Shown here piece after piece: positions 1 to 59,258 of a DNA stretch of 59,258 bases (positions within the stretch are counted from its first letter, which is position 1; the number at the start of each line of letters is the position of its first letter). The DNA lies in the NCBI RefSeq assembly GCF_900129175.1, contig NZ_FQUI01000009.1:1-59258 (forward strand). The letters are read 5' to 3'. The DNA is from Marinitoga hydrogenitolerans DSM 16785 (lineage in GTDB: Bacteria > Thermotogota > Thermotogae > Petrotogales > Petrotogaceae). Below the pieces are notes generated by a model, which did not search any database, had not been told where the DNA came from, and saw nothing but the letters and a program-made list of their open reading frames with translations. A program made the translations under genes and the position numbers.

Positions 1-151
1 AAACGCTAAAAAGAGGGTGGTGTGTGGCTAATTTTGCTTTTTATAAAAAGTTAACATTTGATATTTTTCGCTATATTTCAGCGTTATCTCTTTTTTTAAA
101 AAAAACAATTGTCAAAGTCAGGAAAAAAATATAATTTTCTGGAGGTTATAT

Positions 152-1204
152 ATGCTTAAAATATTTCAAAAAATTCTTTTGATTATTTTTATCCTGTTTT
201 CTTTGATTTCTCTTTCTTCACCAGATACTTTTCAAGTTGTTGATAAAATAAAGGTTGGAGAGAGAACATTTCACATTGATATCTATGGGAATTATGCAAC
301 TATCTGCAATTACAGCGGTACCGTAAAAGTTGTTGATTATGTTAATGGTGATGTCACTTTATATGTAGATAATGGAGTTATTACAAGACCCATGGCAGGA
401 TATTATATAAATAATTATTTATATGTCATAGATAACGGAGATCCTTCTCTAAAAGTTATTAACAAGTGGGGAAGTCTTAGCAGAAAATTAAAGTTAAAAG
501 CTAAACCTGTAAATATGAAGTTTTCAAAAGATAAATTTTATGTTGCTACTACCAATCCTTATGGTTTATATATTATAAATAAAACATCTTTAAAAATAGA
601 AGCTTTCTATGAATTTCCAGTAAAAAGTCCTTTCATATCTTTGATTGATAATGATGTTTTAATTCCCATGTATGAAAATGAAAAAAACAATATTTTTACT
701 ACATATAAATTGTTGTTTAGGCTAAGCGATGAAAAGTTTATTATGAATTTAAAAAGAATTTCTTTTCCAATTGATATTGAAAGGTATAACGGAAAATACT
801 ATTTAGGTGAATATTTTGAAGGAGGAATATATGAATTTTGGGATAATTATCAAAAAAAGATTGCTCAATTTGGTAAATATTTAACTAATATTGGAATATT
901 CAACAATAATATAATCGGAAATTCACTTTTTGGTGGAATCTATATTTATTCGTTAAAAGATAAATCTATAAAAGTTATTTTAAAGGATATCCCTATTACT
1001 GATTTTGCATATAATACTACTAATGATTTTCTGTTTGCCATATCTCATATAACTGGCGAATTTTTTGTAATTGATAAGAATTTTAACGTTTATGAAAGGT
1101 TTAAAATCGATGATTATCCTATAGATATTGAAGTGCCAACAGATAATATTATTTTAGTATTAAGTACAGATGGTCAGGTATTAAATATTATAAGAAGGTT
1201 TTAA
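152..1204 (+). CDS. Secreted beta-propeller-like protein of unknown function
   Basis: A 350-residue protein with an N-terminal signal peptide: basic start MLKIFQK, then a hydrophobic run to about residue 23. The rest is a string of short beta-type segments with recurring phrases such as VIDNG, YIINK and FVIDKN. This resembles YncE/WD40-like propellers, where each blade reads out as a value tied to a name. No catalytic motif is visible. GGAGG lies at 141-145, six bases before the ATG. Its 3' end overlaps the convergent csaB gene by 17 bases. It is probably exported to the periplasm or toga space. The propeller assignment is inference from repeat texture. Confidence 0.7.
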   Translation: MLKIFQKILLIIFILFSLISLSSPDTFQVVDKIKVGERTFHIDIYGNYATICNYSGTVKVVDYVNGDVTLYVDNGVITRPMAGYYINNYLYVIDNGDPSLKVINKWGSLSRKLKLKAKPVNMKFSKDKFYVATTNPYGLYIINKTSLKIEAFYEFPVKSPFISLIDNDVLIPMYENEKNNIFTTYKLLFRLSDEKFIMNLKRISFPIDIERYNGKYYLGEYFEGGIYEFWDNYQKKIAQFGKYLTNIGIFNNNIIGNSLFGGIYIYSLKDKSIKVILKDIPITDFAYNTTNDFLFAISHITGEFFVIDKNFNVYERFKIDDYPIDIEVPTDNIILVLSTDGQVLNIIRRF

Positions 1205-2207
1205 TTAAATTTACTGTTTTTTCGTGTGTTTCATTCAAATTATTTACAAACTTTTCTTGCATATTATTAAATTTAAAATCATATATTTTTGATATTGCAC
1301 CAATCAAATCTTCTTCGTCTTTAAAAAATAAATTATATTCATTATTTATCGTCTTAAAAACTCTATAATTTTTTTGATTTTTATACATAATTACCGGAAC
1401 ACCCAGATATAAAGATAATATTCCACCATGTAGTCTATCAGAAATAACAAATTCAGATTTTAATATTTCATATAAAATTTTATTTTCTTCTGAAACTGGA
1501 AAGGAAATATTTATTTCATCTTTATATTTTTCAAAGAATTCATATGCTATTATCGAATCTTGCGATTTATTTAAAACTATAGGTGTTATTCTTTTTACAT
1601 TTATCTGTTCTAAAATATATAGTATTTTCGCCCAATTTCTTCTGTTTTTTATGATTATCGAAATATGCATTTTTTGAGGATCTTTTTTAAATATTATGTT
1701 TTTATATTTTATAACTCCAATATCTGTACCCAATTCGAAATTTCCAGAATATCTTTTTGCATATCTATAACTAGTTTCATCTCTTAATATTCCAAATAAT
1801 CGTTTATATTTTAAAATTTTTTTTAATCTTTTTAATGCATATTTATGTTTAAAATGACCAAATCCCTGGGAAACAAACAAAATATTTTTTTTATAGTGCT
1901 TAGCTATTGAAAATAAAAAATCATAATATAAAAAACTTTTTAAAGATGTCTCGCTTTGTAAGAGATTTCCACCACCATAAATCATTAAATCAATATCTTT
2001 TATTGTATTTATTATTTTTGGAAAATCATATTTATCTATTGTAAAAACCTTGAATTTATATTCTTTTTCAATCTTTGTTTTATCTGAAATCACATATATT
2101 TTTCCTTCAAATTTTATTTCTTTAAACATTTCTAACATTGATTCAAACAACATTTCGTCTCCAAGATTATTATGACCATAATATCCTACAAGAAAGATTT
2201 TTTTCAT
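1188..2207 (-). CDS. csaB: Polysaccharide pyruvyl transferase CsaB
   Basis: A 339-residue protein beginning MKKIFLVGYYGHNNLGDE, the typical opening of CsaB/polysaccharide pyruvyl transferases. Internal motifs include DLMIYGGGNLLQ (around residue 75), FVSQGFGH and FVISDRLHGGILSLYLGVPVI (near residue 255), all characteristic of the family. CsaB adds ketal-pyruvate to cell-wall polymers so that SLH-domain surface proteins can bind; in Thermotogota that would fit anchoring of the outer toga. An upstream TTG at 2216 is possible, but AAGGAG abuts it, whereas the ATG at 2207 has nine-base spacing, so 2207 is chosen. It diverges from the flgB operon across a 63-base gap. Confidence 0.9.
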   Translation of the reverse strand: MKKIFLVGYYGHNNLGDEMLFESMLEMFKEIKFEGKIYVISDKTKIEKEYKFKVFTIDKYDFPKIINTIKDIDLMIYGGGNLLQSETSLKSFLYYDFLFSIAKHYKKNILFVSQGFGHFKHKYALKRLKKILKYKRLFGILRDETSYRYAKRYSGNFELGTDIGVIKYKNIIFKKDPQKMHISIIIKNRRNWAKILYILEQINVKRITPIVLNKSQDSIIAYEFFEKYKDEINISFPVSEENKILYEILKSEFVISDRLHGGILSLYLGVPVIMYKNQKNYRVFKTINNEYNLFFKDEEDLIGAISKIYDFKFNNMQEKFVNNLNETHEKTVNLIKTFL

Positions 2208-2270
2208 TTTTTTCAACTCCTTAGGTTTTTTTTACCATTATATAGAATTATAACTCAGGAGGCGGATAAA

Positions 2271-2675
2271 ATGTTTGTAAAAGATCTTACAATGAATATT
2301 ATACCAAAAGCTTTAGACGCTATTGAAGCAAGACAAAAAATTTATTCTCATAATATAGCTAATTATAACACACCAGGTTATAAAAGAAAAGATATTTCTT
2401 TTGAAGAAGAATTAAGAAAAGCTTTAGGAAATTCTAATGAGATAAAATTAAAAACAAACAATTCAAAACATTTAAAAAACATACCTTCTATTAATGAAGT
2501 AAAATATGATATAATAGAAGACAAATCACGTTCAACAAGAGAAGATGGAAACAATGTTGATATTGATATTGAAATGGTTAAAATGATGGAAAACACTTTA
2601 CAATATAACGCTTTAACCAGATTAATTAACTATAGATTATCAGATTATAAAACAGTTATTGGAGGAATCAGATAA
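2271..2675 (+). CDS. flgB: Flagellar basal-body rod protein FlgB
   Basis: A 134-residue proximal rod protein. The N-terminal region has the rod signature: SHNIANYNTPGYKRKDISFEEEL (NIAN...TPGYK). The C-terminal coiled segment holds NNVDIDIEMVKMMENTLQYNALTRLI, also typical of FlgB. The start is the ATG at 2271 behind CAGGAGG. An in-frame extension back to 2172 overlaps csaB and is not protein-like. It forms the flagellar rod with FlgC, FlgF and FlgG. The stop codon overlaps the flgC start by one base (TAATG), so translation is probably coupled. Confidence 0.95.
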   Translation: MFVKDLTMNIIPKALDAIEARQKIYSHNIANYNTPGYKRKDISFEEELRKALGNSNEIKLKTNNSKHLKNIPSINEVKYDIIEDKSRSTREDGNNVDIDIEMVKMMENTLQYNALTRLINYRLSDYKTVIGGIR

Positions 2676-3106
2676 TGAATATTAATGCTTTTAAAATAAT
2701 GGATATCGCTGCAAGCGGAATGACAGCAGAAAGATTTAGATCAGAAGTAATCTCAAATAATCTTGCGAATGCAAATACTACAAGAACTGAGAATGGCGGA
2801 CCTTATAGGAGAAAAGTTGTTACTTTTAAAGAAGTTTTGAATAAAGAATTATCTAAAAAAGATGAACAAATATCTGGTGTAAGAGTCTCAAAATTAGAAG
2901 AAGATAATAGTCCTTTTAGATTGGTATATGATCCTGGTCATCCAGATGCTGACGAAAATGGATATGTTAAATATCCTAATGTTAATCCTCTCAGAGAAAT
3001 GGTCGATTTAATTACTGCACAAAGAGCTTATGAAGCTAATGTTGCAGTTATTAATTCTGCAAAAACAATGTTTAATTCTGCTTTATCTATAGGTCGTGGA
3101 GCTTAG
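2675..3106 (+). CDS. flgC: Flagellar basal-body rod protein FlgC
   Basis: A 143-residue proximal rod protein. It shows the family N-terminus (ASGMTAERFRSEVISNNLANANT, residues about 13-35). The C-terminal signature is YVKYPNVNPLREMVDLITAQRAYEAN, followed by the amphipathic end. It partners with FlgB in the rod that crosses the cell wall. The start overlaps the flgB stop by one base and the gene is followed by fliE after 12 bases. The normal length and intact motifs indicate a working gene. Confidence 0.97.
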   Translation: MNINAFKIMDIAASGMTAERFRSEVISNNLANANTTRTENGGPYRRKVVTFKEVLNKELSKKDEQISGVRVSKLEEDNSPFRLVYDPGHPDADENGYVKYPNVNPLREMVDLITAQRAYEANVAVINSAKTMFNSALSIGRGA

Positions 3107-3118
3107 GAGGTGTAAGTT

Positions 3119-3427
3119 ATGATTGAAAAAATCCCGGGAGTTTCAGGAATAAATGGAATTAATGATATAGCAAGGACGCAAAAAAACAATAAAACATCAT
3201 CAAAAAATTTGAATTTCGCAGATATTTTGAAAAATGCTATTGATGATGTAAATAAAACCCAAAAGATCTCTCAACAAATGAGTGCTGATTACGCAGCAGG
3301 AAAGATTGACAATATTCATAATGTTATTATTTCTGCTGAAAAAGCTTCTTTGTCATTAAAACTAACAACAGAAGTTACAAACAAAATTGTTCAGGCTTAC
3401 AAAGAAATTATGAAAATGCAAATTTAA
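3119..3427 (+). CDS. fliE: Flagellar hook-basal body complex protein FliE
   Basis: A 102-residue protein matching FliE in length and C-terminal motif: FADILKNAIDDVNKTQKISQ followed by GKIDNIHNVIISAEKASLSLKLTTEVTNKIVQAYKEIMKMQI. FliE joins the MS ring to the rod and is exported through the flagellar type III apparatus. GGAGGTG precedes the ATG. It is the third gene of flgB-flgC-fliE, an order common in many bacteria. Confidence 0.95.
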   Translation: MIEKIPGVSGINGINDIARTQKNNKTSSKNLNFADILKNAIDDVNKTQKISQQMSADYAAGKIDNIHNVIISAEKASLSLKLTTEVTNKIVQAYKEIMKMQI

Positions 3428-3447
3428 TTCTGAAGTGAGGGTGAAAA

Positions 3448-3921
3448 ATGGAAGATATAATTAAAGCCGTTGATGAATTTTTTGAAAGACATCCAGAGTC
3501 AGATTTTGAAACTCTGGAATTGTTTCTTTATGATAATTTCGATAAAAAGGATGTTGAACAGTATCTTCAATTATTGGGTGAAACTATATTAAGTGCCGAA
3601 TCTAAATTTAAAGACCCTATGAATGCTCTTTTAGATAACGAACCTGAAGTTAAAGTCATAGAAAATCCTTCTGATGTTTTATTAAAAAAATTAGACGTAA
3701 AAAACTGGCCTATATGGGAAAAAGAAGTTTCTACTTTTGATTGGTATTATGAAGATACTGAAGTGTGTTATATTTTAGATGGAGAAGTTATTGTTCATAC
3801 AAAAAATTACAATTATAAAATTAAAAAAGGCAATTTAGTTAAATTTAAAAAAGGGCTTTCTTGCAAATGGGAAATTCTTAAACCTATTAAAAAACATTAT
3901 AATTTTGGAATAACCATATAG
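3448..3921 (+). CDS. Cupin-domain protein
   Basis: A 157-residue protein with two parts. The acidic helical N-terminal half (about residues 1-75) has no recognised family. The C-terminal cupin (about 80-157) carries the EVCYILDGEVIVH strand pair, the loop KKGNLVKFKKGLSCKWEI and a closing HYNF segment. It resembles Cupin_3/DUF861 small-barrel proteins, but the classic metal-binding His pairs are mostly missing. The substrate is unknown. It follows fliE by 20 bases and a strong hairpin terminator overlaps its stop, so it is probably the last gene of the flgBC-fliE operon. A flagellar role is only suggested by position. Confidence 0.75.
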   Translation: MEDIIKAVDEFFERHPESDFETLELFLYDNFDKKDVEQYLQLLGETILSAESKFKDPMNALLDNEPEVKVIENPSDVLLKKLDVKNWPIWEKEVSTFDWYYEDTEVCYILDGEVIVHTKNYNYKIKKGNLVKFKKGLSCKWEILKPIKKHYNFGITI

Positions 3922-3951
3922 ACTGCTATCATAGGCAGTCTATATTTTTAT
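3920..3951 (+). terminator. Rho-independent terminator after cupin gene
   Basis: Seven-base perfect arms AGACTGC and GCAGTCT around an eight-base loop, followed by TATATTTTTA. It ends the flgB-flgC-fliE-cupin transcript. Confidence 0.8.
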
Positions 3952-4001
3952 ATTGTTATATATTTAGAAAATTAAGATTCAATATTATAATTATAAAAAT
4001 T

Positions 4002-4048
4002 AAAAAAACAAAGAATTATTATTGTAATTCTTCGTAGTTTTGTTTTTT
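4002..4048. terminator. Possible bulged bidirectional hairpin
   Basis: Arms AAGAATTA and TAATTCTT are flanked by A-rich and T-rich runs that pair again after a five-base bulge (cgtag). The A/T tails on both sides would allow termination in either direction. The bulge makes this less certain than the hairpin at 3920. Confidence 0.4.
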
Positions 4049-4092
4049 ACTGTTTAATTATAGATAATCGTATTTTTTATTTACAGAAAATA

Positions 4093-4110
4093 TGACTATA
4101 ATTATAGTCA
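4093..4110. promoter_or_regulatory. 18-bp palindromic operator of antitoxin gene
   Basis: TGACTATAATTATAGTCA is a perfect 18-base palindrome. It contains TATAAT (4097-4102) and ends one base before AGGAGG and 12 bases before the antitoxin ATG. Phd/YefM proteins bind palindromes over their own promoters, so it is a likely autorepression site. The overlap with -10 is seen; binding is inferred. Confidence 0.65.
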
Positions 4111-4122
4111 AGGAGGATTTTT

Positions 4123-4386
4123 ATGGATATTGAAAATTTGAAATTTTACAGCGTGGCTGAAGCCAAATCAAAATTTTCTTATGTAACAGAGGAATCGAAA
4201 AGGAAATTCGTTGTTATCACAAAAAATGGAAAACCTGAATTTGTTCTAATAGGATTTGACAAATTTAAAAAATTAATGAATTTTATTGATGAAATTAGAG
4301 ATTTATATCTTATGGAAATAGGTGATCCTTCTAAATATAATGAAATAAAAGATATATTTAAAGAAATTGAAATTTTAGAAGAATAA
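4123..4386 (+). CDS. Phd/YefM-type antitoxin without an adjacent toxin
   Basis: An 87-residue protein of Phd/YefM type. The DNA-binding N-terminal half reads FYSVAEAKSKFSYVTEESKRKFVVITKNGKPEFVLIGFDKFKKL, with the family pattern of a short helix-rich start, an ITKNGKP turn and a VLI strand. The acidic C-terminal tail (about 58-87) would normally wrap a toxin. No RelE, YoeB or Doc-type toxin gene lies on either side. The next gene, 17 bases on, is a sugar-transporter ATPase. A perfect palindrome lies over its promoter. It may therefore act as a plain transcription regulator of itself and the ATPase gene. Confidence 0.82.
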   Translation: MDIENLKFYSVAEAKSKFSYVTEESKRKFVVITKNGKPEFVLIGFDKFKKLMNFIDEIRDLYLMEIGDPSKYNEIKDIFKEIEILEE

Positions 4387-4403
4387 AATTGGAGGTGTTT
4401 TTA

Positions 4404-5507
4404 ATGGCACAAGTTGTATTGGAAAATATTGATAAAATTTACCCTAACGGATTTCATGCAGTTAAAAATGCAAGTTTTACTATCGAAGATAAAGAATTTT
4501 GTGTTTTGTTAGGTCCTTCAGGATGCGGAAAAACTACAACATTAAGAATGATTGCAGGATTAGAAGAAATAACAGATGGAAAATTAGTGATTGATGGCAA
4601 AATCGTTAATGATGTTGAACCAAAGGATAGAGATATTGCTTTTGTTTTCCAGAATTATGCTCTTTATCCTCATATGACAGTATATGATAATATGGCTTTT
4701 GGTTTAAAATTAAGAAAATTCCCAAAAGAAGAAATTGATGCTAGGGTAAAAAATGCAGCAAAAATTTTAGATATTGCACATTTATTAGATAGAAAGCCTA
4801 AACAATTATCAGGTGGTCAAAGACAGAGGGTTGCAGTTGGTAGAGCTATTGTTAGGGATCCTAAAGTATTTTTATTTGACGAACCTTTATCAAATTTAGA
4901 TGCGAAATTAAGGGTTCAAATGAGAAGTGAATTAAAAAAATTACATCATAGATTAAACGCAACAATAGTATATGTTACTCACGACCAAGTTGAAGCTATG
5001 ACTATGGCTGATAAAATTGTTATTATGAAAGATGGAGTTATTCAACAAATTGGAAGTCCTTTCGATGTATATTTCAGACCAACAAATAAATTTGTTGCTG
5101 GTTTTATTGGTACTCCTCCTATGAATTTCTTAGAAGCGAAAATAGTTAAAGGTGAAGGCGGATTATGGGTTGCTTCAGAAGGTTTCAAAGTAAAGGTTCC
5201 AAAAGAATTCGAAGAAAAATTAGAATCTTATATAGATAAAGATGTTGTATTTGGAATTAGGCCAGAAAATATTCATGATAAATCAATATATAAAGGTGAG
5301 CATACAAATGATGTTATTAAAGGAATTGTTGATGTTGCAGAACCTTTAGGAAGTGAAACTTTATTACATGTTAATATTGGTGGTCAAGCATTTGTTGCTA
5401 AAGTTGATCCTACTACGACTGCTAGGGAAGACAGTGAAGTTGAATTGATCTTAGAAATGGAAACAATGCATATTTTTGATAAAGAAACTGAATTAGCAGT
5501 TATATAA
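4404..5507 (+). CDS. Sugar ABC transporter ATPase (UgpC/MsmK/MalK type)
   Basis: A 367-residue ATPase of the carbohydrate-uptake subfamily. Walker A is GPSGCGKTT (about 37-45), the Q-loop is FVFQNYALYPHMT, the signature LSGGQRQRVAVGRAI, Walker B VFLFDEPLSNLD and the switch VTHDQ. The C-terminal third (from about 235) has the TOBE/MOBE fold seen in MalK and UgpC (FGIRPENIHD). No permease or binding protein is nearby, so it probably serves several sugar importers as a shared ATPase, as MsmX does in Bacillus. ATG 4404 follows GGAGGTG; a TTG at 4389 would place the ribosome site inside the gene. A strong terminator follows. Confidence 0.93.
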   Translation: MAQVVLENIDKIYPNGFHAVKNASFTIEDKEFCVLLGPSGCGKTTTLRMIAGLEEITDGKLVIDGKIVNDVEPKDRDIAFVFQNYALYPHMTVYDNMAFGLKLRKFPKEEIDARVKNAAKILDIAHLLDRKPKQLSGGQRQRVAVGRAIVRDPKVFLFDEPLSNLDAKLRVQMRSELKKLHHRLNATIVYVTHDQVEAMTMADKIVIMKDGVIQQIGSPFDVYFRPTNKFVAGFIGTPPMNFLEAKIVKGEGGLWVASEGFKVKVPKEFEEKLESYIDKDVVFGIRPENIHDKSIYKGEHTNDVIKGIVDVAEPLGSETLLHVNIGGQAFVAKVDPTTTAREDSEVELILEMETMHIFDKETELAVI

Positions 5508-5511
5508 CATA

Positions 5512-5551
5512 AAAACAAGAACTCCCTTTGCTAAAAGGGAGTTCTTGTTTT
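5512..5551. terminator. Strong terminator after sugar ATPase gene
   Basis: An 18-base perfect stem (ACAAGAACTCCCTTT and its complement, with A/T extensions) around GCTA, ending in TTTT. The A-run on the left arm would also work on the other strand. Confidence 0.92.
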
Positions 5552-5613
5552 ATCTTCATAAGGATTATTCTTTTTTAAAAATTTTATGTTATACTTAATA
5601 TGGAGGTGTGCTT

Positions 5614-6348
5614 ATGGCAAATATTTTTGAAATAGAAAAATTTTTAAATGATTTATTAGATATCAATAAATTTAATGATTATTGCTTTAATGGAATACAA
5701 ATTGAAGGAAAACATGAAGTAAAAAAAATTGCTGTAGGTGTTTCATTTAATAAACAATTTTTAGACGAAGCTATTGAAAATAATGCGGATATGCTTCTTG
5801 TACATCACGGAATTTTTGGTAAGGACTTTTTTAAGATTCGAGGATATTTTAAAAAACGTATTGAAAAAGTCATAAAAAATAATATCACTCTTATGGGATA
5901 TCATTTGCCTTTAGATGCACATTTAATATATGGAAATAATGCTCAAATAGCTAAAAAATTAAATTTAAATAATATAGAAAGCTATGATATAGGTGTAAAA
6001 GGAAATTTTGATGAGGATATACCTTTTGAAAAATTTAAAAGAATGCTTGAGAAAATTTTTAATAGAAGAGATTTATTAATTTATCAGAATAAAAATTACG
6101 TTAAAAATGTAGTTATAATATCAGGAGGAGCATCTTATGCAATCGAATCTTTGGAAGGTGTTGCAGATACTTTTATAACAGGTGAAGTGAAAGAACATAT
6201 TAGAGATATAGCTTCAGAAATGGGGATAAATTATATAAATGCTGGTCATTATGCAACCGAAATATTCGGTGTTAAAGCCATTTCTAATTTATTAAAAGAT
6301 AAATTCAACATTGAAAATATTTTCATTGATACATATAATGAAATTTAA
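5614..6348 (+). CDS. Nif3-like dinuclear metal-centre protein
   Basis: A 244-residue member of the Nif3/YbgI (GTP cyclohydrolase I type 2 homologue) family. Visible metal-binding motifs are MLLVHHGIFG near residue 60, GYHLPLDAH near 98 and AGHYATEIFG near 210. The GGASYAIESL segment is also typical. These proteins form hexameric rings with paired metal ions and have no firmly established reaction. ATG 5614 follows TATGGAGGTG; a GTG at 5608 is part of the ribosome site. A -10 TATACT lies at 5590-5595. It is the first gene after a strong terminator and is followed after 47 bases by a LysM gene. Confidence 0.9.
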   Translation: MANIFEIEKFLNDLLDINKFNDYCFNGIQIEGKHEVKKIAVGVSFNKQFLDEAIENNADMLLVHHGIFGKDFFKIRGYFKKRIEKVIKNNITLMGYHLPLDAHLIYGNNAQIAKKLNLNNIESYDIGVKGNFDEDIPFEKFKRMLEKIFNRRDLLIYQNKNYVKNVVIISGGASYAIESLEGVADTFITGEVKEHIRDIASEMGINYINAGHYATEIFGVKAISNLLKDKFNIENIFIDTYNEI

Positions 6349-6395
6349 TTATTTTATGATATAATTGTTTTTGATAATATTAGGGAGGGCTAATC

Positions 6396-7112
6396 ATGAA
6401 AAAATCATTATTTACACTCATAATTTTAATTTTGTCTTTTTTAGCTTTTTCAATAAACTTTTCTAAAAGCAATGAAGGATACTATGAAATTCCATCATAT
6501 AAACCCTTTCTAGGTGTTGAATTTAGCAATGAACTTTTTGATAAAAATATGCCTTTTTTATTGGCAAACTTAGAATATAACGGCAAGTTTTATTACATGC
6601 CATATACAAAATACTTATATAAAAACAATGAAGTCTTTGTTATTGGCGTAATAGAAAGAAATGATGATTATGAATATAACAATTTTAAAATTTATAGCAC
6701 CAATCATATTATAAATACTTTTTCTAAAGAAATTAAAGAAGCAAATATATCGATAATTATCCTATATAAAAACGTTTCACTTCATGGTAAAAAAATTAGC
6801 CAGGAAAGTACAAATTTAAATCTACAAGATTTTTCTTTTATAATAAATGACACTTTGCCAAGAGAAATATATTCTTTAGACAATTCTGTATTTGAAAAAT
6901 ATTACAAAGAAGAAATGCCAAAAGATAATTATATTTACTATAAAGTAAAAAGTGGAGATACTTTATACAGCATTTCACGTATTTTTGGTGTTTCCATAGA
7001 CTATTTATTAAAAATTAATAATATTAAATCTCCAGAATTATTAAAAGATGATATGTTCATAATTGTCGGTACCTCAAAAAACTTTATAAGTAAGGGTGAA
7101 GCAAATGAGTAA
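6396..7112 (+). CDS. Secreted LysM-domain protein
   Basis: A 238-residue exported protein. The signal peptide is about residues 1-19 (MKKSLFTLIILILSFLAFS). The central region (about 20-180) has no recognised family. The C-terminal LysM domain begins YYKVKSGDTLYSISRIFGVSIDYLLKINNI and should bind peptidoglycan. No hydrolase domain is seen, so it may be a wall-attached structural protein. GGGAGGG precedes the ATG. The 3' end overlaps the HD-GYP gene by eight bases, linking the two in expression. Confidence 0.88.
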   Translation: MKKSLFTLIILILSFLAFSINFSKSNEGYYEIPSYKPFLGVEFSNELFDKNMPFLLANLEYNGKFYYMPYTKYLYKNNEVFVIGVIERNDDYEYNNFKIYSTNHIINTFSKEIKEANISIIILYKNVSLHGKKISQESTNLNLQDFSFIINDTLPREIYSLDNSVFEKYYKEEMPKDNYIYYKVKSGDTLYSISRIFGVSIDYLLKINNIKSPELLKDDMFIIVGTSKNFISKGEANE

Positions 7113-8778
7113 GTATGAGGCTATTAGTTCAATAATAGCTGAAATGCCTATTTCAAATTTCAGATTGATTTTGGGAATTAAAATTTCCGATAATTTATTT
7201 AGAATTGTGTCATATTTTGATTCTGAAAATATGGATTTTGATCTTTCTATGAATTCTATGTGTTTTTCTGTTGAAGATAAATTTCTTATTAATAATTTTG
7301 ATTCTGTTTTATATGAAGAATCTATTAATAAACACTTTTTCGATGGAAAAAGAAATCATTTTGCTATAGGTCAAAATATTATCTTTCGAAATAATATTGT
7401 TGGTTTTATTTATGTGTTATTAGATAAAAATACAAAATATGACAATATTAATACCTTAAAAGACTTATTTTATGAACATTTGAAAAGTTTTTTAACTATA
7501 CTTTTGGATATGAAAGATGAAGTATTAAAAGAATACTCCATTGAGCAAACAATAAATTCTTTATTTTCAATTTTAAAAGCACATGATGCTTATACTTATT
7601 ATCATTCTTTACGAATAGCTGATCTTTCTGTACTTATTGCTGAAAATTTAAAATTGGATCAAAAAAATATTGAAAAATTATACTATGCCGCTTTAATACA
7701 TGATTTGGGAGAAATTTGGATACCAAAAGAAATATTACAAAAGTCTGAAAAACTTACTCCCGTGGAATTAGAAATTATAAAACAACATACTAATAATCTT
7801 GAATTTTTATTTGCAGGAAACGATTATTTTTCTGAATATGTGGAAATCGCAAAGTATCACCATGAATATTTAGATGGTAGTGGTTACTCTAAAAAAAATA
7901 AATATTATCTTTCTTTATTGTCAAAAATATTAGTCGTTTCTGAAGTTACTGATGCTTTGCTCTCTAACAGACCATGGAGAAAAGCTATGAAAATTGAAGA
8001 TGCTCCAAAAATTTTATTTAAAATGGTTGAAAATAATAAATTAGACGGAGAAATTGTAAAAACTGTTGTAAAAATAATCCCTGATTTTTATGGTGGCCTT
8101 TTACCAAACACTTTAATGAAATACAATGATGTTTTTATTAATTTCAATATTGAAAAAAAAGAAATAAAATTAAAAGCTAAAATTATAGATTCTAAAAAAG
8201 ATTTTATCAATATCTTTTTACCTCAAAAAACTATTGAAATAGATGAAAAAAACTTTAATATTGAAAAAGATCTTTTACAACTTGAAAATAATATATCTAT
8301 TGAATACTATTCTAACAATAATTCATTTAATAAAACGTGTACAATTGTAGGGAAAAATAAAACAGGTTATATTCTAAAAATTAATAAAAATATAGAAGAT
8401 TCTGAGAGTGTTTCTGTAAAGTGGAATTTGATTGGTGTCGGGGTACCTTTAAAAAAAGTCGTTTTTGTTAATAAATATGTATGGAGACTTGATAATGAAA
8501 AAGCTTTTAAAATTAATATTGAAAGCATATCAAATAAAAATCTTATATTTTATGCTTTAAAAGACAAAGTAAATAATATGGTTGATTCGAAAATTTTAAT
8601 AACTTTTGAAGCAATGAATTTAAAAATAAACCTTATAGGTGAAATAATATATAAAGAAGAAATTTTTAGTGGATATTATCATTGTGATTTCAAAATTGGA
8701 GAAGTCACAGATGATGAGTATACAAAATTAATTCAAATAATAAATTTAAGGAAAGAACAATTAAAAATGTTACATTAA
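7105..8778 (+). CDS. HD-GYP domain protein with PilZ-like C-terminus, signature altered
   Basis: A 557-residue cytoplasmic protein. The N-terminal part (about 1-145) is GAF-like in texture. The HD-GYP domain (about 150-320) has HSLRIADLS, H199-D200-L-G-E203 and HHE 252-254 with DGSGYS. The HD and HHE metal ligands are present, but the canonical HDxGK lysine is Glu203 and GYP reads GYS (260-262). The C-terminal third looks like a YcgR-type PilZN-PilZ pair ending in the usual Ile-rich helix (LIQIINLRKEQLKML), without a clear RxxxR. It may be a weak c-di-GMP phosphodiesterase or a sensor only. ATG 7105 follows AAGGGTG; a GTG at 7096 is less likely. Confidence 0.85.
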   Translation: MSKYEAISSIIAEMPISNFRLILGIKISDNLFRIVSYFDSENMDFDLSMNSMCFSVEDKFLINNFDSVLYEESINKHFFDGKRNHFAIGQNIIFRNNIVGFIYVLLDKNTKYDNINTLKDLFYEHLKSFLTILLDMKDEVLKEYSIEQTINSLFSILKAHDAYTYYHSLRIADLSVLIAENLKLDQKNIEKLYYAALIHDLGEIWIPKEILQKSEKLTPVELEIIKQHTNNLEFLFAGNDYFSEYVEIAKYHHEYLDGSGYSKKNKYYLSLLSKILVVSEVTDALLSNRPWRKAMKIEDAPKILFKMVENNKLDGEIVKTVVKIIPDFYGGLLPNTLMKYNDVFINFNIEKKEIKLKAKIIDSKKDFINIFLPQKTIEIDEKNFNIEKDLLQLENNISIEYYSNNNSFNKTCTIVGKNKTGYILKINKNIEDSESVSVKWNLIGVGVPLKKVVFVNKYVWRLDNEKAFKINIESISNKNLIFYALKDKVNNMVDSKILITFEAMNLKINLIGEIIYKEEIFSGYYHCDFKIGEVTDDEYTKLIQIINLRKEQLKMLH

Positions 8779-8800
8779 TTCGGGATGTCCCGAATTTTTT
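8777..8800 (+). terminator. Terminator after HD-GYP gene
   Basis: Nine-base perfect arms AATTCGGGA and TCCCGAATT around TG, followed by TTTT. The left arm begins in the stop codon of the HD-GYP gene. Confidence 0.9.
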
Positions 8801-8831
8801 CTTAAAAAAAAAATAATTGTAACCTTTCTTA

Positions 8832-8861
8832 TTGACATAAAAAATATTTTAAGGGTATAAT
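8832..8861 (+). promoter_or_regulatory. Promoter of rpmH operon
   Basis: TTGACA (8832-8837), an 18-base spacer and TATAAT (8856-8861): near-perfect vegetative promoter, 42 bases before the rpmH start. Confidence 0.88.
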
Positions 8862-8903
8862 AGGTGAAGGTATTTAGAAAAAATTGAAAAAGGAGGAATT
8901 CTA

Positions 8904-9038
8904 ATGAAAAGAACATACCAACCTTCCAGAACTAAAAGAAGAAGAACACATGGATTTTTAGCAAGAACTAAAACTCCAGGTGGAAGAGCTGTATTGAGAA
9001 GAAGAAGAGCTAAAGGAAGAAAAAGATTAGCTGTTTAA
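8904..9038 (+). CDS. rpmH: 50S ribosomal protein L34
   Basis: A 44-residue basic protein beginning [20 protein letters not shown] and ending in an Arg/Lys-rich tail (GRKRLAV), diagnostic of L34. AAGGAGG precedes the ATG with normal spacing. It heads the conserved rpmH-rnpA-yidD-yidC-jag operon behind a consensus promoter. rnpA starts two bases after its stop. In many bacteria rpmH lies next to dnaA, but no dnaA is present here. Confidence 0.97.
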
Positions 9039-9039
9039 T

Positions 9040-9390
9040 ATGAAGGAAACCTTTAAAAAAAGAGAACGCATCCATTTTAAAAATGACTTTGATAAAGTTT
9101 TTTCTTGTGGAAAGAGACATATAAATGAATACTTTGTAGTCGTATATACTAAGAATAATCTTACTTATACCAGAATAGGCATTACTATTAAAAGAAAATT
9201 CGGAAAAGCTTATAAGAGAAATAAATTAAAAAGATACATTAGAGAAATATATCGAAGAAATAAAGGTCTCTTTCCACAAGATTATGATATTGTTTTTTTA
9301 CCAAGAAAAAAACTTTCAAAAGATTTTGATAATATGTCTTTTGATGATATTAAGAATATTATTTTAAATATATCGGAGCGCTTAAAATGA
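9040..9390 (+). CDS. rnpA: Ribonuclease P protein component
   Basis: A 116-residue basic protein. It carries the RnpA signature region [22 protein letters not shown] (about 53-74), with the RNR-type motif here as KRNKLKR. The N-terminal [14 protein letters not shown] segment is also typical. It assists the RNase P RNA in 5' maturation of tRNAs. It begins one base after the rpmH stop, and its end overlaps the yidD start by four bases (ATGA). No ribosome binding site of its own is evident, so coupling to rpmH is likely. Confidence 0.95.
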
Positions 9391-9650
9391 AAAAAATATT
9401 TTTGGGATTAATTCAGTTTTATAAAAAACATATATCCCCGTACAAACCATCAAAATGTATTTATTATCCTACTTGTTCTACTTATACCTATGAAGCTATT
9501 GAAAAATTCGGTGTGTTAAAAGGTTTATATTTAGGTATGTTAAGGATTCTTAGATGCAATCCATTTCACCAAGGCGGAATGGATCCTGTACCTGAAAAAT
9601 TTGTCTTTATTACAACAACAAAAAATAAACAAAGGGGTGTAAAAAATTGA
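9387..9650 (+). CDS. yidD: Membrane protein insertion efficiency factor YidD
   Basis: An 87-residue protein of the YidD/DUF37 family. The core reads [31 protein letters not shown], continuing with [21 protein letters not shown]. The three conserved cysteines ([13 protein letters not shown]) are present. It is an amphipathic membrane-associated helper of YidC. Its start overlaps the rnpA stop and its stop overlaps the yidC start (TTGA). Confidence 0.96.
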
Positions 9651-10990
9651 AAAAAATACTTTTAATTATAGGACTTATTGTCCTGGGAGTTTTTGTTTTC
9701 TCTCAAATTCCAGATTATAGTATAACTTCATCTGCAACCGAGATTAATTTACAAATGAGATTATACAAAGTTACATTTGACAACTTAGGGCACATGAGAA
9801 GCTTTGAAATATTACAAGATAGAAGTAATACTTTATTTACCAAAATTTATAGTTATTATAACGATAGTTTTGATTTATATGATGATAACGGAAATGAAAT
9901 TTTGCCAGTATCTTTTGACATTTCAGAAGATTATGAAAATAATTTCATAGAAATAAAATTTTATTTTGAAAACTCTGGTATAAAAAGTTATAAATTCTAT
10001 AACGATCCATATTATAATTTTGATGTTTCTTTTAAGAATTTGTCAGGAAAGGTTATTATTCCAACAATTTCTTATCCTAATACTGTTGCTACAGATAATG
10101 AATTATTAATTTCTTATCTTAACAAACCTATAAAATCCCTTTTTATTTTTGATGCTGATAATATAAATATCGAAAATCAATCTATACAAATTTCTGGGAA
10201 TAAAACTTTTAAAGCATATATGGGTCCCAGAAAATTTGTTTTTGTTAAACAAGTTTTCCCAGAAAAATATGATAGAATAAAAGAATTAGCTAAATCCGTA
10301 GGTGCAATAAATTGGTTATGGTATATAAATTATGCATTTGTTATGTTTTTATGGTGGTTATATAGATTTACAGGAAATTTTGGCTGGGCTATAATGATTT
10401 TTACTTTGGTTATAAGATTAATCTTATATCCGTTATATCATAAGCAAACAAAATCTATGATTGAAATGAGAAAATTGCAACCAGAAATTGAAAAAATAAA
10501 GAAAAAATATAAAGACCCTCAAAGGCAGCAACAAGCTCTAATGGAATTATATAAAATACACAAAATCAATCCCGCTGGTGGTTGTTTGACCGCTTTTGTT
10601 CAATTGCCAATATTCTGGATTTTATATGGTGCAATTAATTATTATCAAGGAACTTTTGCTTATAATCCACAGTTTTTAATCTGGTCTGATTTATCTCAAG
10701 GCGGTTTTTCACAAAATATTGTATTAGTTTTATTAAGTGTCGTAGCTTATTTATTCAATGCCTTACAATCTGCCACAGATAGAAAAACAGCATGGAATAC
10801 ATCTATTATGATGATCGTTTTCCCATTCTTATTCATAAATTTACCAACTGGAATTTTCATTTATTGGGTAACTAATGCTGTCTTGCAAATCTTTATCACT
10901 GCTTATGTAAATAAGAAGAATCATATAAAAGGATTAACTATGAGAGAATTTTTAGGATTAGGACCAAAACCTTATAAAACTTCAAAATAG
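9647..10990 (+). CDS. yidC: Membrane protein insertase YidC
   Basis: A 447-residue insertase. An N-terminal membrane anchor (about 4-20) is followed by a periplasmic beta region (about 25-215), as in the long Gram-negative-type YidC, and a five-helix OxaI/YidC core. Core motifs are [25 protein letters not shown], the KIKKKYKD coiled coil and [20 protein letters not shown]. The conserved Arg of the hydrophilic groove is in LVIRLI. The start is TTG at 9647, within the yidD stop, behind AAAGGGGTG. It inserts membrane proteins with or without Sec. Confidence 0.96.
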
Positions 10991-11011
10991 TCACATTAGG
11001 AGGTGCTCAAA

Positions 11012-11662
11012 ATGAATATCAAGATTCGAGAAAAACAGTTTGAAGGAAAAAGTATTGACTTGGCATTTGATGAAGCGGTAAAATATTATGATGCTTCTCC
11101 TGAAGAAATAGGATTTGAAGTCATCCAACAGCCAAAAAAAGGTTTTTTAGGTATTGGAAACAAACTTGCTATCATTAATGCCTTTTTAAATGAAAAATAC
11201 CTTATGAACAGATTAAATGAATTTTTATGCTCACTTTTAGAACATTTTGATGGTGATTTTGATTATTCTATTAACTTTCAAGGAAAAAATATACTGGTTA
11301 GATTAGAAGGTGATGGTTTAGGAAAGTTAATTGGAAAATACGGCAGAACAATTGGAGCTATGCAACATATTTTATCTATTTATATTAATAGACTTTCAAG
11401 TACAAAAATAGATGTTAATTTAGACGTTGGTGAATATAGAAGAAAGAAAAAAGAAAAAATATATGAAATAGTTGATAATGCTATAAAAAGGTTGAATGAT
11501 GAAAATGAACGAATAGAATTAGCCCCAATGTTTTCATATGAAAGACGTATCGTTCACGAATATGTAAGGAGAAATTATTCTCATATAATGACAGAATCTA
11601 TTGGATTAGAACCTTATAGAAAAGTTGTAATAAAATTAACAAAATCTCATATTAAAGCCTAA
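11012..11662 (+). CDS. jag: RNA-binding protein Jag/KhpB
   Basis: A 216-residue protein with three domains in the usual order. The Jag-N domain (about 1-52) has PEEIGFEVIQQPKKGFLGIGNK. The KH domain (about 75-145) carries the variant GXXG loop GKYGRTIG. The R3H domain (about 150-214) has RRIVHEYVRRNYSHIMTES, with the R-x3-H pair. It binds RNA, often as a heterodimer with KhpA, whose gene is at 29832. ATG 11012 follows TAGGAGGTG; a GTG at 11003 belongs to that site. Confidence 0.94.
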   Translation: MNIKIREKQFEGKSIDLAFDEAVKYYDASPEEIGFEVIQQPKKGFLGIGNKLAIINAFLNEKYLMNRLNEFLCSLLEHFDGDFDYSINFQGKNILVRLEGDGLGKLIGKYGRTIGAMQHILSIYINRLSSTKIDVNLDVGEYRRKKKEKIYEIVDNAIKRLNDENERIELAPMFSYERRIVHEYVRRNYSHIMTESIGLEPYRKVVIKLTKSHIKA

Positions 11663-11680
11663 AATTTTTCATTATAACTT

Positions 11681-11711
11681 AAGAAAAAGGGATATCCCTT
11701 TTTCTTTTTTT
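11681..11711. terminator. Terminator after jag
   Basis: A palindromic stem with ten-base arms AAGAAAAAGG and CCTTTTTCTT around GATATC, followed by a T run. The A-rich left arm could also stop transcription on the other strand. Confidence 0.85.
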
Positions 11712-11823
11712 GTATTGGTCTTTAATTAAATATTTTATTTTTAAATATTTTACTTTTGTTCTGGGGTAAAAGAATTTTTCTTTTTTATTTCTTTGTAGTA
11801 TAATTAAATTAATCTTATTATTC

Positions 11824-11840
11824 TCTCACCGGAGGTGAGA
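11824..11840 (+). promoter_or_regulatory. Self-paired ribosome binding site of yaaR
   Basis: TCTCACC and GGTGAGA form a seven-base stem around GGA, so the GGAGG of the yaaR ribosome site is split between loop and stem. TATAAT at 11799-11804 lies just upstream. The 13-base string CTCACCGGAGGTG recurs in front of ffh. Confidence 0.45.
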
Positions 11841-11843
11841 CAT

Positions 11844-12305
11844 ATGTTTATAAATCCATTATCAGGAAATTCATCTAAAAAATTAGAAGAAAAAAAAATT
11901 AAAAATAAAAAAAAGTCTAAAATTCACAAAAGTTCCACCAAAAAAAGAACTTCTTTTTCTGAAGTCATGGACTTAAATGAAATAGAATTAATAAAAAAGG
12001 ATCTTAATAAACTCTTAGCAAAAATAGAAGAATATGGTGCAGAATTCAAAAGATCTCCAATAGAAAAAAACTTAGAAAAATATAAAAAAAGTGTGAAATC
12101 ATTTCTCAAAAAAGTAGAGAAAAATTTATATAAATTAAATTCAAAAATGAATTTTAAAGAAAAAAACTTTTTTGTTGTTGCCGAAGAAATAAATAAGGAA
12201 CTTAAAAATCTTACTGATGAATTATTAAAAAATGAAATTGGAGCTTTTGCTTATGCAAAAAAAATAGATTCTATTAATGGCCTTCTACTTGATTTATATA
12301 AATAA
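11844..12305 (+). CDS. YaaR/DUF327 family protein
   Basis: A 153-residue protein. The first 40 residues are Lys/Ser-rich and probably disordered. The remainder is helical and ends EINKELKNLTDELLKNEIGAFAYAKKIDSINGLLLDLYK, which matches the DUF327 (B. subtilis YaaR) C-terminus with its IxGLLxDLY ending. The function of the family is unknown. The order yaaR-holB-yaaT is the same as in Bacillus, supporting the call. ATG 11844 is used; the GTG at 11835 is part of the ribosome site. Confidence 0.82.
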   Translation: MFINPLSGNSSKKLEEKKIKNKKKSKIHKSSTKKRTSFSEVMDLNEIELIKKDLNKLLAKIEEYGAEFKRSPIEKNLEKYKKSVKSFLKKVEKNLYKLNSKMNFKEKNFFVVAEEINKELKNLTDELLKNEIGAFAYAKKIDSINGLLLDLYK

Positions 12306-12315
12306 TGGGGTGATA

Positions 12316-13311
12316 ATGATAATTTTAGATAAAATCTATAATTTCAAAGGAAACTCAATTTGCCTTGTAAATCAGGATAAATTTATTCTATATAATACAT
12401 TGAATTCTTTAAAAAAGAATATAAATATTAATGATATATTTGAGATTACTCCTAAAGACGGCAATATTAAAATCTCTGATATTAGAGATATGCAAGAATT
12501 TTTGTTATACAAACCAAATTTTTCTGAATATAAAATGATTTTTATTCATGAAATTGATAAAATGAATATCCAAGCAGCTAATGCAGCATTAAAAATTTTG
12601 GAAGAACCTCCTAATTTTGCAATTATAATTAGCACAACATCCAGATGGCATAATCTCTTACCTACTATTAGAAGTAGATTATATAAAATATTATTACCAA
12701 ATCCTGACTTACTCGATAAAATCAAAAACAAATTTCCAGAATTCTATATAAACTTATCTTTTTCTATAAAAAACGATTTTGAATGTGCTCATTATATTTT
12801 AAACAATCCTAAAAAATCTGAACAAATACTGAATACTATAAAAAATTTTTCTAATATAAATATTGATGAACTTATTAAATATTTAATGGAAGATGATGAT
12901 TTTGTAGAAAATAAGATTTTAAAATATGAATCATTCTTTGAAATAATAAAAAGATTTGAAAAACTAAATTTAATAGAAATTCAAAGTATAATTGATAAAA
13001 TATTGTCGTATAAAAATAAGCTCCAAGATAAACTAAAAACTATAAAGTTTTTTTCGAAAATGTTTTTATCTATATATCATGATGCTTTTATATACAGTTT
13101 AACAACTTATTGGAAAGAATTTTATTCTTTAAATATGGTATATTTTTTTGGATTTGCTGATTTTGAATTAGACTTCCAAAAAATATATGAAAATACACAA
13201 TGGTGTGAAAATATTCTAAAAAGTTCTGTTTCAAATTTTAATTTTGATTTGACTATTCAAACTATGTTTTTGCGGTTTATGTTGGCCTTTTTTAAAAATA
13301 AGGAGGAATAA
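12316..13311 (+). CDS. holB: DNA polymerase III delta' subunit-like protein
   Basis: A 331-residue AAA-fold clamp-loader protein. The recognisable core is KMIFIHEIDKMNIQAANAALKILEEPPNFAIIISTTSR (about 75-115), then PTIRSRLYKI, the usual delta' sensor region. The N-terminus is short: there is no P-loop (GxxGxGK) and no zinc-binding Cys cluster, so it should not bind ATP itself, as is usual for delta' subunits. It pairs with gamma/tau and delta to load the sliding clamp. ATG 12316 follows GGGGTG. Reading back to 12277 would overlap yaaR without a ribosome site. Confidence 0.87.
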   Translation: MIILDKIYNFKGNSICLVNQDKFILYNTLNSLKKNININDIFEITPKDGNIKISDIRDMQEFLLYKPNFSEYKMIFIHEIDKMNIQAANAALKILEEPPNFAIIISTTSRWHNLLPTIRSRLYKILLPNPDLLDKIKNKFPEFYINLSFSIKNDFECAHYILNNPKKSEQILNTIKNFSNINIDELIKYLMEDDDFVENKILKYESFFEIIKRFEKLNLIEIQSIIDKILSYKNKLQDKLKTIKFFSKMFLSIYHDAFIYSLTTYWKEFYSLNMVYFFGFADFELDFQKIYENTQWCENILKSSVSNFNFDLTIQTMFLRFMLAFFKNKEE

Positions 13312-13314
13312 ATT

Positions 13315-14148
13315 ATGATTAATTTAAACGCTTTAGTATATGGAGTAGAAATAACCAAACTTTCTCCTATACTATATTATGCTAGTAATGGCGAAGATAT
13401 AAAAATAGGTGATTTAGTTTTAGTGAATACAGATATGGGATTAGATGTTGGAAAAGTTGTTTTAGGACCCAAAGAATTAACTTTTGAAGAAATTGGATAT
13501 GAAGTAACTTCGATTTTAAGAAAACTAAATAGTGATGATTTAAAGATATATGAAGAAAATAAAAAAATGGCTAAAAAAGCTAAAGAAATTACAGAAATAA
13601 AAGCTAAAAATTTAGGATTACCAATGAGAATACTTTCTGCAAGGTTTGTTTTTGATAAATCAAAAATTATAGTATACTTTGGTTCTGATACCAGAGTAGA
13701 TTTTAGAGAATTGGTTAAAGATTTAGCTAAAGAATTTAAAGCTAGAATAGAACTTCGACAGATTGGTATCAGAGATGAAGTTAAAATGATAGGGGCTATC
13801 GGTTTATGTGGCCAGGTTACTTGTTGTTCAAGATTTTTAAGAAAATTCGATTCAATAAAAATGGAAATGGCAAAAACACAGCAAATGCTTATTAATACTG
13901 CAAAAATTTCCGGGAGATGTGGACGTTTAATGTGCTGTCTCGCTTATGAAAATGATTTTTATGAATCTGTATTGCGCTGTATCCCAAATGAAGGTTCTAC
14001 CATAGAATACGAAAATGTGCCTGCAAGAGTTATTACAGTAAACGCATTTTTAAAACAGGTGACATTACAAATAATTGAAAATAATCAACCAGTAATGGTA
14101 AAACTCCCTTTTGAATATTTTAAGAAAAATTGTCCGTATGGTGATTAA
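13315..14148 (+). CDS. ricT: PSP1/RicT family protein (YaaT)
   Basis: A 277-residue PSP1-domain protein. Its centre reads LCGQVTCCSRFLRKF (near residue 163) and SGRCGRLMCCLAYENDFY (near 200), giving the Cys-rich clusters that hold an Fe-S centre in B. subtilis RicT. There the RicT-RicA-RicF complex works with RNase Y in mRNA maturation. No ricA or ricF gene is in this window. It lies four bases after holB as in Bacillus, with AAGGAGG before the ATG. Confidence 0.9.
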   Translation: MINLNALVYGVEITKLSPILYYASNGEDIKIGDLVLVNTDMGLDVGKVVLGPKELTFEEIGYEVTSILRKLNSDDLKIYEENKKMAKKAKEITEIKAKNLGLPMRILSARFVFDKSKIIVYFGSDTRVDFRELVKDLAKEFKARIELRQIGIRDEVKMIGAIGLCGQVTCCSRFLRKFDSIKMEMAKTQQMLINTAKISGRCGRLMCCLAYENDFYESVLRCIPNEGSTIEYENVPARVITVNAFLKQVTLQIIENNQPVMVKLPFEYFKKNCPYGD

Positions 14149-14149
14149 T

Positions 14150-14371
14150 ATGCAGTTTATAGGAAAATTTTTAATTTTGTTTGGTATTATTTTAATAGTT
14201 ATAGGTATTATATTTTATTTTTCAAATAAAATTCCTTTTAAAATTGGAAAATTACCCGGTGATATTTTAATTAAAAAGGAAAACTTTACTTTTTATTTTC
14301 CTTTGACTTCTGCTATATTAATAAGTATAATATTAAATGGAATTTTTTGGTTTATAAAACGATTTTTATAA
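14150..14371 (+). CDS. DUF2905 small membrane protein
   Basis: A 73-residue protein with two membrane helices (about 4-24 and 49-70) joined by a loop with KIPFKIGKLPGDILIKKENFTFYFPL, the DUF2905 signature (GxLPGDI...FTFYFPL). Function unknown. The ATG at 14150 lies one base after the ricT stop with no clear ribosome site, so translation is probably coupled. An upstream ATG at 14138 is possible. Confidence 0.85.
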   Translation: MQFIGKFLILFGIILIVIGIIFYFSNKIPFKIGKLPGDILIKKENFTFYFPLTSAILISIILNGIFWFIKRFL

Positions 14372-14405
14372 TAAAATTTATAATGATGATAAAGGAGGAG
14401 TTTAG

Positions 14406-16298
14406 ATGAAAAATTCATTAAATGAATTAAAAGAATTAGCTAAAATTTGTAGAGGTGACATTATAAAAATGACAACAGTTGCAAAATCCGGACACCCTGG
14501 AGGTTCAATGTCTTCTATCGATATGTATTTAAGTGTATTTAATTTGGCAAATATAGACCCAAAAAACCCTTATGATCCTAAAAGAGATAGAGTTGTGATT
14601 AGTCATGGGCATACATCGCCTGGCGTTTATTCCGCTTTAGCAAGACTCGGTTTTTTCAATGTTGATGAATTAATTGCCGGATTTAGACATGCCGGTTCTA
14701 TCTTCGAAGGACATATAACAAGAGGTATCCCAGGTGTGGAGTGGACAACTGGAAATTTAGGACAAGGTTTATCTGCTGGTGTTGGTATGGCCTTGGCTTC
14801 AAAAAGAACAGGTGCAAACTATCATGTATTTGTTTTGCATAGTGATGGTGAATCTCCAAAAGGTCAAATCGCAGAAGCAAGAAGAACGGCTAAAAAAGAA
14901 AATTTAAATAACTTAACTGTTTTAGTAGATTATAATGATATTCAGATTTCAGGAAGAGCTAGAGATGTTTTATATGTTGACATTGTAAAAGAATATGAAG
15001 CTGCAGGATGGAATATAATTGAAGTTGATGGTCATGATTTTGAACAATTATTTAATGCTATTGAAGAAGCCAAAAATTATAAATTAGGACCAACAGTTAT
15101 TATTGCAAAAACAATTATAGGAAAAGGCGTTTCTTTCATGGAAAATAGACATGAATATCACGGTTCCCCATTAAAAGAAAATGAAGCTGATAAAGCATTA
15201 AAAGAATTAGGTTTAGAAAATGATATTGAAAAATATAAAGAAATGAGAAAAAAATTACCTTTATTAAGAAAAAAATTAGAATTTAAAGATAATGTGGTTA
15301 CCGCAGATCCTGGAAAACCTATAATTTATTCAAAAGAGGATAAAGTTGATAATAGAGGAGCTTTTGGAAATGCCGTTGCAGATTTAGCTAAAATTAATAA
15401 GGGAAAAGTACCTATAGTCGCAATAGATTGTGATTTAAAACCTTCAGTGAAATTAGAAAAATTTGAAAAAACAAGTCCAGAAACATATGTTCAAATAGGT
15501 ATTCAAGAACATAATGCTGCAACAATTGCAGGTGCAATGTCAGTTTGTGGAATTGTTCCATTCTTTGCAGATTTTGGAGTATTTGGTCTTGACGAAACAT
15601 TTAATCAACAAAGATTGAATGATATAAATCATACAAACTTAAAAACAGCTGTTACTCATTGTGGTATAGATATTGGAGAAGATGGAAAAACTCATCATGA
15701 AATTAATTATATCGGTATTGTAAGAAGTTTCTTTGATACAAAATTAATTGTTCCGGCTGATCCAAATCAAACAGACAAAGCTGTTAGATATGCTGCTTCA
15801 ATATTGGGTAACGTCGTTATAGCAATGGGAAGGTCAAAAATACCTGTAATTTTAGATGAAAATGGTAAACCATTCTTTGGTGAAAATTATGAATTTGAAT
15901 ATGGTAAAATGGATGTGTTGAGAAAAGGAGAAAAAGTAACTATTTTAACACATGGTAGTGTTGCTTATAAAGCAGTAAAGGTTGCAGATAAATTAAAAGA
16001 AGAAGGAAAAAATATTACTGTTATCAATGTATCAGCACCTTTAGAATTCAATGCTTCAAAAATAAAAGAATATATAAATGATTCCCATATAATTATTTAT
16101 GAAGATCATAATAAGCACAACGGATTATTAGTTGAATTTTCAAAATCTGTTGTTGAAAATAAATTAAGTCCTTTAACCGTTACATCTTTAGGCGTTGACA
16201 ACTATTCACCTTCTGGAAACAATGAATCATTGTTTGAAATATTTAAATTGGATGAAACATCTTTATACAATATTATCAAGGAGAAAATAAATGAATGA
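14406..16298 (+). CDS. tkt: Transketolase
   Basis: A 630-residue thiamine-diphosphate enzyme with both transketolase halves in one chain. N-terminal motifs: KSGHPGGSMSS, SHGHTSPGVYS and TTGNLGQGLSAGVGMAL; the ThDP/Mg site is HSDGESPKGQIAEA with VLVDYNDIQ. C-terminal motifs: VQIGIQEHNAATIAGAMS, with the catalytic Glu, and the HGSVAYKAVKVA domain. It moves two-carbon units between sugar phosphates in the pentose phosphate pathway; rpe and a transaldolase-type gene are also in the window. AAAGGAGGAG precedes the ATG. The stop overlaps rnc by eight bases. Confidence 0.95.
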   Translation: MKNSLNELKELAKICRGDIIKMTTVAKSGHPGGSMSSIDMYLSVFNLANIDPKNPYDPKRDRVVISHGHTSPGVYSALARLGFFNVDELIAGFRHAGSIFEGHITRGIPGVEWTTGNLGQGLSAGVGMALASKRTGANYHVFVLHSDGESPKGQIAEARRTAKKENLNNLTVLVDYNDIQISGRARDVLYVDIVKEYEAAGWNIIEVDGHDFEQLFNAIEEAKNYKLGPTVIIAKTIIGKGVSFMENRHEYHGSPLKENEADKALKELGLENDIEKYKEMRKKLPLLRKKLEFKDNVVTADPGKPIIYSKEDKVDNRGAFGNAVADLAKINKGKVPIVAIDCDLKPSVKLEKFEKTSPETYVQIGIQEHNAATIAGAMSVCGIVPFFADFGVFGLDETFNQQRLNDINHTNLKTAVTHCGIDIGEDGKTHHEINYIGIVRSFFDTKLIVPADPNQTDKAVRYAASILGNVVIAMGRSKIPVILDENGKPFFGENYEFEYGKMDVLRKGEKVTILTHGSVAYKAVKVADKLKEEGKNITVINVSAPLEFNASKIKEYINDSHIIIYEDHNKHNGLLVEFSKSVVENKLSPLTVTSLGVDNYSPSGNNESLFEIFKLDETSLYNIIKEKINE

Positions 16299-17013
16299 TC
16301 ATGAAAAAGAAGTTGTTAAAGAAGTAAAAAAAATTATTGGTATTGATAATATCGACGAAGGGCTTCTTTTTGAAGCTCTTTGTCATTCTTCTTATTCAAA
16401 CGACTATACTTCTAAAGGGAGAAAAATAAATTCAAATGAAAGATTGGAATTTTTAGGTGATTCAGTATTAAATTTAATCATTGCCGAACATCTATTCAAA
16501 AATTTTGATTTAAATGAAGGTGATATGGCAAGAATAAGAGCGACCGTTGGAAGTGAATTAATCTTATTTGATGCTGCTAAACGACTAAATTTAGGAGATT
16601 ATATCTTATTAAGCAAAAACGAAGAAAAATTTGGTGGCAGAGAAAAACATTCTATAATATCAGATTTATTTGAAGCTATCATAGGAGCTATATATTTGTC
16701 TTTAGGATTTGAAAAAGCAAGATCTTTTGCTTTAAAAAATTTAAAAACTTATATTAAAGAATCCATAGAAGGAAAATTATTTTTGGATTACAAAACTCGA
16801 TTACAAGAATTAACACAAAAAGATTTAAAAATACGTCCCGAATATAAATTAGTTAGACAGGATGGACCACCGCATAATAGAACATTTGTAATAGAGGCTG
16901 TTATAAACGGGAAAGTATACGGCAAAGGTATCGGTAAATCTAAAAAAGTTGCTGAACAACTTGCTGCTAAAGAAGCTTGCGAAAATTTTCTGGAGGAATT
17001 AAATGGAAAATAA
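16291..17013 (+). CDS. rnc: Ribonuclease III
   Basis: A 240-residue enzyme. The nuclease domain carries the signature NERLEFLGDSVLNLII (about 45-60) and the second catalytic patch SDLFEAIIGAIYL, with both acidic residues of each motif. The dsRNA-binding domain is at about 165-236 (LQELTQKDL...KVAEQLAAKEACENFL). It cuts double-stranded RNA in rRNA and mRNA processing. The start lies inside the last codons of tkt and the end overlaps the radical SAM gene by 11 bases. Confidence 0.96.
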   Translation: MNDHEKEVVKEVKKIIGIDNIDEGLLFEALCHSSYSNDYTSKGRKINSNERLEFLGDSVLNLIIAEHLFKNFDLNEGDMARIRATVGSELILFDAAKRLNLGDYILLSKNEEKFGGREKHSIISDLFEAIIGAIYLSLGFEKARSFALKNLKTYIKESIEGKLFLDYKTRLQELTQKDLKIRPEYKLVRQDGPPHNRTFVIEAVINGKVYGKGIGKSKKVAEQLAAKEACENFLEELNGK

Positions 17014-17809
17014 AATTCATTTTGTTAAAATAGAAAAAACCAGATCAATTTCATTAACAGGTAATTATTGCTCTTTAAATTGTAAACATTGTAATAAGCA
17101 TTATTTAGAACATATGGCTACAATAAATGACATAGATAATCTTTCAAATATGAATTCCTTTTTATTAAGTGGGGGAATGAACAACGAAATAAAGGTTCCT
17201 GTATATAATTTTATTGAAAAATTAAAAGAATATAAAGATAAATATAAGTTTAAATATAATCTACATACTGGATTTATGAATTATAATGAATTGAAAAAAA
17301 TAAAAAATATTAGCGATGCTATTTCATTTGACTTAGTTGGAAATAAAGAAACCATGATAAATGTCTATGGTATCGATAAATTTGATGAAATGTGGAATAC
17401 TTTTGATAATTTATTTAAATTAAATTTCAATATAAAGCCACATATAACAATTGGTCTTAATGGTGGACAAATAACACATGAATTTGATGCTTTGAAAAAA
17501 ATAAAAGAGTATAATATAGATGAAATTATATTTTTAGTTTTTATACCAACAAAAGGCTCTTTTTTTGAAAATAAAAATCCACCTGATATAAACGAAGTAT
17601 ATAATATTTTCAAATATACAAAAGATAATTTCCCAAATATAAAGTTAACTTTAGGATGTATGCATCCAAGAGGTTACTATAGAAAAGAAATACAAAAAAA
17701 ATTATTGTTTGTTGCTGATAAGATAGTTCAACCAGTTAAAAGTACTATTAATTTAGCAAAAAAATTAGATTTTGACATAACATGGAGTTATGAATGTTGC
17801 GTATTTTAG
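17003..17809 (+). CDS. Radical SAM protein of unknown function
   Basis: A 268-residue protein with the radical SAM cluster motif CSLNCKHC (C-x3-C-x2-C, near residue 27) after SLTGNY. It continues as a small TIM-barrel: FLLSGGMNNE corresponds to the GGE region, and there is SFDLVGNKE and FLVFIPTKG. It ends SYECCVF, with a Cys pair that could bind another cluster or act in catalysis. No substrate can be named. It lies between rnc and rlmN, starting inside rnc behind GGAGG. Related single-domain radical SAM proteins occur in other Thermotogota as I recall. Confidence 0.82.
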   Translation: MENKIHFVKIEKTRSISLTGNYCSLNCKHCNKHYLEHMATINDIDNLSNMNSFLLSGGMNNEIKVPVYNFIEKLKEYKDKYKFKYNLHTGFMNYNELKKIKNISDAISFDLVGNKETMINVYGIDKFDEMWNTFDNLFKLNFNIKPHITIGLNGGQITHEFDALKKIKEYNIDEIIFLVFIPTKGSFFENKNPPDINEVYNIFKYTKDNFPNIKLTLGCMHPRGYYRKEIQKKLLFVADKIVQPVKSTINLAKKLDFDITWSYECCVF

Positions 17810-17820
17810 GAGGTAATGAA

Positions 17821-18861
17821 ATGGTTAAAAAAAATATTCTGAATTTTAGCTATGAAGAATTAATAGTTGAATTCAAAAAAATAAATTTACAAAAATTTAG
17901 AGTAGATCAAGTCCTGGATTGGATATTTAAAAAACATATCTTCGACTTTTATGAAATGACAAACATCTCTAAAAATCAAAGAGAACTATTAGATGAACAT
18001 TTCTATATATATATTCCTGAACCAATCGACATTCAGGAATCTAAAAAAGATAGAACTACTAAATTTTTATGGAAATTAGAAGATGGTAAAACTATCGAAT
18101 CTGTATTATTATTTTATCCTAATAGAATTTCAGCATGTATTTCAACTCAAGTAGGATGTGCTTTAAAATGTAAATTCTGTTCTACTGGGGCTAGTGGATT
18201 TGAAAGAAATCTCAGCAGTGGTGAAATTGTTGCACAGGTATTAGCTATAGAAAAATTAAAGGATGTGAATATAAATAACATAGTTTTAATGGGAATGGGA
18301 GAACCATTATTAAATTATGATAATGTTTTAAAAGCCATCAAGAATTGGAATCATGAAAAAATGAAAAAACTTGGTGCAAGAAGAATTACTATATCAACTG
18401 CTGGTATTGCTGATAAAATTGAAGAACTAGCAAACTTTGACTTAGACATTAGATTATCTGTTTCATTACATGCACCAAATAATTATATAAGAGATAAAAT
18501 TATGCCTATTAATGCAAAATATCCAATAGAAGAAGTTATACAATCATGCAAGATATATCAAGAAAAAACAAAAAACAGAGTTACGATAGAATATATTATT
18601 ATAAAAGGACTAAATGATGAAGAAAAACATGCTGAAGAACTAGCAAATTTATTAAAAGGTTTGAAAGTGATGGTTAACATAATTCCTGTAAATCCGAATC
18701 CAGCTGGTTTTGAAAGACCTTCAAAAAGATTTTTAACAAATTTTGTAAATAAATTAAAAGAAAAAAATATTGAAGCTACATTAAGAATTGAAAAAGGTAC
18801 TGATATTGATGCTGCATGTGGTCAATTAAAACTAAGAAAAAAGGGTATATTTTTAAAATGA
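17821..18861 (+). CDS. rlmN: 23S rRNA (adenine2503-C2)/tRNA A37 methyltransferase RlmN
   Basis: A 346-residue radical SAM methyltransferase. Motifs: QVGCALKCKFCSTG (C-x3-C-x2-C, about 112-125), VLMGMGEPLLNYDNV, ARRITISTAGIADKI and RLSVSLHAPN. The C-terminal catalytic Cys is in DIDAACGQL. It methylates A2503 of 23S rRNA through a methyl-Cys intermediate. ATG 17821 follows AGGAGGT; an ATG at 17794 lacks a ribosome site and overlaps the upstream gene. Its stop overlaps the PASTA gene start (ATGA). Confidence 0.96.
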   Translation: MVKKNILNFSYEELIVEFKKINLQKFRVDQVLDWIFKKHIFDFYEMTNISKNQRELLDEHFYIYIPEPIDIQESKKDRTTKFLWKLEDGKTIESVLLFYPNRISACISTQVGCALKCKFCSTGASGFERNLSSGEIVAQVLAIEKLKDVNINNIVLMGMGEPLLNYDNVLKAIKNWNHEKMKKLGARRITISTAGIADKIEELANFDLDIRLSVSLHAPNNYIRDKIMPINAKYPIEEVIQSCKIYQEKTKNRVTIEYIIIKGLNDEEKHAEELANLLKGLKVMVNIIPVNPNPAGFERPSKRFLTNFVNKLKEKNIEATLRIEKGTDIDAACGQLKLRKKGIFLK

Positions 18862-19364
18862 AAAAAATTAGTTTAAAACGTATTTTGTACAACTTTATGA
18901 TGTTTGTATTGGGAGCAATATCTGGAGGATTAATTTTGCTGTTGATTGTTTTTATATTTGTCAACAGTTCTTCTTATGTTTCAATACCTGAATTAAAAGG
19001 TGAAAACAAAGATATAGCAATAAAAGCTCTTAAAGAAATTGGTTTAATTCCAATAATCCAAGGCATTGGAGAAAAAGTATTATATACAGAACCATCAGCA
19101 GGAATACAGGTAAAAAAAGGAAGACATGTTTTTGTCCAATTAGGAAATGTAGAATCTCTTAAGGTTCCGGATTTAATAGGGATACCTTTACAAGTAGCCG
19201 AACAATTTATAGTTTCATATGGATTGAATTATAAAATAAAAAAAATATATACTCCTGAGACAGAAATTGAAACAGTTATAGATATGGATCCAAAACCTGG
19301 AACTATCATAAATAAAGGAGATCTAATCGAGTTAGATGTCTCGTCTTCGGAGGTGAATAAGTGA
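18858..19364 (+). CDS. Membrane-anchored PASTA-domain protein lacking a kinase
   Basis: A 168-residue protein: short basic cytoplasmic start, one membrane helix (about 12-36), then two PASTA domains (about 40-98, SIPELKGENKDIAIKALKEIGL; and about 100-165, KVPDLIGIPLQVAEQFIVSYGL). PASTA domains bind muropeptides or peptidoglycan. In B. subtilis the order is rlmN-prpC-prkC-rsgA-rpe, with PrkC a kinase carrying PASTA repeats. Here rlmN is followed directly by this short protein, then rsgA and rpe, so it sits in the PrkC place without kinase or phosphatase. Start inferred from overlap with the rlmN stop. Confidence 0.88.
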   Translation: MKKISLKRILYNFMMFVLGAISGGLILLLIVFIFVNSSSYVSIPELKGENKDIAIKALKEIGLIPIIQGIGEKVLYTEPSAGIQVKKGRHVFVQLGNVESLKVPDLIGIPLQVAEQFIVSYGLNYKIKKIYTPETEIETVIDMDPKPGTIINKGDLIELDVSSSEVNK

Positions 19365-20260
19365 ACATCAGAAAAGGTATAGTGACACGTTTTCATTCAA
19401 ATACTTTAGAATTAATGGACCTGGAAAATGGAGAAAAAATAACCGCTTTTTTACGCGGTAAATTTAAATTACAAAAAATCACACCTATTGTTGGTGATTA
19501 TATTGAATATTCAATAGAGAATAATACAGCAAAAATTGAAAATATTCTTCCAAGAAAAAATTTATTATACAGGCCTAAGATCGCTAATGTTGACCAAACT
19601 ATTTTGGTTACTTGTTTGAAAAGTCCTAAAGTGGATTATTTAACTATTGACAAATTTCTAATACAGGTTGAAAAAAATAACCTTGATTGTATAATAGTTC
19701 TAAATAAAGTTGATCTTTTAGAAAAAAATGAAATTAAAAATTTTTTAGATATATATTCTCCATTATATCCTGTAGTTTTAACCAGTGCAAAGAAAAATAT
19801 AGGGATTGAAAAAATTAAACCATATTTAAAAAATAAAATATCTACGTTTGCAGGTATGTCTGGTGTTGGAAAATCATCTTTACTTAATGCTATAAATCCT
19901 GGATTAAAATTAAAAGTTGGTGAAATATCAGAAAAATCACAAAGAGGAAAACATACTACTACTTATACCGAATTATTAAAATTTGATTTTGGTGGCTTTG
20001 TTGCGGATACTCCTGGGTTTGCTGCATTTGATGTGTATAAATTCAAACCTGATGAATTACAAAATTATTTTGTTGAATTAAAAGAACATTCCATATATTG
20101 CGGGTTTAATGATTGTGTTCATATAAATGAACCTCATTGTGCTGTTAAAGAAGCTGTTGAAAATAATGAAATTTCAGAAATAAGATATAGAAACTATTTA
20201 AAAATATATAACGAAATAGAAGAATTCACTAAAAAAACAAGGAGGAAAAGATGGAAATGA
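19361..20260 (+). CDS. rsgA: Ribosome small-subunit biogenesis GTPase RsgA
   Basis: A 299-residue circularly permuted GTPase. An OB fold (about 1-65) precedes the G domain with motifs in permuted order: G4 LNKVD, G5 TSAK, G1 GMSGVGKSS, G2 KHTTTYTE and G3 DTPGF. The C-terminal zinc-binding part has CGFNDCVHINEPHC (C-x4-C-x-H-x5-C). It tests 30S subunit maturation. The start is GTG, within the stop of the PASTA gene, behind GGAGGTG. Confidence 0.96.
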   Translation: MNIRKGIVTRFHSNTLELMDLENGEKITAFLRGKFKLQKITPIVGDYIEYSIENNTAKIENILPRKNLLYRPKIANVDQTILVTCLKSPKVDYLTIDKFLIQVEKNNLDCIIVLNKVDLLEKNEIKNFLDIYSPLYPVVLTSAKKNIGIEKIKPYLKNKISTFAGMSGVGKSSLLNAINPGLKLKVGEISEKSQRGKHTTTYTELLKFDFGGFVADTPGFAAFDVYKFKPDELQNYFVELKEHSIYCGFNDCVHINEPHCAVKEAVENNEISEIRYRNYLKIYNEIEEFTKKTRRKRWK

Positions 20261-20910
20261 AAATTTATCCTTCAATTTTAGCTGCAGATTTTTCAAAATT
20301 AGGAAAAGATATTAAAAATGTAGAAAATAATATTGATGGAATCCATTTAGATATAATGGATGGTTTATTTGTACCAAATATCTCATTTGGTACACCAATT
20401 ATAAAATCTGTTAGAAATATTACCAATAAATATCTTGACGCTCATTTAATGATTATTGATCCTGATAGATATATTGAAGATTATGCAAAAATGGGAATTA
20501 ATGGTATAACCATACATTATGAAGCAGTTACACACCTGCATAGAACGATTATAAAAATAAAAGAGCTAGGATGTGATGCTGGAATTTCTTTGAATCCACA
20601 TACCCCTGTTTTTTTATTAGAAGAAATTCTTCCATTTGTTGATAGAGTATTAATAATGAGCGTTAATCCAGGATTCACAGGGCAAAAATTTATTCCAGAA
20701 ACATTAAATAAAATCAAAAAATTGAAAAATATTATCGATAATAAAAATTTAAATGTAAAAATAGAGGTAGATGGTGGCGTAGGATTAAAAAATATTAAAA
20801 ATTTATATCAAGCAGGAGCAAGGGAATTTGTTGTTGGAGCCGGGATTTTTCACCAAAAAAACCCTTCAGAAGCTGCAAAAAAATTAAAAGAGGTTGGTAT
20901 GGAAATATGA
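20251..20910 (+). CDS. rpe: Ribulose-phosphate 3-epimerase
   Basis: A 219-residue TIM-barrel enzyme. Motifs: PSILAADFSKLG, GIHLDIMDGLFVPNISFG (metal-binding His and Asp), DAHLMI, HYEAVTH, VLIMSVNPGFTGQKF and VDGGVGLKN. It interconverts ribulose-5-phosphate and xylulose-5-phosphate. It starts 10 bases inside rsgA behind AAGGAGG, and its end overlaps rdgB by four bases. Together with tkt in the same run of genes it supports the pentose phosphate route. Confidence 0.97.
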   Translation: MEMKIYPSILAADFSKLGKDIKNVENNIDGIHLDIMDGLFVPNISFGTPIIKSVRNITNKYLDAHLMIIDPDRYIEDYAKMGINGITIHYEAVTHLHRTIIKIKELGCDAGISLNPHTPVFLLEEILPFVDRVLIMSVNPGFTGQKFIPETLNKIKKLKNIIDNKNLNVKIEVDGGVGLKNIKNLYQAGAREFVVGAGIFHQKNPSEAAKKLKEVGMEI

Positions 20911-21512
20911 TTATCTATTTTGCTACAAACAATAAACATAAACTAAAAGAAATCAACGAAATTAAACCTAAAAATTTTGAAATTAAAGGAATGTTTGAAA
21001 TCTTAAAAAGCTTTGATGTTAATGAAGATGGAAAAACGTTTCTCGAAAATTCTATAAAAAAAGCTATTGAAACTGCAAAAATTTTAAGAGCACCTGTTAT
21101 AGCTGATGATTCTGGCTTAGAAATAGAAATATTGAATGGATTCCCTGGAATTTATTCTGCAAGATTTATGGAAAATAAATCTTATAAAGAAAAAATGAAG
21201 CATATATTAAAAAAAATGGAAAATGTTCCATTTGAAAAACGTCTTGCAAGATTTGTTTGTGCTGCAACATATTATAATCCAAAAAACAATATTCTTTTCT
21301 CTGTTGAAGGTGAAATCAAAGGTAAAATTTCTTACTCAATTCTTGGTAAATCAGGGTTTGGATATGATCCGATTTTTATTCCAGAAGGTGAAACTTTAAC
21401 CTTTGGGCAGCTTGGTCAGGATATTAAAAATAGAATAAGCCATAGAAAACGCGCATTCCAAAAGCTTTTTTCAATATTGCTCAATATTCCGAAATTAGAA
21501 ATCATTTCTTAA
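20907..21512 (+). CDS. rdgB: XTP/dITP pyrophosphatase (RdgB/Ham1)
   Basis: A 201-residue nucleotide-cleansing enzyme. Motifs: FATNNKHKLKEINEI at the N-terminus, TFLENSIKKA, IADDSGLEIEILNGFPGIYSARF and KSGFGYDPIFIPEG with a closing SHRKRAFQKL. It hydrolyses ITP, dITP and XTP to keep them out of nucleic acids. It overlaps the rpe stop (ATGA) and is the last protein gene of this operon, before the tRNA promoter. Confidence 0.96.
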   Translation: MIIYFATNNKHKLKEINEIKPKNFEIKGMFEILKSFDVNEDGKTFLENSIKKAIETAKILRAPVIADDSGLEIEILNGFPGIYSARFMENKSYKEKMKHILKKMENVPFEKRLARFVCAATYYNPKNNILFSVEGEIKGKISYSILGKSGFGYDPIFIPEGETLTFGQLGQDIKNRISHRKRAFQKLFSILLNIPKLEIIS

Positions 21513-21533
21513 AGTTTTTAACTTTTTGTTTTC

Positions 21534-21562
21534 TTGACTTTTTTTAAAATTTTTGATATTAT
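21534..21562 (+). promoter_or_regulatory. Promoter of tRNA Glu-Val-Phe cluster
   Basis: TTGACT (21534-21539), a 17-base spacer and TATTAT (21557-21562), about 20 bases before the first mature tRNA end. Confidence 0.8.
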
Positions 21563-21581
21563 ATAACTCGGTTGCGAAGAT

Positions 21582-21657
21582 GCCCCCATCGTCTAGCGGC
21601 CTAGGACATTGGCCTTTCACGCCAAAGGCACGGGTTCAAATCCCGTTGGGGGCGCCA
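21582..21657 (+). tRNA. tRNA-Glu (UUC)
   Basis: A 76-base cloverleaf with acceptor arms GCCCCCA/TGGGGGC, anticodon loop CTTTCAC (anticodon TTC), T-loop GGTTCAAATCC and an encoded CCA end. Confidence 0.97.
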
Positions 21658-21672
21658 GAATGAAAAACGAGT

Positions 21673-21748
21673 GGGTGCTTAGCTCAGCTGGGAGAGCGTC
21701 TGCCTTACAAGCAGAAGGTCGTAGGTTCGATCCCTGCAGCACCCACCA
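21673..21748 (+). tRNA. tRNA-Val (UAC)
   Basis: A 76-base cloverleaf with acceptor arms GGGTGCT/AGCACCC, anticodon loop CTTACAA (anticodon TAC), T-loop GGTTCGATCC and an encoded CCA end. Confidence 0.97.
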
Positions 21749-21758
21749 TTTTATTAGC

Positions 21759-21834
21759 GGCCAGGTAGCTCAGTCGGTAGAGCACTGGACTGAAAATCCA
21801 GGTGTCGACAGTTCGATTCTGTCCCTGGCCACCA
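21759..21834 (+). tRNA. tRNA-Phe (GAA)
   Basis: A 76-base cloverleaf with acceptor arms GGCCAGG/CCTGGCC, anticodon loop CTGAAAA (anticodon GAA) and an encoded CCA end. A terminator follows directly. Confidence 0.97.
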
Positions 21835-21836
21835 CG

Positions 21837-21868
21837 AAAAATCCCCGATTCTTTCGGGGATTTTTTAT
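21837..21868 (+). terminator. Terminator of tRNA cluster
   Basis: Twelve-base arms AAAAATCCCCGA and TCGGGGATTTTT around TTCTT, three bases after the tRNA-Phe CCA. Confidence 0.93.
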
Positions 21869-22164
21869 ATTCTATCAATTTTTCTGACTATATTTCTCAT
21901 ATTGTAATTGTTAGTAGATTGAAATTTGTTTTTTGTTGATTGTGTATATTATATAATATGCAGCAAGAAAAATTTTTAAAGATAAAGAGATTTTAATAAA
22001 TGTACAGAAATTTTTGTAAAAGGAATTTTGTTAATTTTATAACAATTTCTTTTGAGGAAGTGTAAAGGTGAATTTCGAGGTTTTGATTACTTTACTTTTT
22101 GGACCATATATTATGATATAATAAATTATAAAGGAAAAAACAATATCATAGGGAGGAAGAAACG
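21869..22164. other. Intergenic region before the AAA/nuclease gene
   Basis: About 300 bases with no gene seen. It holds an imperfect palindrome (TTGTTA at 22028, TAACAA at 22040), a TATAAT at 22117-22122, and eight-base inverted arms TATGATAT (22112-22119) and ATATCATA (22143-22150). These arms flank the likely transcription start and end just before GGGAGG. No clear -35 is visible. Confidence 0.5.
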
Positions 22165-23832
22165 ATGCAATTAAAAAGACTACCAATAGGAGACAGTGAT
22201 TTCAAAACAGTAATAGAAGATAATGCATACTATATAGATAAAAGCATGTTAATAAAAGAAATAATAACAGGGGGCAGAGTAATTCTAATAACCAGACCAA
22301 GAAGGTTTGGAAAAACATTAAACATGAGCATGTTAAAATACTTTTTCAAAAACGATCAGGACAACAAACATCTATTTGAAAACTTAAAAATATATGAAGA
22401 AAAAGAGATAATAGAAAAACATTTAAATAAATATCCAGTGATATATATAACATTTAAGGATTTAAAAGAAAAAAATTATACAGAGATGATAAGTACATTA
22501 AGAAAAAAAATAAGTGATTTATACAGAGAATACGTATATTTAATAGAAAGTGAAAAACTAAATGAATGGGAAAAAGAAGACTTAAAATTAATATTCGGAA
22601 GAAAAGGAAATAACACATTATATGAAAACAGCCTATTGGATCTATCCAGATATCTCTACAAACATCACGGCAAAAAAACAATATTATTAATAGACGAATA
22701 CGACACACCAATACAACAATCATATTTAAAAGGGTACTATGAAAATTTCATAACGTTTATTGGAAACGTATTAGGCAATGTATTAAAAGACAACGAATAT
22801 TTAGAAAAAGCGGTATTAACAGGAATAACAAGAGTAGCAAAAGAAAGCATATTCACAGGAGTAAATAATTTAAAAGTCTCTACAGTTCTCAATGAATTAT
22901 ATAATGACAAATTTGGAGTAACAAAAGAAGAATTAGAAGAAATATTAAAATACTATGGAATAGAATATGAAGAAGAAAAAATAATAGAATGGTATAATGG
23001 CTTTAATTTTGGAGGTAAAGAAGTATATAATCCATACTCAATAATAAATTTTGTAGATGAGAAAAAAATAAAAAACTACTGGATAAACAGCAGTGGAAAT
23101 ACATTAATAAAAGAATTAATAAGAAAAGGAACGGCAGAAATAAAAACGAAGATATATGAATTAATAAAAGGTGGAACAATAGAAAGCGCAATAAACGAAA
23201 ACTTAGTATATGGAGATTTAAACGATAATCTTGAAGAAAGCGTATGGACATTGTTCTTATTCACGGGATATTTAACATGGAAAGACAAAAAAGGGGAAGG
23301 GAACAGCGCATTATATAGACTAAAAATACCAAACAAAGAAGCACAAGATTTCTATGAAATGACAGTAGTGAATATATTAAAAGAAAGTGGGATAAGATAT
23401 AAAAACTTACTAATAAACCTGATAGAAAAAAACTATGAAGAATTTAAAGAAGAATTTAAAGATGCTGTTGAAAATACACTGAGTTATTTTGATATAACAG
23501 AAAAAGAACCAGAAAGATTTTATCATGGACTAACCCTTGGAATGAGCATGGCATTAAAAGAAGAATATATAATAAAAAGCAACAGAGAAGCGGGATATGG
23601 AAGAGCAGATTTAATATTAATCCCCAAAGAAAAAACAAAACCTGGAATAATATTTGAATTTAAAAAATATTATAAAAAAGACGGGGAATTAAAAAAGAGT
23701 GCAGAACTTGGAATGAAACAAATAGAAGAAAAGAAATATGAAAAAGAAATAAAGAGTTACGGAATAGGAAAAGTAATAAAGGTTGCTATTGCTTTTGATA
23801 AAAAAGATGTGGAAATAATAGTGAAAGAATAG
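22165..23832 (+). CDS. AAA-ATPase-like protein with C-terminal PD-(D/E)XK nuclease domain
   Basis: A 555-residue protein of the two-part family PF09820 (AAA-ATPase-like) plus PF08011 (PD-(D/E)XK). It opens LKRLPIGDSDFKTVIEDNAYYIDKS, then has the variant Walker A TRPRRFGKTLNMSM and Walker B TILLIDEYDTPI. The C-terminal fold has GYGRADLILIP...GIIFEFKKY, with the D...E-x-K catalytic triad. Such genes occur in many copies in some anaerobes; their role is unsettled (mobile element or defence related). Codon use differs from neighbours: nearly all Ile codons are ATA and third positions are A-rich, leaving long empty frames on the other strand. This suggests transfer. Confidence 0.87.
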   Translation: MQLKRLPIGDSDFKTVIEDNAYYIDKSMLIKEIITGGRVILITRPRRFGKTLNMSMLKYFFKNDQDNKHLFENLKIYEEKEIIEKHLNKYPVIYITFKDLKEKNYTEMISTLRKKISDLYREYVYLIESEKLNEWEKEDLKLIFGRKGNNTLYENSLLDLSRYLYKHHGKKTILLIDEYDTPIQQSYLKGYYENFITFIGNVLGNVLKDNEYLEKAVLTGITRVAKESIFTGVNNLKVSTVLNELYNDKFGVTKEELEEILKYYGIEYEEEKIIEWYNGFNFGGKEVYNPYSIINFVDEKKIKNYWINSSGNTLIKELIRKGTAEIKTKIYELIKGGTIESAINENLVYGDLNDNLEESVWTLFLFTGYLTWKDKKGEGNSALYRLKIPNKEAQDFYEMTVVNILKESGIRYKNLLINLIEKNYEEFKEEFKDAVENTLSYFDITEKEPERFYHGLTLGMSMALKEEYIIKSNREAGYGRADLILIPKEKTKPGIIFEFKKYYKKDGELKKSAELGMKQIEEKKYEKEIKSYGIGKVIKVAIAFDKKDVEIIVKE

Positions 23833-23923
23833 ATTGAAAATCCCATACCTTTCTTTTACACAGTTTATATTATACTACCATATATAAATTTCTGCTATTA
23901 ATTCTTTATTTATAATTTAATAA

Positions 23924-23953
23924 AACAAACGCCCTTTTAAAAGGGCATTTGTT
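23924..23953. terminator. Bidirectional terminator between nuclease and mmtA genes
   Basis: Arms GCCCTTTT/AAAAGGGC extended by AACAAA/TTTGTT around a single mismatch. On the minus strand it is followed by TTTTATT and closes the mmtA transcript. Confidence 0.82.
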
Positions 23954-25982
23954 ATTCTACAAGATATATTTTCGTTTCACCAGGATTTAAATTCACATTA
24001 AGCCATGCTCCATCATCCCATTTAAAATCACATCTTCTATAATTTTCCAATAATAATTCGATTTTATGATGACCTCTCCACGTATGATATCCAAGATCAA
24101 AACCAAAATTTACAGCCTTATCAAAGTTTAAATTTACTGGAATTAGTAACCCCTTATTTCCATCCCAATAAAACATAGAAAACACTTTATCCATATGTTC
24201 AGTATATCTGAAATTGCTAATATTACTTATTAAATCGCTATAAGTATTTTTTATTTTACCAAGCGCAACTAATAATCTCACCATATGTTTATCTACATCC
24301 CAATGAAGAGCATAATAATCAAAAAATGCTAATTTACCATAGAATTGATCTGTAGGTTTTAAATACTTATATCTCTCCTCTTCTGGTTTTTCAAAATCGA
24401 GCCCTAAATTCATAGGTTGTTTTTCAAAAATTTCACTTCCTGAATTAATAACCGTTATTCCATTTGGCATAAACGTGTTTACAACTGCGGATAATTTCGC
24501 AAATAATTCTTCACCATCTCGCGTTACTGCTCTTGGAGAATCTGGTGTTTCAGATGTTGCAAAAGACGGAACTTCTAATTTTGGCATAATATCTCTAACT
24601 GTCTTAATAAACCAACTTTCCTTATGTCTTGGTTCTGCCCACCATGTGTTTCCTAAAATAGCATCATAACCACTCAATTTAACCTTTTTATGATTATCCA
24701 TAGCTAACTCTTCAGCAATAATCGCAAATGAAGGATCATAATTCTTTGCATTTGAGATTATTCTATGTTCTAACTCTTTTGGTAATGCATGTCCCATATC
24801 TAATCTTGCACCATCAATACCATAATTTTTTTGGAAATAAGGCATAATATTTGCAATCATCTCCCACAATTTTTCATTTTTCTCTTTTCCGGGAAAATTA
24901 CTAGATTTTACAACATCATATAAAACATACGGCGGTTGTTTTTCAGGATTTTCTAAGTATTTTTCTGATTCCATAGGATGACTTAAGAATAATCTTAAAA
25001 ACGTTACATCATCCCATGTTGGTTGCGGATCATTTATCCAATCTGAAAATCCTGGAACAGTTATAACTTTAAATTCTTTTACTATTTCTTCGAGAAAATC
25101 TGGATTATTTTTATTCTTTTTTACAAAATTTTCCCATTTTTGAGGATTTGTTATATTAGGAGACCATCTGAATTTTTTTAAATGTTTTTTCACTTCTGGA
25201 TTAGAGTACAATATTGGTAAATTTTCCGTTGAGGGTTGTTCAAAATCTAAATTTTCAATCTTTGGAGGTTTATAAGAAGATAATTCATTTATATCAATCC
25301 AATAAAACCAATCTGGATGCTCTAAAATCAAATTGTTATCTCTAGCTGCTGTCCTTGGTATAAAGTCTAAAATTACTCTTATTCCCATCATATGAGCAGC
25401 TTCAACAAAAGCTGAAAATTCCTGATCTGAATTAAATCCATCTAATAGGGGATCATGATAATCTTTTTCAACATGATGAAAGCTTTTAACTGCATAAGGG
25501 GACCCTACTTCACCTTTTTTAAATTTATCGCTTGATTGGGTTATAGGGAGTAAATATATTGCATTTACATTATATTGTTTTAAATATGGTAATAAGGCTA
25601 TCATTTTTAAAAATGTACCACTTTCTCTATATCCAAGGTCATCATCAGGTTTGAAATACACTGCATTTACATCATGTTTATACGCTGCAGTCATTCTTAC
25701 ATGAGCACTATAAATTATTGATCTTTTTAACCAATCTGTTGTTTTTTCATTAGTTGAGAAAGATAACGGTTTTGAATAATCTTTGGATTCATCAGAATTT
25801 TTTAAAATTTTTTCTATAATTTTTGTGAAATATTCATACGGGTTTACTACAAATGTTCGACCTTTTAATCTTACTGTTCCTTCATAATCGTCTGGCATCC
25901 ATCTTTTAGGAATAGAATAGTTTGTTTTTCCCTTATCTACATTTTTTTTTAAAAACTCATATACATCCTTTAAATTTTTCAC
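23952..25982 (-). CDS. mmtA: Maltosyltransferase, GH13 family (MmtA-like)
   Basis: A 676-residue alpha-amylase-fold enzyme. It follows Thermotoga maritima maltosyltransferase closely as I recall that sequence, including RVILDFIPRTAARD, HPDWFYWI, FSDWINDPQPTWDDVTFLRL and YVLYDVVKSSNFPGKE. Catalytic residues: Asp395 (GARLDMGHALP), Glu424 (IIAEELAMD) and Asp481 (ETPDSPR). That enzyme moves maltosyl units between maltodextrins and is cytoplasmic; no signal peptide is seen here. The start is GTG at 25982 behind GGGAGGG; reading further upstream would run through a tRNA gene. The tRNA-Ser gene is only 31 bases upstream on the same strand. Confidence 0.9.
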   Translation of the reverse strand: MKNLKDVYEFLKKNVDKGKTNYSIPKRWMPDDYEGTVRLKGRTFVVNPYEYFTKIIEKILKNSDESKDYSKPLSFSTNEKTTDWLKRSIIYSAHVRMTAAYKHDVNAVYFKPDDDLGYRESGTFLKMIALLPYLKQYNVNAIYLLPITQSSDKFKKGEVGSPYAVKSFHHVEKDYHDPLLDGFNSDQEFSAFVEAAHMMGIRVILDFIPRTAARDNNLILEHPDWFYWIDINELSSYKPPKIENLDFEQPSTENLPILYSNPEVKKHLKKFRWSPNITNPQKWENFVKKNKNNPDFLEEIVKEFKVITVPGFSDWINDPQPTWDDVTFLRLFLSHPMESEKYLENPEKQPPYVLYDVVKSSNFPGKEKNEKLWEMIANIMPYFQKNYGIDGARLDMGHALPKELEHRIISNAKNYDPSFAIIAEELAMDNHKKVKLSGYDAILGNTWWAEPRHKESWFIKTVRDIMPKLEVPSFATSETPDSPRAVTRDGEELFAKLSAVVNTFMPNGITVINSGSEIFEKQPMNLGLDFEKPEEERYKYLKPTDQFYGKLAFFDYYALHWDVDKHMVRLLVALGKIKNTYSDLISNISNFRYTEHMDKVFSMFYWDGNKGLLIPVNLNFDKAVNFGFDLGYHTWRGHHKIELLLENYRRCDFKWDDGAWLNVNLNPGETKIYLVE

Positions 25983-26013
25983 CTTAAACCCTCCCACCAG
26001 AAATATATAAAAA

Positions 26014-26103
26014 TGGCGGAGGCGGTGGGGCTCGAACCCACACGAGAGTTTCCTCTCACCGGTTTTCGAGACCGGCTCCTTAGCCAATTCGGAACACGCC
26101 TCC
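26014..26103 (-). tRNA. tRNA-Ser (CGA)
   Basis: A 90-base class II tRNA. Acceptor GGAGGCG/CGCCTCC, anticodon loop CTCGAAA (anticodon CGA) on stem CCGGT/ACCGG, long variable arm GAGAGGAAACTCTC, T-loop GGTTCGAGCC, and encoded GCCA end. Same strand as mmtA. Confidence 0.97.
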
Positions 26104-26228
26104 GTTTGTAATTCTATTTTAACAAAAGTAAGTTATTTAATTTTGAAGCTTTAATTAAAATTAAAGTCATAGTTGTCCAAAAATATAATTATTTAGCTCC
26201 AAATACCAACAATCACTTAATTTAATGT

Positions 26229-26256
26229 TTGAAATTTTTTTCATATCTATTATAAT
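26229..26256 (+). promoter_or_regulatory. Promoter of GATE membrane protein gene
   Basis: TTGAAA (26229-26234), a 16-base spacer and TATAAT (26251-26256), 38 bases before the ATG. Confidence 0.7.
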
Positions 26257-26294
26257 ATATTTTGTTTGATATTTCAATATTATGGAGGTATATC

Positions 26295-27443
26295 ATGGAA
26301 GAAAAAGAAATTGTTAAAAAAAATAAGATCATAGAACCTCTTCTTTTTTTGATTCTTTCATCACTAATATTTTTGCCTGTAATGAATTATATGGGGGTTA
26401 GCAACTTTTTTAAAACATTAATGTCTACAGCACATGATTTATTATTAAACACTGTATTTTTTATTATGGCTGTTGCTGTTTTAACAAGTGCTTTTGGAAA
26501 TGTATTATCAGAATTTGGTGTTGTTTTTTTATTGAATAAAATTCTTTCCAAACTAATGAAACCTTTATATAATCTTCCTGGTGCCTCTGCCCTAGGTATA
26601 TTGACCACATATTTATCAGATAATCCAGCTATTTTATCTTTAGCTCAGGATAAACAATTTACAAAATATTTTGAAAAATGGCAAATTCCTCTGCTCTGTA
26701 ATTTGGGAACATCGTTTGGTATGGGATTAATTGTTACAACATTTATGATTGCACAATCTTCAGCTATGAGAGAAAACCTATTCTTCCCTGTTTTACTCGG
26801 AAATTTCGGAGCTATTATTGGTAGTATTATCAGTGTCAGAATCTTTTCATATTACACAAAAAAATATTACAAAGATATAAAACATGTTGATCATCCTGTA
26901 GATATAGAATATTGGAATGCTACAAAAGGCAGTATTCTATCAAGATTAATTGATGGTTTATTAGAAGGTGGAAAAATTGGTGTTGATTTAGGTCTTTCAA
27001 TAATACCAGGTGTATTAATTATAAGCACTATAGTTATGATGTTTACAAACGGTCCAAAAGATCCTTTAATTGGTTATCAAGGTCTACCTTATGAAGGTGT
27101 CCCAGTTTTGCAATGGATAGGATCAAAATTAGACTTTATATTAAATTTTCTATTTGGTTTTAAATCTCCAAAATTAATCGCATTTCCATTAACTTCTTTA
27201 GGATCAACTGGAGCAGCATTAGCTTTAATTCCCAAATTTATAGAAACAAATTCCATACATCCAAATGATATAGCTGTTTTAACTGCTATTGGAATGACAT
27301 GGAGTGGATATTTATCTACACATATTGCAATGATGGATTCTTTAAAAGCAAGAAAATTAGCAAGTAAAGCTATTCTTTCTCATACAATTGCAGGCATCAT
27401 TGCAGGATTTATAACCCATTTATTATATATTCTTTTTTTCTGA
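26295..27443 (+). CDS. Multi-pass membrane protein, nucleoside-recognition GATE type
   Basis: A 382-residue protein with about nine hydrophobic segments. It resembles the CD0519/CD1768 family, related to the Gate domain of nucleoside transporters and spore maturation proteins. Typical phrases are AFGNVLSEFGVVFLLNKIL, LGILTTYLSDNPAILSLAQD and FPLTSLGSTGAALALIPKF. The substrate is unknown. The start is ATG 26295 behind TATGGAGG; an upstream start at 26262 would run through the promoter. It overlaps the convergent gene by 21 bases. Confidence 0.8.
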   Translation: MEEKEIVKKNKIIEPLLFLILSSLIFLPVMNYMGVSNFFKTLMSTAHDLLLNTVFFIMAVAVLTSAFGNVLSEFGVVFLLNKILSKLMKPLYNLPGASALGILTTYLSDNPAILSLAQDKQFTKYFEKWQIPLLCNLGTSFGMGLIVTTFMIAQSSAMRENLFFPVLLGNFGAIIGSIISVRIFSYYTKKYYKDIKHVDHPVDIEYWNATKGSILSRLIDGLLEGGKIGVDLGLSIIPGVLIISTIVMMFTNGPKDPLIGYQGLPYEGVPVLQWIGSKLDFILNFLFGFKSPKLIAFPLTSLGSTGAALALIPKFIETNSIHPNDIAVLTAIGMTWSGYLSTHIAMMDSLKARKLASKAILSHTIAGIIAGFITHLLYILFF

Positions 27444-27842
27444 ATGTTTATTTTCAATAACTTTCATTATTACGAAAGCAATTAACGCAAAAATAAAAAA
27501 GACCAATAACATTACTGAAATTCCCTGTAATGCTTCAATAATTGCTCTTAAAATTTCAAGAATCCATCTTTCTGGTGTTAGAGAGATGGTTCTTTCTATC
27601 ATTTCCCCTTTTGGATTAAAATTCGAATATCCCAAATACTTTTCTATATCCCATATTCTTACACCTGATGATATTCCTGTAATATAAATTGCAAAAATTA
27701 AATATTTTTTCCATGCATAACTTATTGGATCATTAATTATCTTTTCCAGTATTTTCTCAATAGGTTTATCAAAAATTTTTGCTATTATCCATGATACAAT
27801 AATTGATACTAAAAAGACAGAAAACAACAATAAAAAAAACAT
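27423..27842 (-). CDS. Small membrane protein of unknown function
   Basis: A 139-residue protein with hydrophobic segments at about 2-20, 46-60 and 108-128, and a central soluble stretch (GVRIWDIEKYLGYSNFNPKG) that looks extracytoplasmic. It has a charged C-terminal end. I do not recognise a family. GAGGTGATAAT precedes the ATG and a TATAAT lies about 18 bases upstream on the minus strand. It faces the GATE gene tail to tail with a 21-base overlap, so the two messages would be complementary at their 3' ends. Confidence 0.7.
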   Translation of the reverse strand: MFFLLLFSVFLVSIIVSWIIAKIFDKPIEKILEKIINDPISYAWKKYLIFAIYITGISSGVRIWDIEKYLGYSNFNPKGEMIERTISLTPERWILEILRAIIEALQGISVMLLVFFIFALIAFVIMKVIENKHSEKKNI

Positions 27843-28160
27843 ATTATCACCTCAATTTTATTATACACCTTCTTATTGTAAATTCTTCTTTGAGAATGAA
27901 TTAAATTTTTCTTTCTATTACAGTAATCAAATTGTAACTTTAAATTTTCCACCTTCTCACATTTTGTTTAATATAATTCATGAAAAAAAAGAATTTTTAT
28001 AGTATACTAGACTTGTATTTTTATGTTAATTCATTAAACCTTGATTAAAACAAGAGGTATGTTCAGATTGTAGCCAAATGTTGTTTGCTATAATCTGAAA
28101 GGGTTTTATTTGTATTTTTTTATATTTATGTAAATGTTTATCCTCACCGGAGGTGTAATT
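27843..28160. other. Intergenic region and structured ffh leader
   Basis: The 318 bases contain the minus-strand promoter of the small membrane protein and, on the plus strand, TATAAT (27972) and TATACT (28003-28008) as -10 candidates for ffh. A 13-base stem follows: arms at 28062-28074 and 28087-28099 (TTCAGATTGTAGC with its near-complement, one G-U pair), a 12-base loop, and then AGGG and T-rich sequence. No match to 4.5S RNA is seen (no GGAA-capped SRP helix). No gene was found here. Confidence 0.5.
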
Positions 28161-29489
28161 GTGTTTGATAGTATACAAAAAAAGTTATCCAAAGCATTTA
28201 AGTCTTTAAAAGGGCAAGGAAAATTATCTGAAAAGAATATAAAAGATGCCGTCAAAACGGTTAAAATGTCTTTATTAGAAGCGGATGTAAATTATAAGGT
28301 TGTTAAAGAATTTGTTGAAAAAGTTAAAGAAAAAGCTCTTGGAAAAGAAGTTTTAGAAAGTTTAACACCTGATCAAGAGTTTATTAGAATAGTTAGGGAC
28401 GAACTAATTGAATTAATGGGTGGAAATGAAAAACCAAAATTAAATATCTCAAGAAGACCTGCTTATATTATGTTGGTTGGTTTGCAAGGAAGCGGTAAAA
28501 CTACTCATGCAGCAAAATTAGCTAAATACTTCAAGAAACAAGGTAAAGCCCCTTTGCTTGTAGCAGCTGATACATATAGGCCAGCAGCTATTGATCAACT
28601 TGTGCAATTAGGGAAACAAATTGAAGTTCCTGTTTTTACTGGTGACAGAAAAAATGCAATTAATATTGTTAAAGAAGCTATGGACCATGCAGAGAAATTA
28701 GTTCATGACATAGTTATTCTCGATACTGCTGGAAGATTGCATATTGATGAAAATATGATGCAAGAATTGGAAGAAATCAAAAAAATAACCCAACCTGATG
28801 AAATACTTATGGTTGTCGATGCAATGATTGGTCAAGATGCCGTGAATTCTGCAAAGGAATTTAATAACAGACTGGAATTAGATGGATTTATTATATCAAA
28901 ACTTGATGGTGATGCCCGTGGTGGTGTGATTATATCCATAAGACAAGTTACCCAAAAACCCATAAAATTTGTTGGTGTTGGTGAGAAAGTTGATGATCTT
29001 GAACTATTTTACCCTGAAAGATATGCTAGTAGAATTTTAGGAATGGGCGATGTTTTATCTTTAATTGAAAAGGTTGAAAGTGAGATAGATAAAGAAAAAG
29101 CTGAAGAATCTGCTAATAAATTTCTTGAAGGTAAATTTGATTTTAATGATTTTTTAGAGCAAATTAAACAAATAAGAAAACTTGGACCATTATCTAAAAT
29201 TTTAGAAATGATACCTGGCGTTCCAACTGAAGGAATAGATGTAAACAAAAGTGAAGCAGAATTGAAAAAAATAGAAGCTATAATTAATTCTATGACAAAA
29301 GCTGAAAGAAAAAAACCTCGTATTTTGAATTATTCAAGAAAACAAAGAATTGCTAAAGGTAGTGGCACTACTTTACAGGATATAAATAAATTAATTAAAT
29401 CATATGAACAAATGAAAAAAATGATGAAACAGGTTAAGAAAATGAAAAACAAAAAGTCATTATTCGGAAAAATACCATTTGGATTTTAA
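28161..29489 (+). CDS. ffh: Signal recognition particle protein Ffh
   Basis: A 442-residue SRP54 GTPase. The N domain (about 1-85) is followed by the G domain with GLQGSGKTTHAAKLA (G1), DTYRPAAIDQL, VILDTAGRLH (G3), SKLDGDARGG and FVGVGEKVDDLELF. The Met-rich M domain (about 300-442) has LGPLSKILEMIPG and MTKAERKKPRILN with RKQRIAKGSGTT. It binds signal peptides and SRP RNA for targeting to FtsY. The start is GTG 28161 behind CCGGAGGTG. It heads the operon ffh-rpsP-khpA-rimM-trmD-SPOUT-rplS-lepB. Confidence 0.96.
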   Translation: MFDSIQKKLSKAFKSLKGQGKLSEKNIKDAVKTVKMSLLEADVNYKVVKEFVEKVKEKALGKEVLESLTPDQEFIRIVRDELIELMGGNEKPKLNISRRPAYIMLVGLQGSGKTTHAAKLAKYFKKQGKAPLLVAADTYRPAAIDQLVQLGKQIEVPVFTGDRKNAINIVKEAMDHAEKLVHDIVILDTAGRLHIDENMMQELEEIKKITQPDEILMVVDAMIGQDAVNSAKEFNNRLELDGFIISKLDGDARGGVIISIRQVTQKPIKFVGVGEKVDDLELFYPERYASRILGMGDVLSLIEKVESEIDKEKAEESANKFLEGKFDFNDFLEQIKQIRKLGPLSKILEMIPGVPTEGIDVNKSEAELKKIEAIINSMTKAERKKPRILNYSRKQRIAKGSGTTLQDINKLIKSYEQMKKMMKQVKKMKNKKSLFGKIPFGF

Positions 29490-29535
29490 TAAAAATTAAG
29501 ATAAAACTAAAAAATTTAGGAGGTGTTTTATTAGT

Positions 29536-29811
29536 ATGGTAAAAATAAGACTAAACAGAATGGGAAGAAGGCATAGACCGTTTTACAGAATAGTTGTAGT
29601 AGATTCAAGAGAAAAAAGAAGTGGAAAATACATAGAATCATTAGGTTTCTATGATCCTCTAAGAGAAAATGATACATTCAAGGTTAATGTTGAAAAAGCT
29701 GTTGAATGGATTTTAAAAGGAGCTCAACCAACAGACACAGCAAGAGACATTTTATCTAAAGCTGGTGTTATGAAAAGAGTTCACGAAATAAAATTTGAGA
29801 AAAAAGCTTAA
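29536..29811 (+). CDS. rpsP: 30S ribosomal protein S16
   Basis: A 91-residue protein with the S16 signature [40 protein letters not shown]. It continues with the usual [35 protein letters not shown] lies upstream of the ATG. The gene order rpsP-khpA-rimM-trmD-rplS is widely conserved. Confidence 0.97.
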
Positions 29812-29831
29812 TGCCAGGAGGCATATAATAA

Positions 29832-30062
29832 ATGAAAGAGTTATTAGAAAATATAATTAAAGGTATTGTAAAAAATCCTGAATTAGTAAATATAGTAGAA
29901 TATAAAAATGATGCTGAGGTTGTTTTTGAAATCCATGTTGACCCACAAGATGTTGGGCAAATTATTGGAAAAGATGGAAGGACTATTAAATCAATAAATA
30001 CGTTACTTACTGCAGCTAAAAAAGATGAAAATACAAAATTCCTTTTAAAGGTTATTAGGTGA
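29832..30062 (+). CDS. khpA: KH-domain RNA-binding protein KhpA
   Basis: A 76-residue single KH domain with the GxxG loop in GQIIGKDGRTIKSINTLL and a preceding EIHVDPQDVG. It binds RNA, commonly as a partner of KhpB/Jag (gene at 11012). AGGAGGC precedes the ATG. It lies between rpsP and rimM, its usual place. Confidence 0.95.
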   Translation: MKELLENIIKGIVKNPELVNIVEYKNDAEVVFEIHVDPQDVGQIIGKDGRTIKSINTLLTAAKKDENTKFLLKVIR

Positions 30063-30066
30063 TATA

Positions 30067-30604
30067 ATGAAGAGGTTAGATGACCTCTTGAAAGACAGAG
30101 TTGCCATAGGAAAAATATCAAATACTCACGGATTAGACGGAGAACTTAAGCTTTTTCCTTTTACAAATGAAAAAAGGATTTTTAATAATTTAAAAGACGT
30201 TTTGCTTTATAATTCAAAAACTAAGAGATTTTTATATGCAAAAATTAATTCTATAAAAAAAGCAAATAAGGTTTATATTATTAAAATTGTTGGCGTTGAA
30301 ACCATTTCTGCGGCACAGCGTTATAAGAATTTTGTTGTGTATGTTCCACAAGAAATGCTTCCAGAACTTGATGGTTCAGAATTTTATTATTTTCAATTAT
30401 TGGAAAAAAATGTATATTATGATGATGGAACTTATGTTGGTAAAATTATTGATATTTTGGAAACAGGCGCAAACGATGTGTTAATTATAGAAAAAAAAAT
30501 AGATAAATTTAATAAAACAGAATCTCTTTATCCTCTTATCAAAGAAAATATTATCAAGTTCAATAAAAATGAAGAGGATATTATAGTTAAACGATTGGAA
30601 TGGT

Positions 30605-30633
<29 letters not shown>
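30067..30633 (+). CDS. rimM: Ribosome maturation factor RimM
   Basis: A 188-residue protein. The N-terminal RimM barrel has VAIGKISNTHGLDGELKLFPFT and the C-terminal PRC-barrel part has YYDDGTYVGKIIDILETGANDVLII and LYPLIKENIIKF. It helps 30S head assembly by binding S19. It begins four bases after khpA, and its end overlaps the trmD start region by about 29 bases. Confidence 0.94.
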
Positions 30634-31922
<1,289 letters not shown>

Positions 31923-31956
31923 TATATAATAAAAATATTCTCAAGGAGGGTTTAAC

Positions 31957-32304
31957 ATGGATCAATATATCAGAGCCATTGAAAAAGAATATATGAGAGA
32001 AGACATTCCAGCATTCAGACCTGGTGATACAGTAAGAGTTTATGTAAAGGTTGTTGAAGGTGGTAGAGAAAGAGTACAGGCTTATGAAGGTATTGTTATA
32101 AAAATAAGAGGTGGTGGCTTAGGTAAAACTTTTACAGTTAGAAGAATAGGCGCTAATGGCATTGGCGTTGAAAGAATTTTCCCTGTCCATTCACCATCTA
32201 TTGAAAAAATTCAAATTATAAGAAAAGGTAAAGTAAGAAGAGCTAAACTCTACTATTTAAGAAATGTAAAAGGTAAGATCAAGATTAAGGAGAGAAGGGA
32301 CTGA
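31957..32304 (+). CDS. rplS: 50S ribosomal protein L19
   Basis: A 115-residue protein with the L19 signature [32 protein letters not shown]. It continues with [22 protein letters not shown] and the C-terminal [19 protein letters not shown] precedes the ATG. Confidence 0.97.
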
Positions 32305-32306
32305 TA

Positions 32307-33242
32307 TTGCCTAATAATAATTTAAAGTCAAAAATAAAAAAAGAGACTTATGAATGGATTAATGCTCTTGTTTATGCCATAATTTTCGGAACAATTATAA
32401 GACTCTTTGTTTTTGAAACAATGATGGTTCCAACACCTTCTATGGTGCCTACCATACAGGTGTTGGATCGTTTATTCATTGAAAAAATCACGTATGATTA
32501 TACAAAACCAAAAGTTGGGGATATAATCGTATTTTGGACTCCATTCATAGATAAAACCGCACAGAAGCAACTTGGTGCTTTTGATAAATTTATGGATTTG
32601 TTTGCACCAAAAGAGTTTGATGGTCATGTAAAGTACGTGAAAAGGTTAGTAGGAACACCTGGTGATACAATTGAACTAATACCAGATTCTAAAATATGGG
32701 AAAGAATTAAAAAAGATAAAGATTTTAAAACCCCTTATTGGCTTCAAAAGATTATCGATTATTATGGTGATATTGATAAATTGCCTACAAGCGTTAAAGA
32801 ATCTGTATCTCAGTTATATGTCAATGGTAAAATACCAGAGGGTTTTGAAGATAAATATTATTATATTGATGGTATTTTTGCTTCAAAAGATTATTACACA
32901 TTTATGGCTTATCCAGAAAAGTACAGTAGCGATATTTATAGAATTTATAATAAACTTAGAAAACCTATGTTTGATCTAGGAGCTTTTAGATATTATAATA
33001 AAACTTTAGATTATACAAAATATTATGAAAAATATTTGGCAAAACTGGATCTGAATAGTATTTTTATTGAAGAAAATAACAGAGTGAAAGTAGTATTACC
33101 AGAAGGGTTTTACTTTTTTATGGGTGACAATACTACAGAAAGTTTTGATAGTAGATATTTCGGAATAGTTCCAGAAAAAAATATTATTGGAAGACCTTTT
33201 TTAAGAATTTGGCCATATAATAGGTTTGGATCTGTAAAATAA
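32307..33242 (+). CDS. lepB: Signal peptidase I
   Basis: A 311-residue S26 peptidase with one N-terminal membrane helix (about 15-38). The catalytic Ser box is VPTPSMVPTIQVLDR; the catalytic Lys is in HVKYVKRLVGTPGDTIEL. The C-terminal box is GFYFFMGDNTTESFDSRYFG. About 130 residues between the Lys box and the final box form a lineage-type insertion (YYYIDGIFASKDYYTFMAYP). It removes signal peptides from exported proteins. The start is TTG at 32307, just after rplS. A hairpin terminator follows. Confidence 0.93.
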   Translation: MPNNNLKSKIKKETYEWINALVYAIIFGTIIRLFVFETMMVPTPSMVPTIQVLDRLFIEKITYDYTKPKVGDIIVFWTPFIDKTAQKQLGAFDKFMDLFAPKEFDGHVKYVKRLVGTPGDTIELIPDSKIWERIKKDKDFKTPYWLQKIIDYYGDIDKLPTSVKESVSQLYVNGKIPEGFEDKYYYIDGIFASKDYYTFMAYPEKYSSDIYRIYNKLRKPMFDLGAFRYYNKTLDYTKYYEKYLAKLDLNSIFIEENNRVKVVLPEGFYFFMGDNTTESFDSRYFGIVPEKNIIGRPFLRIWPYNRFGSVK

Positions 33243-33247
33243 ACCAA

Positions 33248-33272
33248 AAACCGCCCTTAATTCGGGCGGTTT
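33248..33272. terminator. Hairpin shared by lepB (plus) and tRNA-Ser (minus)
   Basis: Nine-base arms AAACCGCCC and GGGCGGTTT around a seven-base loop. On the minus strand it is followed by more T and lies just after the tRNA-Ser CCA. On the plus strand the T run is short. Confidence 0.85.
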
Positions 33273-33278
33273 AAATAT

Positions 33279-33367
33279 TGGCGGAGACGGTGGGACTCGA
33301 ACCCACACGGGGCGTCAACCCCATCGGTTTTCAAGACCGACGCCTTAGCCAATTAGGCTACGTCTCC
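33279..33367 (-). tRNA. tRNA-Ser (UGA)
   Basis: An 89-base class II tRNA. Acceptor GGAGACG/CGTCTCC, anticodon loop CTTGAAA (anticodon TGA) on stem TCGGT/ACCGA, long variable arm GGGGTTGACGCCCC, T-loop GGTTCGAGTCC and an encoded GCCA end. Confidence 0.97.
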
Positions 33368-33374
33368 GTGGAGT

Positions 33375-33403
33375 ATTATACCATATTAGGAGGTACTTGT
33401 CAA
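33375..33403 (-). promoter_or_regulatory. Consensus promoter of tRNA-Ser (UGA)
   Basis: On the minus strand TTGACA (33403-33398), 17 bases, TATAAT (33380-33375): full consensus, ending eight bases before the tRNA. It covers the rsmG ribosome site and the first base of its ATG. Confidence 0.93.
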
Positions 33404-34107
33404 TGAATTTTTTATTGAAACTTCTTGAAAATTATGAAATTTCTTTGAACGAAAGTTCATATAATAAGCTGAATAACTTTATTGAATTAATAATAAATTA
33501 CCCTGTTAACCTAACAGCAATAAAAGAATTTGAGTTAGCTGCAAAATATCTTGTTTTAGACAGTATATATCCTTTTTTAAAGTATACTAATCTAAAAAAT
33601 GATACAAATTTTTTAGATATTGGTACAGGTGGTGGTATTCCAGGTATTCCATTATCTATAATATTTCCTTTTATAAATTTTACATTGTTAGACAGTATTG
33701 AAAAAAAGATTAAAGCTGTTAATTTTTTTTCGAATGAATTAAAGTTGAAAAATATTAACACTGTTAATGAACGAGTTGAAATTTTTTCTAAACAAAATAT
33801 TTCAACATATGATTACGCAACTGCTAAGGCTGTTTCAAGAAGTGATATTTTATTAGAATATGCAGCGCCTTTATTAAAAATTGGTGGTTTTCTATTCTTA
33901 TACAAAGGTCCCACATATATATCTGATGAAAAAAAGTACTTAGAAAAAGCTATTAAAAAAATATATTTTGAAATTATTGAAGAATTTCATTATAATGTGT
34001 TTGAAAAAGAACGATACTTTATAATATTAAAAAAGATAGGTGAAACACCCTCTAGTTTTCCAAGAAAAATTGGTATGGCTTTAAAAAAACCATTGGGAGG
34101 AATATAA
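33403..34107 (+). CDS. rsmG: 16S rRNA (guanine527-N7)-methyltransferase RsmG
   Basis: A 234-residue methyltransferase. The SAM motif is FLDIGTGGGIPGIPLSIIFP, followed by LLDSIEKKIKAVNFF, VNERVE and the ATAKAVSRSDILLEYAAPLLKIGG strand. It methylates G527 of 16S rRNA. AGGAGG at 33388-33393 is nine bases from ATG 33403; a TTG at 33397 is too close. Its own plus-strand promoter is not clear, because the short gap is filled by the divergent tRNA promoter. The stop overlaps the next gene by one base. Confidence 0.93.
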   Translation: MNFLLKLLENYEISLNESSYNKLNNFIELIINYPVNLTAIKEFELAAKYLVLDSIYPFLKYTNLKNDTNFLDIGTGGGIPGIPLSIIFPFINFTLLDSIEKKIKAVNFFSNELKLKNINTVNERVEIFSKQNISTYDYATAKAVSRSDILLEYAAPLLKIGGFLFLYKGPTYISDEKKYLEKAIKKIYFEIIEEFHYNVFEKERYFIILKKIGETPSSFPRKIGMALKKPLGGI

Positions 34108-34892
34108 TGATACGCCTTATAATAGATGCATATCATATGGGTTCATGGAATATGGCTTGTGATTTATCAATTGCTAAACATGTTGGAAAAGGTGTACAAC
34201 CTACAACAATTAGATTATACGGTTGGACTTTACCAACACTTTCATTAGGGAGATTTCAAAAATTAGAAGACATTGATTTTGACTTTTTGAAAAATAATAA
34301 TATCGATATTGTTAGAAGGCCAACCGGAGGAAGAGCCGTTTTACATAATAACGAAATTACATATTTATTTTCTGCCTCAACTAATCATCATCTTCTTCCA
34401 AAAAATGTTATTGGAAGTTATAAGGTTATAGCCGAAGCTTTAATAAAAAGTATGGAATTTCTAAATATTTATTGCGATATTGAAAAAAATAAAAGCAAAC
34501 ATTTAAATACTCCTGCATGCTATGATTCACCATCCATTTATGAAATTACCATTGAAAAGAAAAAATTTATTGGTAGTGCGCAATATAGGAATGATTATTA
34601 TATTTTACAACATGGCGCTATACCAAATGAGTTTCCTTTGGAAAACTATGTAAATTCGTTTAAATTAATTGAAGACAAAAAAATTAAGCTTTATAACCAT
34701 TTAAAAAACAAAGTCATTGACATAAAATCTATACTAAATAAAAAAATTTCTTTCGAAGAAATGGCTGAAGCTTTTAAATTTGGTTTTTCACAGATTTTTA
34801 ATGAAGAAATTTTTATTGGAGAATTATCAAACTCAGAATATGAACTTACAAAAAAACTTATAGAAAAATTTGATATTGATAAAAATCCCTAA
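34107..34892 (+). CDS. Lipoyl/octanoyl transferase family protein (LipM/LplA fold)
   Basis: A 261-residue BPL/LplA/LipB-fold protein. Motifs: WNMACDLSIAK at the N-terminus, LYGWTLPTLSLGRFQ, VRRPTGGRAVLHNNEITYLFS (the lipoate-site GGR) and KKFIGSAQYRND. A Cys in PACYDSPSIYEI lies where LipM octanoyltransferases carry their catalytic Cys, so LipM-type transfer is favoured over ATP-dependent ligation. It starts at the rsmG stop (TAATG). A weak hairpin (ACAAAAA/TTTTTGT, 34900-34917) follows. Confidence 0.85.
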   Translation: MIRLIIDAYHMGSWNMACDLSIAKHVGKGVQPTTIRLYGWTLPTLSLGRFQKLEDIDFDFLKNNNIDIVRRPTGGRAVLHNNEITYLFSASTNHHLLPKNVIGSYKVIAEALIKSMEFLNIYCDIEKNKSKHLNTPACYDSPSIYEITIEKKKFIGSAQYRNDYYILQHGAIPNEFPLENYVNSFKLIEDKKIKLYNHLKNKVIDIKSILNKKISFEEMAEAFKFGFSQIFNEEIFIGELSNSEYELTKKLIEKFDIDKNP

Positions 34893-34994
34893 TTTTAATA
34901 CAAAAAGTTCTTTTTGTTAAACATTAATGACTGTATTAGTAACATTAATATTTTAATATTCTCTCATCACACATCATTAATTGGAGGGAAAATT

Positions 34995-36134
34995 ATGGAA
35001 GTTAATGATTTAATAAGAGAAGCTGCAAAAAAAATAGAAACTCCTTTTTTAGTATTAGATATCGAACAGGTTAAAAAAAATTATTTAAGATTAAAAGAAT
35101 CGATGAAAAACGTTGAAATTTTTTATGCTGTTAAAGCAAATTCCCATATTGAAATCTTAAAAGTTTTAAGAGATTTAGGATCTTCTTTTGATGTTGCTTC
35201 TGTTGGAGAAATAAATAAATTATTATCTTTAGGTGTGAGCCCGAAAAAAATGAGTTTTGGTAATCCTATAAAGAAAGAAAAAGATATTGCATATGCCTGG
35301 GAAGTTGGCATAGAATATTTTTCTGTAGATAGTGAAATGGAAGTTGAAAAAGTTGCTAGAAATGCCCCTGGTTCAAAGGTATATGCAAGAATTGCCACCA
35401 GTTCTTCAGATAGTGATTGGCCATTGTCTGGAAAATTCGGAACAGATATTGATCATGTTATTTCAATTTTAAACTGGGCTAATAGGCATGGTTTAAAACC
35501 TTTTGGTGTAAGTTTTCATGTTGGCTCTCAATCATATAATAAATATAAATGGCAAGAAGCTATATTGGAATCCAGCGTAGTTTTTAATAAACTATTAAAA
35601 AATGGTATAGAATTAAAAATGTTAAATCTTGGTGGTGGAATCCCTGTTCAACATACTAAACCTATACCCACTGTAGAGGAAATTGGAGAAATTGTAGATG
35701 ATTCTATTCAAGAATATTTATGGAAACATAAAAATTTGATGGTTATTACTGAACCTGGACGTTCAATGGTAGGTGATGCTGGAATTCTAGTATCAAAGGT
35801 TATTTTAAAAAGCCGAAAAGGATCCAAAAAATGGATTTATCTTGATGTTGGAGTTTTTCATGGTTTAATGGAAACTATAGAAAATTTTCAATACGAAATT
35901 CAGATTGAAGGAAAAAATTATGATAAAACTGATGTTTTCACTATAGCGGGGCCCACATGTGATAGTGTTGATACTATATATGAGGATATTCTGCTTCCCG
36001 CTAACATTGATTACAATGATATCGTCTATTTCATAAATACTGGAGCTTATACTGTTGAATATGCAGCTCACTTTAATGGAATAGAACCTCCAAAGGTGTA
36101 TACTATAGATGAATTAAAAGAATTAATAAGATAA
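34995..36134 (+). CDS. PLP-dependent ornithine/lysine-type decarboxylase (fold type III)
   Basis: A 379-residue alanine-racemase-fold decarboxylase. The PLP lysine is in EIFYAVKANSHIEIL; there are SVGEINKLLSLG, GVSFHVGSQS, LNLGGGIPVQH and ITEPGRSMVGDAG. The C-terminal CDSVDTIYEDILLP carries the conserved Cys/Asp, and there is GAYTVEYAAHFNG. The length and CDS(V)D motif fit eukaryotic-type ornithine/lysine decarboxylases rather than LysA. It would feed polyamine synthesis, fitting a thermophile. ATG 34995 follows TTGGAGGG; an earlier ATG at 34914 lacks a ribosome site. Confidence 0.87.
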   Translation: MEVNDLIREAAKKIETPFLVLDIEQVKKNYLRLKESMKNVEIFYAVKANSHIEILKVLRDLGSSFDVASVGEINKLLSLGVSPKKMSFGNPIKKEKDIAYAWEVGIEYFSVDSEMEVEKVARNAPGSKVYARIATSSSDSDWPLSGKFGTDIDHVISILNWANRHGLKPFGVSFHVGSQSYNKYKWQEAILESSVVFNKLLKNGIELKMLNLGGGIPVQHTKPIPTVEEIGEIVDDSIQEYLWKHKNLMVITEPGRSMVGDAGILVSKVILKSRKGSKKWIYLDVGVFHGLMETIENFQYEIQIEGKNYDKTDVFTIAGPTCDSVDTIYEDILLPANIDYNDIVYFINTGAYTVEYAAHFNGIEPPKVYTIDELKELIR

Positions 36135-36138
36135 TTTT

Positions 36139-36170
36139 AATGAGGTTTTTTTGAAAAACCTCATTTTATT
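36139..36170 (+). terminator. Terminator after decarboxylase gene
   Basis: Twelve-base arms AATGAGGTTTTT and AAAAACCTCATT around TTG, followed by TTATTTTT. Confidence 0.92.
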
Positions 36171-36185
36171 TTTGTAATATACCTC

Positions 36186-36194
36186 TGGTATAAT
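36186..36194 (+). promoter_or_regulatory. Extended -10 promoter of rsmB
   Basis: TGGTATAAT fits the extended -10 pattern TGnTATAAT, 21 bases before the ATG. No clear -35 is present. Confidence 0.6.
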
Positions 36195-36215
36195 TATGAG
36201 AAAAGAGGTGAAAAA

Positions 36216-37484
36216 ATGATTAGAAGAGATGCTTATTTACTTTTAAGAGAATTTGAGAAAAAACATTATATCCCTCAAAAATCTTTTGAATATTTTAATG
36301 AAATTTATTCAAACGAAGACATGGCTTTATTGAAAAATCTTGTCTGGGGTACAATTAGAAATTTAGTTAAAATTGACTGGTATTTAAAGAAACTCATTAA
36401 AAATTATAAAAGCATTACTCCCGCTTCAAAATGGATGTTGCGATTAGGTGCTTATCAGCTTCTTAGTGATTTTAAACCTTATGTTGCTGTAAATGAAACT
36501 GTTAAAATAGCGAAAAACAGAAAGGTTAGAGGGTTTATTAATGCTACACTTAAAACTTTATTGAGTAAAATGAATGATTTTGAAGAACCTGTATGGGTAA
36601 AATTTTCTACTCCAAAATGGCTCTATGATTATTTAAATGATCATTTTCCAAAAAATTATACTTTATCATTTATGGAAAAAAGTTATTCTGTAAACCCTTT
36701 AACTTTAAGAATAAATTCATTAAAAACTTCTATAGACGATCTTATTAAAAATTTAAATGATTATAATACTATAAAAACACAACATTCCCCTTTTGGAATT
36801 ATTGTAGAAAACCCAAAATCTCCTATTGAAATTACTGAATTATATAAAAATGGATATTTTTATATTCAACATGAAAGTTCACAAATTATTCCTTTAATTT
36901 TGGATCCTATTCCCGGCGAAGATGTTTTAGATATGTGTGCAGCACCAGGTGGAAAAACAACAGAAATCGCTCAAATAATGGAAAATAAAGGGAAAATCAT
37001 TGCTCTTGACATTGATATTGATAGATTAGAATTAATTGAAAAAAATGCAAAGCGAATGGGAATTGATATAATCAAAACAAAGTTATTTTCCGGAGTTGAC
37101 TACAATGAGGGAAAATATGATAAAATACTAATTGATGCACCATGTTCTTCATTGGGAACAATTTCTATTCATCCGGAGGTTATGCATAGGGTTTCAAAAA
37201 AGGATTTTTCTAATTATGCGGATATTCAAAAACAACTACTAGAAAACGCAATTAATAATTTAATAAAATTAAATGGTGAGATTGTTTATTCAACTTGTAC
37301 AATTTCCAGAGAAGAAAATACTGAAAATATGAAATATATCTCTTCAAAATATACCAATATACAATTTGAAAAAATTGATCTGGAAAAATATGGGATAAAA
37401 TATTACTATGATGGATTTGGTTATTATTTTTATCCTGATAATTCTTTAATTCCTTTTTATGTTGCAAAACTTCGTCTTCTCTAA
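36216..37484 (+). CDS. rsmB: 16S rRNA (cytosine967-C5)-methyltransferase RsmB
   Basis: A 422-residue protein with an N-terminal NusB-like domain (about 1-125; LGAYQLLSDFKPYVAVNETVKIAK) and a C-terminal Rossmann methyltransferase. Motifs: DMCAAPGGKTTEIAQIM (SAM site), ALDIDIDRLELIEKNAKRMG, LIDAPCSSLGTI with the release Cys, and VYSTCTISREENTENM with the catalytic Cys. It methylates C967 of 16S rRNA. Confidence 0.94.
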   Translation: MIRRDAYLLLREFEKKHYIPQKSFEYFNEIYSNEDMALLKNLVWGTIRNLVKIDWYLKKLIKNYKSITPASKWMLRLGAYQLLSDFKPYVAVNETVKIAKNRKVRGFINATLKTLLSKMNDFEEPVWVKFSTPKWLYDYLNDHFPKNYTLSFMEKSYSVNPLTLRINSLKTSIDDLIKNLNDYNTIKTQHSPFGIIVENPKSPIEITELYKNGYFYIQHESSQIIPLILDPIPGEDVLDMCAAPGGKTTEIAQIMENKGKIIALDIDIDRLELIEKNAKRMGIDIIKTKLFSGVDYNEGKYDKILIDAPCSSLGTISIHPEVMHRVSKKDFSNYADIQKQLLENAINNLIKLNGEIVYSTCTISREENTENMKYISSKYTNIQFEKIDLEKYGIKYYYDGFGYYFYPDNSLIPFYVAKLRLL

Positions 37485-37534
37485 AATTAAATTTAATAAA
37501 TATTAATTTATATACATAAAGAAAGGGGTAAATC

Positions 37535-38521
37535 ATGGGAAAAATTGCAATAATTACAACTGGTGGAACTATAGCTATGATACACGATCCATTATTAGGC
37601 GTTGTCCCCTCTGAAGAAAAAAATAAACATTTAAATGAAATACCAGAATTAAGAAATATTGCTGAAACTGAATTGATTGAATTTACAAATATTCCAAGTC
37701 CACATATGACCCCTAAAGTTATGTTTAAACTTTCAAGATTTATAAAAAAGATTTTATCAAGAAATGATATAGATGGTGCTGTTATAACCCATGGAACCGA
37801 CACTCTTGAAGAAACTGCCTATTTTTTAGATCTTGTTTTAAATGAAAAAAAACCTATTGTTTTAACTGCTGCTATGAGAAATTGGAATGAGCCAAGTACC
37901 GATGGCCCTGCAAATTTAATTTCATCAGTAAGAGTTGCTTCTTCTAAAAAAGCTATTAATAAAGGCATTCTTGTATGTTTAAATGATGAAATACATTCTG
38001 CACGGGAAGTTACTAAAACTTATACAAGCAACGTTGCCACTTTCGATTCTCCTGGATATGGACCATTAGGAATAGTAGATGAAGATGCTATAATATTTTA
38101 TAGAGAATCACTTTTAAGAATGCATATTGATGCAAAAGATGTTGAAGATAAAGTTGCATTAATAAAAACTTATACTGGTGATGATGGATCTATCTTAAAT
38201 GTTTTACCAGATTTGGGTTTTAAAGGTGTTGTTGTTGAAGGTTTTGGAAGAGGTAATGTACCTCCAAAAGTTGCTGATAAAATTGAATGGCTTGTAAAAG
38301 AAAAATCATTGCCCGTTATAGTTGTTTCAAGGTGTTTTAAAGGTAGAGTTCTTGGGGTGTACGGTTACCATGGTGGTGGAGCTGATCTAAAAAACAAAGG
38401 AGCTATTTTGGGAAATGAGGTTTCTGGGCAAAAAGCTCGTATTAAATTAACAGTGGCTTTAGGGGTAACTAATAATATTGAAGAGTTAAGAAAATATTTT
38501 GAATTTAATGGAGCTGATTAA
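37535..38521 (+). CDS. L-asparaginase (type I/II family)
   Basis: A 328-residue amidohydrolase. The first catalytic Thr lies in IITTGGTIAMI (about 6-16), and the second with Asp in GAVITHGTDTLEETAYFLDL (about 85-104). Substrate-region SxxADGP appears as EPSTDGPANLISSVRVA. No signal peptide is present, so it is probably cytoplasmic. It hydrolyses Asn to Asp and ammonia. GAAAGGGG precedes the ATG. An AI-2E-type permease gene starts two bases after the stop. Confidence 0.92.
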   Translation: MGKIAIITTGGTIAMIHDPLLGVVPSEEKNKHLNEIPELRNIAETELIEFTNIPSPHMTPKVMFKLSRFIKKILSRNDIDGAVITHGTDTLEETAYFLDLVLNEKKPIVLTAAMRNWNEPSTDGPANLISSVRVASSKKAINKGILVCLNDEIHSAREVTKTYTSNVATFDSPGYGPLGIVDEDAIIFYRESLLRMHIDAKDVEDKVALIKTYTGDDGSILNVLPDLGFKGVVVEGFGRGNVPPKVADKIEWLVKEKSLPVIVVSRCFKGRVLGVYGYHGGGADLKNKGAILGNEVSGQKARIKLTVALGVTNNIEELRKYFEFNGAD

Positions 38522-38522
38522 A

Positions 38523-39536
38523 ATGAAATTAAGTGCTAACCTTAAAGGAGCTTTATTTACTTCCTTATATTTTTTCCTGTTTGTCAGTATAGCATTTATA
38601 TCAAAAGATGTTTTCGCAATAATAATATTCACAATGGGGTTTGTCTTAGCTATAAATTTAATTGCCAAAGGATTAAATCGCTTAAAAATTCCCATGAAAA
38701 TAGCCGTTGTAATATCTTTGATTGGATCTTTATTTTTTCTTTATCTTTTACTTGTTCTGCTTATTCCTACAGTAATTAAAGAAATAAGTAATTTTATTGT
38801 TTTTCTCAATGATTTTTTTCAAAAAGCACAATGGAAGGTTTTATTACAAAACCAACCTGAAAATATTGTTGATAATATAGAAAATTTCATGAATTCCTTA
38901 CAACCTAAGTTAATAGATTTACTTTCTAACTTTATCGAATTAATTCCAACTTATGGTCAAAAAGCATTTACTTTTTTATTCTTTTTAACTATTGGAACTA
39001 TATATTTTAGTTTTTATTTCGATTATTTTAAAGAGAAACTTCAATATCTTTATCCAAAATCTTTGAGAAAATCTGCAAATGAATTTTATAACGAAGCTTT
39101 TAATCAAATTGAACATTATGTTGTTGCAACATTACTTGCTTCTGCATTTGTTGGTATTTCAGCTTTTTTAGCTATGTCATTTTTGGGAATAAAATATCAA
39201 TTATTATTAAGTTTTTGGGCTGCTGTCACTAATTTTATACCTGTCATAGGTGTCATTTTAGAATTTATTCCTATGATAATTGTTGGTGTTTCAAGTGGTT
39301 TAACAACAATGTTATTATTTTTAGTTATTATGTCGATAATTCACGGAGCTGCTTTTATTATTTTTATTGCTATTATGAAAGATTATGGTAGAATAAATCC
39401 TGTAATAACTATATTTTCTCTATTAGTCCTCGGCTCTATTATTAGTCTTACTGGTGCTTTGATTGCTGTCCCTACTGCTATGATAATAAAAGTATTCTGG
39501 CAAATTTATATTAAACCCGAACTTGAGAGGAGCTAA
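38523..39536 (+). CDS. AI-2E/PerM family membrane transporter
   Basis: A 337-residue protein with about eight membrane helices, family PF01594. Characteristic stretches are FNQIEHYVVATLLASAFVGISAFLAMSFLGIKYQLLLSFWAAVTNFIPVIGVILEFIPMII and the NPVITIFSLLVLGSI segment near the end. Family members export small molecules or act as Na+/H+ antiporters; the substrate here cannot be told. The ATG at 38523 lies two bases after the asparaginase stop with GGAG at a distance. Confidence 0.88.
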   Translation: MKLSANLKGALFTSLYFFLFVSIAFISKDVFAIIIFTMGFVLAINLIAKGLNRLKIPMKIAVVISLIGSLFFLYLLLVLLIPTVIKEISNFIVFLNDFFQKAQWKVLLQNQPENIVDNIENFMNSLQPKLIDLLSNFIELIPTYGQKAFTFLFFLTIGTIYFSFYFDYFKEKLQYLYPKSLRKSANEFYNEAFNQIEHYVVATLLASAFVGISAFLAMSFLGIKYQLLLSFWAAVTNFIPVIGVILEFIPMIIVGVSSGLTTMLLFLVIMSIIHGAAFIIFIAIMKDYGRINPVITIFSLLVLGSIISLTGALIAVPTAMIIKVFWQIYIKPELERS

Positions 39537-39538
39537 CA

Positions 39539-40903
39539 ATGAAGAAATATCTTCTTTTTCTTTTTTTATTAATAAATATTTTAAATTTTTCCACATCTAT
39601 TGAAGATATTAAAAATCTTTCAAAAATGCCAAATACATTAAATCAAGCATGGGTTCAATTTGTAAAATATATTTCAGAAAACCCAAATGATCCATCTATT
39701 GGTATCTTAGGAGAAATTTTATCTGCTAAAAAATACTTTTATGAAAATTATAAAAATGCTCCTTTCCTTAACTCTTTAATACAAGAAAATTTCAATAAAT
39801 TTTGTAATTCTCTTGGTTTATATAATGGAAATTTAAATGAAGAGGAAACCCAATTAATATTAAAGATTTTCCCAAAAATCCCATTAAGTATAAAAAGAAC
39901 TTTGGAAACAGGTATTATTGAATTAAATTCATATAAATATTTTTATAAATTAGATGGTTTAAATAAATATATATCTCCTTTTACATACCAGGGGTTTTTA
40001 CAAATATTTGTAGATAAATCTATTAAATCTCCTGTTTTTTTGGATAAAGACATGGAAAAATTTGTTGTCACTTTTGTTCCTAAATCTAAAATAGCAGAAA
40101 TAAACAACATTTTAAATAATTCTACTTATTTCCTTGATGAAAACAATTATCTTGGGGCATTTAAATTACTCGACTTTTTAAGAAGAGAAGGAATTATTAA
40201 TACTGAAGAGTTACAAACATATTCATTATTAAAAAAATATTTCGATTTAAAAGCTCAAATTGGCGAATTATCTTCAAATATATATATTGTTGAATTAAAT
40301 AGTTTAGAAAATTTTACCCAAAATATTTTAAATATAACTGAGCAAACATTAAATTTAAATATTGAAAAAAATACATTGTATACCCTATTAACCGGAATAT
40401 TAAAAACTATAAGAATTAGAATTGAAAGTTCAAATAAAATAATATTTAAAAAACCACCTGATAATATCGATAAGTTAATAGAAGATTCTCAAGAACCATT
40501 AAAAACTGAACTTATAGAATTAAAACAAACAATTTTAAATTCTGTAATTAATAAAAAGGATACATCAACTGTTGCATCTAAATCAAATATTGCAACCAAA
40601 ACAGAAAAAAATGAAAAAAATAATGGATTAGTGATATATTATGCTATTATTTTAATTTTATTTTTAATATTTATTTTCCTTATACCATATTTTATTCTTT
40701 CACATAAAAGTGTAGAATTTTATATGAAACTAAAATTATACAAAATCGCCTTAAAAATAACAGAAAAGATGATAATAAAGGATCCTAATGATTATAAAAC
40801 TTATATATTAATGGCACGTATTCTCGAAGAATTAGATGAAGTTGAGCAAGCTATGATGGCATATAAAATGGCTCATAAAAAAAAACAATCTCAACAAAAT
40901 TAA
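39539..40903 (+). CDS. Exported/membrane protein with C-terminal TPR-like segment
   Basis: A 454-residue protein. A signal peptide or anchor is at about 1-20 (MKKYLLFLFLLINILNFST), followed by a helical extracytoplasmic region (about 21-350), a Lys/Thr-rich linker, a membrane helix (about 362-386) and a cytoplasmic tail resembling a TPR pair (YKIALKITEKMIIKDPNDYKTYILMARILEELDEVEQAMMAYKMA). I do not recognise the N-terminal region. GAGAGGAG precedes the ATG, three bases after the permease gene. Its layout suggests a scaffold across the inner membrane. Confidence 0.75.
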   Translation: MKKYLLFLFLLINILNFSTSIEDIKNLSKMPNTLNQAWVQFVKYISENPNDPSIGILGEILSAKKYFYENYKNAPFLNSLIQENFNKFCNSLGLYNGNLNEEETQLILKIFPKIPLSIKRTLETGIIELNSYKYFYKLDGLNKYISPFTYQGFLQIFVDKSIKSPVFLDKDMEKFVVTFVPKSKIAEINNILNNSTYFLDENNYLGAFKLLDFLRREGIINTEELQTYSLLKKYFDLKAQIGELSSNIYIVELNSLENFTQNILNITEQTLNLNIEKNTLYTLLTGILKTIRIRIESSNKIIFKKPPDNIDKLIEDSQEPLKTELIELKQTILNSVINKKDTSTVASKSNIATKTEKNEKNNGLVIYYAIILILFLIFIFLIPYFILSHKSVEFYMKLKLYKIALKITEKMIIKDPNDYKTYILMARILEELDEVEQAMMAYKMAHKKKQSQQN

Positions 40904-40930
40904 ACAAATGATTTTTCAGGTGGTGATATT

Positions 40931-41608
40931 TTGAATATTCTTGGTATAGATGCTTCAAATAAAGGACTTTTAATAGTTTTAAAAAAGAATAATTCTGTTT
41001 ATTACAAAGAAAACTTTGAAAAAAATTCAGGGAGTTATATTATAGCATTAATAGATGAAATATTAAAAGAAAACTCTATAGATTTAGACAATATCGATTT
41101 CTTCGGATGTTCTGTAGGACCTGGATCTTTTACTGGAATTAGAATATCCATTGCGTCTTTACAGGGATTGCTTTTTAAAAAAAATAAACATGTTGTTCCT
41201 GTAATTTCTACAGAGGTTTTGTTTAATAGCTATAATGGAATTCATAAAAATAAAAAAATAGCCATTTTAAAAAGGGCTCGCGTTGATGCTGCTTATGTTC
41301 ATATTTTCGATAAAGGTAAAACTGTTTTCCCTCCTGCTCTGGTGTCTATTGATTCATTAAAAGAAATCATTAAAAATTCTTTTTTACTTGGTGATGAAAG
41401 CTTATATTTTAAAGAAAAATTGAATCTTAATAATGAAATTTTATCATCAAATTTTTCTATAGACTCATTTATCAATTATATTGAAAACAACAAAGATAAA
41501 GCTATCTTGGCAAAAGATTTGAAAATATTATATCTTCAAAAACCTCTTGCTGTTGAAAATTTTGAAAGAAAAAAACAAATGAAAATTGACGAAGATATTT
41601 ATAATTAG
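40931..41608 (+). CDS. tsaB: tRNA threonylcarbamoyladenosine protein TsaB
   Basis: A 225-residue ASKHA-fold protein: ILGIDASNKGLLIVL at the N-terminus, the diagnostic SVGPGSFTGIRISIASLQGLLF (about 63-84), VPVISTEVL and KRARVDAAYVHIF. With TsaD and TsaE it makes t6A37 in tRNA. The start is TTG at 40931 behind CAGGTGGTG. Its last codons lie in the first unit of a 17-base tandem repeat. Confidence 0.93.
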   Translation: MNILGIDASNKGLLIVLKKNNSVYYKENFEKNSGSYIIALIDEILKENSIDLDNIDFFGCSVGPGSFTGIRISIASLQGLLFKKNKHVVPVISTEVLFNSYNGIHKNKKIAILKRARVDAAYVHIFDKGKTVFPPALVSIDSLKEIIKNSFLLGDESLYFKEKLNLNNEILSSNFSIDSFINYIENNKDKAILAKDLKILYLQKPLAVENFERKKQMKIDEDIYN

Positions 41609-41624
41609 AAGATATTTATAATTA
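41591..41624. repeat. 17-bp perfect tandem duplication at tsaB 3' end
   Basis: GAAGATATTTATAATTA occurs twice in a row (41591-41607 and 41608-41624). The first copy encodes the last residues and most of the stop; the second lies outside the gene. Confidence 0.95.
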
Positions 41625-41630
41625 AATATT

Positions 41631-42170
41631 TCAACCTTTAAAATGAAAATCTAAAAACAGATGAACAAAAAATCCTATTGTCAATGACAAAGATAAAAAT
41701 AGAGCATTATAATCAATAATATAATAACTATTGGTTTTTAAAATATACATTATTATTCCAATTATTATACCTGTAATTGGGCTATGCCATTTACCTCTAT
41801 GCTTGGTTATATAATTAAATAATATTCCAATTAAACTCCCTAAAATTATTCCAATTATTATATATAATGTTTTTATTATATATAATCTAAATGGGAAAAA
41901 CGAAAAAAAATCAAAGTATCTTCTAATTTTAAAAACTATATATATTCCTATTCCGACTAATAATATTCTAAAAATCTTATTTATTAAAGAAAATTTATGA
42001 TCCACATCTGGCAAATCCGAACCAAGCACAAAAAGAAAAAAAGATATTAAAATTATTGATTCATCCGGGTAAAAGGCCTTATTTGCTATATCTAAAATAA
42101 AGGAATATAGTAGAAAATATGTAGGATAAAATAATATTCCTGTGATTACATGTGTTTTAAAGTTTGGCAT
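41631..42170 (-). CDS. YdjM/DUF457-type membrane-bound metal-dependent hydrolase
   Basis: A 179-residue membrane protein of the PF04307 family. Candidate metal ligands appear in FKTHVITG near the start, SDLPDVDHKFSLI (about 52-64), KHRGKWHSPITG (about 123-134) and a terminal HLFLDFHFKG. Hydrophobic helices surround them. The family is described as inner-membrane hydrolases of unclear substrate. AAAGGAG precedes the ATG. It faces tsaB and lies downstream of the csrA terminator, so it is a separate unit. Confidence 0.85.
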   Translation of the reverse strand: MPNFKTHVITGILFYPTYFLLYSFILDIANKAFYPDESIILISFFLFVLGSDLPDVDHKFSLINKIFRILLVGIGIYIVFKIRRYFDFFSFFPFRLYIIKTLYIIIGIILGSLIGILFNYITKHRGKWHSPITGIIIGIIMYILKTNSYYIIDYNALFLSLSLTIGFFVHLFLDFHFKG

Positions 42171-42202
42171 AATATTTCTCCTTTCAATTAATTATTTAAG
42201 AT

Positions 42203-42229
42203 AAAAAATAGCCCTAAGGGCTATTTTTT
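42203..42229 (-). terminator. Terminator of flgM-csrA operon
   Basis: Twelve-base arms AAAAAATAGCCC and GGGCTATTTTTT around TAA. On the minus strand the csrA stop codon lies within the stem and the hairpin ends in TTTTTT. Confidence 0.93.
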
Positions 42230-42454
42230 GTTAAATAATTTTTTTACTTGAGATACGTCTTTTACTTTAGTTGCAGAAATGTTTTCTTTCATTATACTTT
42301 CGTACACTTCTTCTCTATATATCTTAAATTCTCTTGGCCCCTCAAATCCCAATTTGATTGCATTACCTTCTATATTTAGAACTTTTATTTTTAATATTTT
42401 GTCATCAATCATTATAGTTATTCCCTCATCATTCTTTCTGGATAGTACTAACAT
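42221..42454 (-). CDS. csrA: Carbon storage/translational regulator CsrA
   Basis: A 77-residue protein beginning MLVLSRKNDEGITIMIDDKI and continuing IKVLNIEGNAIKLGFEGPREFKIYREEVYESI, the CsrA fold with its RNA-binding ends (LSRK and the REE segment). It binds GGA motifs in hairpin loops over ribosome sites; in B. subtilis the target is flagellin mRNA and FliW is the antagonist. It starts two bases after fliW with the AAAGGGGTG ribosome site inside fliW. A candidate target hairpin lies before the flagellin gene at 58785. Confidence 0.97.
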   Translation of the reverse strand: MLVLSRKNDEGITIMIDDKILKIKVLNIEGNAIKLGFEGPREFKIYREEVYESIMKENISATKVKDVSQVKKLFNKK

Positions 42455-42456
42455 AA

Positions 42457-43437
42457 TTATGCACCCCTTTCTTTATCAGGTGCCTGTTTTTTTATAATTT
42501 CATCGCTTCTCGAAATTTCTTCTTTTACATTATGTTTCAAATGATAATTTTCATTTTCTAAAATTAACTGAACACCTTTGTTGTTCACTTTAGAAATAAT
42601 TATTGGTGCTTTTAAATTTACTGTGATATTATCAGGATCACCATGAGGAATTGTCATTATTGTAAATATTTTTACGTCCTCCGGTTTTTTAATTTCTAAA
42701 TATTCAACAATATCTTTTGATAAGTCAAATGTGTAATCAACCCTCACTAATACAGGATCTATTACTGGAAATGTTATTTCTGGATTTTCTAAAGATAATA
42801 ACCATTGTATGGGAAATGTTTCTTTTGAAAAATGGATATAAAATTTTTTAAGATTTTCAAATCCTGGTATTCCGCTTTCAAATATTATTATTTCGTTATC
42901 TGCTATTTCTAATTCACCAAATTTTGTGTTATATTTACTTTTATTTTGAGAAATCTTAGAAACTTGTTTTATTTGCCTTTCAAGAACCTGTTGGCTTATT
43001 ATTATCTCATCTCTTATATTATGTTTTATAGATAAACTTTCATCATCCAAAATATACTGAATGCCTTTATTAGTTTTTTTTGAGATGATTAGAGGTGCTT
43101 TTAAATTAACCGTAGCATTTTCAGGATTTTCATGAGGTATAGTCAATATTGTAAAGACTGCTGCATCATTATCATCATTTATCCCCAATTTACTTACAAT
43201 CTCTTCTGGAACCTTTATCTGATAATCTACTCTTATTAATTTAGGCTCTATTATTGGTAGTGAAACAAGTTCATCTTCTAATGATAAAAGCCACATTATT
43301 GGATATGTTTCTTCAAGTGTAAGTATAACAAACCTTTTTAAGTGCTCAAATCCTGGTATCCCATCTTCAAAAATAATAATTTCTTTATCTTCTACTTCAA
43401 TTTCTCCTATCCTTGTTTTATATAATCTTAATGCCAC
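42457..43437 (-). CDS. fliW: Flagellar assembly factor FliW, tandem two-domain form
   Basis: A 326-residue protein with two complete FliW domains: about 1-146 and 173-308, joined by a polar linker (147-172). Matching blocks are GEIEVEDKEIIIFEDGIPGF / GELEIADNEIIIFESGIPGF, MWLLSLED / QWLLSLEN, FTILTIPHENPENATVNLKAP / FTIMTIPHGDPDNITVNLKAP, and IKHNIRDEI / LKHNVKEEI. Ordinary FliW is a single domain of about 150 residues. FliW binds flagellin and CsrA in turn to tie flagellin translation to secretion. The start is GTG at 43437 behind GGGAGGAG. It lies in flgM-flgN-flgK-flgL-fliW-csrA. Confidence 0.95.
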   Translation of the reverse strand: MALRLYKTRIGEIEVEDKEIIIFEDGIPGFEHLKRFVILTLEETYPIMWLLSLEDELVSLPIIEPKLIRVDYQIKVPEEIVSKLGINDDNDAAVFTILTIPHENPENATVNLKAPLIISKKTNKGIQYILDDESLSIKHNIRDEIIISQQVLERQIKQVSKISQNKSKYNTKFGELEIADNEIIIFESGIPGFENLKKFYIHFSKETFPIQWLLSLENPEITFPVIDPVLVRVDYTFDLSKDIVEYLEIKKPEDVKIFTIMTIPHGDPDNITVNLKAPIIISKVNNKGVQLILENENYHLKHNVKEEISRSDEIIKKQAPDKERGA

Positions 43438-43451
43438 TCCAAATCTCCTCC

Positions 43452-44348
43452 CTATCTAATAAAATCCACAAGGGATTGTGGTAATATTTGTGCAGTTGTC
43501 TTCAATGCTGCTTGTAAAGTCGTTTGTTCAAGTGATAAATCACTTAATGCTTTTGTTAAATCGGTACCTACTAATTCATTAATAACATCTGTATTATTAT
43601 CTATTACTTTCTCAAATCTTTTTTCCATAGATTCTAACATATTATCTACACTTCCAACCCGAGCCAAATTAGCATTTACTTTATTTAAAATGCTATCCAA
43701 AGAACCCAAATCTCTTTCTATATTTTCATTATTTCCACTTTCAACAGAACTTATAAGTCTATCTAATATTCCAAACACAGTTTCGCCTGAATCTGTTTTA
43801 AAAATGTCGTATACTGTTACACCATATTCAATATCAATGTGTTCAAGAGGAAGTTTCGCTCTTATATTTGCTTCTTGTGGAGTGTTAATAACAACTGATT
43901 CATTTTCTTTTCTTACTGGTGGCAAATCTGTCTTCGCTCCACCAAAAATATATTTACCCCCAATTTGTGTATTTGCTAATTTATATAGATGCTCTTTTAG
44001 CTGTTTAAGCTCAATAGCAATATTATTTCTGTCTTCAACTGTTTGGGTATCGTTAGCCGCTTGAACAGTTAACTCTTTTATCCGACGATTAACATTCTGC
44101 ATTTCCTGTAATGCTGTATCATAATAAACCAACACAGATCTTGTATTTTTTATATTATCAACATACTCATTTAACAATCTATTTCTACTCATTAGATAAC
44201 TGGATTTTCCAGCATTCAACGGATCATCCGAAGGTTTATTAATTCTTTTTCCCGTTGTTATTTGCACACTTAATTCTTCTCTTCTTAGCATTGAATTCCT
44301 AATATTGTTTATTGCATTATTTGCAATCATGCTTTGCGTAATTCTCAT
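43452..44348 (-). CDS. flgL: Flagellar hook-filament junction protein FlgL
   Basis: A 298-residue protein with the flagellin-like N-terminus MRITQSMIANNAINNIRNSM...GKRINKPSDDPLNAGKSSYLMSRNRLL. The C-terminal helix (LSDLSLEQTTLQAALKTTAQILPQSLVDFIR) is also family-like. It joins the FlgK ring to the filament. ATG 44348 follows GAGGTGATTGTT; a GTG at 44357 belongs to the upstream spacer. It starts six bases after flgK. Confidence 0.94.
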   Translation of the reverse strand: MRITQSMIANNAINNIRNSMLRREELSVQITTGKRINKPSDDPLNAGKSSYLMSRNRLLNEYVDNIKNTRSVLVYYDTALQEMQNVNRRIKELTVQAANDTQTVEDRNNIAIELKQLKEHLYKLANTQIGGKYIFGGAKTDLPPVRKENESVVINTPQEANIRAKLPLEHIDIEYGVTVYDIFKTDSGETVFGILDRLISSVESGNNENIERDLGSLDSILNKVNANLARVGSVDNMLESMEKRFEKVIDNNTDVINELVGTDLTKALSDLSLEQTTLQAALKTTAQILPQSLVDFIR

Positions 44349-44353
44349 AACAA

Positions 44354-47278
44354 TCACCTCATCAATCCATTAATTATCCTATCGAGCATGCTATCAACAA
44401 CATTAATTACCTTTGCTGCAGCATTAAATGCTTGTTGATATTTAATCATATTGGCCATTTCTTCATCTAATGAAACTCCTTTTACACTTTCTCTTTGGTT
44501 GAGATATTCTGTTCTTAAGCTATCACTATTTATCTCCATTCTTTTTGCTTTTTCACCAGATAATCCAACTTCTGTAATCATATCGGAAATATAATCTTCA
44601 AAATCGTGCTTCCCATCAGAAAATAATTTCGTACTTTTTAGTAAATATCCTTCTTCCCAAAGAGTTGAAGAATATTCACCCGAAGGAATTATAGTATCAA
44701 TATCACCATCATTGTCAGAATCTATTCGTTTGCCTAAATCCATGGCTAACATATCAGGATTATTTAACAAATAATCTTTAACCTTTAAATTTTTAGCTAC
44801 GTCTATTGTATCAGACAAAATAAATTTAGACGCATACTTTAATTTATTTTCTAGTGTATTCGAATCATAATCTGGATTTAATAACGTAAAATTTTCAGAG
44901 TATGGTTGCGTACTATCTTCATGCTTCCATAACCCTAACAATTCAAATAATTTTTCAGAACCTTTGATTTCTGCATTTTTTAAGTCATAGTTTATTGTTT
45001 TATCAGCTTTCAGAACAAACCTTCCACCTGGCGTATAAAATGCTAATACTCCTGTGTTTGTTTCATTTATTTTTTTTGTTAAACTCTCAAGTGTATCTCT
45101 ATGAAAATCTATATTTATCTTTTTTCCCTGTATTGAAATAAATGATCCAAAATCAAGAAAATTCATTCTCCATTTTAAATCCTCATCTGATTTTAGCGTT
45201 AATTTCGCACTTTGTGTATTTGTTGCCCATCCTTGATTCACCAATTTATTTGCTGCAGAATCTTCATCATAATAAAAGTTTTCTATTTTTATACTACTAC
45301 TTCCTACGTTTATCTCAATACTATCAATATTTTCCCAGCTAAATGTATTTCCATCTGCACCTGGTAATATTTCAAATTCCTCACCATTTTGCACTATTTG
45401 AAATTCGCTATTGGATCCTATCGTGACACCGTTTAAGGAAGATTTTTGAATAGTACTTGTATATTGTGGTGTTGAATCTTTATAATTTATTTTTATAGCT
45501 ACATTGTCAGTGGGTAAATATCCTGATAAATCAAACATTTTTGTTTTATATGCATATAATCCAAAAGAATTTTTTAAAGAATTTTGAGATGTATCAAGAA
45601 CTGATAAATCTACAGAGTTAGAATTCATTTCGTGTAACATCCCATTAGGATCATCAATAATTATATTTTTCATATCGCCATAAGCCTTATCTGTTGGTAC
45701 TATATATAATTCATTATTCCTGACAAAGGCTCTAACAAGCTTTAATCCACCATCATTATTTCCATCGCCATCTGCATCAACATTTATTCTCTGAGCTATT
45801 TCATTTAATGTTGTGACCCCCTGCAAATTAAGTGTTTCTGTATAATTACCCGGTCCTTTAAAAGTCATTATTCCTTGCATTGATGTTGATGGAATATCTG
45901 TCCATTTTAAGGCTTCGATATCTTTTGTAGGTATTCCCATTTGTTTAAATATATTTCTATTAAAATCTATTATTAAACGATTATCTAAAGAGGAACCACC
46001 TTTGTTTGCAAAGGTTAATAATCCACCATTTTGCACACTGTATTTATAATTAAAATCTCCTCTAAATTTACTGCCTACACTTAAATTATCTAGAGTTTCT
46101 CCAGAATTTATCGTTGCTACATAATCACTATTATCTTCAAAACCATTTTCGATATTAATTAATTCTCCACTGCCTATATCAAAATTAACTTTTATATCAT
46201 TTATTGTATTTTGGTTGAACTTAATATAACTATCAACATAATTTTTAGGTTCTCCACTTAATAATATATTTCCTGCTATCCTTCTTAATTTATCTGTTTC
46301 TAAGTTTCCAGATTGTAATTCATTAAAAAAGTTCATTCCTCTTATTGTACCTGTTAAATCATAACCTTCTTCATGAATAAGATTTAATGTATCATAAAAT
46401 GTGGCTGCTAATTCATTTAATCTATTTAACTGCTCATTTATAACCTTATCTCTTAATTCAATTGTAGCACCTAAACTTCCGTTTTTTATATTCATGATTC
46501 CATTATCTACAAAAACATAGTTTTTCCCATTAACCTCTTTAATGCTTAATTTTTTATATATTTCCCCATTTAATATTTCATGATTTTTTAAAATAATACT
46601 TATTTGACCATCTTTTTTTTCTTTCACAGTAAAATTTAACTTCTCTGATAACTCATCTAATATCGCATCTCTTTTATCCAGTAAATCATTAGCTTCTATA
46701 TTTTGAGTTTTCAATTCTTTTATTTGTCTATTTAGATTTGATAATTCACTTAACTTTGAATTTATATCTTTTAGTATATTTTCAACATCATTATTTAAAT
46801 TGTTTTTAACACTTTCTATATCTGAAAATAAACTACTCATTTTATTTGAAAGTTCTTGTGCTTTATATATTAATTCTCTTTTGTTTTCCGGAACAGTTGG
46901 TTCTGATAATATTTTATGAACAGATCCCCAAAATTCATCAAATGCTCTTCTAAAACCATCTTCTGATGGCTCACCATAAAGCGATTGTATATAATTAAGG
47001 TTTGAATTCATTGTTTTCCAATATCCATAATCACTATTATATTTTCTATATTGAACATCTAAAAATTGATCTCTAACCCTTTCTATAGATTCAATTTTTG
47101 AACCTGTCCCTAATTCAAACCCACCATAATTAATAGTGGCATTTGTTGAGATATTCACTTGTCTTCTTGAATAGTTGGAATTATTAACATTGGCAATATT
47201 TTGAGATACTGCATTCATTGCCACTTTGTTTGAAAATATTCCAGAAATTCCCGTATTCAGTGTATTAAATAATGACAT
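44354..47278 (-). CDS. flgK: Flagellar hook-associated protein FlgK, very long form
   Basis: A 974-residue protein; ordinary FlgK is roughly 450-650. Ends are canonical: MSLFNTLNTGISGIFSNKVAMNAVSQNIANVNNSNYSRR and SVKGVSLDEEMANMIKYQQAFNAAAKVINVVDSMLDRII. The middle (about 330-870) is an enlarged surface region of beta-type sequence. It holds two DxDxDG-type loops, DADGDGNNDGG near residue 500 and DSDNDGDID near 851, which look like calcium sites. FlgK forms the first hook-filament junction ring. It is preceded by flgN (its chaperone) and followed by flgL. Confidence 0.93.
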   Translation of the reverse strand: MSLFNTLNTGISGIFSNKVAMNAVSQNIANVNNSNYSRRQVNISTNATINYGGFELGTGSKIESIERVRDQFLDVQYRKYNSDYGYWKTMNSNLNYIQSLYGEPSEDGFRRAFDEFWGSVHKILSEPTVPENKRELIYKAQELSNKMSSLFSDIESVKNNLNNDVENILKDINSKLSELSNLNRQIKELKTQNIEANDLLDKRDAILDELSEKLNFTVKEKKDGQISIILKNHEILNGEIYKKLSIKEVNGKNYVFVDNGIMNIKNGSLGATIELRDKVINEQLNRLNELAATFYDTLNLIHEEGYDLTGTIRGMNFFNELQSGNLETDKLRRIAGNILLSGEPKNYVDSYIKFNQNTINDIKVNFDIGSGELINIENGFEDNSDYVATINSGETLDNLSVGSKFRGDFNYKYSVQNGGLLTFANKGGSSLDNRLIIDFNRNIFKQMGIPTKDIEALKWTDIPSTSMQGIMTFKGPGNYTETLNLQGVTTLNEIAQRINVDADGDGNNDGGLKLVRAFVRNNELYIVPTDKAYGDMKNIIIDDPNGMLHEMNSNSVDLSVLDTSQNSLKNSFGLYAYKTKMFDLSGYLPTDNVAIKINYKDSTPQYTSTIQKSSLNGVTIGSNSEFQIVQNGEEFEILPGADGNTFSWENIDSIEINVGSSSIKIENFYYDEDSAANKLVNQGWATNTQSAKLTLKSDEDLKWRMNFLDFGSFISIQGKKINIDFHRDTLESLTKKINETNTGVLAFYTPGGRFVLKADKTINYDLKNAEIKGSEKLFELLGLWKHEDSTQPYSENFTLLNPDYDSNTLENKLKYASKFILSDTIDVAKNLKVKDYLLNNPDMLAMDLGKRIDSDNDGDIDTIIPSGEYSSTLWEEGYLLKSTKLFSDGKHDFEDYISDMITEVGLSGEKAKRMEINSDSLRTEYLNQRESVKGVSLDEEMANMIKYQQAFNAAAKVINVVDSMLDRIINGLMR

Positions 47279-47290
47279 TATATCACCTCA

Positions 47291-47773
47291 TCAACCCTGC
47301 CAGTTTGCTTTACTTTGGTCAATTGTCTTGTTGTATATTCCATTTTTATTGTAAACTGGCACAGTGTTCTCAGAACCCATAAATAGCTTTATTAATATAT
47401 CGTTGTATTCAATTCGCGCCTTTAATAACTCTTTTAAAGTGCTATTTAATGAAGAAATATCCATAAGCTTTTCTGATATTTCCTTAAGTATTTTTGCTAT
47501 CTCTTTATCTTTTTTATCAAAATATTTTATAAAATCCTTTAATGTATTTTTTAAAGCCATTTGTGAAGCAAAATTATTAAAGATTTCAATTCTCTGTTTT
47601 TCAATTTTTGACAAATTCAAAGCATTTTCACTAATTTTTGATACAACAAAATTTAATGATTTTATTTCATCATTATTCAAAATACCATTTTTTAATTTTT
47701 CCATATAATAAAAAAGATCCACGAGGATATTTAACTCCTCGTGGACTATTTTTTTTATATCAATATCTGACAT
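47291..47773 (-). CDS. flgN: FlgN-family flagellar export chaperone
   Basis: A 160-residue helical protein with the FlgN pattern: a coiled-coil body (about 5-130, IVHEELNILVDLFYYMEKLKNGILN at the start) and a flexible tail ending YNKNGIYNKTIDQSKANWQG. FlgN escorts FlgK and FlgL to the export gate. ATG 47773 follows GGAGG inside the end of flgM and is one base after its stop; a TTG at 47788 is within the ribosome site. The call rests on pattern and position between flgM and flgK. Confidence 0.82.
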   Translation of the reverse strand: MSDIDIKKIVHEELNILVDLFYYMEKLKNGILNNDEIKSLNFVVSKISENALNLSKIEKQRIEIFNNFASQMALKNTLKDFIKYFDKKDKEIAKILKEISEKLMDISSLNSTLKELLKARIEYNDILIKLFMGSENTVPVYNKNGIYNKTIDQSKANWQG

Positions 47774-47774
47774 T

Positions 47775-48065
47775 TTAGAGACCTCCAAGCATTTTCTCCG
47801 CTATTTTGTCCGCATCTATTTTATATAACCCCTGTTCAATGGCCTGGCGTAACTCTTCCACGAGGTTTTCCCTGACTTCAGGGATTTCATTCCTGGCCAT
47901 TTCTATGTATTTTTTTGATGAACCATCAACTGAAACTTTTACAGGAGAGATATCCTGTTTTATTATTCTCTCTTCATTGGAGGTTTTCCCTATTTTATTT
48001 TCTTTCTTTAACGTTTCATTTTTTATATACTGCTGATATACCCTATTCAATTTATTTATATCCAT
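47775..48065 (-). CDS. flgM: Anti-sigma-28 factor FlgM
   Basis: A 96-residue protein. The disordered N-terminal half is Lys-rich, with KVSVDGSSKKYIEMARNEIP. The C-terminal sigma-binding helices read VRENLVEELRQAIEQGLYKIDADKIAEKML, a close match to family FlgM. It holds sigma-28 inactive until exported through the finished hook. ATG 48065 follows TTGGAGGTG. A sigma-28-type promoter lies 33 bases upstream, giving negative feedback. Confidence 0.95.
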   Translation of the reverse strand: MDINKLNRVYQQYIKNETLKKENKIGKTSNEERIIKQDISPVKVSVDGSSKKYIEMARNEIPEVRENLVEELRQAIEQGLYKIDADKIAEKMLGGL

Positions 48066-48097
48066 ATTAAACACCTCCAAAAAACTTATCACTATAT

Positions 48098-48124
48098 TTA
48101 TCGTCTAAAAAATGCCAGATATTA
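48098..48124 (-). promoter_or_regulatory. Sigma-28-type promoter of flgM operon
   Basis: On the minus strand TAATATCT (48124-48117), 11 bases, GACGATAA (48105-48098). It fits the flagellar TAAA-N15-GCCGATAA pattern with one change in each half. It begins four bases after the pheT stop. Confidence 0.75.
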
Positions 48125-48127
48125 ATT

Positions 48128-50488
48128 TTATACTCTAACCTGTATTCCCAATTCTTCTTTCAATCTTTTAATTGTTTTTTCTGCTATTCTATTTATTTCA
48201 TCGTCTGTTAATGTTCTATCTTTAGCTCTATATGTTACAGTTATGGTAATACTTGTTTTACCTTCTTCGATATTTTTACCTTTATAAACATCAAATATTT
48301 TTATTTCTTCCACTAATTTCTTACCCACTTTTTGTATAATGTTTTTTATATCAAAGAACGTTATTTTATCATTAATTAGCATTGAATAATCTCTTCTCAT
48401 AGAAGGAAATTCAAATGACGACACATTTTTCTTTCTTTCTTTTTTCGCTTCATACATTTTTTCTATATTTATCTCAGCTATATAAACTGGTTGATTGATA
48501 TCATAAATATCTTTTGCTATATCTTTATCTATTTTACCTATAAAGCCTATTTCTTCGTTATTTACAATAATCATCGCACTTTGCGAATGCGACATACCTT
48601 TTGCATTGTATCTTTTATATTCTGCAGTTATTCCAAAATAATCAAATAAATTATCTAAAGCTCCTTTAAATGTATAAAAATTAACATTTCTTTTATCTGT
48701 ATAATCATATGGATTTTCTTCACCAATACCAACAAAAGCTAATTTTTCTATTTCTTTCACACCTGTTTCTGAAGTATCATCTTTCAAGAAACTTTTTCCT
48801 ATTTCAAATAATTTAATATTTCTGCTCTGATTTCTGAAATTATATGAGGCCGATTCCAAAACTCCATATACAAGAAGTGGTCTCATTGTCGCAAGTTCCG
48901 AAGATATTGGATTTTCTAAGAATATTTCACCCTTTTTCAACCACATTCTTGAATTATCCATAAAAGCAAATGTGAATGCTTCATTATACCCATTTAATCT
49001 CATTACTTCAGATACTTTTTCTCTGAATTTTATATAATCAGAAATACCTCCTATCATATTATTAAAAGGTAAAACTGATGGTATGTTATGATATCCATAT
49101 ATTCTTCCAATTTCTTCAACCAAATCAATTTCATCTGTTATATCTGGTCTTGATGTTGGTATTGTTACCTCAAACTTTTCTTCCAATTTTTTATTTTCAA
49201 AATCTAATCTATTTAATATTTTTTCTACATCATCTGTTTTAATAGAAACTCCCAATCTTTCATTTAAGTATTTATTTCTTATATATACTTTTTTAGGTTT
49301 TATATATTCAGGATATACATCTGTCATAACAGACGCAACTTTTCCATTTGCTAATTTGTGAATTAAATAGGCCAATCTCGACATTACTAATTCTACATCG
49401 TTTGGATCTACCCCTCTTTCAAATCTATATGAAGAATCTGAAGATATTTTATGATATCGAGCACTTTTCCTTATATTAACAGGATCAAAATACGCCACTT
49501 CTAATAACACCTTTTTTGTATTTTCATTAATCCCAGAATCCTGTCCTCCCATTATTCCACCGAGAGCTAATATCTTTTCTCCATCTGTTATTAATGTTTC
49601 TGTCCCATTTAACTCATATTCTTTTTCATCTAATAATTTTACTTTTTCACCCTTCATTGCCTTTCTAACAACAATCTTATTTCCTATTAAATCCATATCA
49701 AAAGCATGGACAGGATGTCCTGTTTCTAATAGCACATAATTTGTTATGTCTACAACATTATTTATACTTCTAATACCAGCAGTAGCTAATTTTTTTACTA
49801 ACCATGAAGGTGATGATTTTATTTCAACATTTTCCATTACTAAAGCAGCATATCTTTTACATCCTTCATATTCAATATAAACCGGGAATCCTTCACCTTT
49901 TTCTATATTTAATATCTCAGGATATTCAAAATTTTTTGCAACGTCTATAGCTATAAACTCTTTTGCTACACCAAAATAAGAAAGCAAATCAGGTCTATTA
50001 GGGAATATTTCTATATCTATAATATCATCTTTTAATTTTAAATATTCTACGAAATCTGTTCCTAATTTTATTTCTTCTGGAATTTTATACACAAATTCTG
50101 ATTTTTCTTCCAATCCCAGCTCTTCTAATGAACACATCATACCTTCAGACATTATGCCTCTCATTTTTCTTGATTTTATTTTAAAATTACCAGCCAAAAC
50201 AGCCCCATCTATAGCGACTGGTACCAGATCATTCTCTCTTACTGATTTATCTGCAGTTAATATTTGCAATACTTTATCTCCTACATCCACCTTACATATA
50301 ACTATTTTTTCTGCATTTGGATGTTCGTTAATTTCTATAATTTTCCCTACTATAACACCTTTAATATTTTCTCCAAGGTTTTTAACCCCTTCAACATTTG
50401 TTGAATGCAATTTAATTTTATCAACTAATTCTTCTGTTGAAACTTTTAAATCTATATATTCAGAAAGCCAATTTCTTGATATATTCAC
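48128..50488 (-). CDS. pheT: Phenylalanyl-tRNA synthetase beta subunit
   Basis: A 786-residue subunit with the usual domain series: N-terminal ISRNWLSEYIDL, tRNA-binding OB domain (about 40-150; VGKIIEINEHPNAEKIVICKVDVG), B3/4 editing domain (ARSINNVVDITNYVLLETGHPVHAFD), B5 (PDITDEIDLVEEIGRIYGYHNIPSVLP) and a C-terminal ferredoxin-like anticodon domain (FPSMRRDYSMLINDKI). It forms the alpha2-beta2 enzyme with PheS. The start is GTG at 50488, 13 bases after pheS. Confidence 0.96.
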   Translation of the reverse strand: MNISRNWLSEYIDLKVSTEELVDKIKLHSTNVEGVKNLGENIKGVIVGKIIEINEHPNAEKIVICKVDVGDKVLQILTADKSVRENDLVPVAIDGAVLAGNFKIKSRKMRGIMSEGMMCSLEELGLEEKSEFVYKIPEEIKLGTDFVEYLKLKDDIIDIEIFPNRPDLLSYFGVAKEFIAIDVAKNFEYPEILNIEKGEGFPVYIEYEGCKRYAALVMENVEIKSSPSWLVKKLATAGIRSINNVVDITNYVLLETGHPVHAFDMDLIGNKIVVRKAMKGEKVKLLDEKEYELNGTETLITDGEKILALGGIMGGQDSGINENTKKVLLEVAYFDPVNIRKSARYHKISSDSSYRFERGVDPNDVELVMSRLAYLIHKLANGKVASVMTDVYPEYIKPKKVYIRNKYLNERLGVSIKTDDVEKILNRLDFENKKLEEKFEVTIPTSRPDITDEIDLVEEIGRIYGYHNIPSVLPFNNMIGGISDYIKFREKVSEVMRLNGYNEAFTFAFMDNSRMWLKKGEIFLENPISSELATMRPLLVYGVLESASYNFRNQSRNIKLFEIGKSFLKDDTSETGVKEIEKLAFVGIGEENPYDYTDKRNVNFYTFKGALDNLFDYFGITAEYKRYNAKGMSHSQSAMIIVNNEEIGFIGKIDKDIAKDIYDINQPVYIAEINIEKMYEAKKERKKNVSSFEFPSMRRDYSMLINDKITFFDIKNIIQKVGKKLVEEIKIFDVYKGKNIEEGKTSITITVTYRAKDRTLTDDEINRIAEKTIKRLKEELGIQVRV

Positions 50489-50501
50489 TCCTACTCCTCC
50501 T

Positions 50502-51518
50502 TTATAAACCTAAAAATCTCATATCATTTCTATAAAATTCTCTCATATCAGCAATTCCATGCTTTAACATAGCTATTCTTTCAACACCTGTACCAAAGGC
50601 AAACCCTTGCCATATTTCTGGATCATAACCTACGTTTTTCAATACATTAGGATGAACTAATCCTGCACCTAATATTTCTATCCACCCTGTACCTTTACAT
50701 ACATTACAACCTTTTCCACCACAGAACATACAATCCACATCTACCTCATAACCAGGTTCAACAAATGGAAAATAACTTGGCCTTAATAATACTTTTCTTG
50801 AACCACCAAAATACATAGTTAAAAACTTTTCAAGTGTTGCTTTCAAATGTCCAACCGTAACATTTTTATCTATATATAAACCTTCTATTTGATTAAATGC
50901 TGGTGAATGTGTTGCATCTGGCTCATCTTTTCTATAAACCCTTCCCGGTGAAATTATTGCTAATGGTGGTTCATGAGTTAACATTGTTCTTACTTGAACA
51001 GGGGATGTATGTGTTCTTAATATGATATTATCCTTTATATAGAAAGTGTCTTGCATATCCCTTGCAGGATGCCATTCTGGAGTGTTTAAAGCATCAAAGT
51101 TGTGCCATGTTGTTTCTATTTCTGGACCTTCCACAATTTTATAACCTATATTTGAAAAAATCTCATAAACCTCTCTTATTGTTTGTTTTAATATATGTTC
51201 ATATCCTATTTTCCTTCTTGCTCCTGGCAATGTTATATCTACCCAATTCTTTTTTTCCTCTTCTTCTTTTATTTTTGATTTTAAATTTTCAAAAGCTTCA
51301 TTTAAAAGCTCTTCAGCTTCTTTTTTTATATTATTCACAAAAGCACCAAATTCTTTTCTTTTCTCTTTCTCTACTTTTGAAATTTGCTTCATTAAGTTTG
51401 AAATTTCACCTTTTTTACCAAGAAATTTTGACTTTAATACCTGAAATTCTTGAATATTTTTTACTTCATTAACCTTTTCTTTTAATTCATTTAAAATTTT
51501 TTCTCTTATTTCGTTCAA
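50502..51518 (-). CDS. pheS: Phenylalanyl-tRNA synthetase alpha subunit
   Basis: A 338-residue catalytic subunit. A coiled-coil N-terminus (about 1-85) precedes the class II core: YKIVEGPEIETTWHNFDALNTPEWHPARDMQDTFY, the motif 2 region LRTHTSPVQVRTM...RVYRKDEPDATHSPAFNQIEGL, and FGTGVERIAMLKHGI. A CMFCGGKGCNVCKGTGWIE cysteine loop is present. The start is TTG at 51518 behind AGGAGG, which lies inside the 3' end of the upstream membrane-protein gene. Confidence 0.96.
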   Translation of the reverse strand: MNEIREKILNELKEKVNEVKNIQEFQVLKSKFLGKKGEISNLMKQISKVEKEKRKEFGAFVNNIKKEAEELLNEAFENLKSKIKEEEEKKNWVDITLPGARRKIGYEHILKQTIREVYEIFSNIGYKIVEGPEIETTWHNFDALNTPEWHPARDMQDTFYIKDNIILRTHTSPVQVRTMLTHEPPLAIISPGRVYRKDEPDATHSPAFNQIEGLYIDKNVTVGHLKATLEKFLTMYFGGSRKVLLRPSYFPFVEPGYEVDVDCMFCGGKGCNVCKGTGWIEILGAGLVHPNVLKNVGYDPEIWQGFAFGTGVERIAMLKHGIADMREFYRNDMRFLGL

Positions 51519-52308
51519 TTTTATTTTCCTCCTTAATTCTAATTGTTTTTGTATAAAAAATCGACATATAATTATATATTATATTAAACATTGCCATTAA
51601 AATCAAAATCATAAGTACTATAAAGAGGTCATTTACAAACATTGCTGCCGATATAAAAACAGCATAACTCAAAATATCTATATATATTTTGTTAAATATT
51701 GATCTAAAAAATACAGCTCCAATTGCATAAACAAAATATACATATAAAAAGTTTATATCTTTTAAAAATGAAAACGCTATAAAAATAAAAGATAATATAA
51801 CACTCAAAAAAATTAAAAATCGCTGAAAAAAGTTTTTATAATAATGCAATATAAATAAAGTTAAATTATTTTTATCAAAAACAGAAAAAAGAGTACCTCC
51901 AAAAAATATAACAGAAAAAAATACAAGCCCTAATATTTTTAAATAATAATTATATATATCTGGAGCTTTTAAATCTTTTTTTTCAATAAAGTATGGTTTT
52001 ACTATCTTATTTAATTTAATCGATGTGTCATATAAAAATACCTTTAAATCTTTTAAAATCGTATTAAAATATTTACTCTCTTTTGGCAAATATATTTTTA
52101 ATATATTTTCCTCTAAAACTAAAACAGCTTTTGCTTGTTTTGGAAATTCTTTTGAAAATTTCAAATTTTCACTTTCTATAGGGAAAGAACCATAATATAA
52201 ATATGGTTCTTTTTGAAATATATAATTAAAAATTATTTGAGATAAAGATAAAAAAACAGAAAATGCAATTAACAATATTATATATATATTTATCTTTCTT
52301 ATTATCAT
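51487..52308 (-). CDS. ABC-2-type membrane protein of a degenerate transporter
   Basis: A 273-residue membrane protein. One helix at about 7-29 is followed by an extracytoplasmic stretch of about 85 residues (SENLKFSKEFPKQAKAVLVLEEN, YNYYLKILG) and then five closely spaced helices (about 125-250), ending in a basic tail. This is the topology of ABC-2 export permeases. It begins two bases after the gene for an ABC-ATPase-like protein lacking its active site. The family is inferred from topology and neighbour. Its last 32 bases contain the pheS start and ribosome site. Confidence 0.65.
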   Translation of the reverse strand: MIIRKINIYIILLIAFSVFLSLSQIIFNYIFQKEPYLYYGSFPIESENLKFSKEFPKQAKAVLVLEENILKIYLPKESKYFNTILKDLKVFLYDTSIKLNKIVKPYFIEKKDLKAPDIYNYYLKILGLVFFSVIFFGGTLFSVFDKNNLTLFILHYYKNFFQRFLIFLSVILSFIFIAFSFLKDINFLYVYFVYAIGAVFFRSIFNKIYIDILSYAVFISAAMFVNDLFIVLMILILMAMFNIIYNYMSIFYTKTIRIKEENKIERNKRKNFK

Positions 52309-52310
52309 AA

Positions 52311-52889
52311 CTACCTCACATTTAATTCTCTTTTTTTCAAAAGTAAGGGTATATATTTTCCTTCGACTTCGTTTATATTTTCAATTTCTTCCATATTATC
52401 CAACCGTTTAATAAAAGTTCCTTCTTCCAATACCATTGAATTACCATTTTCATCAATTACTTTATCGCACACAGCCTCTAAAAATTCTTTTGAATTTGTT
52501 ATAACCATAATATTTTCTTTGGATAAATTTTTTTCTATCTCTAAAGAAACTTTCAATATTTCATCCATATTTATATCTTTTGCAGAAATTATAGTTATTT
52601 TTCTATTTTCAGTTTTTTTCTTTATTATTTTTAAAATATTTTTTTCATTCCATAATTCTGAAGATACAACATGGAAAATTCTCCTACTAAAATAAGATAA
52701 GTTTTCTGCATCCATGCCTTCTAAGATATATTCTTCTGTATATTTTTTTGGTTTAATTATTATTTTAAGTAAATTGCTCAATAGTTTATCTGGATTTTGC
52801 GTATATATTCCAATTTTTTCACCAACAGAAATTTCAATATCTGGAAAATTTATTTTTGAATTAAATATTTTTAGCATAATATCAGACAT
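52311..52889 (-). CDS. ABC-ATPase-like protein lacking Walker motifs
   Basis: A 192-residue protein that reads like an ABC nucleotide-binding domain with its active site lost. SVGEKIGIYTQNPDKLLSNLLKII corresponds to the Walker A segment, but the GxxGxGKS loop is absent. The expected LSGGQ signature is missing, KITIISAKDINMDEILKV stands in the Walker B place and IMVITNSKEFLEAVCDKVIDENGNSMVLEEGTF resembles the H-loop end of normal ABC proteins, with Asn for His. GGAGATGG precedes the ATG. With the following membrane protein it would form an ABC-2-like pair that cannot hydrolyse ATP in the usual way. Confidence 0.65.
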   Translation of the reverse strand: MSDIMLKIFNSKINFPDIEISVGEKIGIYTQNPDKLLSNLLKIIIKPKKYTEEYILEGMDAENLSYFSRRIFHVVSSELWNEKNILKIIKKKTENRKITIISAKDINMDEILKVSLEIEKNLSKENIMVITNSKEFLEAVCDKVIDENGNSMVLEEGTFIKRLDNMEEIENINEVEGKYIPLLLKKRELNVR

Positions 52890-52902
52890 AAAACCATCTC
52901 CA

Positions 52903-53817
52903 TTAAGAAGGTATAAAGTTTAAATAATCATATATTTCAATCGCTTTAAAATGTGAATTATATAAATCCACATCCTTCAAATTTTCAATAACATTTAATA
53001 ATTTTTCTCCTTTAAATTTTAATATTCCACCTTTATAAATGCCATATTCAGAATTCACACTAATATTATTATTAATGGGATTAAAATAAGTAATACAAAA
53101 TTCAAATAATTTAGGATTAATATTTAATTTTTTTTCAATATTAAAATCATAATCTGTTATTTTAATTTTACTTTTGAATGATAATTTTCCTAAAGCTCTT
53201 AAAAAAGATGTGTGGATTAAAAACTTTGCAAAAATCTCCTTATCTTTTTTTTCTATTATAAACGTATAATCTGTTAAACTATCTCCTAATACTATAGGCA
53301 CTATGACTTTACCGTTATCTTTTAACTGTTCAATCCAAATTCTGGGAATTCCATCAACAGCTACTGTTGAAAGTATTACATCAAATTTCTCTTCTTCAAA
53401 ACCATAGTATCCATCACTATTCAATATAACTATGTTTTTATAGTTTTTTAGATTTTCTTTCGCAATATTATAAACATCTTTTTCTGGTTCAGTAGTTATC
53501 ACAAGACCTTTCTCTCCTACTATTTCTGCCATAATCGCTGCATTATACCCTGTACCAGTTCCCAAATCTAAAACTTTATATCCTTCATTTAAACCAGATT
53601 CCTTAAAAAACAAAGCCATTAATGATGGTTGACTTGAAGTAGAAAGAAAGGTTTTTCCGTAAAACGTTGGTATTGCTTGATCAGAATATATAGAATCAAT
53701 AGAAATTCCACTCAAAACAAAATTTTCTCGTGGAACCTTTTCAAATGCTTTTATTATTTTTTCATTTAAATTATCGATTTTTCTTTTTATAATCTCTGTA
53801 AGATATTTTTTCAACAT
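52903..53817 (-). CDS. pcm: Protein-L-isoaspartate O-methyltransferase with C-terminal extension
   Basis: A 304-residue protein. The PIMT core (about 1-210) has FEKVPRENFVL, TFLSTSSQPSLMALFF, the SAM motif VLDLGTGTGYNAAIMAEIVG and STVAVDGIPRIWIEQLKDNGKVIVPI. A further 90-residue C-terminal domain resembles the extension of the T. maritima enzyme as I recall it. It repairs isoaspartyl damage, useful at high temperature. It starts one base after the transaldolase stop. Confidence 0.93.
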   Translation of the reverse strand: MLKKYLTEIIKRKIDNLNEKIIKAFEKVPRENFVLSGISIDSIYSDQAIPTFYGKTFLSTSSQPSLMALFFKESGLNEGYKVLDLGTGTGYNAAIMAEIVGEKGLVITTEPEKDVYNIAKENLKNYKNIVILNSDGYYGFEEEKFDVILSTVAVDGIPRIWIEQLKDNGKVIVPIVLGDSLTDYTFIIEKKDKEIFAKFLIHTSFLRALGKLSFKSKIKITDYDFNIEKKLNINPKLFEFCITYFNPINNNISVNSEYGIYKGGILKFKGEKLLNVIENLKDVDLYNSHFKAIEIYDYLNFIPS

Positions 53818-53818
53818 T

Positions 53819-54478
53819 TTACTTTTTCTTTAATTCTAAATATTTTTTCCAATCTTCATTAAATCTTTTTATACCTTTATCAGTTAAAGGATGGAAAAAT
53901 AATTTTTCTAAAACACCAAAAGGAATTGTTGCTACATCACATCCTAATTTTGCTACTTCTACCACATGATACGGATGTCTTACACTTGCTGCAATAATTT
54001 GTGTATCAAAGTCATAATTATAATAAATTTGCAAAATTTCATTTATTAATTCTAATCCTTGATTTCCAATGTCATCGATCCTTCCAATAAATGGACTTAC
54101 ATATGTAGCTCCAGCTTTTGCTGCCAACAAAGCCTGTAACGGGCTAAAAACAAGTGTTACATTTGTTTTTATACCTTCTGAAGATAGTGTTTTAACAGCC
54201 TTAATTCCATCTTGAGTCATTGGAATTTTCACAACAACATATTCACTCAAAGTTGCTAAATGTCTTGCTTCTTTTACCATATTATCATAGTCCATTGAAA
54301 CCACTTCTGCACTAACTGGACCCTTTACCACATCACAGATCTCTTTTACCCTTGTTTCAAAATCTATATCTCCTTCTTTTGAAACTAATGTTGGGTTTGT
54401 TGTTACACCATCTATAATTCCCCAATTCTTTGCAATTTTTATTTCTTCTAAATTTGCAGTATCCAAAAATATCTTCAT
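53819..54478 (-). CDS. tal: Transaldolase / fructose-6-phosphate aldolase family (TalC)
   Basis: A 219-residue small transaldolase: [45 protein letters not shown], the Schiff-base Lys in [43 protein letters not shown] and [25 protein letters not shown]. It belongs to the MipB/TalC group. It acts in the pentose phosphate pathway with tkt and rpe, also in this window. GAGGAGG precedes the ATG. Confidence 0.93.
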
Positions 54479-54547
54479 ATATATCGCCTCCTCTAATTCT
54501 ATTATATTATAATTATATCACAAAAATATATTGTTTTTATATAAAAA

Positions 54548-54572
54548 AAATGAGATCAAAATGACCTCATTT
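54548..54572 (-). terminator. Terminator of secreted-protein gene
   Basis: On the minus strand arms AAATGAGGTCA and TGATCTCATTT (one G-U pair) around TTT, followed by a T run. It covers the stop codon. Confidence 0.82.
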
Positions 54573-55439
54573 AGCTTTACTCAATTTTAATTCCACATTT
54601 CTGATCCATAAATCAGCGGTTAATGTTTTGTACTTATCACTTCCAAAAGTCCAAAAAATAACTCTTATGTATTTAACATTTTTATTATTAACAATATCAT
54701 TTACATTAAAAGATATATGAAAATCCTTAGAATCTTTCAACGGCATTGGATTTATCCATACATATTCTTTAAAAGGATACTCTGATGAACTCCATACAAA
54801 AGATATTTTATCAACACTTTCTTTTTTATCATTTAAAAAAGAAAATATAATCCCTGCTATACTATAACTTTTTTCTGGCAACACTTTACTTTTAGTTACT
54901 AATCCAACAATTTCCGCTGAAAAATCCACAAAAGAATTTACACCATATGGTAATTCAAAATCTTTATATAAATTATTTTCAGAATACCCTTTTTTGTGAA
55001 TCCTATACCATATTGTATTTTCAAAAGTAGTCAATTTCATATAATTCTCGTCTTCTCTTCTACCTCCAATTTTCCAATAACTATAATCTTTTGGTAAAAA
55101 ATATGAAAATGTATGTGATTTTTCAAATAATTTTATTTTACTTTTTCCATAATTAATATTTCCTGACATTTCTATTTCCGCCATATCTACCATACTTATA
55201 TTTCCATTTTCATTATATATTTGTTCTAAAGAATCTTTAACTCCATCTTTTATAATGATTATTCTTTTATCTGAAATTTCACTTATATCTTTTTCAGGTG
55301 AAACTATTTCATTTTTATATTCTTCATCTTTTGAATAATTCATTCCTTTATAAACCATATTTCCTATAACATAATATGTTTCAGAAAACATCATATATGG
55401 TATTATTAATAAGAATAAAATTAAAAATCCTTTTTTCAT
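54567..55439 (-). CDS. Secreted protein of unknown function under a sigma-28-type promoter
   Basis: A 290-residue protein with a signal peptide (about 1-19, MKKGFLILFLLIIPYMMFS). The mature part is rich in aromatic and beta-type sequence: YWKIGGRREDENYMKLTTFENTIWYRIHKKGY, VDKISFVWSSSEYPFKEYVWINPMP, and a closing KYIRVIFWTFGSDKYKTLTADLWIRNVEL. This recalls carbohydrate-binding jelly-roll folds and, more loosely, the filament-sheath protein FlaA of spirochaetes; neither is proven. Upstream lies TAAATATT-N11-GACGATAA, a flagellar-type promoter, so a role at the filament or in motility is suggested. It has its own terminator. Confidence 0.75.
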   Translation of the reverse strand: MKKGFLILFLLIIPYMMFSETYYVIGNMVYKGMNYSKDEEYKNEIVSPEKDISEISDKRIIIIKDGVKDSLEQIYNENGNISMVDMAEIEMSGNINYGKSKIKLFEKSHTFSYFLPKDYSYWKIGGRREDENYMKLTTFENTIWYRIHKKGYSENNLYKDFELPYGVNSFVDFSAEIVGLVTKSKVLPEKSYSIAGIIFSFLNDKKESVDKISFVWSSSEYPFKEYVWINPMPLKDSKDFHISFNVNDIVNNKNVKYIRVIFWTFGSDKYKTLTADLWIRNVELKLSKAK

Positions 55440-55471
55440 TATATCCCCTCCTTGAGATTTTCTATTATATT

Positions 55472-55498
55472 TTATCGTCTATTTGATTCAAATATTTA
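55472..55498 (-). promoter_or_regulatory. Sigma-28-type promoter of secreted-protein gene
   Basis: On the minus strand TAAATATT (55498-55491), 11 bases, GACGATAA (55479-55472), 33 bases before the ATG. The -10 is identical to that of flgM and sits at the same distance from the start. Confidence 0.75.
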
Positions 55499-55521
55499 AT
55501 TTTAGTTTTCAAAATACTTTG

Positions 55522-55530
55522 TGATATAAT
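55522..55530 (+). promoter_or_regulatory. Extended -10 promoter of rng
   Basis: TGATATAAT (TGnTATAAT), 34 bases before the GTG start of rng. The -35 is weak. Confidence 0.6.
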
Positions 55531-55563
55531 ATATTGAAAAAACTATTTGTTGTAGGTGATATT

Positions 55564-56976
55564 GTGAAAAAATCCATAGTTTTCAGTAAACATTCTGAAG
55601 AAATACGAGTTGCCTTGCTTGAAGATAATAAATTAATGGAAATATTTTTTGAAGATTTAGAAATCGGAAAACTGTCAGGAAAAATTTTTTTGGGTAGGAT
55701 TGAAAATGTTGTTCCTGCTTTAGAATCATTTTTTGTTAATATTGGCACTAAAAAAAATGGTTTTTTGAGATTTAAAGATACTACTGTGGATCCAAATTCT
55801 TTGCGTAGAGGTTCTTTTATTATTGTTCAGGTAAAAAAAGACGGAAATACCAGAAAAGGTCCTCAATTAACAATGAGAATTGACATTCCTGGAAGATATA
55901 TTGTTTATATGCCTTACGGTGAAAATAGCATTGGCATATCTAAAAAAATCTTTTCATCTAATGAAAAGGACCGATTAAGAGAAATCGGTGAAATCTTAAT
56001 TGAAACAGAAGAAGAAGGTTTAATTTTTAGAACAAACAGTGAAAATGTTGAGTTTGAAACAATTAAAAACGAATTTTATAATCTAAAAAATATATGGAAT
56101 ACTATTTTAAAAAAATCAAAGACATATAATAAACCTATATTATTATTTGAAGACGAAAATTTTGTTCAATATATATTAAGAGAAAAATTGGATAATAATA
56201 CAACTGAAATAATCACTGATGATATTGATTTATTTAAAGAATTCAGCACCTTAAAAGAACAATATCCCACTTTAAAAATAAGAAAAGTGGATATTGATGC
56301 ATTTTCATGGGCAAATATTTATCAACAACTTGACGATATTTTCTCAAGAAAAGTAGAACTCCCAAATGGGGGTGTAATTACAATTGATAAAACAGAAGCC
56401 TTAACAGTTTTTGATGTGGATTCTGCGAGCAATGTGTTAGAAAAAGATGTTGAATCTACATCTTTTATGACAAATTTGGAAGCTGCAAAAGAAATCGCCA
56501 GACAATTAAGACTCAGAAACATTGCAGGTATCATTTTAATAGATTTTATAGATATGAAAGATAATTATCATAAAGAGGAAATAATAAATATTTTCAGAGA
56601 AGAATCTTTAAAGGATAAAGCAAAAATATATATATCTGGATTTACAAAATTAGGTTTATTAGAACTATCTAGGAAAAGGACAACTCCTTCCATTGATGCT
56701 TTATTGTTTACTCAGTGCCCAATATGTCAGGGTACTGGAAAAATTGCTTCTCCAAGAATTGTTTTTAGAAGAGCTATTAAAGAACTAGAAGAATCTTTAG
56801 AAGATTTGAAAAAGAAGCATAATATAAAAGAGGTTTATGCCAGCGTATACCATAACCTATCCGGTTATTTTACAAAAGAAAAAAAGAACGAAATTGAGAA
56901 AAATTTTGATGTTAAATTATACATTGACTTTAATTGGCCAGATCCTAATTCATATAATATAAGATATAGAAAATAA
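55564..56976 (+). CDS. rng: Ribonuclease G/E family endoribonuclease
   Basis: A 470-residue RNase. The N-terminal part with its S1 segment has GKIFLGRIENVVPALESFFVNIGTKKNGFL. The catalytic DNase I-like part has the Mg ligands in LTVFDVDSASNVLEKD and GIILIDFIDMKDNYH, and the zinc-link CPICQGTGKI with its Cys pair near residue 395. It cuts 5'-monophosphate RNA in rRNA and mRNA processing; the short length fits RNase G. The start is GTG 55564 behind AGGTGATATT; a TTG at 55534 lies at the transcription start and is rejected. Confidence 0.93.
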   Translation: MKKSIVFSKHSEEIRVALLEDNKLMEIFFEDLEIGKLSGKIFLGRIENVVPALESFFVNIGTKKNGFLRFKDTTVDPNSLRRGSFIIVQVKKDGNTRKGPQLTMRIDIPGRYIVYMPYGENSIGISKKIFSSNEKDRLREIGEILIETEEEGLIFRTNSENVEFETIKNEFYNLKNIWNTILKKSKTYNKPILLFEDENFVQYILREKLDNNTTEIITDDIDLFKEFSTLKEQYPTLKIRKVDIDAFSWANIYQQLDDIFSRKVELPNGGVITIDKTEALTVFDVDSASNVLEKDVESTSFMTNLEAAKEIARQLRLRNIAGIILIDFIDMKDNYHKEEIINIFREESLKDKAKIYISGFTKLGLLELSRKRTTPSIDALLFTQCPICQGTGKIASPRIVFRRAIKELEESLEDLKKKHNIKEVYASVYHNLSGYFTKEKKNEIEKNFDVKLYIDFNWPDPNSYNIRYRK

Positions 56977-56988
56977 CGGGGGAATTCT

Positions 56989-57855
56989 ATGAGAATACAA
57001 TTTCAAATAAGAGAAAAAATGCTTCCTATGTTTGAAATTGAAAAAAAACAGGATATACTAATCATAGGTGGTATAGAAGTTCTTATAAAATCTATCCTTT
57101 CAATTCCGAATATTTCATTGGAAATTAATGGTATTGGAACAAAAATTGCTTTGCATCTAAAGAAATTAGGTCTTAATCCTGTTATTTTTGATTTTTTGGG
57201 AAATGATGAATTTTTAGATTTAATTAATAAGTATTTTTCTCAGAACGATATAGATCTTTTTTTTGCTCGACAACCTTATGGAACAAAACGTGTGTTAAAA
57301 ATAATAAATAATGATATTGAAAGTGTATATAAAGATTTTAGAAATATTGAAAAAATTGATTATAATTTTTCATTAAATATATTATCTGAAATATATAATC
57401 AGGTAAGAAGTGTTTATTTGATTCTTCAAAACTGGAACAATACCTTAGCCAGAAATATTAAATTAATAGGGAAATTCTTATTCCTTGATTTTGAAGAAAG
57501 TCTTATTATTCCAGAAGATAAAGAAATATTTGGAGATTTTATATTTACCAATGAACATGTTAATTTAAAGGATAATATTCATTATATCTATAAAATAACT
57601 TTCCTAGAAAATGGAAAAATTAAATTTAATTTTTCCGAAGAATCCTGGGAGATAGAACCTTTTTCTGAAAAAAGAAATTTTTTATTTGAAGCAAAATGCG
57701 CCTTTAAAAGCGTTATAATAAACTCTTTATTTGATGGAAAAACATTAAAAGATACTTTATTATTAGGGAATATCGCTTATTCTTATGCTTTAGAAAATAA
57801 TGGCAAATTCATACCTAAAAGACTTCTATTTGAAGAATTTTACAAAAGAAAGTGA
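56989..57855 (+). CDS. PfkB-like sugar-kinase-fold protein without catalytic motif
   Basis: A 288-residue protein. The middle resembles PfkB/ribokinase proteins: ISLEINGIGTKIALHLKKLGLNPVIFDFLGNDEFLDLINKYFSQNDIDLFF matches their substrate-binding GG...LA.LG...G.D.FG layout. Later, RNFLFEAKCAFKSVIINSLFDGKTLKDTLLLGNIAYSYALEN stands where the GAGD catalytic box and last helices belong, but GAGD is replaced by EAKC. It is probably not a working kinase; a sensing or binding role is possible. It follows rng by 12 bases behind GGGGG. Confidence 0.68.
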   Translation: MRIQFQIREKMLPMFEIEKKQDILIIGGIEVLIKSILSIPNISLEINGIGTKIALHLKKLGLNPVIFDFLGNDEFLDLINKYFSQNDIDLFFARQPYGTKRVLKIINNDIESVYKDFRNIEKIDYNFSLNILSEIYNQVRSVYLILQNWNNTLARNIKLIGKFLFLDFEESLIIPEDKEIFGDFIFTNEHVNLKDNIHYIYKITFLENGKIKFNFSEESWEIEPFSEKRNFLFEAKCAFKSVIINSLFDGKTLKDTLLLGNIAYSYALENNGKFIPKRLLFEEFYKRK

Positions 57856-57882
57856 GAAGCTATTTTACTTCTCACTTTCTTT
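57845..57882. terminator. Shared hairpin of convergent genes
   Basis: Fifteen-base perfect arms AAAGAAAGTGAGAAG and CTTCTCACTTTCTTT around an eight-base loop. It contains the stop of the PfkB-like gene in its left arm and the stop of the convergent esterase begins in its loop. The minus-strand side runs into TTTTG. Confidence 0.8.
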
Positions 57883-58644
57883 GAAAAAGTCTATGATTTC
57901 ATCTGCAACTTTTTCTTTTTCTATATCATTCACAACAACATGAGGACTTTTTTCGAGAATAATTGTTTTGACCTTTTTTGTATTAATGTTACTTTTTATA
58001 ACATTTGCAACTTTTAAAGGAACTGTTCTATCTCTTTTTGAAACTATTATTAAAGTATCGCTATTTATTTTTTTTAATCTTTTTCTTGCTAAACGCTGTA
58101 ATTTATACAAATCAGCCCCTTTAGATGGCCAATCATAATCCCAATATTCTCTTGCTAAATTATTTAAACCATCTTCATAAAATTCCTTCTTATTTTTCTT
58201 TATTTTTTTCATAAATAATTTTATTACAGGAGTTAATTTTAATCTCCAATCTGATGCTTCCAATGCTGGTGCAGCTAATACTATTTTATCAGGATTAAAT
58301 TTCGAAGCCAATAATAAAGTTAAAACTCCACCCATAGATAATCCTGAAATATAAACCTTTTTATACTTTGATTTTAATTCTATATATGAATCAACAACCT
58401 TTCTTAACCAATCCTTCCAATTGCTATTTAAAAAATCTTTTGCATTTGTTCCATGACCTGGCAATCTCGGAACATGCACTGTATATCCTACTTCATTTAA
58501 CCTTTCAGCTAAATAATACATATCATGTGGTGATCCTGTATATCCATGAATTAACAATACTGCTATGTCTCCACCTTCTAAAAGTAAAGGATAAGATTTT
58601 TCATATACTATTTGAGAGTTTTCAGGAATATGATCTAAAAACAT
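57865..58644 (-). CDS. Alpha/beta hydrolase, carboxylesterase/monoacylglycerol lipase type
   Basis: A 259-residue serine hydrolase. The oxyanion region is VLLIHGYTGSPHDMYYLAE; the nucleophile Ser is in VYISGLSMGGVLTLLLA; the acid is in LIIVSKRDRTVPLKV and the His in LEKSPHVVVNDIEKEKV. The layout matches Est30-type carboxylesterases. No signal peptide. ATG 58644 has six-base spacing from GGTGG; the ATG at 58650 touches it and is less likely. Confidence 0.88.
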   Translation of the reverse strand: MFLDHIPENSQIVYEKSYPLLLEGGDIAVLLIHGYTGSPHDMYYLAERLNEVGYTVHVPRLPGHGTNAKDFLNSNWKDWLRKVVDSYIELKSKYKKVYISGLSMGGVLTLLLASKFNPDKIVLAAPALEASDWRLKLTPVIKLFMKKIKKNKKEFYEDGLNNLAREYWDYDWPSKGADLYKLQRLARKRLKKINSDTLIIVSKRDRTVPLKVANVIKSNINTKKVKTIILEKSPHVVVNDIEKEKVADEIIDFFKESEK

Positions 58645-58693
58645 ATTCATCCACCTTTCTTGATTTTTTATACATATAAATACATTTCATTTT

Positions 58694-58702
58694 ATTATAC
58701 CA
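58694..58702 (-). promoter_or_regulatory. Extended -10 promoter of esterase gene
   Basis: On the minus strand TGGTATAAT, about 50 bases before the ATG. It lies back to back with the flagellin promoter at 58712. Confidence 0.6.
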
Positions 58703-58711
58703 CTTTTCCTC

Positions 58712-58738
58712 TAAAGTTTTAAAAAACATAGACGAAAT
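58712..58738 (+). promoter_or_regulatory. Sigma-28-type promoter of flagellin gene
   Basis: TAAAGTTT (58712-58719) is the full flagellar -35 consensus; 11 bases later comes GACGAAAT (58731-58738) as -10. Transcription would start near 58745, giving a leader of about 40 bases. Confidence 0.85.
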
Positions 58739-58763
58739 ATATAATGGTTGAAAAATATATTAT

Positions 58764-58783
58764 ATTTCACACGGAGGTGAAAT
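58764..58783 (+). promoter_or_regulatory. Flagellin leader hairpin with CsrA-type loop over the ribosome site
   Basis: Seven-base arms ATTTCAC (58764-58770) and GTGAAAT (58777-58783) enclose ACGGAG (58771-58776). The loop holds both the Shine-Dalgarno core and an ANGGA motif, the layout recognised by CsrA. The arm ends one base before the ATG. The hairpin is seen; CsrA binding is inferred from the family and the csrA-fliW genes in this window. Confidence 0.65.
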
Positions 58784-58784
58784 T

Positions 58785-59258
58785 ATGAGGATTTATCACA
58801 ACATGGAGGCTTTAAATGCATGGAGAACGCTTAACACTGTTAAAGGTGAGATGGGAAAATCTTTAGAAAAACTTTCTTCAGGGTTAAGAATTAACAGAGC
58901 AGCAGATGATGCAGCAGGGTTGGCTATCTCTGAAAAAATGAGAAACCAGGTTAAAGGTTTAGACACAGCAGTTAGAAATGCTCAAGATGCAATTTCGATG
59001 ATTCAAACAGCAGAAGGTGGAATGGATGAAATACATTCTATATTAAAACGTATGAGAGAATTAGCAGTACAAGCATCAACAGATACAAACACAGATGCAG
59101 ATAGGGTACAATTACAAAACGAATTCACAGAATTAAGAGACGAAATCAACAGAATAGCAAAGACAACACAATTTAACACAAAGAATTTATTAGATGGTTC
59201 ATTAAAAGAAACAAGAAAAGCAGATGCTAAAATCGTTTCTCCTGGTTCCGCTCATTTT
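58785..59258 (+). CDS. fliC: Flagellin, 5' part (runs off the window)
   Basis: The first 158 residues of a flagellin. The D0/D1 part opens [19 protein letters not shown] and has [74 protein letters not shown] and [22 protein letters not shown], all textbook flagellin. No stop is reached before the window ends. It is the filament subunit, exported through the flagellar apparatus. It lies behind a sigma-28-type promoter and a leader hairpin with the ribosome site in its loop. Codon choice is cleaner and more A-ending than in its neighbours, as expected for high expression. Confidence 0.97.

Follow-up and report, generated by a model that had tools for sequence, protein, structure and literature searches.

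A duplicated and fused two-domain FliW encoded next to csrA in the flagellar operon of Marinitoga

The FliW proteins of Geobacillus thermodenitrificans and Bacillus subtilis (PDB 5DMB, 5DMD and 5JAK) consist of one domain of ~150 aa, and in the crystal two separate molecules sit on one CsrA dimer. However, B. subtilis cells contain FliW and the CsrA dimer at approximately 1:1, a stoichiometry set by translational coupling, and one FliW per dimer is enough to release the hag mRNA (PMC6529632). The number of FliW needed per CsrA dimer is, thus, unsettled, two being indicated by the crystals but one by counts in B. subtilis cells and by a mixed dimer of its CsrA (PMC6529632). N55 of the CsrA of B. 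subtilis and C. jejuni is needed for FliW binding (PMC7829508; PMC13407953), and in HDX experiments on FliW the stretches protected by flagellin are the TVNLKAP strand and the surroundings of GIPGF (PMC6070490). The FliW and CsrA of the Thermotogae were noted as unstudied in a 2026 paper (PMC13407953), and no paper that names FliW together with Marinitoga came up in our literature search.

The window analysed here is a stretch of 59,258 nt from Marinitoga hydrogenitolerans DSM 16785 (contig NZ_FQUI01000009.1, positions 1 to 59,258). The relevant features, all on the minus strand, are as follows.

42457..43437, minus strand: fliW, GTG start, encoding a tandem two-domain FliW of 326 aa; an open frame with two full PF02623 domains, an architecture found in all seven Marinitoga genomes
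43015..43377, minus strand: FliW domain 1 (N half), PF02623 1-122, 133.2 bits; profile match, and membership of a seven-species N-half clade (support 100/97)
42529..42888, minus strand: FliW domain 2 (C half), PF02623 1-121, 135.3 bits; profile match, and membership of a C-half clade (support 98/99)
42955..43017, minus strand: predicted linker helix, residues 141-161 of FliW; AlphaFold2 model, pLDDT about 65-82 in this part
42221..42454, minus strand: csrA, 77 aa, the sole csrA in the genome, whose FliW-binding helix keeps its Asn (KEN motif); open reading frame, profile match and alignment
43452..44357, minus strand: flgL (hook-associated protein), the adjoining gene upstream of fliW; identified from its sequence and location, with matches to Flagellin_N and Flagellin_C
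44354..47278, minus strand: flgK, operon gene upstream; open reading frame and position
42459..42481, minus strand: csrA Shine-Dalgarno (AGGGG) in an inverted repeat, GCACCU...AGGGGUGC, within the 3' end of fliW; conserved in seven of seven species

The protein encoded at 42457-43437 is a FliW that has been duplicated and fused, with two complete, separately conserved domains in one chain. Both halves lie in a single stop-free frame, and each exceeds the PF02623 cut-off of 25 bits by a wide margin, the entire protein scoring 259.6 bits; the NCBIfam FliW equivalogs likewise match two stretches. The original prediction of a tandem FliW was, therefore, correct, and the domain limits it proposed (residues 1-146 and 173-308) match those found with the profile (about residues 2-155 and 165-318) and in the structure model. 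At 326 aa and two domains, the protein departs from the ~150 aa length of other FliWs, but this length is an architectural feature that varies here and does not define homology within the family.

An AlphaFold2 model of the tandem protein, built from an input of 37 sequences, contains two repeated FliW folds and the joining helix (mean pLDDT 91, pTM 0.56). When the model was compared to the PDB using Foldseek with a significance limit of E <= 0.001, the only matches were 5dmd, 2aj7, 5jak and 5dmb, all of them FliW and each matched over approximately the length of one domain (TM by target 0.82-0.90). The values for the Geobacillus and Bacillus structures are about 0.88-0.90, and the Marinitoga protein also shares with these FliWs the Pfam family, the csrA neighbour and the conserved motifs. 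A second half that is not FliW can be ruled out by the PF02623 match and by the FliW-only structure matches. The placement of the two domains relative to one another is uncertain and cannot be relied on in this model, given the pTM of 0.56. The tandem protein represents a known regulator in a new architecture rather than a new kind of system.

The distribution of this architecture was examined in 103 Thermotogota genomes, 78 of which include FliW. Two full FliW domains in one frame of 325-332 aa were found in all seven Marinitoga genomes, including assemblies of one and two contigs, and this excludes chance, or a sequencing or assembly error that joined two fliW genes. Each of the other 71 FliW-bearing Thermotogota genomes encodes a single full domain and none a fused tandem; one of them (G055) includes an additional 96 bp FliW fragment on another contig. 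Outside the Thermotogota, no fused tandem was found in about 280 genomes with FliW (174 Bacillota, 48 from the phylum of an Acetomicrobium locus (Synergistaceae-type), and sets of 37 and 22), and two further surveys mostly resampled the same Bacillota genomes. The tandem FliW is, therefore, unique to Marinitoga within the Thermotogota, Bacillota and smaller sets of genomes searched, and the proposed novelty relative to standard FliW holds within that scope.

The nearest relatives in the tree are the FliWs of 13 genomes of Petrotoga and other Petrotogaceae, and the gene order flgK-flgL-fliW-csrA is shared with a relative that has a single FliW. These relatives differ from Marinitoga in that their FliW is one domain and their flagellin mRNA leaders include an additional upstream GGA hairpin.

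In the window, csrA begins 2 bp past the fliW stop. The location of its Shine-Dalgarno inside the 3' end of fliW is consistent with translational coupling and agrees with that known for B. subtilis (PMC6529632). The inverted repeat around it is predicted to form a hairpin of -9 kcal/mol in the window copy, though for two of the three copies folded the result is not significantly better than that for shuffled sequences. This repeat may be the reason why the Marinitoga FliW ends in an invariant ERGA. In an alignment of more than 100 CsrA sequences, the Marinitoga CsrA has the C-terminal extension, and the Asn aligned with N55 of the B. subtilis and C. jejuni proteins is kept in seven of seven Marinitoga species. 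The Asn column is common to nearly all of the CsrAs retrieved.

The flagellin leaders of the sister genera, like that of B. subtilis hag, include two CsrA-type sites, an upstream hairpin of the form GCCC-AAGGAA-GGGC, which is about 33-43 nt upstream of the flagellin starts in other Petrotogaceae, and a GGA over the Shine-Dalgarno. The upstream hairpin is strongly conserved and is probably a CsrA site. It was found in 11 of 15 sister-genus leaders using strict pairing (0.02 expected from shuffles) and in 14 of 15 when G-U pairs were allowed. In Marinitoga, all 16 flagellin leaders have a hairpin at the Shine-Dalgarno (e.g. ATTTCAC-ACGGAG-GTGAAAT), but the upstream GGA hairpin is absent from 15 of the 16. 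Most Marinitoga flagellin mRNAs have a single recognisable CsrA site, the hairpin that covers the ribosome binding site, and the two-site, hag-type arrangement is not that of the genus.

The reading that we favour, with a probability of roughly 0.4, is that the tandem FliW is a bivalent antagonist of CsrA, one molecule covering both FliW-binding sites of the dimer. Binding to both CsrA subunits had been proposed from the sequence, and it is compatible with the published picture of a dimer that has two FliW sites but takes up one FliW in vivo (PMC6529632). The reading is favoured because two full domains, both modelled with high confidence, are conserved in all seven Marinitoga, because CsrA retains the FliW-binding Asn and the published structures place a FliW at each of the two sites of the dimer, and because the upstream GGA hairpin is found in 14/15 sister-genus leaders compared to 1/16 in Marinitoga. 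Where the leader has two sites, a block on either CsrA protomer would end the bridging of the sites and a single FliW would suffice. With a one-site leader, however, a half-blocked dimer could still bind via its free RNA site, and hence both protomers would need to be covered, which a tandem FliW could achieve at one molecule per dimer. With csrA translated directly behind fliW, one tandem to each CsrA dimer would mean full rather than half occupancy. The tandem protein would still run the flagellin-FliW-CsrA partner switch, with up to two flagellins titrating one molecule. The model assumes that a linker of roughly 20 residues would be able to span both sites of the dimer. The bivalent binding, its stoichiometry and a causal link from the leaders to the tandem FliW are what we infer. 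A more far-reaching version, in which the whole flagellin switch would have been remodelled, with a covalent FliW dimer clamping both CsrA protomers to offset the one-site mRNAs (one tandem FliW to one CsrA dimer to one site) and its two linked sensors titrated by flagellin, perhaps in a cooperative manner, appears rather improbable.

The leader and the tandem are associated through a single evolutionary event. Using the strict criterion, the upstream hairpin was found in none of 12 leaders from other Thermotogota families, all of which have a single FliW. The leader change may, therefore, have run in either direction, a one-site leader does not demand a tandem FliW, and the case for the tandem as a strict consequence of one-site leaders is weakened.

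The genus may have rewired the matching of flagellin production to flagellum assembly, and, if bivalent binding is correct, the tandem FliW would be an example of gene fusion as an evolutionary route to an altered stoichiometry in a partner-switching regulator. A natural covalent FliW pair with halves that are genetically separable would also allow a direct test of the FliW:CsrA stoichiometry.

The origin and divergence of the two halves bear on a second reading, in which the labour is divided. In a tree of 55 FliW domain sequences, the seven N halves (100/97), the seven C halves (98/99) and the sister-genus FliWs (99/98) form separate clades. The separation of the N and C clades points to a single duplication and fusion older than the genus, with halves that have not been homogenised, and it rules out a recent duplication or concerted evolution between them. 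Hence, one duplication and fusion of fliW appears to have taken place in the common ancestor of the Marinitoga species. In the best tree, the two sets of halves are sisters, with support of 69/68 (69 % of bootstraps), and an AU test gave p 0.47 for the C half grouping with the sister-genus FliWs; an alternative origin, in which the duplication would be older than the genus and was followed by loss in the sister genera, is not rejected. Among the Marinitoga species, mean identity is 75 % for the N half, 79 % for the C half and 67 % for the linker, and mean dN is 0.157 and 0.131 for the N and C halves, respectively. Though the ratios are rough as dS (about 1.4-1.6) is near saturation, both halves are under strong purifying selection.

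It had been proposed that the copies have diverged and may have split tasks. The divergence is borne out by the separate clades and by about 38 columns in which the residue sets of the N and C halves of the seven species are disjoint. The loop given as an example, LGINDDNDAA versus LEIKKPEDVK, is also variable among single-domain FliWs. A split of tasks, with, for example, the C half acting on CsrA and the N half mainly on flagellin, or the reverse, and both partners held at once, is possible but somewhat unlikely. It is favoured by the class-specific columns, by the loss from five of seven N halves of a near-universal Tyr (at residue 135, where the window protein has Leu, the C-half counterpart being Tyr298) that every single-domain FliW compared keeps, by the absence from all N halves of the C-terminal Arg of the sister-genus FliWs, and by the higher score of the C half in seven of seven species when both halves are matched to a model of single-domain Thermotogota FliWs. 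However, of the 28 columns that are conserved in >75 % of single-domain FliWs, the only exceptions are this Tyr in the N half and, in both halves, an Asn-to-Ser change common to the whole Petrotogaceae, and the regions that flagellin protects, around GIPGF and TVNLKAP, are intact in both.

A third reading, which we regard as unlikely, is that the fusion affects only dosage or stability, doubling the FliW sites made per translation event or stabilising the protein in a thermophile, with ordinary halves and no new geometry. The conservation of both halves is compatible with this, and unfused fliW pairs next to csrA indicate that extra dosage is tolerated or used. Such pairs were found in Pectinatus brassicae (fliW-fliW-csrA, L061:2983-4292), in 'Calditrichales' MX18-03 (fliW-csrA-fliW, L090:2980-4243) and, adjacent to one another, in a genome of the Synergistota-type sample (G384, L189:529-1714). 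They have in common with Marinitoga two FliWs by csrA, but theirs are separate and have no linker. Against this reading, the class-specific fixation of residues and the lack of homogenisation suggest that the halves are not interchangeable, and other thermophilic Thermotogota have a single FliW.

That each half serves one of the two flagellin classes of Marinitoga, one type being single copy and the other present in one to two copies with a differing leader, is very improbable, as sister genera with a single FliW also have 2-4 flagellin-family genes, and flagellin number is not supported as the cause of the tandem.

All 16 Marinitoga filament flagellins examined begin with MRIYHN, compared to [MV]RINHN in 26 others, MRINHN being near-universal elsewhere; the change lies in the N-terminal region, which is the FliW-binding part of flagellin. 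A short, divergent flagellin-like protein (268-306 aa, e.g. about 275 aa with about 50 bits to Flagellin_C) is found across the Thermotogota in addition to the filament flagellins and FlgL. In one genome of the Bacillota sample (G156), a FliW of a different construction, 378 aa long and adjoining csrA, shares its reading frame with an attached isochorismatase-like domain (PF00857, 59 bits, E 6e-16; L186:481-1614, minus strand), and this fusion may be real or may reflect a stop lost in a draft genome.
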